Below are positions 1 through 31,569 of a DNA stretch of 31,569 nucleotides, in pieces. The stretch is from a virus: positions 1 to 31,569 of IMG/VR virus record IMGVR_UViG_3300007511_000084. One strand, written 5' to 3'. The translations under genes were made by a program, and so were the position numbers. A model generated the notes under the pieces. That model did no database searches. It was not told the origin of the DNA and saw only the letters and a program-made list of their open reading frames with translations. Within the stretch, counting starts at the first letter, position 1. Every line of letters starts with the position of its first letter.

Positions 1-1
1 G

Positions 2-334
2 ATTAAACAACTTTCTGAATTACAAAGCGAATATCAAGAACTTAAAAAGGGACTGTTAGAAACTCATGGGGAACCAGGAACAGAAGAAGATTCCGAGAAC
101 CCATCTGTTCAACCTGGTGATCAGTATTATACTGTACCTAATGAAAATCGAAAGGACTTTCTCAAAGAAATGGGCGATTTACTTAATATAGAACATGATT
201 TGGAAATAGAAAAAATACCATTTCCATCAAAAATTGACGATGGTATATTAGTTGCTGATATGGATGTTCTTGACATATTTTTTGATTTCGGGTTTGAAGA
301 TCCTGTAGAAGATCCTGCTGAAACCACCACATAA
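2..334 (+). CDS. C-terminal part of an unrecognised acidic protein
   Basis: This open frame enters from the left edge, so its start is outside the window. About 110 residues remain before a TAA stop at 332-334. The visible part starts with a probable helical stretch rich in Glu, Gln and Leu. A Pro/Glu/Ser-rich linker follows, and the tail is very acidic, with many DD, ED and FDFG-type patches. No catalytic motif or membrane segment is visible. It lies directly upstream of the neck genes on the same strand, which makes a virion or assembly role plausible, but that is position only. A minus-strand open frame over the same bases is judged a shadow. I do not recognise the family. Confidence 0.6.
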   Translation: MKQLSELQSEYQELKKGLLETHGEPGTEEDSENPSVQPGDQYYTVPNENRKDFLKEMGDLLNIEHDLEIEKIPFPSKIDDGILVADMDVLDIFFDFGFEDPVEDPAETTT

Positions 335-356
335 GTAATTTGTCACAATTTCTTTT

Positions 357-364
357 TATAAATA
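357..364 (+). promoter_or_regulatory. T4-type late promoter box TATAAATA
   Basis: A perfect match to the T4 late-promoter -10 box, TATAAATA, lies in the gap after the preceding stop and 53 bases before the GTG start at 417. In T4 this box is recognised by the gp55 sigma factor, and a gp55 homologue is encoded at 20336. It probably drives the neck-gene operon. The match is seen directly; its activity is inferred. Confidence 0.7.
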
Positions 365-416
365 TAAGAGAATTAAACTATTCACTTATTATTTTTTTAT
401 TTAAGTAGGAGAAATT

Positions 417-761
417 GTGGCACTTACTCTTCAAAAAAGAACAGTAAACTTTGTATTAGATCAAGGATGCACCTTTGAAAAAGTAATTACTGCTCAAAAT
501 TCTACTAGTGGAAATGTAACTATTTCTTCTGGAACAACGGCCGCAAAAATGCGGCAATCATACCACTCATCTAATAATATCACCACTTTAACTACTGCAA
601 TTTCAGGGTCAAATGTGACCATTTCATTAACTGCAACTCAAACAGCAAGTGTTTCTCCTGGAAATTATGTCTATGATGTAGAATATACACAATCAGGCGG
701 AACAATAGTAGAACGAGTAGCCGAAGGAATTATCACAGTATCAGCAGAGGCATCAAAATGA
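417..761 (+). CDS. Small beta-rich virion protein, BppU/Ig-like fold
   Basis: A 114-residue protein starts at GTG 417, with an AGGAG Shine-Dalgarno sequence six bases upstream. It follows a pattern common in phage structural proteins: an N-terminal 'DQGCTFEK' strand, a mid-region 'AAKMRQSY' strand, then 'TATQTASVSPGNYVYDVEY' and a closing 'EGIITVSAEA' strand. That layout resembles the N-terminal beta-sandwich of BppU-type baseplate proteins and related virion proteins. There is no signal peptide and no membrane segment. It overlaps gp13 by four bases (ATGA), suggesting translational coupling with the neck operon. The fold is inferred from the motif pattern, and the exact virion location is unknown. 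Confidence 0.6.
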   Translation: MALTLQKRTVNFVLDQGCTFEKVITAQNSTSGNVTISSGTTAAKMRQSYHSSNNITTLTTAISGSNVTISLTATQTASVSPGNYVYDVEYTQSGGTIVERVAEGIITVSAEASK

Positions 762-1765
762 CACAACCAACTACAAGAGCAACTTTTAAAGATTATTGTA
801 AGAGAAAACTTGGTTGGCCAGTAGTAGAATTAAATCTGGATGATGATCAAGTAGAAGATTGTATAGATGATTCATTACAATTTTTTCAAGAATATCATTT
901 CGATGCAACTCAACCAGATTATTTAAGGCATCAAATTACTGGATCAACTCTTAAATTAGCATCTGCGCCATCTGGAACATTTTCTGATGGAGAATATTTT
1001 ACTGGTGGAACAAGCGGTGTAAGAGCAAAAGTATATGAATATCATAGTGCAAATACAACTTTACGTTATTATGATCCAGAAGTAAAGTCTGGCGGTGATG
1101 GAAACACGTATTATGCAAATACTACTACTACATTTTCTACTGGTGAAACTATCACAGGAAATACAAGTAGTGCATCTGCGACTACTCATGCCTCTACTGC
1201 TACTTCATTAGGGGATTTTGATAATGGATATATTTCTATAGCTGAAGCAATTATTGGAGTTAGAAGAGTGATACCTTTTTATGAAAATGCTAGATCTTCT
1301 TCTATGTTTTCCGCAAAATATCAATTTGCTTTAAATGAATTATATAGATTAGGAACAGATTTATCTCATTATGAAATTTCAAATCAACATTTAAGATTAA
1401 TTGATGATATGTTTACAGGATCTCCATTGTTTAGATTTAATCGACATATGGATAGATTATATCTAGATATTGAATGGGGTTCAGATGTAGATATAGATGA
1501 TTGGATTATTGTTGAATGTGATAAAATTATTGATCCAGATACTTATAGTGATATTTGGAGTGATATGTTTCTCAAGAAATATAATACTGCTTTAATGAAA
1601 AGGCAATGGGGCCAAAATTTAATTAAATTTGAGGGAATGCAACTTCCCGGTGGTGTAACAATGAATGGAAGACAATTATATGATGATGCAGTTACAGAAA
1701 TTCAAACAATAGAAGAGCAAATGTCACTTAGATATGAATTACCAGTAGACCATTTAGTAGGATAA
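758..1765 (+). CDS. 13: Neck protein gp13 (head completion)
   Basis: A 335-residue homologue of T4 gp13, which with gp14 forms the neck that closes the filled head and joins it to the tail. The N-terminus ('FKDYCKRKLGWPVVELNLDD') and the aromatic, acidic C-terminal half from about residue 150 fit the family. T4 gp13 is about 309 residues. The extra length is a Thr/Ser/Gly-rich insert at about residues 63-150, with motifs such as 'GGTSGVRAKV' and 'GETITGNTSSASA'. These resemble inserts in gp14 and in the protein at 12510. The gene sits between the BppU-like gene and gene 14, as expected. The identity rests on sequence character and strict synteny. Confidence 0.88.
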   Translation: MTQPTTRATFKDYCKRKLGWPVVELNLDDDQVEDCIDDSLQFFQEYHFDATQPDYLRHQITGSTLKLASAPSGTFSDGEYFTGGTSGVRAKVYEYHSANTTLRYYDPEVKSGGDGNTYYANTTTTFSTGETITGNTSSASATTHASTATSLGDFDNGYISIAEAIIGVRRVIPFYENARSSSMFSAKYQFALNELYRLGTDLSHYEISNQHLRLIDDMFTGSPLFRFNRHMDRLYLDIEWGSDVDIDDWIIVECDKIIDPDTYSDIWSDMFLKKYNTALMKRQWGQNLIKFEGMQLPGGVTMNGRQLYDDAVTEIQTIEEQMSLRYELPVDHLVG

Positions 1766-1768
1766 TAC

Positions 1769-2638
1769 ATGGCAACAAATCCATATTTTAATCTTCATGG
1801 AACAAATACTTCTGATCAAAGATTAATAGAAAATTTAAATATTGAAGCAATAAAAACATTTGGTATTGATGTATATTATTGTCCAAGAACATTAATCAAT
1901 GAAGATGAACTTTTAGGGGAATCTCAAGGACAATCATTTAATAGTGCTCATATGATCGAAATGTATATTAAAAGTGTAGATGGATTTGAGGGTGAGGGAG
2001 ATTTTGTTGCTAAATGGGGTGTACAAATAAAAGACCAAGTTACATTTTGTGTTGCTAGAAGAAGATTTCAAGATTTAAATGTACAGGGTGAAGGAAGAGC
2101 GACTATGCCACATGAGGGGGATTTAATATATTTTCCTTATACGAAAAATTTATGGGAAATTCAATTTGTAGAAGATGAATCAGTATTTTGGCAAACCGGC
2201 TCATTACAATTTTATGAAATGTTATGTGAATTATTTACATATTCAGATCAAAATCTTGATACAGGAATTGATGATATTGATAAGATTGAACGAGCACTTT
2301 CTTACTCTATTGATTTTACTATGAATGCCGGAAGTGGAAATTTTACAATTGGTGAACAAGTATATCAAGGAACTTCATTCGGTGCCGCAACTGTAAAAGG
2401 AGAAGTTGCAAGTTGGAATTCTACTACCAAGATTTTAAATCTCATAAACATGACCGGAAATTTCTCTGGAACTTTAAATATTATTGGAAATACTTCTGGT
2501 GCATCTTGGTCAATTACTTCATTTGATGCTCAAACATCAACAGCGAATACAGGACAAGGGGCCACTAATATAGCGATTGAGGCCGAAGCAGATGCCATTA
2601 TTGATTTTACTGAAGGTAATCCATTCGGGAGTCTATAA
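1769..2638 (+). CDS. 14: Neck protein gp14 (head completion)
   Basis: A 289-residue homologue of T4 gp14, partner of gp13 in the neck. The conserved opening 'MATNPYFNLHGTNTSDQRL' and the 'DVYYCPRTL' and 'CVARRRFQDL' segments are typical. T4 gp14 is about 256 residues. A beta-rich module at about residues 183-255 ('GEQVYQGTSFGAATV' ... 'GTLNIIGNTSGASWSI') accounts for the extra length and resembles the gp13 insert. The canonical tail, ending near 'EGNPFGSL', follows the module. It starts three bases after the gp13 stop, and its stop overlaps the gp15 ATG by one base. Confidence 0.88.
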   Translation: MATNPYFNLHGTNTSDQRLIENLNIEAIKTFGIDVYYCPRTLINEDELLGESQGQSFNSAHMIEMYIKSVDGFEGEGDFVAKWGVQIKDQVTFCVARRRFQDLNVQGEGRATMPHEGDLIYFPYTKNLWEIQFVEDESVFWQTGSLQFYEMLCELFTYSDQNLDTGIDDIDKIERALSYSIDFTMNAGSGNFTIGEQVYQGTSFGAATVKGEVASWNSTTKILNLINMTGNFSGTLNIIGNTSGASWSITSFDAQTSTANTGQGATNIAIEAEADAIIDFTEGNPFGSL

Positions 2639-3579
2639 TGTTAGGAATTACGTATTATCATCAAACAATTAGAAAATATGTTGCAGTTTTTGGCACACTA
2701 TTTAATGATATCAATATTCAAAGAAAAGATTCCGCTGGTGTAATTCTAGAACAAATTAAAGTTCCTGTAGCTTATTCTTCTAGAGATGCGATGTTACTTA
2801 AAGTGAGAAATTCTCAGTCAGCGGGTCAATCAATAACACTTCCAAGAATTGGATTTGTTATGGATGCTATTTCATATGATGGTACTAGAAAATTAAATAC
2901 AATGGGTCAAGTGTATGCCGCAAATACCGCAACTACAAACAGTACACTTTTAAAACAATTTAATCCTGTTCCTTATAATTTTGATTTTACATTATCTGCT
3001 ATGGTAGATAATTCTGAAGACGGAGCACAAATTTTTGAACAAATTGTTCCGTTTTTTACACCAGAATTTAATGTAACAGTAAGTTTAATTCCTTCAATGA
3101 ATATTTCACCTGATATTAATATAATATTAACTGGTGTTACTGTATCAGATAGTTATGAGGGAGATTTTACAGCAAGAAGAGAAATTTTATGGGATTTAAC
3201 ATTTACTTTGAAGGGATGGATTTATCCCGATGTTAAATCTGGATCTGTTACTAAAAAGGTTATTGTTAATCTTAGAATGCCTGGTGAAGGTCCAGTTCAA
3301 CCCCCTGAATATATTTTATTGGAGGATAGCACTTCTTTTACTTCTAATTATTTACTTCTTGATGCTGATGCAGGATCACCCGATGCAACTGGTGATATAA
3401 AAGTATTAAGTGAATGGAGTTCAGAATCAGGGGCCGCAGGAATTAAATCTAGATATATTGTTACACCTGGTGCTGGTGATGTTAGTGCAAATGATGATTT
3501 CGGATATACTGAAACAACTGAATATTTTAATGATAATGTGGATACCAATTTATCCACAGGAATAGATGTGCAATTATAA
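2638..3579 (+). CDS. 15: Tail completion / sheath terminator protein gp15
   Basis: A 313-residue homologue of T4 gp15, the hexameric cap that ends the tail tube and sheath and docks onto the neck. The N-terminus 'YYHQTIRKYVAVFGTLFNDI' and the following 'VPVAYSSRDAMLLKV' are family-typical. The core to about residue 215 is beta-rich and ends in 'KGWIYPDV' and 'VIVNLRMPG'. The C-terminal 90 residues are Ser/Asp/Gly-rich and look like a variable extension. T4 gp15 is about 272 residues. The ATG overlaps the gp14 stop, and the stop overlaps the next ATG, so the three genes are probably translated in concert. Confidence 0.87.
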   Translation: MLGITYYHQTIRKYVAVFGTLFNDINIQRKDSAGVILEQIKVPVAYSSRDAMLLKVRNSQSAGQSITLPRIGFVMDAISYDGTRKLNTMGQVYAANTATTNSTLLKQFNPVPYNFDFTLSAMVDNSEDGAQIFEQIVPFFTPEFNVTVSLIPSMNISPDINIILTGVTVSDSYEGDFTARREILWDLTFTLKGWIYPDVKSGSVTKKVIVNLRMPGEGPVQPPEYILLEDSTSFTSNYLLLDADAGSPDATGDIKVLSEWSSESGAAGIKSRYIVTPGAGDVSANDDFGYTETTEYFNDNVDTNLSTGIDVQL

Positions 3580-3989
3580 TGACAAAAATTACAGACAATC
3601 GGATTGATGAAATTCTAGAAATTACTAGTATAGTTCCTACTGCTGAATTAAAACCAGAACCATCTCCTAGAATTGTTCCAAATAAAGATGGTGATGATAA
3701 AGAAATTGATTATAATTATGCCCGTGAAAATTACTATAATTTAATCGAAAGAAATCAAGATGCTGTAGAGGAAATGTTGGAGATTGCTAAACAATCGGAG
3801 CACCCACGCGCGTTCGAAGTTGTAGGACAATTAATTAAATCTGGCTTGGATGCCAATAAAGAATTGATGACTCTACATAAAACCAAAAAAGAATTGACTA
3901 CCGAAAGGGCTCCAAACCAAGTAACAAATCAGGCAGTATTTGTTGGATCTACAGCAGAATTACAAAAGTTGTTGAAGGCGAAAAAATGA
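3579..3989 (+). CDS. 16: Small terminase subunit gp16
   Basis: A 136-residue homologue of T4 gp16, the small terminase that forms rings, recognises DNA and stimulates the gp17 ATPase. An acidic N-terminus is followed by a helical central region ('ARENYYNLIERNQDAVEEML' ... 'VVGQLIKSGLDANKELMTLH') typical of the coiled-coil oligomerisation core. The C-terminus is basic ('LQKLLKAKK'). T4 gp16 is 164 residues. It overlaps gp15 by one base and lies 52 bases upstream of gene 17, the conserved order. That short gap holds no clear promoter, so 16 and 17 are probably co-transcribed. Confidence 0.85.
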   Translation: MTKITDNRIDEILEITSIVPTAELKPEPSPRIVPNKDGDDKEIDYNYARENYYNLIERNQDAVEEMLEIAKQSEHPRAFEVVGQLIKSGLDANKELMTLHKTKKELTTERAPNQVTNQAVFVGSTAELQKLLKAKK

Positions 3990-4041
3990 TATATAATGGA
4001 TCTATTTACTAATCATCATAAGAATTGTTAAGGAAAACCCA

Positions 4042-4416
4042 ATGGCATCAACCAATTATCTTGGCCAGCCCAATCTCAAAAATGTAGGTCAAAACATAGA
4101 GTGGACAAAAGAAACACTTCATGAATACATGCGTTGTAAAGAAGATCCAGAATATTTTATTTTAAACTATGTTCAGATAGTTCATGTTGATAAAGGTCTT
4201 GTGCCTTTTAATATGTATGATTATCAGAAAGATATGATACAAAAATTTACAGATAATAGATTTGTTATTTGTAAAATGCCTAGACAAACAGGAAAATGTT
4301 TTAATATAAATACTAATATTAGAGTAAGAAATAAAAAAACTGGTGAAATGCTTGAATTAACAGTAGGAGAATTATATGATAAAATTGAAGCAAAAAAGAC
4401 AAATAAAAACGTATGA
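4042..4416 (+). CDS. 17: Large terminase gp17, N-half fused to N-intein
   Basis: A 124-residue protein starts at ATG 4042 behind an AAGGA ribosome-binding site. Residues 1-85 are the start of the packaging ATPase, ending in the Walker A sequence 'CKMPRQTGK'. T4 gp17 has SRQLGKT at this place. The usual Ser/Thr after GK is missing. Cys86 instead begins an N-terminal split intein with the block A-like 'CFNINTNIRV', and 39 intein residues run to a TGA stop. After trans-splicing with the product of 5391-7109, residue 85 would join Ser114 of that ORF, restoring GKS and a terminase of about 544 residues (T4 gp17: 610). On its own this half has no complete ATP site. The splice junctions are seen; activity is inferred. 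Confidence 0.9.
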   Translation: MASTNYLGQPNLKNVGQNIEWTKETLHEYMRCKEDPEYFILNYVQIVHVDKGLVPFNMYDYQKDMIQKFTDNRFVICKMPRQTGKCFNINTNIRVRNKKTGEMLELTVGELYDKIEAKKTNKNV

Positions 4417-5729
4417 ATGCCTTGAATGTGGAGAAAAAATTAAAGGACCGGCGTTCGGAAAACATATCAAAAAACATGGCTATGAAAATACAAAAGAATA
4501 TAAAATTAAATTTAAATTGATAAAAACACAAGAAGATTTAAAAAATGAAGGTGCTGTATGTTGTTCTATTTGTAATTTTTACGGTCACGATTTAAATAGT
4601 CATATTATACGTCTCCATAAAATATCTATTCCAGACTATAAATCACAATATAATTCTCCTATTAAGAGTGATAATTATCTAAAAAAACAAAGTGATAGGA
4701 TGAAAGGTTCTAATAATCCTTGGTTTGAGCACGGTGGTAAGTTTTCACCATTTTCTGATAAATTCATTTATGCTGATAAAATAGTTAAAGAGAAATTATA
4801 TAAAAAAGTATCAAAATCAAATCGTGAGAATGGTAATAATGATACGACAGCGAAATATTGGATAAGCCGTGGATATACTGTAGAAGAAGCTAAAGAAAAA
4901 ATATCAAAACGCCAATCAACATTTTCTTTAGAAAAATGTATTCAAAAATATGGAGAAAAACAAGGTAAAGAACGCTGGTTAGAAAGACAGAAAAAGTGGC
5001 ATAAAAATTATAAAAAACAAAATTTTTCTAAAATTTCACAAGAATTGTTTTGGTTTATTGTGAGAAATTTAGATGATTTAACTGGGATATATTTTGCTGA
5101 ATTAGACGAAAACAAGAAAAAAGATATGAGCGGTAAAAATTGGGAATATACTTTGAAACTTGATAATTCTTTCATAAAACCTGATTTTTATATTGAGAAT
5201 AGTAACAAAATCATAGAATTTGACGGTACATATTGGCACAATAATAATAAGATAAGAAATACAAATAAAAATCGTGAAAATGTAAGAGATCAAAAGATAT
5301 TAAAAAATGGATTTAAAGTATTACATATAAAGGAAGAGTTATATAAAGAAAATAAAGAAAAAATTATAAGAGATTGTTTGGAGTTCATATATGGCTAAAT
5401 TCATAGAAGAATTATTTGATGATGAATGGGAAGTCGAAACGCCTTCTGGTTGGCAATCATTTTCTGGTATAGGTAAAACTATAGAATATGTTGAATGGGA
5501 AATAAAGACAGAAAAACATTCTTTAATATGTGCAGATGAACATCAAATAAAATCTGGAAATAGATTTGTTTATGCTTGTGATTTAAAAATTGGAGATTTT
5601 ATTGAAACTAAATCAGGTTTAGAAGAAATAATATCAGCCAGAAAGTTGAAGACTTCTTCCAATATGTTTGATTTATTGGATGTAGAAAATGGTAATGAAT
5701 ATTATACAAATGAAATTGTTTCGCACAAT
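4297..5729 (+). mobile_element. Split intein with nested homing endonuclease gene
   Basis: This is the whole insertion in gene 17. N-intein codons run 4297-4413 (39 residues, Cys1), the endonuclease ORF 4376-5398, and C-intein codons 5391-5729 (113 residues, ending His-Asn before Ser+1). Removing the two intein parts by trans-splicing would rebuild the Walker A loop of the packaging ATPase. The layout matches the 'fractured gene' arrangement known from marine phage metagenomes, in which a Vsr-like endonuclease separates two halves of a split intein. The split lies before block B, so the N-half is unusually short, as in the AceL-TerL class of atypical split inteins. Both ORF boundaries overlap, allowing coupled translation of all three products. 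Confidence 0.88.
4376..5398 (+). CDS. Vsr-like (EDxHD) homing endonuclease
   Basis: A 340-residue free-standing homing endonuclease, predicted to cut intein-less copies of gene 17. Two C2H2-like zinc fingers open the protein (C15, C18, H30, H34; then C63, C66, H76, H81). The middle carries motifs seen in this family, 'NPWFEHGGKFSPFS' and 'FSLEKCIQKYGE'. The C-terminus is a Vsr-like nuclease fold with D270 ('KPDF'), E281, D283 and H288 in 'IIEFDGTYWH', and D305 ('VRDQ'). An AGGAG site lies six bases before ATG 4376. It overlaps the N-intein ORF by 41 bases and the C-intein ORF by 8. It is visibly more AT-rich and Lys/Asn-rich than the terminase around it, consistent with transfer. Confidence 0.85.
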   Translation: MIKLKQKRQIKTYECLECGEKIKGPAFGKHIKKHGYENTKEYKIKFKLIKTQEDLKNEGAVCCSICNFYGHDLNSHIIRLHKISIPDYKSQYNSPIKSDNYLKKQSDRMKGSNNPWFEHGGKFSPFSDKFIYADKIVKEKLYKKVSKSNRENGNNDTTAKYWISRGYTVEEAKEKISKRQSTFSLEKCIQKYGEKQGKERWLERQKKWHKNYKKQNFSKISQELFWFIVRNLDDLTGIYFAELDENKKKDMSGKNWEYTLKLDNSFIKPDFYIENSNKIIEFDGTYWHNNNKIRNTNKNRENVRDQKILKNGFKVLHIKEELYKENKEKIIRDCLEFIYG

Positions 5730-7109
5730 TCAACCACAATTATCTCATTTTTATTACATTATATTCTTTTTAATGAGAGTGTGAATGTAGCTATTTTAGC
5801 GAACAAAGGTGCGGTAGCAAGAGAACTTTTGTCACGATTACAACTTGCATACGAACATCTGCCAAAATGGATACAACAAGGAGTGGTTACATGGAACAAA
5901 GGAAATATTGAAGTAGAGAATGGTAGTAAAGTGATTGCAGCCGCAACATCTTCTAGTGCGGTTCGAGGTAGTTCATTTAATATCATATTTCTTGATGAGT
6001 TTGCTCATGTGCCACAAAATATTGCTGATCAATTTTTTACTTCTGTATATCCTACAATTTCTTCTGGTGAATCTACAAAAGTCTTAATTGTTTCAACGCC
6101 ACTTGGATTGAATATGTTTTATAAGATGTGGATAGAAGCAGAAGAAGGTAGAAGTGATTATGTTCCAATCGAAGTGCATTGGTCAGAAATGCCAGGCAGA
6201 GATGGAAAATGGAAAGAAGAAACAATACGAAATACTTCTGAGGTTCAATTTACACAAGAGTTTGAATGTGAATTTGTAGGATCAACTTACACATTGATTG
6301 CCCCATCAAAACTTAGAACAATGGTGTTCAAGAATCCAATACATCAAAATAATAATTTAATTGTATATGAACATCCAATAAAGAATCATACATACGCTAT
6401 GGTATGTGATACCGCCCAAGGAAAGGGAGTAGATTATTCTGCTTTTTCAGTATTTGATGTTTCTGAAATACCATACAAACAAGTTGCAGTTTATAGAGAT
6501 AATCAAATTTCACCTATGTTATATCCAAATGTGATATATCAAGTTGGAATGAAATATAATATTGCTCATGTTTTAGTTGAAGTAAATGACATTGGATCTC
6601 AAGTTGCTGATACTCTACACTATGATTTGGAATATGAGAATATCATGATCATTACTATGAGAGGAAGAGCAGGACAACAAATAGGTGGTGGATTTGCAAA
6701 GAATATTCAATTAGGTTTGAGAACAAGTAAACAGATCAAGAGAATTGGATGTGCAGCATTAAAAGATTTAATAGAACAAGATCAATTAATTGTTCCAGAC
6801 TTTAATACAATTAAAGAACTTACAACCTTTGCCCTACAGAATAATACATATCAAGCAGAGGAAGGTTCTCATGATGATTTAGCAATGACTTTAGTTATAT
6901 TTGGATGGTTGGTACAACAAAGATACTTTAAAGAAATGACAAATATGGATATTAGAAAAAAGATGTGGGAAGAACAAATGGAAACTTTAGAACAAGATAT
7001 GTTACCTTTTGGAATTATAGATGATGGTAGAGATCCTGATACGTTTACGGATGATGAAGGCCAAACGTGGGTGGTTGATGATGAATTATCTAGAAGAGTG
7101 TATTACTAA
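5391..7109 (+). CDS. 17: C-intein fused to large terminase gp17, C-half
   Basis: A 572-residue protein. Residues 1-113 are the C-terminal split intein. It has an early 'TPSGWQSFSGIGKT' segment like that of atypical TerL inteins, a block B-like 'CADEHQI' and terminal 'YTNEIVSHN' with His112-Asn113. Ser114 is the +1 residue and would become the Ser of Walker A. The remaining 459 residues are the rest of gp17. They contain Walker B 'FLDEFAH', a coupling motif 'STPLG', and an RNase H-like nuclease with Asp in 'MVCDTAQGKGVDYSAF', Glu in 'VLVEVNDIGSQ' and Asp in 'SHDDLAM'. All key motor and nuclease residues are present, so the spliced enzyme should work. The 3' end overlaps the convergent HNH gene by 20 bases. 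Confidence 0.9.
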   Translation: MAKFIEELFDDEWEVETPSGWQSFSGIGKTIEYVEWEIKTEKHSLICADEHQIKSGNRFVYACDLKIGDFIETKSGLEEIISARKLKTSSNMFDLLDVENGNEYYTNEIVSHNSTTIISFLLHYILFNESVNVAILANKGAVARELLSRLQLAYEHLPKWIQQGVVTWNKGNIEVENGSKVIAAATSSSAVRGSSFNIIFLDEFAHVPQNIADQFFTSVYPTISSGESTKVLIVSTPLGLNMFYKMWIEAEEGRSDYVPIEVHWSEMPGRDGKWKEETIRNTSEVQFTQEFECEFVGSTYTLIAPSKLRTMVFKNPIHQNNNLIVYEHPIKNHTYAMVCDTAQGKGVDYSAFSVFDVSEIPYKQVAVYRDNQISPMLYPNVIYQVGMKYNIAHVLVEVNDIGSQVADTLHYDLEYENIMIITMRGRAGQQIGGGFAKNIQLGLRTSKQIKRIGCAALKDLIEQDQLIVPDFNTIKELTTFALQNNTYQAEEGSHDDLAMTLVIFGWLVQQRYFKEMTNMDIRKKMWEEQMETLEQDMLPFGIIDDGRDPDTFTDDEGQTWVVDDELSRRVYY

Positions 7110-7554
7110 AGGGGTCTATATCTTCAAAATTAACTTCTGAAGGTGGATTGTTTATTTCAGTTATTAAATCCTCAATTTTATTAGCAAGATCTGGTCTTTC
7201 TTTTTTTAGTCTATTTAAAAAGTTTATTGATCCAGCTATTAATTGTTCTGGATGTATGGTAATTCTTTTTCCTATTTTTCTTTTGTCAGATATTTCAAGG
7301 TGATTTGGATTTACACAAGAGGGGTTGAAACAAGTTTGAGTTACTACTTGATGGGCCGCCACATCACCATTATACATCATAAAAGAGTATCTACTGGCAG
7401 GAATAGTTTTACCTAATACTGAAAACATTCCATGACCTGTTTTATTTTTTGAAGCAAGCCAGATATGACATTTAGTATGTTTTTCGGTAGAATCAACTTT
7501 TTTAAGAAATCGTTCTATTATTTTTTTGTTGTCTAATATTTTGTCGTTTGACAT
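7090..7554 (-). CDS. HNH endonuclease, minus strand
   Basis: This is about 154 residues from ATG 7554, which has AGGA seven bases upstream. A start at 7662 would add a non-homologous hydrophobic stretch and is not preferred. The core 'CHIWLASKNKTGHGMF' ... 'CFNPSCVNPNHLEI' is the zinc-binding HNH pattern found in many phage endonucleases. The position usually held by the first catalytic His ('HxC') reads 'QTC' here. The nuclease may therefore be altered or inactive, unless the nearby His in 'VAAHQ' substitutes. The gene lies between 17 and 18, antisense to both, and its 3' end overlaps the end of gene 17. It looks like a free-standing mobile endonuclease; its target is unknown. Confidence 0.78.
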   Translation of the reverse strand: MSNDKILDNKKIIERFLKKVDSTEKHTKCHIWLASKNKTGHGMFSVLGKTIPASRYSFMMYNGDVAAHQVVTQTCFNPSCVNPNHLEISDKRKIGKRITIHPEQLIAGSINFLNRLKKERPDLANKIEDLITEINNPPSEVNFEDIDPFSNTLF

Positions 7555-7586
7555 AGTGAATCCTATAAATTTATGATATCTCTTAA

Positions 7587-7594
7587 TATTTATG
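7587..7594 (-). promoter_or_regulatory. Late promoter-like box CATAAATA, minus strand
   Basis: Read on the minus strand this is CATAAATA, one base from the T4 late consensus, and lies 32 bases before the HNH ATG at 7554. The same variant occurs before the capsid gene at 15325. It would give the HNH gene its own late transcript, antisense to gene 17. Such short boxes also arise by chance in AT-rich DNA. Confidence 0.45.
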
Positions 7595-7629
7595 ATTTTA
7601 GAAAACTTAAAAATAATAAATACTTTCAA

Positions 7630-7656
7630 TATGGCGTATAATAGCCATAATTTTTT
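7630..7656 (+). terminator. Probable intrinsic terminator before gene 18
   Basis: A six-base-pair stem TATGGC/GCCATA encloses an eight-base loop and is followed by ATTTTTT. It lies downstream of gene 17 and 38 bases before the gene 18 start, where it could end the neck-terminase transcript. The stem is short, so efficiency is uncertain. Confidence 0.45.
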
Positions 7657-7694
7657 GAACAAAATCTTTCAATAATTCTTTTAGGAGAGATAAG

Positions 7695-9893
7695 ATGCCT
7701 TTTACAATAAGTCCAGGCGTTGTTACTAAAGAAATTGACTTAACTGCTGTAGTACCCGAAATCTCTATGACTGAGGGTGCATTTGCTGGTGAATTTAAAT
7801 GGGGTCCAGCATATGACCGTATAACGGTTTCAAATGAATCAGAGTTAGTTAGTAGATTTGGTAAACCTAACGCAGCAACATATAAGTCGTTTTTTACTGC
7901 GGCAAGTTATCTCGCATATTCGGGAAGCCTTAAAGTAGTAAGAACGCCTAATACAAGTGATGCCAAAAATGCTACAGCAGATTCGGCCAATACAGTATAT
8001 GTCGCAAATGATGAAGACTATGAAAATACATATGACCCTGATATGGGTGGAACACAAAATGATGATTATGGTAATTTCATAGCAAAATATCCTGGTGCAC
8101 TTGGAAACAGTTTGAGAGTTTCTATTTGTGGTGGCACTAGAGCAAATACTAATAATGATGGAACACTTAATAGTAATACAGATGCAGCATTAACTTGTAC
8201 TTCTGCAGTATATACACAAGCCAATACTACTCTTATCGGAGTGGGAACATCATTTTCAAATGATGTTTGTGTCGGTGACACACTTTATGTTGGTGGTGCT
8301 GGTTATATCGTAATTACAGCTGTTACATCAAACACAGTTTGTGTGGCCTTAGGAGCCGCAGATGTAGCGAATAATGGAACTGCGATTCGTAAATCACGTT
8401 CCGCTTATTCTTCACCCGCAACTTCAATGATTGGAACACTTGCCGTTTCTGCTAATGGAACTGCTATTACAGGAACAAATACTGCACTTAATACACAATA
8501 TAAAGTTGGTGATTTAGTTAAGCTTATCGGAACAAACGAAGAACGAAAAGTTGCAGCAGTTACCAATACAACGTATATGACAGTAACAGAACCATTTGTT
8601 TTAGCAGCGGCTGCGAATACTCATTCACGAAAATGGGAATATGCAGATTCTTTTGATAGTGAGCCTGTCACTTCATCTCACGTAGCACGTAATGGTGGTA
8701 ATTATGACGAAATTCATGTTGTCGTAGTTGATGAAGATGGAGATATTGCTGGTGCAAATAATACAGTACTTGAAACTTTTACTGGATCAGTTGCCGCCGG
8801 TGCCAAGGGTGAAGACGGTCAAAGTATCTACTACAAAGATCTAGTTAATAGAGGTTCATCCTATGTTCGTTGGATGGATCATGATTCCTCTGGTGATGCA
8901 GATTCACTTCTTGATAGTGGAACTACAGCATGGGGTGGTGCCGCAACTGGTACATTTCCTGGAAAAGGAATCATTACATCTACTAGCCTGACAGGTGGGG
9001 CCGATGGTTCTGCAGCATCTGCAGGAAATATTCAGACAGGTTTGGATAAATTCAAAAATGCTGAAGAAGTTGATGTTACCCTTTTGATGACAGGAGCCGC
9101 AGGTGCAGCAACACAAATTCATGCAATTAATAACATTGCAGAATATCGTAAAGATTGTGTAGCATTCATTTCACCACTTGAAGCCAATGTTGTTAATAAC
9201 TCTGGTAGTGAAGTTACGGATATTAATGACCATCGTAATTCAATGCCTAGTTCTTCATATGCAGTTATGGATTCCGGATGGAAATATATGTATGATAAAT
9301 ACAATGATGTTTATCGTTACGTTCCATTAAATGGTGATGTTGCCGGAACTTGTGCCTATACAGATGGAGCACGTGATCCTTTCTGGTCGCCTGCTGGTAT
9401 TGATCGTGGTAATATCCGAAATGCAATCAAACTTCCTTTTAATCCTAATAAAACTGATAGGGACGCCCTTTATAAAAATGGTGTAAACCCTGTTGTTGGA
9501 TTACCTGGTAGTGGTATTCTTCTTTTCGGAGATAAAACATTACTTGCAAAACCAAGTGCATTTGATCGTATTAATGTACGTAGATTGTTCATTATGTTAG
9601 AAAAATCTATTGCAAATATGGCAAAAGCATTCTTGTTTGAATTTAACGATGCCTTTACCCGTGCAAGATTTACATCTACAGTTGAACCTTTCTTGAGGGA
9701 TGTTCAAGGAAGACAAGGTATCCAAGATTTTGCGGTTGTTTGTGACGATTCTAATAACACTTCTGATGTTGTAGATCGTAATGAATTCCGTGGTGATATC
9801 TATGTTAAACCATCACGTTCTATTAACTTCATTCAACTTCAATTCGTAGCAGTACGTTCTGGTGTAGAATTTAGTGAAATCATTGGTGGATAA
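7695..9893 (+). CDS. 18: Tail sheath protein gp18
   Basis: A 732-residue contractile sheath protein (T4 gp18: 659 residues). The N-terminus 'SPGVVTKEIDLTAVVPEI' with 'GAFAGEFKWGPAY' is the sheath signature. The C-terminal domain has the expected 'FLFEFNDAFTRARFTSTVEP' and 'FIQLQFVAVRSGVEF' segments, which build the conserved inner domain and the strand exchange between subunits. Residues of about 166-233 and 247-313 form two related Ala/Thr/Val-rich beta units, each with a 'VGD' turn, and probably make an exposed protrusion. An AGGAGAG site precedes ATG 7695. It starts a new group after the HNH gene and the probable terminator. Confidence 0.93.
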   Translation: MPFTISPGVVTKEIDLTAVVPEISMTEGAFAGEFKWGPAYDRITVSNESELVSRFGKPNAATYKSFFTAASYLAYSGSLKVVRTPNTSDAKNATADSANTVYVANDEDYENTYDPDMGGTQNDDYGNFIAKYPGALGNSLRVSICGGTRANTNNDGTLNSNTDAALTCTSAVYTQANTTLIGVGTSFSNDVCVGDTLYVGGAGYIVITAVTSNTVCVALGAADVANNGTAIRKSRSAYSSPATSMIGTLAVSANGTAITGTNTALNTQYKVGDLVKLIGTNEERKVAAVTNTTYMTVTEPFVLAAAANTHSRKWEYADSFDSEPVTSSHVARNGGNYDEIHVVVVDEDGDIAGANNTVLETFTGSVAAGAKGEDGQSIYYKDLVNRGSSYVRWMDHDSSGDADSLLDSGTTAWGGAATGTFPGKGIITSTSLTGGADGSAASAGNIQTGLDKFKNAEEVDVTLLMTGAAGAATQIHAINNIAEYRKDCVAFISPLEANVVNNSGSEVTDINDHRNSMPSSSYAVMDSGWKYMYDKYNDVYRYVPLNGDVAGTCAYTDGARDPFWSPAGIDRGNIRNAIKLPFNPNKTDRDALYKNGVNPVVGLPGSGILLFGDKTLLAKPSAFDRINVRRLFIMLEKSIANMAKAFLFEFNDAFTRARFTSTVEPFLRDVQGRQGIQDFAVVCDDSNNTSDVVDRNEFRGDIYVKPSRSINFIQLQFVAVRSGVEFSEIIGG

Positions 9894-9896
9894 ACA

Positions 9897-9904
9897 TATA
9901 AATA
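9897..9904 (+). promoter_or_regulatory. T4-type late promoter box TATAAATA
   Basis: A perfect TATAAATA box starts three bases after the gene 18 stop. T4-like spacing would place the transcript start near 9910, just before a structured leader at 9917-9974, and the tube gene 19 follows at 10019. Only the box is seen directly. Confidence 0.7.
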
Positions 9905-9916
9905 GTAATAACATAT

Positions 9917-9978
9917 AGATGTGGGAAGACGGTTGTAGCCGAAGGGCGCACTTGTAAAAAAGACTCCCGCATCTTTAT
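9917..9978 (+). ncRNA. Structured RNA element between genes 18 and 19
   Basis: Arms AGATGTGGGA (9917-9926) and TCCCGCATCT (9965-9974) form a ten-pair stem with one G-U. They enclose about 38 bases that include a small CGGU/GCCG hairpin. TTATTTT follows the stem. It is noticeably more GC-rich than its surroundings. It could be a terminator for the sheath transcript, or the 5' leader structure of the tube mRNA starting at the 9897 box. I do not recognise a named RNA family. Confidence 0.5.
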
Positions 9979-10018
9979 TTTAGCAATCGGCCCTTTTAGG
10001 GTAATTAAGGAGAGTATA

Positions 10019-10570
10019 ATGTCATTTTCAATAGATACCTTCACCTCTAAATTTTCTCAAGGTGGAGCATTAGCAAGTCTTTTTAGAGCTAGGTTGGAAG
10101 TTGCGAAAGGATCAGGATCCTCAGTTGAAGATTTTGAATTTCTTTGTAAAGCATCTACACTACCTGGTGATACTATTGATGTTGCTACGATTACATATAT
10201 GGGAAGAGGGATAAGTATTCCTAGTAATCGTGCTGCAGCTCAATGGACAACAACAATTTATAATGATGAGTTTATGGCAACCCGAAACCATATTGAAAAT
10301 TGGATGGAACAGTTAAATTCTCATGCAACTAATAAGAGAGCATCAGGAATGCAACGAATTCTTGATTATACTGGTCAATTGAGTATTTCTCAACTTTCAA
10401 AAATAGACTCATCTTCAGAAACAAAAGATTATATTTTCGTGAATGCATGGCCTTCTTCAATCGGAGAGATTACTGTCGATTGGGAAACAAATGACATTCA
10501 GACATATGATGTTACTTGGGAGTATGCCTATTGGAAATCTCCTAATAGTAATGTTGGTATGGACAGTTAA
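10019..10570 (+). CDS. 19: Tail tube protein gp19
   Basis: A 183-residue homologue of the T4 tube protein (163 residues), which stacks as hexamers inside the sheath to form the DNA channel. Family features are the N-terminal 'GGALASLFRARLEV', the 'CKASTLPGDTIDVATITYMG' segment, 'FMATRNHIENWME' and the final 'VTWEYAYWKS' strand. AAGGAGAG lies just upstream of ATG 10019. The gene is followed by a strong hairpin at 10600. A second, more divergent tube-like protein is encoded at 17462. Confidence 0.92.
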   Translation: MSFSIDTFTSKFSQGGALASLFRARLEVAKGSGSSVEDFEFLCKASTLPGDTIDVATITYMGRGISIPSNRAAAQWTTTIYNDEFMATRNHIENWMEQLNSHATNKRASGMQRILDYTGQLSISQLSKIDSSSETKDYIFVNAWPSSIGEITVDWETNDIQTYDVTWEYAYWKSPNSNVGMDS

Positions 10571-10599
10571 TATATATTAATAATGAAAAAGTTATTTAC

Positions 10600-10629
10600 A
10601 TGGGAGTGGAGAAATCTACTCCCATTTAA
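10600..10629 (+). terminator. Hairpin terminator after gene 19 (GAAA tetraloop)
   Basis: An eleven-pair stem (10600-10610 with 10615-10625, one G-U) closes a GAAA tetraloop, and TTTAAC follows. The stable GNRA loop and position between genes 19 and 20 suggest a terminator or mRNA 3'-end stabiliser. The U tract is weak, so read-through into gene 20 is likely. Confidence 0.65.
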
Positions 10630-10646
10630 CCTATTAGGAAAGATGT

Positions 10647-12212
10647 ATGGCAGTTGAATTATTTGGATTTTCTATAGGCAGAGTTGATAAAGACGCGAAA
10701 AATAAAAAGTCTTTTGCCCTTCCACAACCAGAAGATGGTGCACTTGAAATTGGTCCTTCAGGGGGTGCATATGGAACATATGTAGATCTAGAAGGAGCTA
10801 CTAAAAATGAACAAGAATTGATCAGGAAGTATAGGGAAATGTCAACATTCCCTGAAGCAGATCAGGCTATAGATGATATTGTCAACGAAGCCGTTGTTAC
10901 AGGAAGAGAAGAATCTCCCGTAAGCATTAATCTTCAAAAATCTAATTTATCAGATACTATTAAAGAGAGTATAAAAGTAGAATTTAATGAATTAGTTCGT
11001 TTGCTTGATTTCCGTAAAGTAGGTTATGAAATGTTTAGAAAATGGTATGTTGATGGTAGATTATATTTTCATATCATTATTGATAATAAAAATCCAAGAC
11101 GGGGTATAATTGAATTACGCCCTATAGATCCTCTTAAAATTAAAAAAATTAGAGAACCAAAAGTTATTCAAGGTACTAATGGCCCTGAAATTGATACTAG
11201 TGGATTTCAAGAATATTATTTATATAATGAAAAGGGAATTAGAGATAGAACAGGTGGTGCTACAGTACAAATAGCTTCAGATTCCATTACTTATTGTCAT
11301 TCTGGTGTAGTTAACTCTGATAGAAGAGTAGTATTAAGCCATCTACACAAAGCAATGAAACCTCTCAATCAATTACGTATGATCGAAGATGCGGTTGTCA
11401 TCTATCGTATCTCACGTGCTCCTGAACGTAGAATTTTCTACATTGATGTTGGTAACTTACCTAAGATCAAAGCAGAACAGTATCTACGTGATATTATGAA
11501 TAAATACAAGAATAAATTGGTATATGATTCCAATTCTGGTGAGATTAAAGATGAGCGTAAGCACATGAGTATGTTAGAGGATTACTGGCTTCCACGTAGA
11601 GAAGGTGGTAGAGGTACAGAAATTTCAACTCTTCCAGGAGGAGAAAATCTTGGTGAGTTAGCTGATGTTGAGTATTTTAAGACAAAATTATACAAAGCAC
11701 TTAATGTTCCACCTTCTAGGTTAGAACAAGATTCTGGTTTCATACTTGGTAGAGCAGAAGAAATTTCAAGAGATGAGGTAAAATTTACTCGTTTCATTGA
11801 ACGATTAAGAGCAAGATTTAACAATCTATTTGATGATCTATTAGAAAAGCAATTGTTGTTAAAGGGAATTATTTCTCATATAGATTGGAAACAAATTAAA
11901 GATGAAATTATATATGAATGGCAAACAGATTCTCATTTCTCAGAATTAAAAGACGCACAAATGATGAGAGAAAGATTGGGCATATTAGTAAATGATATGG
12001 GATATAGAGATGCCGTTGTAGGTAAATATTTCTCTCAAGAATACATTAAGAAACATATTCTTAAATTAACACAAGAAGAAATCGAAGAGATGGATAGACA
12101 AATTGAAGCCGAAAAACCCGCAAAAGATGAAGATGATAGTGGAGGCGGAAATATGTGGAATGAATATGATCCATCAGAAGATAAACCAGACTTAAAGGTA
12201 GTATCTGGTTGA
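10647..12212 (+). CDS. 20: Portal vertex protein gp20
   Basis: A 521-residue homologue of T4 gp20 (524 residues), the dodecameric portal through which gp17 pumps DNA and on which the prohead is nucleated. Typical segments are 'REMSTFPEADQAIDDIVNEA', 'RPIDPLKIKKI', 'VIYRISRAPERRIFYIDVGN' and 'LPGGENLGELADVEYFKTKLY', followed by a helical wing and crown. The tail is acidic and Lys-rich. AGGAA sits six bases before ATG 10647; another ATG at 10643 is out of frame. The gene lies between the gp19 hairpin and a pair of late-promoter boxes. Confidence 0.93.
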   Translation: MAVELFGFSIGRVDKDAKNKKSFALPQPEDGALEIGPSGGAYGTYVDLEGATKNEQELIRKYREMSTFPEADQAIDDIVNEAVVTGREESPVSINLQKSNLSDTIKESIKVEFNELVRLLDFRKVGYEMFRKWYVDGRLYFHIIIDNKNPRRGIIELRPIDPLKIKKIREPKVIQGTNGPEIDTSGFQEYYLYNEKGIRDRTGGATVQIASDSITYCHSGVVNSDRRVVLSHLHKAMKPLNQLRMIEDAVVIYRISRAPERRIFYIDVGNLPKIKAEQYLRDIMNKYKNKLVYDSNSGEIKDERKHMSMLEDYWLPRREGGRGTEISTLPGGENLGELADVEYFKTKLYKALNVPPSRLEQDSGFILGRAEEISRDEVKFTRFIERLRARFNNLFDDLLEKQLLLKGIISHIDWKQIKDEIIYEWQTDSHFSELKDAQMMRERLGILVNDMGYRDAVVGKYFSQEYIKKHILKLTQEEIEEMDRQIEAEKPAKDEDDSGGGNMWNEYDPSEDKPDLKVVSG

Positions 12213-12220
12213 TTAAAATT

Positions 12221-12237
12221 TATAAATAGTATAAATA
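12221..12237 (+). promoter_or_regulatory. Tandem T4-type late promoter boxes
   Basis: Two perfect TATAAATA boxes, 12221-12228 and 12230-12237, are separated by one base just after the gene 20 stop and 34 bases before the gene 67 ATG. Either or both could initiate the head-assembly transcript. Nine-base spacing means they cannot both be occupied at once. Confidence 0.7.
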
Positions 12238-12271
12238 TAGTTAGATATATCTAATAACATAAGGATAGAAA

Positions 12272-12517
12272 ATGTCTGAAACAACAGTAAGTGATGTAGT
12301 CTCCATGGTTTTTGGGGGCGATTCTCCAGGAGTTAAGTCAGGAATTAATGACATACTTCAACAAAAGATTATGGTAGCACTAGAAAATAAGAAAAAGAAT
12401 ATTGCTAGTTCTTTATTCAATAAGTCTAGTGCTGAAGAAACTGTTCAAGCAGAAACACCTGAAGTTCCTGAACCAACAGAACCCAACCCAACCCAACAGG
12501 AAGTAGAAAATGGCTGA
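12272..12517 (+). CDS. 67: Prohead core protein gp67-like
   Basis: An 81-residue protein in the place of T4 gp67 (80 residues), a prohead core component degraded during maturation. The central stretch 'INDILQQKIMVALENKKKNI' matches the helical 'D-L-K-ALE-KK' character of the family. The Pro/Glu/Thr-rich C-terminus is probably disordered. AAGGA precedes the ATG. It overlaps the next gene by eight bases. Assignment rests on size, the central motif and position between 20 and 21. Confidence 0.75.
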   Translation: MSETTVSDVVSMVFGGDSPGVKSGINDILQQKIMVALENKKKNIASSLFNKSSAEETVQAETPEVPEPTEPNPTQQEVENG

Positions 12518-13241
12518 CGCAGTAACAACTCAAATATTAATGCAGACCGAAAAGAAAGTGGTCTATAAATTCACAAACACTTCAGATGGTACTGGTGAGT
12601 CTGATGTTAAAAAAGTTGATCTTTCTCAACTAACATGGGCACATCATGATATAACTCTTTCTGGTGCAGCAAGTCCGAATTTTAAGATCGGAGAAGTTTT
12701 AACAACCGGTTCAGCAGAAACATTTATTGTTACTGGATTTACTGCCGGCGCATCCACAGTAGAAGTTGTAGGATGGGATAATACAAATAAGAAAGCAACC
12801 GCAATAGATACTGGAATGTCTAATGGTGATGCTATTTCTGGTGGTGTATCTGGTGCAAATTCCAGAACAGTTGCTAATAGTGGAAACTTCACAGAAAACG
12901 ATTATACAGTAGTAGTTTCTAAATTACAATGGATTTGTAATGGAATGAATGTAAAAATAGAATGGGATGGATCAACAGCAGAAAAAGAGATAGCAACATT
13001 AACAGGAAGTGGATCATGGAATTGTGGTTCACATAACTGGCCAGGAGTTCCAATAAATGCTACTGGTGATTCGGGAGATGTTTTGGGAGATATTCAATTT
13101 AGTACAGTAGGACATACAGCTGCAGATTCCTATTGTATTTGGATGGAAATTATAAAAACTGGTGGATATGATTTACCACCATACGAACAAAATACAACAT
13201 TGGGGTATCCAGTTGATTACTTACTAGGTAACTTCACATAA
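12510..13241 (+). CDS. Probable virion protein with shared beta module
   Basis: A 243-residue protein with no T4 counterpart in this slot, where T4 carries gene 68. It is rich in Gly, Ser, Thr and Asn and has no membrane segment or signal. Residues of about 58-122 ('FKIGEVLTTG' ... 'GDAISGGVSGANSRTV') resemble the inserts in gp13 and gp14. The flanking parts, 'KKVVYKFTNTSDGTGESDV' and 'PPYEQNTTLGYPVDYLLG', look like a conserved structural protein. Its location inside the head operon, overlapping gene 67, suggests a head-associated or decoration protein. That role is inferred from position and composition; no function is recognised. Confidence 0.6.
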   Translation: MADAVTTQILMQTEKKVVYKFTNTSDGTGESDVKKVDLSQLTWAHHDITLSGAASPNFKIGEVLTTGSAETFIVTGFTAGASTVEVVGWDNTNKKATAIDTGMSNGDAISGGVSGANSRTVANSGNFTENDYTVVVSKLQWICNGMNVKIEWDGSTAEKEIATLTGSGSWNCGSHNWPGVPINATGDSGDVLGDIQFSTVGHTAADSYCIWMEIIKTGGYDLPPYEQNTTLGYPVDYLLGNFT

Positions 13242-13253
13242 TCGGAGAGAAGG

Positions 13254-13901
13254 ATGAAACTTATTAGCGAAGAAGCAACACAAGTAGAATTTATATGTGA
13301 AACTACCAAAACAGGAAAGAATTATTTTATTGAGGGCGTATTCATGCAGGCCAATGTAAAAAATAGAAATGGCCGAGTTTATCCGAAAGAGATATTACAA
13401 AAAGAAGTTAAAAGATACGATCAAAATTATATTAAGCAATCCAGAGCTTTCGGTGAACTTGGCCATCCCGATGGTCCTACAGTAAACCTAGAAAGGGTTT
13501 CCCATATGATTCAAGAAATTAAAGAAGATGGGGATAATTTTGTAGGTCGAGCAAAGATAATAGATACGCCTTATGGTAAAATTGTAAAGAATCTAATAGA
13601 TGAGGGTGCCCGTTTGGGTGTTTCTTCTAGAGGAATGGGCTCGTTAAAGCCTGTTGGTCGCAATTTACAACAAGTACAAGATGATTTTTATCTTGCAACT
13701 GCTGCAGATATTGTCGCCGATCCTTCTGCTCCCGCAGCATTTGTTAATGGGATTATGGAAGGTAAAGAGTGGATATGGGATAATGGAATTTTGAGTGAAC
13801 GGGAAATTGCCCGAATCGAAAAAGAAATGAAGATAACTAATCAAAAGCAACTAGATGAAATTCAACTAGAGGCTTTTAATAAGTTTATGTCAAGTTTATA
13901 A
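13254..13901 (+). CDS. 21: Prohead core protease gp21
   Basis: A 215-residue homologue of T4 gp21 (212 residues), the serine protease that matures the prohead by cutting capsid and core proteins. The family opening 'VEFICETTKTGKNYFIEG', 'NRNGRVYPKEIL', the His motif 'FGELGHPDGPTVNL' and the Ser motif 'RLGVSSRGMGSL' are all present, giving a likely His/Ser catalytic pair. GAGAAGG lies just before ATG 13254. A short gap with an ACTAAATA box separates it from scaffold gene 22. It probably also removes its own C-terminus, as in T4. Confidence 0.92.
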   Translation: MKLISEEATQVEFICETTKTGKNYFIEGVFMQANVKNRNGRVYPKEILQKEVKRYDQNYIKQSRAFGELGHPDGPTVNLERVSHMIQEIKEDGDNFVGRAKIIDTPYGKIVKNLIDEGARLGVSSRGMGSLKPVGRNLQQVQDDFYLATAADIVADPSAPAAFVNGIMEGKEWIWDNGILSEREIARIEKEMKITNQKQLDEIQLEAFNKFMSSL

Positions 13902-13905
13902 AATT

Positions 13906-13913
13906 ACTAAATA
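13906..13913 (+). promoter_or_regulatory. Late promoter-like box ACTAAATA
   Basis: ACTAAATA lies just after the gene 21 stop and 46 bases before the gene 22 ATG. It is a variant of the late consensus, and the same octamer recurs before the genes at 16773 and 28783. Function is inferred from recurrence and position. Confidence 0.45.
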
Positions 13914-13959
13914 ATAACAGTAAACACTAATTTTAATTAGAAATCAATAGGAGATTTAA

Positions 13960-15333
13960 ATGTCTGAAGAATATTTGGATCAAAAGTCTGAAGAGGAAAT
14001 GTATCAAGAGGATTCTTCAGACGAACTTACAGAAGAGTTTGAATTCGACAATACAGATGAGGAATGGTCTGAAATTGTTGATCACGCACTCGAAGAAGAA
14101 GTTAATGTCGAAGATGATGAAGAATTTGGAACATGGTTAGACGAAAACTATGATCTTGAAGAAGGTAAAGCTGTGAAAAAAGAAGTAACAGCAGAAGATG
14201 AACCTGCTTCTGAAGATGAGGAAGAAGACATAGAAGAAAAACGAATGTCTTCCGCAGCAAAGGCAAAGGCCGCAAAATATCGTAAATCTGCTGCCGGAAA
14301 GAAAGCCATCGCTAAGTATAAAAAGAAGTCTTCCAAAGCAGGATATAGGGTTAATAAAAAGAGAGCAAAATCTATGAAGAAAGCCGCACTCAAGCAATCT
14401 TATGAAGTTCCAACAACTAAGAATCAAATGTTGAAAAACATTTATGATCAAGTTAATGGAATGTTAAAAGGTGACTTGGCAGGAAAGTATGAAGAAATCA
14501 TGAACGCAACAAACTTAGAAGTTGTTGAAGAAGAAGTTCAAGAAGAAGTTCGTATTGATGCCGCAGTTAAACCTGAAGACATTAAAGTAGATGTTAAAGA
14601 CGATGTTGAAGCATTAGTTCAAGGTGAAGAAGGACTCACAGAGGAATTCAAAACTAAAGCATCTACAATCTTTGAAGCTGCAGTTCAAGCTAAAGTAACA
14701 GATGAAGTTAATAAGAAAATCGCAGAACTTGAAGCACAATCGGAAGAGAATGCAGAACAAGTAAGTGAAGACTTCAAAAAAGAAATGACCGAAAAAGTTG
14801 ATGGTTATTTAAGTTATGTTGTTGAAGAGTGGATGAAGGAAAATGAATTAGCAATTGAAAGAGGAATTCGTTCTGAATTGGTTGAAGATTTCATGATCGG
14901 ATTAAAAACTCTATTTACAGAACATTATATTGATATTCCTGAAGAAAAGGTTGATATGGTCGATGACTTATTTACAAAAGTTGAAGACCTTGAAGGACAA
15001 CTGGAAGAGGAAATCAATCGTGGAGTAGGACTCCAAAAAGAATTGGCTCAGTTCAAAAAGGATAGTGCCCTTCGTAGTGTAACTAAAGATCTTGCTGATA
15101 CAGAATCAGAAAAGATTTCTAAGTTGGCTGAAGGCATAGAATATGAGAACGAAGAGCAATACATTGAAAAACTGAATGTTCTCAAAGAGAGCTATTTTCC
15201 AAAATCTGACGCAGTTGCATCAGAAATTACAGAAACCGATGAAACAATTACAGAGGTTATTGAAGAAGAGGAAGAGGCACTTAATGAGTCTATGTCAGTA
15301 TATACCCAAGCGCTAAAGCGTTATCATAAATAA
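13960..15333 (+). CDS. 22: Prohead scaffold protein gp22, long form
   Basis: A 457-residue scaffold around which the capsid assembles; T4 gp22 is only 269. The C-terminal part from about residue 205 matches the family, with charged coiled-coil segments, 'VEEWMKENELAIERGIRSEL', 'LFTEHYIDIPEEKVD' and the terminal 'VYTQALKRYHK'. The extra N-terminus is striking. Residues 1-94 are very acidic, and residues 95-145 are a Lys/Ala-rich basic stretch ('KAKAAKYRKSAAGKKAIAKY'). It may be a fused second core protein, since T4's gene 68 is absent from its normal place. The minus-strand open frames across it are composition shadows. Confidence 0.88.
   Translation: MSEEYLDQKSEEEMYQEDSSDELTEEFEFDNTDEEWSEIVDHALEEEVNVEDDEEFGTWLDENYDLEEGKAVKKEVTAEDEPASEDEEEDIEEKRMSSAAKAKAAKYRKSAAGKKAIAKYKKKSSKAGYRVNKKRAKSMKKAALKQSYEVPTTKNQMLKNIYDQVNGMLKGDLAGKYEEIMNATNLEVVEEEVQEEVRIDAAVKPEDIKVDVKDDVEALVQGEEGLTEEFKTKASTIFEAAVQAKVTDEVNKKIAELEAQSEENAEQVSEDFKKEMTEKVDGYLSYVVEEWMKENELAIERGIRSELVEDFMIGLKTLFTEHYIDIPEEKVDMVDDLFTKVEDLEGQLEEEINRGVGLQKELAQFKKDSALRSVTKDLADTESEKISKLAEGIEYENEEQYIEKLNVLKESYFPKSDAVASEITETDETITEVIEEEEEALNESMSVYTQALKRYHK
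15325..15332 (+). promoter_or_regulatory. Late promoter-like box CATAAATA
   Basis: CATAAATA overlaps the gene 22 stop codon and lies 45 bases before the major capsid ATG. It would give gene 23 its own strong late transcript, as in T4. A T-rich run follows. Function is inferred. Confidence 0.55.
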
Positions 15334-15377
15334 TTTTTATTATTATTATTTTTTTACAAATCTTATAGGAGATAAAA

Positions 15378-16685
15378 ATGTACCTAGCTGAAGACCTTCA
15401 GAAAAAATGGGGTCCAGTTCTTGAGCACGAAGACCTGACTCCGATTAAAGACAATTATCGGAAAGCGGTTACTGCTGTTCTCTTGGAAAACCAAGAAAAT
15501 GCAATGCGTGAAGAAGCCGGATCTCAGGGTGGAATGTTTGGAAATATTCAAGAAGCTGCCCATGCAAATAAAACTGGTGGAAATATCGACTATGTAGATC
15601 CTGTACTGATTTCGTTGGTTCGTAGAGCAATGCCTAACTTAATTGCCTATGATGTTTGTGGCGTTCAACCAATGACTGGTCCTACTGGACTGATCTTTGC
15701 AATGAAAGCTCACTATACATCACAAGCAGGAGTTGAGGCTGGACATAACGAAGCAGATACGGACTTTTCCGGAGCAGGAACTCATTCCGCAAACACCAAT
15801 CCCGCAGATACTAGTATGACTACTGGTACTGGAGCCACAACCGCAAATGCAGAACTTTGGGGTGATGGTTCAACTGCTGGTTATGAAAATTTCCCACAAA
15901 TGGCATTCGCCATTGACAAAGTAACTGTTACTGCTAAGTCTCGTGCACTCAAAGCTGAGTACACAATGGAATTAGCACAGGATCTTAAAGCCGTTCATGG
16001 TTTGGATGCTGAAACAGAATTATCAAATATTCTTTCAAGTGAAATTCTTGCAGAGATTAACAGGGAAGTTCTGAGAACAATCTACACAAACGCAAAAACT
16101 GGTGCACAACACAATACAACATCAGCCGGAACTTTTGATCTTGATACAGACTCTAATGGTCGATGGTCAGTTGAGAAGTTCAAAGGTTTGATGTTCCAGA
16201 TTGAGCGTGAAGCAAATGCTATTGCAAAAGACACTCGCCGAGGAAAAGGTAATGTCTTGATTACATCTTCAGATGTAGCATCCGCATTGGCTATGGCCGG
16301 TCAATTGTCTGGAAATCCAACAGGGAATGACTATAACGCAGATGACACAGGAGCCACAATGGTTGGAACTCTTAATGGTCGTTTCCGTGTTTATGTTGAT
16401 CCTTATGCACCTGCAGCCGCAGTCAACTATTTCACAGTTGGTTACAAAGGATCATCTGCATATGATGCTGGTCTTTTCTATTGCCCATATGTTCCATTAC
16501 AAATGGTTCGTGCAGTTGGAGAAAATTCCTTCCAGCCTAAGATTGGATTTAAGACACGTTATGGTCTGGTATCTAATCCTTTCGCAAACGATACAGGTTC
16601 CGCTAATAACGGTGCCGGTGACGGATCACTTACAGCTAACGTAAATCGTTACTATCGTCACGTAATCGTTAACAACCTTATGTAA
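15378..16685 (+). CDS. 23: Major capsid protein gp23
   Basis: A 435-residue homologue of T4 gp23 (521 residues). Diagnostic segments are 'RRAMPNLIAYDVCGVQPMTGPTGLIFAM', 'AEYTMELAQDLKAVHGLDAE' and 'VYVDPYAP'. The N-terminal 59 residues are helical and charged and end in 'GNIQE', followed by Ala. That fits the gp21 cleavage rule I/L-x-E before Ala/Gly, so the mature protein probably begins at Ala60. ATAGGAGA lies upstream of ATG 15378. Codon use is richer in C and G than in the accessory genes, as expected for a highly expressed gene. A strong terminator follows. Gene 24, the vertex protein, is not seen. Confidence 0.95.
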   Translation: MYLAEDLQKKWGPVLEHEDLTPIKDNYRKAVTAVLLENQENAMREEAGSQGGMFGNIQEAAHANKTGGNIDYVDPVLISLVRRAMPNLIAYDVCGVQPMTGPTGLIFAMKAHYTSQAGVEAGHNEADTDFSGAGTHSANTNPADTSMTTGTGATTANAELWGDGSTAGYENFPQMAFAIDKVTVTAKSRALKAEYTMELAQDLKAVHGLDAETELSNILSSEILAEINREVLRTIYTNAKTGAQHNTTSAGTFDLDTDSNGRWSVEKFKGLMFQIEREANAIAKDTRRGKGNVLITSSDVASALAMAGQLSGNPTGNDYNADDTGATMVGTLNGRFRVYVDPYAPAAAVNYFTVGYKGSSAYDAGLFYCPYVPLQMVRAVGENSFQPKIGFKTRYGLVSNPFANDTGSANNGAGDGSLTANVNRYYRHVIVNNLM

Positions 16686-16709
16686 GATTCTTACTAGGGT
16701 AGGAGTTGA

Positions 16710-16739
16710 AGGGGTGGTCTTTTGGCTACCCCTTTTTTT
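16710..16739 (+). terminator. Strong rho-independent terminator after gene 23
   Basis: A ten-pair stem (16710-16719 with 16724-16733, two G-U pairs) closes a TTTT loop and runs directly into seven Ts. This is the clearest terminator in the window, and it ends the head-gene transcripts. Confidence 0.9.
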
Positions 16740-16746
16740 GTGCTTA

Positions 16747-16754
16747 ACTAAATA
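16747..16754 (+). promoter_or_regulatory. Late promoter-like box ACTAAATA
   Basis: ACTAAATA lies between the gene 23 terminator and ATG 16773, 18 bases upstream. The same octamer lies upstream of genes 22 and guaC. Because it follows a strong terminator, some promoter is needed here, which supports the call. Confidence 0.5.
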
Positions 16755-16772
16755 ATAGTATGAAGGATTATA

Positions 16773-17474
16773 ATGAGTGATTCTGTATATGTCCTGGGAA
16801 ATGGATTAAGTAGAAAAAACATAAATCCATTTCATTTAGACGGAACAGTTATAGGGTGTAATGCTTGTTATAGAGATTTTGAACCAAATGTTCTATGTGC
16901 AATTGATGCAGGAATAATATTTGATATTGTTGAATCTGGTTATAGTGGGGATTGTTATTTTACTCACAATTCATGGAATCCTTTGCCAGCAGAAATACGT
17001 AACAATTTGATGTTGGAAGAAGGTAGTATTACCAAAGAAACAAAACATAGAAGTAAAGAATTTGTTGTTATTTCTGGATTTGATGAAGAAATTGAAAACA
17101 CAGTAAATTATATAATGTGGGTGCCTGAAAATGTTACTATTAAAAATATGAATTGTCAACAAAGTGAAGGGAGAATAGGAAGAAATACAGGAACGGCAGC
17201 AGTATATGTCGCGTGTAGAGATTTTAATCCAAAGAAAGTTTACCTATTAGGATTTGATCATAAAAATAATAAATATGATAACATTTATGCAAATACTTCA
17301 CATTATTTCAAGAGTGATTCTGGTAATTGGAAAGTGACACATAAAGGGTGGACAGACGAACTTTTAAAAATTGTTAAAGAATTTCCTAATATAGATTTTT
17401 ATTGGGTGAATTCTTCTATTAAATTTAACAATCAAAAAAATTTACATTTTATTGAGGATATATGGCAGGTTTAA
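16773..17474 (+). CDS. Rossmann-like protein, possible glycan-modifying enzyme
   Basis: A 233-residue soluble protein. The N-terminus 'VYVLGNGLSRKNINPFHLDG' followed by 'VIGCNACYRDFEPN' and 'CAID' resembles the nucleotide-sugar-binding start of DUF115 or sialyltransferase-like Rossmann proteins, which begin with a 'GNGPS'-type loop and a 'GVNA' strand. A second block, 'GRNTGTAAVYVACRDFNPKKVYLLGFDH', is also typical. No membrane segment is present. It stands between a strong terminator with its own promoter-like box and the tail and recombination genes, so it looks like a cargo gene. It overlaps the next gene by 13 bases. Glycan modification of virion or host surface is an inference. Confidence 0.55.
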   Translation: MSDSVYVLGNGLSRKNINPFHLDGTVIGCNACYRDFEPNVLCAIDAGIIFDIVESGYSGDCYFTHNSWNPLPAEIRNNLMLEEGSITKETKHRSKEFVVISGFDEEIENTVNYIMWVPENVTIKNMNCQQSEGRIGRNTGTAAVYVACRDFNPKKVYLLGFDHKNNKYDNIYANTSHYFKSDSGNWKVTHKGWTDELLKIVKEFPNIDFYWVNSSIKFNNQKNLHFIEDIWQV

Positions 17475-17935
17475 GAGATCAACCAACAAATATGAATCCA
17501 TTAACGGATGTTCAATTCAAACTAGATATAGGAGCATTACCTGAAACAACATTTTTTATTCAGGGATGTAATATTCCAGGAGTATCTGTTTCTCCAAATG
17601 ATATTGGAATTCCTAAACGATCTGCTGGATTCGGTTTACCTTCAGGGGTTATTGAATATGATACGTTTAATGTAACATTTATGGTTGATGAATATTTAAA
17701 AAATTGGCAAGAAATTTACGAGTGGATGGTTAATAATCCTAGTAAAACCAATTGCGTTTTAACTGTTCTTAGTAGTTCAATGAATGCTACTTTAGAATTT
17801 CATTTCGATGGAATTTTTCCAACTAATTTAACAGAGATAACATTCGATAGTACTACTACAGATCCAACATATATAACAGGTACAATAACATTTCAATTTT
17901 CAAGTTATACAATTAAAAGGTTAGTGACTACTTAA
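17462..17935 (+). CDS. Second tail-tube-like protein (gp19 family)
   Basis: A 157-residue protein with the tube-family layout. 'NPLTDVQFKLDIGALPETTF' is followed by 'IQGCNIPGVSVS', 'YDTFNVTFMVDEYLKNWQEI' and a final beta strand 'ITFQFSSYTIKR'. It is shorter and clearly different from gp19 at 10019. It may be a tube initiator or terminator, or another baseplate/tube adaptor with the same fold. It overlaps the gene before by 13 bases and uvsY by one base. The family assignment is from pattern only. Confidence 0.6.
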   Translation: MAGLRDQPTNMNPLTDVQFKLDIGALPETTFFIQGCNIPGVSVSPNDIGIPKRSAGFGLPSGVIEYDTFNVTFMVDEYLKNWQEIYEWMVNNPSKTNCVLTVLSSSMNATLEFHFDGIFPTNLTEITFDSTTTDPTYITGTITFQFSSYTIKRLVTT

Positions 17936-18369
17936 TGAAGTTTGAAGATATACAAAAATCATGGTCAAGTGATTGTGAAATTGATGAAACTGAATTATCT
18001 CAAGAATCAGTAAAGATCCCACAATTACATAATAAATATTTAATCTTGTTCCACAATGAACGGCTTAGATTACGAACATTAAAATATGATCACACCAAAT
18101 TGATAAAAAGAAAGAAAGATTATTTTAGTGGAAGAATGTCCGCAGAAGAAATGGAAGCTCTTGATTGGGAGCCATTTCAATTTAGATTACTTAAAGCAGA
18201 TATAGACACTTATATTGAAGCAGATGATGATATAATTGAATCATCAAAAATTATTGCGTTAGCAGAGGAAAAGGTTGGATACTTAGAATCTATTGTTAAG
18301 AGTTTATCTAATAGAGGATACTTAATTAAAAATGCCATTGATTGGAAACGATTCACAGAAGGCCATTGA
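17935..18369 (+). CDS. uvsY: Recombination mediator UvsY
   Basis: A 144-residue homologue of T4 UvsY (137 residues), which loads UvsX recombinase onto gp32-coated single-stranded DNA. Characteristic features are 'PQLHNKYLILFHNERLRLRT', 'KKDYFSGRMSAEEM' and a helical, charged C-terminus. It begins at the stop of the tube-like gene and overlaps uvsW by 38 bases. T4 also places uvsY next to uvsW. UvsX is not in the window. Confidence 0.88.
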   Translation: MKFEDIQKSWSSDCEIDETELSQESVKIPQLHNKYLILFHNERLRLRTLKYDHTKLIKRKKDYFSGRMSAEEMEALDWEPFQFRLLKADIDTYIEADDDIIESSKIIALAEEKVGYLESIVKSLSNRGYLIKNAIDWKRFTEGH

Positions 18370-19819
18370 TTCCATTTATATATCTAAACAAGATGAGGTA
18401 TATTTAAAAATTAGATGCGAATCTTCAGTAGCCCAAGAATTATGTGACTATTTTACATTTACTGTACCAGGATATACTTTTATGCCCTCGTATCGTATGA
18501 AGTTGTGGGATGGTAAAATTAGATTATTCAATGTCCATAATCGTTTATTATATACTGGACTTTTTGAATATGTTTACAAGTTTGCTCAAAATAGACATTA
18601 TAGCATAATTCCTGATGGTGATTGGTGGCAGCCACGGCAAATAATTCCAAAAGATTTTGATTATTTGATTACCAATTTAAAATTACCTTTTGAACCAAGA
18701 GATTATCAACTTGAAGCATTTTATCATGCTTTATCTTATAAAAAGGCTTTACTATTAAGTCCTACCGCTAGTGGAAAATCATTAATAATTTATTTAATTG
18801 TGAGAGCCTTAAATGTAAAGACTTTAATCATTGTTCCTACTACTTCCTTAGTTTCGCAGTTATATGGAGATTTTAAAGAGTATGGGTGGGATTCATCAAA
18901 ATATTGTCACCAAGTATATGCTGGTCAAGATAAAGTTTCTGATAAACAAGTTATTATTTCAACATGGCAATCAATCTATAAACTCAACAAGAAAATTTTT
19001 GAACAATATAAGTTAGTGATAGGAGATGAAGCACACGGATTCAAGTCTAAATCACTTACATCTATTATGACGAAATGTATCAATGCAGAATATAGAATTG
19101 GAACTACTGGAACTCTTGATGGAACGCAAACTCACAAATTAGTACTTGAGGGTCTATTTGGTAAGGTTCATAAGGTTACAACAACCAAAAAGTTAATTGA
19201 TAGAAAACAATTATCTCCTTTTAATATTACAATTTTATCTTTTAAATATCCTGATGAAATTTGTAATCAAATGAGAAAAGCAAAATATGTAGAAGAGTTG
19301 GAATTTATAGTTACTCATGAAAAGAGGAATAAATATATTAGAAACCTAGTTTTGTCTTTAGAGACAAATACCCTGTTACTTTTTAGATTAGTGAAAAGGC
19401 ATGGACGCATTTTATATGATATGATCAAGGAGAAAGCAGATGTTGATGATAGAAAAACCTTTTTTGTCTTTGGGGGAACAGACACAGATACTAGAGAAGA
19501 AATCCGAAGAATCGCTGAACAAGAATCCAATGCCATCATCGTTGCTAGTTACGGCGTATTTAGCACTGGCGTCAATATTAGGAATCTTCATAACATCATT
19601 TTCGCTTCTCCTTCTAAGTCTCGTATAAGAAATTTACAATCCATAGGAAGAGGATTAAGATTATCTGAACAAAAGGAAAAAACTACCTTGTATGACATAA
19701 CAGATGATCTTTGTATTGGATCAAGAAAAAATTATGCCTTTCAACATTATGAAGAAAGAATAAAAATTTATAATGAAGAAAGATTTCCTTTTAAATTATA
19801 TACCATTCCAATTAAATAA
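18332..19819 (+). CDS. uvsW: Recombination helicase UvsW
   Basis: A 495-residue homologue of T4 UvsW (503), a superfamily 2 helicase for R-loop and branched-DNA remodelling that helps switch from origin- to recombination-dependent replication. An N-terminal DNA-binding domain ('PSYRMKLWDGKIRLFNVHNR') precedes motif I 'SPTASGKSL', motif II 'GDEAHG', the 'TGTL' motif, and motifs V/VI 'ASYGVFSTGVNIRNL' and 'QSIGRGLR'. The first available ATG is at 18332, inside uvsY. Its start spacing is loose, and homology begins about ten residues in. Confidence 0.93.
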   Translation: MPLIGNDSQKAIDSIYISKQDEVYLKIRCESSVAQELCDYFTFTVPGYTFMPSYRMKLWDGKIRLFNVHNRLLYTGLFEYVYKFAQNRHYSIIPDGDWWQPRQIIPKDFDYLITNLKLPFEPRDYQLEAFYHALSYKKALLLSPTASGKSLIIYLIVRALNVKTLIIVPTTSLVSQLYGDFKEYGWDSSKYCHQVYAGQDKVSDKQVIISTWQSIYKLNKKIFEQYKLVIGDEAHGFKSKSLTSIMTKCINAEYRIGTTGTLDGTQTHKLVLEGLFGKVHKVTTTKKLIDRKQLSPFNITILSFKYPDEICNQMRKAKYVEELEFIVTHEKRNKYIRNLVLSLETNTLLLFRLVKRHGRILYDMIKEKADVDDRKTFFVFGGTDTDTREEIRRIAEQESNAIIVASYGVFSTGVNIRNLHNIIFASPSKSRIRNLQSIGRGLRLSEQKEKTTLYDITDDLCIGSRKNYAFQHYEERIKIYNEERFPFKLYTIPIK

Positions 19820-19828
19820 AGGAATAAT

Positions 19829-20209
19829 ATGCCAGAAAGTAATTCTGAAAATCTAAAAGTAATAAGATTAGACAATGGAGAAATTTTATTTTCAGAAGTT
19901 GTAGTAAATTCTAAATCAAAAGAAAATGGGTATTTAGAACTCCATTGGCCAATGAAAGTAATGATGAGACAAGATCATGAAGAAAAATGCACTCATTTAG
20001 TATTACTTAAATGGATGCCATTTACTGATACTTCAATCATTCCGATATCTGCAAAAAGTATTATGTCAGTATCTAATTTAGGACAAGAATATAAAGAGTT
20101 TTATATTAATACTATAAAGGAAATTGAATCAGATGATCCAAAAGAAGAAGTTAATCGAATGGCGCGACTGCTTAGTGAGTTTGATGAACAAAATGCTTTA
20201 ATGAATTAG
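19829..20209 (+). CDS. Small conserved protein, possible Sm-like fold
   Basis: A 126-residue soluble protein beginning ten bases after uvsW, with AAGGA upstream. Its first half has an Sm/LSm-like strand order: 'VIRLDNGEILFSEVVV', 'YLELHWPMKVMM' and 'HLVLLKWMPFTDTSIIPISA'. The second half is a charged helix ending 'LLSEFDEQNALMN'. Its place between uvsW and 55 suggests a recombination or transcription-related role, but no catalytic residues are visible and the function is not known. Confidence 0.55.
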   Translation: MPESNSENLKVIRLDNGEILFSEVVVNSKSKENGYLELHWPMKVMMRQDHEEKCTHLVLLKWMPFTDTSIIPISAKSIMSVSNLGQEYKEFYINTIKEIESDDPKEEVNRMARLLSEFDEQNALMN

Positions 20210-20257
20210 ATTTATACTTATCGGCTCCACACCTCATTATATCACACTTTTGTCAAA

Positions 20258-20276
20258 TGTCAAGGATTACTTGACA
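20258..20276 (+). promoter_or_regulatory. Palindrome overlapping the gene 55 promoter -35
   Basis: TGTCAAG (20258-20264) and CTTGACA (20270-20276) are perfect inverted seven-base arms around a five-base centre. The right arm contains the TTGACA -35 box. A further TTGTCAA lies at 20250-20256. This arrangement is typical of an operator where a dimeric repressor would block sigma70 RNA polymerase. No cognate regulator is identified, though a ribbon-helix-helix-like protein is encoded at 22017. Confidence 0.45.
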
Positions 20277-20298
20277 ATTCCTTAAACCATGATATAAT
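20271..20298 (+). promoter_or_regulatory. Sigma70-type promoter before gene 55
   Basis: TTGACA (20271-20276) and TATAAT (20293-20298) are both perfect consensus hexamers with a 16-base spacer, in the only sizeable gap (20210-20335) of this region. It sits 37 bases before the gene 55 ATG. It is the best host-type promoter in the window and would allow expression before late sigma is made. Confidence 0.85.
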
Positions 20299-20335
20299 AT
20301 TACTATATTACATTAACTAAATTAGAAAGATTATC

Positions 20336-20908
20336 ATGGCTAAAAAGAAATCTAAAGTTCATTATGTAGATAATGCGAAGTTTTTAGAAGAAATGATTGA
20401 GTACAAAAAAGAATATCAATTTGCAATTAATAATGGACAACCCCCACCAATTATTTCAGAATATCTAGGATCTGTATTTTTGAAGATAGCACAAAGGTTA
20501 TCTTTTAGACCTAATTTTATTAATTATGCGTTTAAAGATGACATGATATCTGATGGTATAGAAAATTGTTTACATTATATTCATAATTTTAATCCGGATA
20601 AGTCTACTAATCCATTTGCTTATTTTACTCAAATTATCTATTATGCGTTTATTCGTAGAATTCAAAAAGAGAAAAAACAATTATATATAAAGTATAAGAG
20701 CATGCAAAATTATGAAATTAGTCCAGAATATATGCAATATATGGATCATGATGAAGATATGATACTTATTCCTTCAGATTTTAAAAATTCTGATTTTAGA
20801 GTGATGGTAGATGAATTTGTGGATAATTTTGAAAAGAGTAAAAAGAAAAAATCAATAAAAAAATCATCAGAATCTAATTTGGAATTATTCATGAGTCCTG
20901 TTACATGA
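20336..20908 (+). CDS. 55: Late-transcription sigma factor gp55
   Basis: A 190-residue homologue of T4 gp55 (185), a small sigma-like protein that directs host RNA polymerase to TATAAATA late promoters. The N-terminal basic stretch, 'PPIISEYLGSVFLKIAQRLS', 'INYAFKDDMISDGIENCLHY' and 'NPFAYFTQIIYYAFIRRIQKEKKQ' give the region-2-like helices of the family. The C-terminal 40 residues are lysine-rich and end in 'NLELFMSP', fitting the clamp-binding tail. A sigma70 promoter lies directly upstream. It overlaps gene 47 by four bases (ATGA). Confidence 0.93.
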   Translation: MAKKKSKVHYVDNAKFLEEMIEYKKEYQFAINNGQPPPIISEYLGSVFLKIAQRLSFRPNFINYAFKDDMISDGIENCLHYIHNFNPDKSTNPFAYFTQIIYYAFIRRIQKEKKQLYIKYKSMQNYEISPEYMQYMDHDEDMILIPSDFKNSDFRVMVDEFVDNFEKSKKKKSIKKSSESNLELFMSPVT

Positions 20909-21975
20909 AAATAGCACTTATAACGGATACACATTGGGGTGCTAGAGGCGATTCCCTTACCTTTTTAAGATTTTTTAAAAAATTCTATAATAATGTATTC
21001 TTTCCTTATCTTGAAGAACATAATATTAAAACTTGTATTCATTTAGGCGATGTTGTAGATCGTAGAAAGTTTATTAATTTTAAAATATTGAATGATCTTA
21101 GGGTAAATTTTATTGATCGTCTATGGAAGATGGGAGTCGATACTCATATTATTATTGGTAATCATGATACCTTTCATAAAAATACTAATGACATTAATTC
21201 AGTAGAAGAAATTTTTACTACTGCAGAAGGATTAGTTGAACCTTGGATGTATTCTTCTCCAAAAGAAGTTGATTTTGATGGGTTAGGAATTGTAATGATG
21301 CCTTGGATAAATGAAGACAATTATGGTGAATGTATGAAGATGATACAAAACACTCAATGTCAAATTTTAATGGGTCATTTAGAAATTCAGGGGTTTGAGC
21401 AATATTTTGGATCATGGAATAATATAGGCTTAGAGGCTAGAATTTTTAATAAATTTGACATGGTAATGAGTGGACATTTTCATCATAAATCTGATAATGG
21501 AACAGTTTTCTATCTTGGAAATCCCTATGAGATAACATGGAGTGATTATAAAGATCCAAGAGGTTTTCATATTTTCGATACAGAAACAAGAAAACTTGAA
21601 TTTATACATAATCCCTATAGAATGTTTCATAAAGTATTTTATGATGATTCTGAAGAAACTTTTGAATCATTAACTGAAAAAGATTATAGTGTGTATGAAG
21701 ATACTTATGTAAAATTAGTGGTAGAAAAAAAGACTAATCCATTTTGGTTTGATACTGTAATGGATAAGTTGTATTCAGTTAATGTTGCAGATTTAGTAGT
21801 AGTTGAGAATTTTACAGATTTTGATATAGGGGATGATGAAATTATTGACGAGGCACAAGACACTCTTACCATTTTAAGTAAATATGTGGACACATTAAAT
21901 GTGGAAAATAAAAAAGAATTAGATGATTTAATGAGGTCTTTATATACTGAAGCGTTAATTGTAGAAACTGTATGA
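20905..21975 (+). CDS. 47: Recombination nuclease subunit gp47 (Mre11-like)
   Basis: A 356-residue homologue of T4 gp47 (339), the nuclease partner of gp46 in DNA-end resection, host-DNA degradation and recombination-dependent replication. The metallophosphatase motifs appear in order: 'ITDTHWG', 'HLGDVVDRR', 'IGNHDT', 'GHLEIQG' and 'SGHFHH'. The C-terminal third is the expected capping and helical region. It overlaps gene 55 by four bases and is separated from gene 46 by two small ORFs, as in many T4 relatives. Confidence 0.94.
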   Translation: MKIALITDTHWGARGDSLTFLRFFKKFYNNVFFPYLEEHNIKTCIHLGDVVDRRKFINFKILNDLRVNFIDRLWKMGVDTHIIIGNHDTFHKNTNDINSVEEIFTTAEGLVEPWMYSSPKEVDFDGLGIVMMPWINEDNYGECMKMIQNTQCQILMGHLEIQGFEQYFGSWNNIGLEARIFNKFDMVMSGHFHHKSDNGTVFYLGNPYEITWSDYKDPRGFHIFDTETRKLEFIHNPYRMFHKVFYDDSEETFESLTEKDYSVYEDTYVKLVVEKKTNPFWFDTVMDKLYSVNVADLVVVENFTDFDIGDDEIIDEAQDTLTILSKYVDTLNVENKKELDDLMRSLYTEALIVETV

Positions 21976-22016
21976 ACAAGTTAGAATTTACTCTAATGAT
22001 ATAGAAAGGAGATAAA

Positions 22017-22301
22017 ATGGCAGATTATAATTACGATGAAATGAGAAGAAGAGATAAAAAAATTAAAGATACACAAGAATTAAAAATTAAAAGCACTCCA
22101 ACTCTTGGAAAAGAAGAAGAACCTTGGACAGCAATTAATATAGAAGTTAAGGATGATGATTTTATGAGAATTGCTCAAGAAGCACATAGAAGAGATATTA
22201 CCATTAATAAAATGGTTAATATCATATTAAAGAATTCTATTAAAAATGCAGAATATAGATTTGAACACGGATCTAAACCACAGGTGTTAAAGGAGTATTA
22301 A
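22017..22301 (+). CDS. Small ribbon-helix-helix-like protein
   Basis: A 94-residue protein with AAGGAGA before its ATG. The N-terminus is highly charged. Residues of about 45-80 fit a ribbon-helix-helix plan: a short strand 'TAINIEVKDDDFMRIA', a helix 'QEAHRRD', then 'ITINKMVNIILKNSI'. Such proteins are often DNA-binding regulators. It lies between genes 47 and 46, and its stop overlaps the next ATG by one base. Binding to the palindrome at 20258 would be speculation. Confidence 0.5.
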   Translation: MADYNYDEMRRRDKKIKDTQELKIKSTPTLGKEEEPWTAINIEVKDDDFMRIAQEAHRRDITINKMVNIILKNSIKNAEYRFEHGSKPQVLKEY

Positions 22302-22501
22302 TGAAAACAATTAGTCAATCATATAACGATTTAATTGGAGCTGTTAAAGAGCTTGAAAATAATGAAATGGAATATGATAAAGAAAAGGGTTCCCGTGAAA
22401 CTGATATTTTAAGTTGTAGAATTAATGCATCAAAGAATGCAGTAATAAAATATACTAAAGATTTTTTATATTATTTAAAAGAAGCAGGAATAAAATTTTG
22501 A
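22301..22501 (+). CDS. Small helical protein of unknown function
   Basis: A 66-residue, charged, probably all-helical protein ('SYNDLIGAVKELENNEMEYD' ... 'FLYYLKEAGIKF'). An AAGGAG site lies within the end of the preceding gene, and the start overlaps that gene's stop, so it is probably translated with it. It ends 32 bases before gene 46. No family is recognised. Confidence 0.5.
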   Translation: MKTISQSYNDLIGAVKELENNEMEYDKEKGSRETDILSCRINASKNAVIKYTKDFLYYLKEAGIKF

Positions 22502-22533
22502 GAAAATATTAAAAAAGGGACAAAAAATATATC

Positions 22534-24201
22534 ATGATTATATTTTCCAAAGTAAAATGGAAAAATTTCCTAAGTACGGGAAATCAGTTCACAGAAATTA
22601 TACTTAACAAAACTCCAACTACTTTAATTGTTGGAGAAAACGGCTCTGGTAAATCTACAATTCTTGATGCCCTCACTTTTAGTTTGTTTGGGAAACCATT
22701 TAGGCGAGTTAACAAAGGACAATTAGTTAATTCTGTAAATAATGGTGGAACTTTAACAGAAGTTGAATTTGATGTAGGCAATAAACACTATATGGTCAAA
22801 AGAGGTATTAAGAAGAATATTTTTGAAATATATGTAGATGGTAAAAGATTAAATCAAGCGGCAAAGATCGCAGATCAACAAGAATATCTAGAGAATACGA
22901 TTCTCAAATTAAATTATAAATCGTTCACTCAAATTGTTATTCTTGGATCTGCATCTTTTACTCCTTTTATGCAGTTAAAGACAACAGATAGGAGAACTAT
23001 TATTGAAGATCTTTTAGACATTCAAATTTTTTCAGTAATGAATGGTTTATTAAGAAGCAGAATGTCCGAAAATAAAGAGAGTGTATTGAATAATGGTGTT
23101 CATTTAGAATTAACAGAGGGTAAACTGGCTACCACTCAAGAATTGATTAATGATATAAGGAAAACAAAATCTAATCAAATTGATAAAAATTTACAAGATA
23201 TAGAAAAGAATGAAATTGAGTCAAAGAAATTAAGTGAATCAGTTGAAGAATTATTAGAAATTATATCGTCTGATTCTTCTATAGATGAATTTAATAAATT
23301 AGAAAAATATAGAGATGGTATTGAACGTAATATTTTAAAAGCAGAAAAAGAAATAGAATTTTATGAACAGAACGATACTTGTGGAACTTGTAATCAAGAG
23401 TTAGATGAAGAACATAAATCCAATATGATTTCAGAACATCATGGTAAGATGCACGCTTGGAGTGATGGGTTAATGAATCTTTCAGGGAAGATTAGTGATG
23501 TAAAAATTAAGATGGATGAAATTACTAAGCTACAAACTGCCGTTTCTCAAAAACAAATTCAGATTCAAGGAATTAATCAATATATTAAAAAATTAAAGAC
23601 TCAAATTTTAGAGATTGAAGACCGTGAAGATGATATTGATGAAAAAAATAAAACATTAAAAGAACTTAAAGAAGAATTAAAATTATGTCAAACCAAAAAA
23701 GAACAATTATCATTTAAAAAACAACTTTATGAAACGGCATCTGTTCTTTTAAAAGATTCTGGAATTAAGACACGTATTATTAAACAATATCTTCCTATAA
23801 TGAATAGATTGATTAATAAGTATCTTGCAGCAATGGATTTTTTTGTTTCTTTTACTTTGGACGAATCATTTAATGAATCAATCAAATCTCGACATAGAGA
23901 TGAGTTTACATATGATTCATTTAGTGAGGGTGAAAAGATGAGAATTGATTTAGCACTTCTTTTCACATGGAGAACGATAGCCAAGATGAAAAATAGTGTG
24001 AATACTAATCTATTAATTTTGGATGAGGTATTTGATAGTTCATTAGATGCAAATGGTACTGATGAATTCCTTGCAATAATTAATAATCTTCAAGGTAAAC
24101 AAAATGTATTTGTAATTAGTCATAAAGGAGATGCATTGACGGATAAATTCAGAAATAAGATTACATTTGAAAAATATAAAAATTTCTCAAGGATAATATG
24201 A
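22534..24201 (+). CDS. 46: Recombination nuclease subunit gp46 (Rad50-like)
   Basis: A 555-residue homologue of T4 gp46 (560), the SMC-like ATPase that works with gp47. Walker A 'GENGSGKST' lies at residues 34-42 and a zinc hook 'CGTC' at 283-286 in the middle of a long coiled coil. The C-terminal ATPase lobe has the signature 'SEGEKMRIDLAL', Walker B 'LLILDEVFD' and a switch His in 'VISHKGD'. All expected parts are present. The start follows weak ribosome-binding sequence, and the stop overlaps the deformylase ATG by four bases. Confidence 0.95.
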   Translation: MIIFSKVKWKNFLSTGNQFTEIILNKTPTTLIVGENGSGKSTILDALTFSLFGKPFRRVNKGQLVNSVNNGGTLTEVEFDVGNKHYMVKRGIKKNIFEIYVDGKRLNQAAKIADQQEYLENTILKLNYKSFTQIVILGSASFTPFMQLKTTDRRTIIEDLLDIQIFSVMNGLLRSRMSENKESVLNNGVHLELTEGKLATTQELINDIRKTKSNQIDKNLQDIEKNEIESKKLSESVEELLEIISSDSSIDEFNKLEKYRDGIERNILKAEKEIEFYEQNDTCGTCNQELDEEHKSNMISEHHGKMHAWSDGLMNLSGKISDVKIKMDEITKLQTAVSQKQIQIQGINQYIKKLKTQILEIEDREDDIDEKNKTLKELKEELKLCQTKKEQLSFKKQLYETASVLLKDSGIKTRIIKQYLPIMNRLINKYLAAMDFFVSFTLDESFNESIKSRHRDEFTYDSFSEGEKMRIDLALLFTWRTIAKMKNSVNTNLLILDEVFDSSLDANGTDEFLAIINNLQGKQNVFVISHKGDALTDKFRNKITFEKYKNFSRII

Positions 24202-24716
24202 AAGAATTAGTATTAGAAGGTGATCCAATTTTAGATAAACGAGCAGTTACTTTTGATTTTACAAATCCACAAGAAGATCCCACAAAATTAAAAGACGAAT
24301 TGCTGGAAACAATGGCTAAATATAAAGGAGCTGGAATATCGGCTTGTCAAATCGGAATTGACCTCAAGGTATTTGCTATGAGATTTAATGGTGATGCAAT
24401 TGTATGTTTCAATCCCCGTATAACTCAATATACAGATGAATCTACTTATATTAAAGAAGGTTGTCTTTCTTATCCTGGATTATATTTTCCAGTAAAAAGG
24501 GCATATGGTATAAATGTAACTTATGCGAATTATGAAGGCACCGCATTAAGTGGTTCATTTATTGATATATCATCGAAAATATTTCAACATGAATATGATC
24601 ATATGTTAGGGAAATTATATACAGAATATGCTAGTAGTTACCAATTAAGAAATGCTAGAAAAAAACAAAAACTCTGGTTAAGAAAAAGGAAAAACAATGG
24701 CAAAGAAAACTTTTGA
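24198..24716 (+). CDS. def: Peptide deformylase
   Basis: A 172-residue metalloenzyme that removes the formyl group from new N-terminal methionines. Motif 1 is 'GAGISACQIG', where the usual Pro before Gln is Cys. Motif 2 is 'EGCLSYPG' (metal-ligand Cys89) and motif 3 'QHEYDHMLG' (His131, catalytic Glu132, His135). All three metal ligands are present, so it should be active. The tail is basic. Deformylases are known in marine T4-like phages, where they are thought to speed turnover or maturation of host proteins. It overlaps gene 46 by four bases. Confidence 0.93.
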   Translation: MKELVLEGDPILDKRAVTFDFTNPQEDPTKLKDELLETMAKYKGAGISACQIGIDLKVFAMRFNGDAIVCFNPRITQYTDESTYIKEGCLSYPGLYFPVKRAYGINVTYANYEGTALSGSFIDISSKIFQHEYDHMLGKLYTEYASSYQLRNARKKQKLWLRKRKNNGKENF

Positions 24717-24858
24717 GGAATTTAAAGTCAAAAAAGAAAAACATAAATTAAAAAGAAAAAAGATCAATCAAGATATTAAATCTATACGCTCATTTGAAGA
24801 TGCCGAAGAATATTTGGAAAAAGAAGAAGATAAATATTTTGATGAAGACGAATTATAA
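24697..24858 (+). CDS. Small charged protein after def
   Basis: A 53-residue ORF starts at ATG 24697 with AAGGA upstream, overlapping def by 20 bases. The first half is very basic (many Lys and Arg); the second is very acidic, ending 'EDKYFDEDEL'. It is soluble, probably helical, and unrecognised. Good ribosome-binding spacing and tight packing support it as real. The next gene begins 12 bases later. Confidence 0.55.
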   Translation: MAKKTFEEFKVKKEKHKLKRKKINQDIKSIRSFEDAEEYLEKEEDKYFDEDEL

Positions 24859-24870
24859 CAAAGGAATTAG

Positions 24871-25323
24871 ATGGTAATCACAAGAAGGCTGTTAAAATGG
24901 TGGTTAATGTTTTGTATTATACTTTTAGGTATAGGGACAGCAGTATATTTTAATATTCATACTACATTATATTTTTCTGATTTAACAAAGTTGAGTTTTT
25001 TAATTTTATTAATTTTCATATGTACTTCTATTTGGATTGGAAAGAAAACACATGAAACAAAAACATCAAATGATATTGAAGTTGGATGGTTTATAGCAGA
25101 ATCTTGTTTAGCATTAGGGATGATAGGAACTGTTACAGGATTTCTACTTATGTTGGGCACCGCATTTAAAAATATAGATATTTCAAATACTGCAACATTA
25201 CAAGATGCATTATCTTCAATGGCATTGGGAATGTCCACAGCATTATATACTACATTAATAGGGCTTATAAGTTCATTACTTATTAAAGTCCAATTGATCA
25301 ATTACGAAACCGATGAAGAATAA
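24871..25323 (+). CDS. ExbB/TolQ/MotA-like proton-channel protein
   Basis: A 150-residue inner-membrane protein with four predicted helices at about residues 9-27, 40-56, 73-97 and 115-140. Helices 3 and 4 carry the family motifs: 'LGMIGTVTGFLLMLG' matches the ExbB/TolQ 'LGLFGTVxGI' block, and 'ALYTTLIGLISSLLI' matches the 'TTAxGLxxAIPA' block. Thr87 and Thr127/128 sit where the channel threonines lie. ExbB/TolQ are larger; this one lacks most of the cytoplasmic domain. Its stop is immediately followed by the ATG of a MotB/ExbD-like partner. Such pairs use the proton gradient to drive work across the envelope. The pairing is inferred from motifs and gene order. Confidence 0.72.
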   Translation: MVITRRLLKWWLMFCIILLGIGTAVYFNIHTTLYFSDLTKLSFLILLIFICTSIWIGKKTHETKTSNDIEVGWFIAESCLALGMIGTVTGFLLMLGTAFKNIDISNTATLQDALSSMALGMSTALYTTLIGLISSLLIKVQLINYETDEE

Positions 25324-26046
25324 ATGGAAAATGAAAGATATAGATCTACAATTGGTTTTATTGATATGCTTTTCAACATTCTGGTTGGATTTGCTTTCCT
25401 TTTCATTGTGGCTTTTATTCTTATCAAACCAGAAGCCAAAAAGAAAGATTTTGATCGTAGAGCCGAATTTATTGTAGTCATGGAATGGGATGATGGAGCA
25501 CCGGATGATATTGATCTTTATGTAGAAGATCCAACTAGAAGTCTTGCTAGTTTTAGGCATCCAAGAGTAAATTTTATGCATTTGGATAAAGATGATTTGG
25601 GAAGCAGAAATGATACGACTATATTAGCAGATGGAACTATTAAAACTGTACCCATTAATCGTGAGGTGATGACGATACGCGGTATTATGTCGGGTGAATG
25701 GATCGTAAACGCACATTATTATTCTGATCATAATTATCAAAATAAAAGTAGAGAAAATTATTTTGTGACAGTACAAGTAGAGGTTCATAAAGTAAATCCT
25801 TATGAAATTTTATGGATTGGGAAAAAGAAATTTACTAAAAAAGGACAAGAAGAAACTTTTATAAGATTCACTTTAGATAAACAAGGAAATATTGTTGGTT
25901 CTTTTAATTTTAGAAAAAAGAGATTTGTGAAACCAAAACAAATGGGTCAAGTACAGGCTCAACATGCTCCTGAATATGCATTCTTTTCTACTGCAGAAGA
26001 TCATGAAACTGAAACTAACATTAGTGATTTAGGGGGTGAGCCATGA
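25324..26046 (+). CDS. ExbD/TolR/MotB-like protein with large outer domain
   Basis: A 240-residue protein with one N-terminal membrane helix (about residues 10-34, 'GFIDMLFNILVGFAFLFIVA'). Asp14 sits at the start of the helix, as does the proton-carrying Asp of ExbD and MotB. The rest should lie outside the inner membrane. Residues of about 47-145 are beta-rich, with 'EWDDGAPDDIDLYVEDP', 'LDKDDLGSRND' and 'SGEWIVNAHYYSD', resembling the DUF2135/YfaP-type sandwich. No peptidoglycan-binding OmpA motif is seen. It begins directly after the channel gene's stop and overlaps the next gene by four bases. The role of the outer domain is unknown. Confidence 0.68.
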   Translation: MENERYRSTIGFIDMLFNILVGFAFLFIVAFILIKPEAKKKDFDRRAEFIVVMEWDDGAPDDIDLYVEDPTRSLASFRHPRVNFMHLDKDDLGSRNDTTILADGTIKTVPINREVMTIRGIMSGEWIVNAHYYSDHNYQNKSRENYFVTVQVEVHKVNPYEILWIGKKKFTKKGQEETFIRFTLDKQGNIVGSFNFRKKRFVKPKQMGQVQAQHAPEYAFFSTAEDHETETNISDLGGEP

Positions 26047-26516
26047 TAGAACTTTTAATTTTGGGATTAGTATTACTTGCTGCTATATGTTTATGGTTAT
26101 TAATTGAAGGTAGAAAGAATCCTAAATTTCTTGCATGGTTTATTCCAATAGTATTAATTTTAGTTAGTTCTACTTATATTACATATACAACAATATTAGG
26201 TTTACCTAAAGTTGCAATACCTGAAGATGGTGTATATCTTTCACATTATGTTGATGAACCATTTTGGATTTATCTTTGGATTATAGGAGAAGGGAATACA
26301 CCTAAAGGATATCAAATTCCCTATACTAAAAATACTCATAATTCTTTAGAAGGTGTTAGAGATCAAGTTGAACGAGGAAATTATATGATTATTCAGGATG
26401 ATGCGGGTGAAGAAGGGGTAGAGGGTGAAGGGAAAAGGGGTAGCGGATATACTATTGGTGGTGATAAAAGTTTTTATACATGGGAATATAAATCCGTTAT
26501 GCCGGAGAAAAATTAA
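26043..26516 (+). CDS. Two-helix membrane protein of the same operon
   Basis: A 157-residue protein with two predicted membrane helices near the N-terminus (about residues 2-20 and 29-52), then a soluble domain of about 105 residues ('DEPFWIYLWIIGEGNTPKGY') and an acidic, Gly-rich tail. Both helices close to the N-terminus would place the soluble part on the same side as the N-terminus. It overlaps the preceding gene by four bases and is followed after nine bases by the SbmA-like gene, so it is probably part of one envelope complex. No family is recognised. Confidence 0.6.
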   Translation: MIELLILGLVLLAAICLWLLIEGRKNPKFLAWFIPIVLILVSSTYITYTTILGLPKVAIPEDGVYLSHYVDEPFWIYLWIIGEGNTPKGYQIPYTKNTHNSLEGVRDQVERGNYMIIQDDAGEEGVEGEGKRGSGYTIGGDKSFYTWEYKSVMPEKN

Positions 26517-26525
26517 AGGAATAAT

Positions 26526-27515
26526 ATGTTTAGATTTTTTTTAAATAAAAAATGGTTATTATGGTCTTGGCTTGGTTCAATAATTATATTAGGATCGCTT
26601 TGGGTTCAAGTAAAGATTGACGTAAAAATAAATGAATGGTTTGGTCAATTTTATGATATGATTCAAAAAGCACTTGCCACACCAAATGCAATTACAATAG
26701 GAGAATATTTCAATAGTTTATTCTCATTTATTACATTAGCAGGAATATATGTAGGATTATACGTTATAATAAGTTATTTTACAGCTCACTATTTGTTTAG
26801 ATGGCGTACTGCAATGGTTGAATGGTATCATAGTGTATACGAAAAAGCCAGAACAATAGAAGGTGCATCACAAAGGGTTCAAGAAGATACAATTAAATTT
26901 ACTCGTATAATGGAAGGTTTAGGAACATCTTTAATTGAATCAGTTATGATATTAGTTCAGTTTATTCCTATATTGTTTGGATTGTCGATGGGTATTCCAA
27001 TATTCTTTTTTGGTGATTGGCAATATGGATTAATTACTGGTGCATTACTTTGGACTGTAGGTGGTACTGCATTCTTAATTGGACTAGGATGGATATTACG
27101 TTTAGTTGGTATAGAATACGATATACAAAAAAAAGAAGCGGCATATAGAAAAATACTTGTCATTGCAGAAGATGATGGAACTGTTAGACCAAAGAAGATT
27201 GAAGAATTTTTTGATGATGTTCGTAAAATTCACTTTTTAAGTTATTTGCGTTATCTGTATTTTAATATAGGAAGAATGGCTTACTTACAGGCAAATGTAT
27301 TATCCGCTTATGTATTTTTGGCACCAGCTATTGTTGCAGGAGTAATGACTCTAGGCGTAATGCAACAAATAATAAGAGCATTTGGTAGAGTAGAAGGATC
27401 AATGCAATACCTATTAAAAGCATGGCCAACTATCATTGAATTAATGAGTGTCTATAGGCGTTTACGAGAATTTGAAGAAAAATTAATGGAGCATAACCAA
27501 AGTGAAAAAGTTTAA
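26526..27515 (+). CDS. sbmA: SbmA/BacA-family peptide transporter
   Basis: A 329-residue inner-membrane protein closely resembling E. coli SbmA (about 406 residues). It shares 'INEWFGQFYDMIQKAL' (SbmA: VNAWYAPFYDLIQTAL), 'HYLFRWRTAM', 'IEGASQRVQEDTIKF', 'DIQKKEAAYRK', 'LYFNIGRMAYLQ' and 'ELMSVYRRLREFE'. Several membrane helices are visible. The shorter length reflects loss of the first SbmA helices. SbmA and BacA are proton-driven importers of peptides such as microcins and proline-rich antimicrobial peptides. As the last member of a four-gene membrane operon, it may be coupled to the channel pair upstream. It overlaps the next gene by 14 bases. Confidence 0.9.
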   Translation: MFRFFLNKKWLLWSWLGSIIILGSLWVQVKIDVKINEWFGQFYDMIQKALATPNAITIGEYFNSLFSFITLAGIYVGLYVIISYFTAHYLFRWRTAMVEWYHSVYEKARTIEGASQRVQEDTIKFTRIMEGLGTSLIESVMILVQFIPILFGLSMGIPIFFFGDWQYGLITGALLWTVGGTAFLIGLGWILRLVGIEYDIQKKEAAYRKILVIAEDDGTVRPKKIEEFFDDVRKIHFLSYLRYLYFNIGRMAYLQANVLSAYVFLAPAIVAGVMTLGVMQQIIRAFGRVEGSMQYLLKAWPTIIELMSVYRRLREFEEKLMEHNQSEKV

Positions 27516-27774
27516 ATATAATGAAGATGAGATTTTAGAAAAAGTTAAAGATTATATTAAATCAACTTATGAACAACATTATATAGGAAAAGATGGTTTA
27601 CAGATACAAGATGTTTTTGATATGATAGACATATCAGAACCTTTTTGTAGAGGTGCGGCAATTAAATATTTAATACGATATGGAGAAAAGGATGGGAAAA
27701 ATCCTAAAGATTTATTGAAATGTATTCATTATATTGTTTTAATGTATCATTATAGTAATTTTGATAAGGAGTGA
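27502..27774 (+). CDS. Small DUF3310-like phage protein
   Basis: A 90-residue soluble protein overlapping the SbmA-like gene by 14 bases. The segment 'FCRGAAIKYLIRYGEKDGKN' followed by 'DLLKCIHYIVLMYH' fits the DUF3310 pattern (GNxxKYxxRxGxKdg...dLxKaxhY), common in phages and of unknown function. The first half is charged and helical. It is followed after one base by the zinc-ribbon gene, so it probably shares the envelope operon's transcript. Confidence 0.6.
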   Translation: MKKFKYNEDEILEKVKDYIKSTYEQHYIGKDGLQIQDVFDMIDISEPFCRGAAIKYLIRYGEKDGKNPKDLLKCIHYIVLMYHYSNFDKE

Positions 27775-27775
27775 G

Positions 27776-27994
27776 ATGCCAATATATGAATATAAATGCA
27801 CTTTTTGTAATGGGATGTGGGAAGAGATTCAAAAATTTTCAGATCCACCTGTTAACATTTGTAAATCATGTGAAAAAAGTGGTGGAGTAAAAAAATTAAT
27901 ACCAGGCCAATTAGCCTTTCACTTAAAGGGTGATGGATGGTATAGAGATGGTTATAGTAATACAGAACCTCAAACAGAAAAAGTTAAAGATTGA
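27776..27994 (+). CDS. FmdB-type zinc-ribbon protein
   Basis: A 72-residue protein. I use ATG 27776, giving 'MPIYEYKC', because an AAGGAG site is well spaced to it; an upstream ATG at 27761 lacks this. Two CxxC pairs ('CTFC' and 'CKSC') form a zinc ribbon, and 'FHLKGDGWYRDGY' is the conserved tail of the FmdB/CxxC family. FmdB proteins are small, often annotated as regulatory, and common in phages. Function is not established. It ends upstream of a 229-base gap. Confidence 0.75.
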   Translation: MPIYEYKCTFCNGMWEEIQKFSDPPVNICKSCEKSGGVKKLIPGQLAFHLKGDGWYRDGYSNTEPQTEKVKD

Positions 27995-28070
27995 ATCATA
28001 TGTGGATTCTCACGCGGAAACTCTTGCTAGGAAAGAACCAGTAACAAAATCTACTATTATAAAGAAATAG
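27948..28070 (+). CDS. Possible 40-residue ORF overlapping fmdB end
   Basis: A +1-frame ORF relative to the zinc-ribbon gene, from ATG 27948 to TAG 28068-28070. The product begins 'MVIVIQNLKQKKLKIESY' and ends 'KEPVTKSTIIKK'. The last 24 residues after the FmdB stop have protein-like composition, but there is no clear ribosome-binding site. It could instead be the continuation of the FmdB protein through a frameshift, or chance. Low confidence. Confidence 0.25.
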   Translation: MVIVIQNLKQKKLKIESYVDSHAETLARKEPVTKSTIIKK

Positions 28071-28201
28071 GGATGTTGACTTCAATATCAGCCAGATGAC
28101 TACTGGCAAATCACTTGAGTCGGCGGGGTTCGTCATTCGCTTACGTATTTAAAGAAGTATTATGTAATAATATAAATTTTCTTTAAGGTAGCATCCCTTT
28201 T
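28069..28201 (+). ncRNA. Large structured RNA / terminator region
   Basis: This accounts for most of the 229-base gap 27995-28223. A closing stem AGGGATG (28069-28075) pairs with CATCCCT (28192-28198), followed by Ts. Inside are a GCCAG/CTGGC hairpin (28091-28107), a GC-rich stretch around 28115-28140 and an AAAGAA/TTCTTT hairpin (28151-28184) with an inner TATTAT/ATAATA stem. It resembles a small structured RNA or complex terminator. No tRNA or named riboswitch fits. It ends 22 bases before the next gene, so it could also be a leader. Confidence 0.5.
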
Positions 28202-28223
28202 ATTACTTATACTTGAGAAAGAT

Positions 28224-28706
28224 ATGAAAATTTCAAAACGAGCAAAACTCATAAAGAAAGTGCAAAAGATGGAAATGTCAAATCCGTTATTCCAAACTTT
28301 GCTTGGTTTGGTAGTTTTTTACATTGGACTGAAGATGTTCTCAGGTGGTATGAAGTCAATGGGAAACATAGACCACCTTCAATGGTTTCTTGGAAATCCA
28401 ATCTATATGTTTTTCGGTGGGATTATAATGACACTTCTCTGGCAATCCAGTTCTCTTTCTACTACTGCAATCATTGGTCTGGTTGCTGGTGGAGCATTAC
28501 CTCTACCCGCTGCGATTGGTGCAGTACTTGGAGCAAATATAGGCACTACAGGAACTATTTGGCTTGCAGGAATAATGGTTTCCGATGGAATGCCCACAGG
28601 AATAACTAGACAAATTGCAATGGTGCATACAGGAGTCAATACACTAATGGCAATTGCACTATTACCTTTTATACAACCAATTGCACGATTTGTGTCAAAA
28701 TTTTGA
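28224..28706 (+). CDS. Half-size Na/Pi-cotransporter-like membrane protein
   Basis: A 160-residue membrane protein with a basic N-terminus and about four hydrophobic segments. The block 'LLWQSSSLSTTAIIGLVAGG' followed by 'IGAVLGANIGTTGT' is the signature of the Na/Pi-cotransporter (PNaS) family, where QSSS motifs bind substrate and sodium. Full-length members carry two inverted copies; only one is present here. It could work as a dimer or as a partner of a host protein, or it could be truncated. It sits just downstream of a structured RNA and upstream of guaC. Phosphate or another anion as substrate is inferred from the family only. Confidence 0.7.
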   Translation: MKISKRAKLIKKVQKMEMSNPLFQTLLGLVVFYIGLKMFSGGMKSMGNIDHLQWFLGNPIYMFFGGIIMTLLWQSSSLSTTAIIGLVAGGALPLPAAIGAVLGANIGTTGTIWLAGIMVSDGMPTGITRQIAMVHTGVNTLMAIALLPFIQPIARFVSKF

Positions 28707-28709
28707 TTT

Positions 28710-28780
28710 ACTAAATACAAGTGAGAACGGAAGGTTCTTACCTTAAATTTTAATTTTTAAATATCAAAGTCGGAAGGACT
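28710..28780 (+). promoter_or_regulatory. guaC leader: promoter box and twin hairpins
   Basis: ACTAAATA (28710-28717) is followed by hairpin 1, GTGAGAAC/GTTCTTAC (28721-28741, one G-U), and by hairpin 2, AGTC/GACT (28768-28780). Both have the same GGAAG loop closed by C-G. Hairpin 2 contains the guaC ribosome-binding sequence GGAAGGA, four bases before ATG 28783. Repetition of one loop suggests a protein- or RNA-binding operator controlling translation. The structures are seen; the function is inferred. Confidence 0.5.
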
Positions 28781-28782
28781 AG

Positions 28783-29766
28783 ATGCGAATTATTGATGAT
28801 ACTAAATTAGATTTTAGTGATGTTTTAATTTCTCCCAAACGATCTCAACTTACCTCACGCAAAGACGCAGATCTCACTAGACAATTTACTTTTAAACATT
28901 CAAAACATATATGGTCAGGTATTCCTATAATTGCATCCAATATGGATCATACAGGAACTGTTCATATGTATAATGCATTAAGTACATATAAAATGCTTAC
29001 TGCTCTTTGTAAGTTTACTGATTGGCCACCTGAAGGATGGAATTATTTAATTCAGACAATTGGATTAGATCAAAATTTAGATGAATTAGATTATGATGAT
29101 TCATTATGGATTAATCTTGATGTAGCAAATGGATATACTGAAAGATTTAATGATTTTGTTGAAAAGATGAGAGGACATGAAGCAACCAAAAACAAAATAA
29201 TCATTGCAGGAAATGTATGCACACCAGAAGCAACAGAACAGATAATTCTAGCAGGAGCCGATATTGTAAAAATTGGGATAGGCCCTGGCTCAGTATGTAC
29301 AACCCGCAAGATGACGGGAGTGGGTTATCCTCAATTGTCAGCGACTATAGAATGTGCAGATGCGGCGCACGGTCTAGGCGGTCATATCATCACAGACGGA
29401 GGTTGCTCAGTAGTGGGGGATATAGCAAAGAGCTTTGGGGCCGGTGCCGACTTTGTAATGCTAGGTGGTATGTTGGCAGGTCATAATGAATGTAATGGTG
29501 AGGTTAATGGACATAAGATGATATTTTATGGTATGTCTTCTGATACAGCACAATTAAAATATTATGGTGAAAAAAAATCACACAGAGCATCAGAAGGTAA
29601 GGCAATTTATGTGGACTATAAAGGTCCAGTTAAAGATACAATAGATGAAATATTAGGGGGGTTGAGAAGTGCTTGTACTTATGCCGGTGCCAGAAATATA
29701 AAATCCCTTCCAAAATGCACAACTTTTGTAAAAGTTAATAGACAATTAAATGGGGTATTTTCATGA
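28783..29766 (+). CDS. guaC: GMP reductase GuaC
   Basis: A 327-residue enzyme that converts GMP to IMP and ammonia using NADPH. It closely resembles E. coli GuaC (347): 'DFSDVLISPKRSQLTSR', 'FTFKHSKHIWSGIPIIASNM', the catalytic loop 'IGIGPGSVCTTR' with Cys172, 'TGVGYPQLSA', 'DGGCSVVGDIAKSFGAGADF', 'MLGGMLAGH', 'FYGMSSDTAQ' and 'EILGGLRSACTYAGA'. The FYGMSS and GVGYPQLSA forms mark it as GuaC rather than IMP dehydrogenase; no CBS domains are present. About 20 residues are missing around residues 90-105. The stretch 29280-29480 is visibly GC-richer than its surroundings. It overlaps the next gene by four bases. Confidence 0.95.
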   Translation: MRIIDDTKLDFSDVLISPKRSQLTSRKDADLTRQFTFKHSKHIWSGIPIIASNMDHTGTVHMYNALSTYKMLTALCKFTDWPPEGWNYLIQTIGLDQNLDELDYDDSLWINLDVANGYTERFNDFVEKMRGHEATKNKIIIAGNVCTPEATEQIILAGADIVKIGIGPGSVCTTRKMTGVGYPQLSATIECADAAHGLGGHIITDGGCSVVGDIAKSFGAGADFVMLGGMLAGHNECNGEVNGHKMIFYGMSSDTAQLKYYGEKKSHRASEGKAIYVDYKGPVKDTIDEILGGLRSACTYAGARNIKSLPKCTTFVKVNRQLNGVFS

Positions 29767-30242
29767 GTAAAATAAGGTGGTATTCATGGAAGGAAATGAG
29801 GCGAGATGTAAATGTATTATGTAGAGAGATTGTATTATCCAAATTTGACCCACAGGTAATAATTGGTATTTCAAGGGGTGGTCTGGTTCCAGGCGTCATG
29901 TTAAGTCATTGGTTCAACAAACCTTTTAAACCTGTTAAAGCAGCATTGCGGGATTTTCCAGTTTGGGAAGATTATTTACCCAGACCTACAGATAAGAGAG
30001 TTTTGATTGTAGATGATATTTGTGATTCGGGAGAAACATTTGAAAGAATAGCTCAACATATTAAAGGGCCACGAAAAGGACCAGAACAGAATATAGTAGA
30101 TGTTAGATATGCAACCTTATGGTGGAATAATGAAGCACCAGCAGGATTTGAACCACATTATTATGTGCAGGATTGTGCTAAGGATACTGAGGACATTTGG
30201 ATTACATTTCCACACGAGGCCTGGTGGAACGCTCCTGTTTAG
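29763..30242 (+). CDS. Gpt-like purine phosphoribosyltransferase
   Basis: A 159-residue type I phosphoribosyltransferase. 'VIIGISRGGLVPGVMLSHWF' matches E. coli Gpt ('AVSRGGLVPGALLA'), 'RVLIVDDICDSGETF' is the PRPP-binding loop, and the ending 'EDIWITFPHEAWWNAPV' resembles the Gpt tail ('DTWIEQPW'). It probably joins PRPP to xanthine, guanine or hypoxanthine; which base cannot be read from the sequence. Its ATG overlaps the guaC stop (ATGA), suggesting coupled translation. Together they could recycle bases and GMP into a flexible purine pool. Confidence 0.85.
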   Translation: MSKIRWYSWKEMRRDVNVLCREIVLSKFDPQVIIGISRGGLVPGVMLSHWFNKPFKPVKAALRDFPVWEDYLPRPTDKRVLIVDDICDSGETFERIAQHIKGPRKGPEQNIVDVRYATLWWNNEAPAGFEPHYYVQDCAKDTEDIWITFPHEAWWNAPV

Positions 30243-30311
30243 TTCTTCTACGATTACTATCTGCAACTGCTTGTGATTTTCTCCTTGTTAGAAAATTGTG
30301 TTTAGAGAGTT

Positions 30312-30340
30312 GGGAGTGATTGCCGTCACTCCCTTCTCTT
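30312..30340 (+). terminator. Hairpin terminator after the purine genes
   Basis: GGGAGTGA (30312-30319) pairs with TCACTCCC (30326-30333) around a TTGCCG loop, followed by TTCTCTT. It lies in the 191-base gap 30243-30433 and probably ends the guaC transcript. The rest of that gap is AT-rich, with no clear promoter. The trailing T tract is imperfect. Confidence 0.7.
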
Positions 30341-30433
30341 GTATTTATATGTGTTTTTAAAAAAATTATATATTGTTGTTCATTGGTTGATACTTTTCAT
30401 GTCAATGTGTGAAATATTAAAAAGGAAAAAACT

Positions 30434-30553
30434 ATGACTAAAGTTAAACAGCCCAATCCTATTTCTGAAGGTTGGGCAACCTATCGTAAACTTGTAGATG
30501 AAGAACTAAAAAAAAAGACCAAACACATACGATGGTCAGTTGGCCACACGTAA
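30434..30553 (+). CDS. Short ORF with dnaX-like slippery site
   Basis: A 39-residue ORF from ATG 30434 (AAGGA upstream), with the product opening 'MTKVKQPNPISEGWATYRKL'. Codons 25-28 read CTA AAA AAA AAG, so an in-frame A-AAA-AAG heptamer lies at 30511-30517, the same type as the E. coli dnaX frameshift site. A -1 slip there would read on through 'DQTHTMVSWPHVK' into the overlapping ORF ending at 30669, giving about 78 residues. The nine-A run could also hide a sequencing error. Function unknown; no membrane segment. Confidence 0.5.
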   Translation: MTKVKQPNPISEGWATYRKLVDEELKKKTKHIRWSVGHT

Positions 30554-30669
30554 AATGTTTATCACATGAAAACTGCTATTTAAATTCTTTTTATCCAGGC
30601 AAATTGTATCGTGCAATGGAAATGGAAAAAGATGAAGATGGTTTTTTAAAATTAGTAAAGGAGAAATAA
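30532..30669 (+). CDS. Short ORF in -1 frame, possible frameshift extension
   Basis: A 45-residue open frame from ATG 30532 ('MVSWPHVKCLSHENCYLNSF') to TAA 30667-30669, ending 'EDGFLKLVKEK'. The ATG has no ribosome-binding site, but the frame is open back to the slippery A run, so it is more likely reached by -1 frameshifting from the ORF at 30434. Its last codons include the AAGGAG site that serves the permease ATG at 30671. Function unknown. Confidence 0.5.
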   Translation: MVSWPHVKCLSHENCYLNSFYPGKLYRAMEMEKDEDGFLKLVKEK

Positions 30670-30670
30670 T

Positions 30671-31569
30671 ATGGAAGGTTTAATGGAAAGTATATTGACT
30701 GCTATTGCGGTAGTTATTAATGGAATTCCACAAGGAATACTTGCATTGTCCTTTGGATTTGCAGCATTCCCAACAGCAATTGCATTTGTGATTGGTATTA
30801 TAGGATCAATTGCATTTGCATCAGTCGCAACAATCTCGTTTCAAGCAGAAACGATTACACTTGCAGGAACTCTAGGTAATAATATCAAGGAACGATTGTC
30901 TTTGATATTCTGGGGTGCCGCCTTGTTATTGATCCCATCTGTTTTAGGGATGAATGAAGCACTTGTTCAATTTATAGGACCAGTAGTTGTAACATCTATG
31001 ATGTGTGGTGTAGGTCTTATGTTAGCAAATGTATCCATAGACTTGTTCAATTCAGAAAAATGGACAGGATTAGTATCCATGATAAGTGCATTGGTGGTAT
31101 GGTTCTGGACCAAAGATTTAGCATGGACCATTATTTCATCAGTCATTATTTCAACAGGTTTTTATATTTTACTCAAGACCAATGAGGCATTAAGAACAAG
31201 ACTAGGAGTTGAAATTGAAGAAATTGCAATAGATAAATCAAGAGAAAAATTCACTACCGGAAACATTGAGTGGAAGTTCTGGACAAATCGGAATATTGTC
31301 CTTGGTGCATTATCTCTTGCATGTTTAAACATCGGTGCAAATATCTCATTTGGTAAGATCACAGGATCTATTGCAGGAGCCGATACTAACATCGACCATC
31401 TTGCAATTTACTCAAGTCTTGCAGATATGGGATCTGCATTTTTTGGTGGCGGTCCAGTAGAAGCAATTATTTCTGGAACTGCAACTGCACCAATGCCCGT
31501 TGTTGCATCTTGTATTATGATGGGAATCATGGCGATCATCCTCTTGACTAAATTACTCCCTGTTATAGG
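30671..31569 (+). CDS. NCS2/purine-permease-like membrane protein, partial
   Basis: An open frame from ATG 30671, behind AAGGAG, runs past the right edge; 299 residues are visible. It is very hydrophobic, with many Gly/Ala-rich helices, including 'AIAFVIGIIGSIAFASVATI', 'FIGPVVVTSMMCGVGLMLAN' and a final block 'FFGGGPVEAIISGTATAPMP'. A hydrophilic loop ('EIEEIAIDKSREKFTTGNIE') splits two halves. The helix pattern and the 'FGGGPVEAIISGTA'-type motif resemble NCS2/AzgA nucleobase permeases. Neighbouring guaC and the Gpt-like gene support a purine substrate. The assignment is from motif character, and the C-terminus is unseen. Confidence 0.55.
   Translation, partial: MEGLMESILTAIAVVINGIPQGILALSFGFAAFPTAIAFVIGIIGSIAFASVATISFQAETITLAGTLGNNIKERLSLIFWGAALLLIPSVLGMNEALVQFIGPVVVTSMMCGVGLMLANVSIDLFNSEKWTGLVSMISALVVWFWTKDLAWTIISSVIISTGFYILLKTNEALRTRLGVEIEEIAIDKSREKFTTGNIEWKFWTNRNIVLGALSLACLNIGANISFGKITGSIAGADTNIDHLAIYSSLADMGSAFFGGGPVEAIISGTATAPMPVVASCIMMGIMAIILLTKLLPVI

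What the first reader, a model, noticed from the sequence alone, without database searches (positions are those of the whole stretch)
4297..5729. Large terminase fractured by a split intein at the Walker A loop
The intein breaks gp17 exactly between GK and S of the P-loop, so no packaging ATPase can form without trans-splicing. Cys1, the terminal His-Asn and Ser+1 are all present. The arrangement with a Vsr-like endonuclease matches known 'fractured genes', and this appears to be an intact member in terminase.
Basis: partly seen in the sequence, partly recalled or inferred. Interest (0 to 1): 0.75.

Follow-up and report, generated by a model that had tools for sequence, protein, structure and literature searches.

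The report
Phage packaging motor gene split by intein
A marine virus of bacteria carries its DNA-packaging motor gene in two pieces, interrupted inside the ATP-binding loop by a mobile element that almost certainly stitches the protein halves back together; it is a new, intact example of a known kind of "fractured gene", and its relatives show the same element in other ATPase genes.

Summary
Confirmed. In a T4-like phage contig, terL (gp17) is interrupted by exactly 1,433 bp (4297-5729) between the GK and S codons of Walker A; 74 of the 80 closest relatives have the uninterrupted gene at that junction. The insert encodes a 39-aa N-intein (Cys1), a separately initiated zinc-finger + EDxHD/Vsr-type homing endonuclease, and a 113-aa C-intein (block B ADEH, terminal His-Asn, Ser+1) with a HINT fold closest to VidaL and Cat. 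The genes lie in three frames with their own Shine-Dalgarno sites. Splicing would give a 544-aa TerL aligning with T4 gp17; trans-splicing itself was not tested. This is a fractured gene with an atypically split intein, but a different allele from AceL/GOS/Cat-TerL (other site, other +1 residue). It is not isolated: a search with the endonuclease alone found 80 loci, 79 with the same C-intein, at P-loops of TerL, gp41-like helicase or gp46/SbcC-like nuclease. In five lineages intein and terminase form one open frame with the endonuclease nested in another. Window locus: new member of a known kind; the P-loop cassette family is the more novel reading.

The parts
4042..4296 (+). TerL (gp17) N-extein, 85 codons, ends MPRQTGK
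   Evidence: phrog_5989 terminase E 3e-25; T4 gp17 alignment
4030..4034 (+). Shine-Dalgarno-like AAGGA before TerL-N ATG 4042
   Evidence: sequence
4297..5729 (+). whole insertion, 1433 nt, absent from 74 of the 80 nearest terL loci
4297..4416 (+). N-intein (39 aa, Cys1, block A and helix-1 motif TVGELYDKI), stop 4414-4416
   Evidence: alignment with relatives
4365..4369 (+). AGGAG ribosome-binding site for the endonuclease, inside the IntN motif GEL/GEF; same TAGGAGA(A/T)TTT-ATG context in L087, L108, L110 and the nested forms
4376..5398 (+). homing endonuclease, 340 aa: two C2H2/Ros-like zinc fingers (C15-C18-H30-H34; C63-C66-H76-H81), C-terminal EDxHD/Vsr-like nuclease (PDF...IIEFDGTYWH...RD)
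   Evidence: Vsr TIGR00632 in 6/6 members; DUF559 and ROS_MUCR 6/6; PDB 3r3p 'mobile intron protein' E 0.0023, Ros 2jsp E 0.0012
5380..5383 (+). GGAG ribosome-binding site for IntC-TerL-C, at the 3' end of the endonuclease ORF
5391..5729 (+). C-intein, 113 aa: block B CADEH, block F MFDLLDVENGNEYYTN, block G IVSHN
5730..7109 (+). TerL C-extein from Ser+1 (459 aa): rest of the ATPase, Walker B, nuclease domain
   Evidence: PF03237 and PF17289

Best explanation
A mobile fractured-gene cassette sits in the Walker A codons of terL. Three proteins are made from overlapping genes: TerL(1-85)-IntN, the homing endonuclease, and IntC-TerL(86-544). IntN and IntC dock to form one HINT domain. Cys1 attacks the Lys85-Cys1 bond, the N-extein passes to Ser+1, Asn113 of IntC cyclises, and TerL is joined with its P-loop restored, so the packaging motor forms only after trans-splicing. 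The endonuclease spreads the cassette by cutting uninterrupted P-loop alleles in co-infecting phages. Shown: exact insertion and empty alleles, intein motifs and fold, separate frames and ribosome sites, nuclease family, purifying selection. Inferred: that splicing occurs, its chemistry, and that the nuclease cuts the empty site.
For: Exact 1433-nt insertion against 74 empty alleles. The IntC profile hits CatC, VidaL and gp41-1 inteins (E 3e-10 to 2e-9); AF2 pLDDT 89.8; VidaL fold match TM 0.82. Catalytic residues are kept across relatives. L108 vs L110: pN/pS 0.21-0.35 in IntN, endonuclease, IntC and both exteins. The relative frames of the three genes differ between relatives (+1/+1, +1/-1, -1/-1), so no conserved frameshift joins them. 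In the 735-kb phage LR756503 the Walker A-split TerL halves lie about 12 kb apart. In Campylobacter phage CP8, split at Walker B, they lie about 22 kb apart on opposite strands. There only trans assembly is possible. Contiguous inteins occupy the same site in Ackermannviridae. The endonuclease is physically tied to the intein in 79 of 80 loci.
Against: No splicing, cleavage or expression data. IntC has Glu where most relatives have Gly (TNEIV vs TNGIV), and block B is ADEH rather than TxxH; the latter is family-wide, so not decay. The window is a 31.6-kb virus fragment; only near-identical contigs (L081, L082) carry the same allele.
Confidence: 0.92

Rival explanations
1. The intein is dead and the phage is defective: the insertion is a degraded remnant, terminase is not made.
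For: No experiment shows splicing; TNEIV departs from TNGIV.
Against: All three ORFs are open in two independent assemblies, changes are mostly synonymous, and no catalytic residue is lost. Relatives keep all parts under purifying selection. Ribosome sites are intact.
Confidence: 0.03
2. The halves are joined in cis by two programmed ribosomal frameshifts through the endonuclease, giving one long precursor.
For: The ORFs overlap by 41 and 8 nt; some relatives really are contiguous.
Against: Relative frames differ between relatives. Each downstream gene has its own ribosome site and ATG. In LR756503 and CP8 the halves are far apart.
Confidence: 0.02
3. The two fragments assemble into a working terminase without splicing, as reported for the gene-in-pieces NrdA of phage Aeh1 (from memory).
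For: Such split phage enzymes exist; not excluded by sequence.
Against: The break falls inside the P-loop between Lys and Ser/Thr, and intein residues needed only for splicing are conserved across dozens of loci.
Confidence: 0.02
4. A self-splicing RNA intron, not an intein.
For: Endonucleases of this family also occur in introns.
Against: No Rfam intron in the window; IntC is in frame with TerL-C and has a HINT fold.
Confidence: 0.01
5. Same cassette, but splicing is regulated and delays packaging-motor assembly until late infection.
For: The site lies in the catalytic loop, so timing of splicing would gate the motor; a TATAAATA late-promoter-like box lies at 4305.
Against: TATAAATA occurs no more often than chance (7 vs 6.3 expected); no condition-dependence data. 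This adds to, rather than replaces, the best explanation.
Confidence: 0.1

Closest known systems
Fractured genes with split inteins and EDxHD/Vsr-type homing endonucleases (Dassa et al. 2009, paper not readable here; cited through PMC13014065, PMC12350094)
   Same: Gene in two ORFs, N- and C-intein at the break, freestanding endonuclease of the same nuclease family between them
   Different: Early (atypical) split giving a 39-aa IntN; site is Walker A of TerL; Cys1/Ser+1
AceL-TerL, GOS-TerL and consensus Cat-TerL atypically split inteins
   Same: Same host protein, same early split after helix 1 (25/104, 37/115 aa in PMC11766414; here 39/113); IntC matches Cat at E 3e-10
   Different: Different insertion site (the Cat C-extein begins CE; L087 shows that site at QEFE^CEFLG) and +1 Cys; separate branch, 100/99
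VidaL atypically split intein (PDB 6VGV)
   Same: Best structural match of IntC (TM 0.82)
   Different: Much shorter IntN (16 aa, split after strand 2; PMC13014065); 27% identity
Contiguous TerL mini-inteins of Ackermannviridae (Magnus, Det7, RC-2014)
   Same: Same Walker A site, 33-39% identical C-terminal part, same ADxH block B; they nest within this family
   Different: One ORF, no endonuclease
TerL1-a P-loop inteins of mycobacteriophages (PMC5050341)
   Different: Contiguous inteins of another terminase family
Split gp17 of Aeromonas phage PX29 (annotated 17A/17B with N- and C-intein), phiR1-RT, SEA1, JK32
   Same: Split TerL inteins in cultured T4-like phages
   Different: Other sites: CEFLG-like site (PX29) and Walker B IDE^CAF (others)

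Membership tests
Split intein | Two separately encoded halves that together hold splicing blocks A, B, F and G | tested here: met
   IntN 4297-4416, IntC 5391-5729
Split intein | Nucleophile at 1, block B His, terminal His-Asn, nucleophile at +1 | tested here: met
   Cys1, ADEH, SHN, Ser+1
Split intein | HINT fold | tested here: met
   AF2 of IntC, pLDDT 89.8; VidaL and Cat top PDB matches. The IntN-IntC complex was not modelled
Split intein | Protein trans-splicing | not testable with these tools
   needs co-expression
Fractured gene (split intein + EDxHD endonuclease) | Host gene broken at the intein with a freestanding endonuclease ORF between the halves | tested here: met
Fractured gene (split intein + EDxHD endonuclease) | Endonuclease of the EDxHD/Vsr-like family | tested here: met
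   EFDGxYWH...RD motif; Vsr model 6/6 members, best 7.7e-4; 3r3p E 0.0023; weak but consistent profile scores
Fractured gene (split intein + EDxHD endonuclease) | Intein-free alleles exist | tested here: met
   74 of 80 loci
Fractured gene (split intein + EDxHD endonuclease) | Endonuclease cuts the empty site | not testable with these tools
   needs cleavage assay
AceL/GOS/Cat-TerL allele | Insertion at the CEFLG site with Cys+1 | tested here: not met
   Walker A site, Ser+1
AceL/GOS/Cat-TerL allele | Clusters with Cat/AceL inteins | tested here: not met
   Cat groups with the L087 second-site intein 100/99; window outside
TerL P-loop (Walker A) inteins | Insertion between the P-loop Lys and Ser/Thr | tested here: met

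The most novel reading that the evidence does not exclude
The window holds one member of a single mobile lineage - an atypically split intein plus a zinc-finger EDxHD nuclease - specialised for the GK^S/T codons of P-loop ATPases. It moves between different phage genes (terL, gp41-like helicase, gp46/SbcC-like nuclease). It also switches between a split form and a contiguous form in which the nuclease is encoded in another frame inside the intein. That lineage preserves the steps between split, contiguous and mini-intein states.
Probability: 0.7. Interest if true: 0.72.

Novelty: new member of a known kind. Interest (0 to 1): 0.5.

Why it matters
It adds an intact split intein with a short 39-aa N-half and a Cys1/Ser+1 pair, at the most conserved codons of an essential viral motor, which may be useful as a protein-ligation tool. 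Its family lets two open questions be tested. The first is how split inteins arise, since split, contiguous-with-nested-endonuclease and endonuclease-free forms sit in one tree. The second is how a homing element moves between different genes that share only a P-loop.

Tried and rejected
RNA intron: no Rfam hit in the window. Programmed frameshift: relative frames differ between relatives. Late promoter inside IntN (TATAAATA at 4305): no more than chance. Membership in the AceL/GOS allele: rejected by site, +1 residue and tree. Apparent extension of TerL-C matches into the intein in L001, L010, L060, S-H38 and others: chance, the gap in the loci checked is 0 and S-H38 has one ordinary terL gene. 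The HNH gene 7090-7662 as part of the element: rejected, it is present in 64 relatives without the intein. AF2 model of the endonuclease: mean pLDDT 61, too poor to search. The original AceL, GOS, Cat and Dassa papers are not held, so prior description of P-loop TerL split inteins could not be excluded. The AceL/GOS insertion site is therefore inferred from the Cat C-extein and tree position, not read.

Full report
Observation. The window is a 31,569-base virus record from a T4-like myovirus: gp15, TerS, TerL, sheath, portal and major head protein are all recognisable. The TerL N-extein runs 4042-4296 and stops after ...MPRQTGK. The C-extein starts STTIISF at 5730. Between them lie exactly 1433 nt. 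Of the 80 nearest TerL loci in IMG/VR, 74 have both halves with nothing between them. One more (L077) has the intact site but a frame error upstream, and five are cut by contig ends. The joined 544-aa protein aligns with T4 gp17 from residue 4 to 492 (E 1e-108), the junction falling between Lys and Ser/Thr of Walker A.

Anatomy. The insert has three parts in three frames: IntN (39 aa, Cys1), a 340-aa endonuclease starting at 4376 behind AGGAG, and IntC (113 aa) starting at 5391 behind GGAG. The endonuclease overlaps IntN by 41 nt and IntC by 8 nt. IntC has block B CADEH, block F MFDLLDV...YYTN and the terminal SHN before Ser+1. A nine-sequence profile of IntC hits CatC, VidaL and gp41-1 inteins. 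An AlphaFold2 model (pLDDT 89.8) matches VidaL (TM 0.82), Cat and other HINT domains. The Ala in block B is shared by contiguous and split relatives, so it is a family trait, not decay. The endonuclease has two Ros/MucR-like zinc fingers and a C-terminal EDxHD/Vsr-like domain.

Function. Between the window and an independent contig (L081) the exteins differ by 11 synonymous and no nonsynonymous codons; IntC differs by 2 synonymous codons. L108 against L110 gives pN/pS 0.21-0.35 in every part (dS is high, so these are rough). Frames between the three genes vary among relatives. In LR756503 (735 kb) the N half (623934-624251) and the C half (611056-611400) lie about 12 kb apart. In Campylobacter phage CP8, split at Walker B, the halves lie about 22 kb apart on opposite strands. 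These cases can only work in trans. Trans-splicing in the window is therefore the best reading, though not shown.

Family. Scanning with an IntC query or alignment found further split Walker A terL genes (L087/L088, L105/L106, L108-L111) and a gp41-like helicase split at its own P-loop (L084-L086). Scanning with the endonuclease alone found 80 loci. All but one, which is cut by its contig end, carry the same-family IntC downstream. Host genes were TerL 66 (counting L088), gp46/SbcC-like 9, gp41-like 3, and one AAA-like protein (L205). Where the junction could be read, N-exteins end GK and C-exteins begin S or T; the single AK and G entries come from L165, where the motif was misplaced, and L204, cut by its contig end. 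Host calls were checked with PHROGs on five representatives; the others rest on sequence similarity at the junction. Many loci are near-copies. A reduced tree (54 cassettes plus 5 others) separates the P-loop inteins from Cat and the CEFLG-site intein (100/99). It needs two changes each for gp41 and gp46. Holding gp41 and gp46 together as one clade is disfavoured (AU p 0.012, a grouping not fixed before the tree was seen).

Two architectures. In most members the TerL-N frame is full of stops across the endonuclease (37-59 in the controls; a wider range). In five lineages (L163 group, L162, L172, L165, L181) TerL-N, intein and TerL-C form one open frame of about 730-1130 aa with zero stops in the insert, while the endonuclease (278-313 aa) is nested in another frame. 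In the L163 group the endonuclease frame has pS 0.07-0.20 and pN 0.008-0.021. So both frames appear to be kept. The contiguous, endonuclease-free mini-inteins of Ackermannviridae fall among most of these (99/94). An out-of-frame HNH gene in a stop-free phage insertion has been described (ShiLan domain, PMC11855218), but there without detectable splicing domains.

Comparison with the known. Fractured genes, EDxHD endonucleases, atypically split TerL inteins and P-loop terminase inteins are all known (PMC13014065, PMC12350094, PMC11766414, PMC5050341). This locus combines them. It fails the AceL/GOS/Cat allele test on site, +1 residue and tree position. I therefore file the window element as a new member of a known kind. 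The P-loop cassette family with its nested form is the more novel, separately scored reading.

Limits. No wet-lab test was possible, the key 2009-2018 intein papers could not be read, and the window is a fragment.

Noticed in passing
L163 3616-6582 with 3992-4828; L162, L165, L172, L181: Terminase and intein form one open frame while the homing endonuclease is nested in another frame; zero stops versus 37-59 in split controls.
   Followed up: yes
L177, L180, L187, L191, L193-L195, L197, L199; L179, L182, L208, L084: The same split-intein cassette sits at the P-loop of gp46/SbcC-like and gp41-like genes.
   Followed up: yes
window 22534-24201: The window's own SbcC-like gene has an empty P-loop GENGSGK|STILDAL, the site occupied by this cassette in L191 and others.
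   Followed up: partly
L087/L088; L105: TerL broken into three pieces by two different split inteins (Walker A plus CEFLG site with Ser1; Walker A plus Walker B).
   Followed up: partly
L094/L127 (LR756503); L101/L128 (CP8): TerL halves with intein halves lie about 12 kb and 22 kb apart in the genome.
   Followed up: partly
L090 2986-4008 (Caulobacter phage Cr30): A relative of this endonuclease stands alone just upstream of an uninterrupted terL.
   Followed up: no
window 7090-7662, minus strand: HNH endonuclease gene overlapping the end of terL on the other strand; conserved next to terL in 64 relatives without the intein, so perhaps a packaging-linked gene rather than a recent invader.
   Followed up: partly
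L209 460-3083 (contig titled Helicobacter cetorum MAG): Walker A split TerL intein with no endonuclease between the halves.
   Followed up: no
L091 4771-5211 (LR756500): C-intein ends Ser-Ser-Gln instead of Ser-His-Asn before Thr+1.
   Followed up: no
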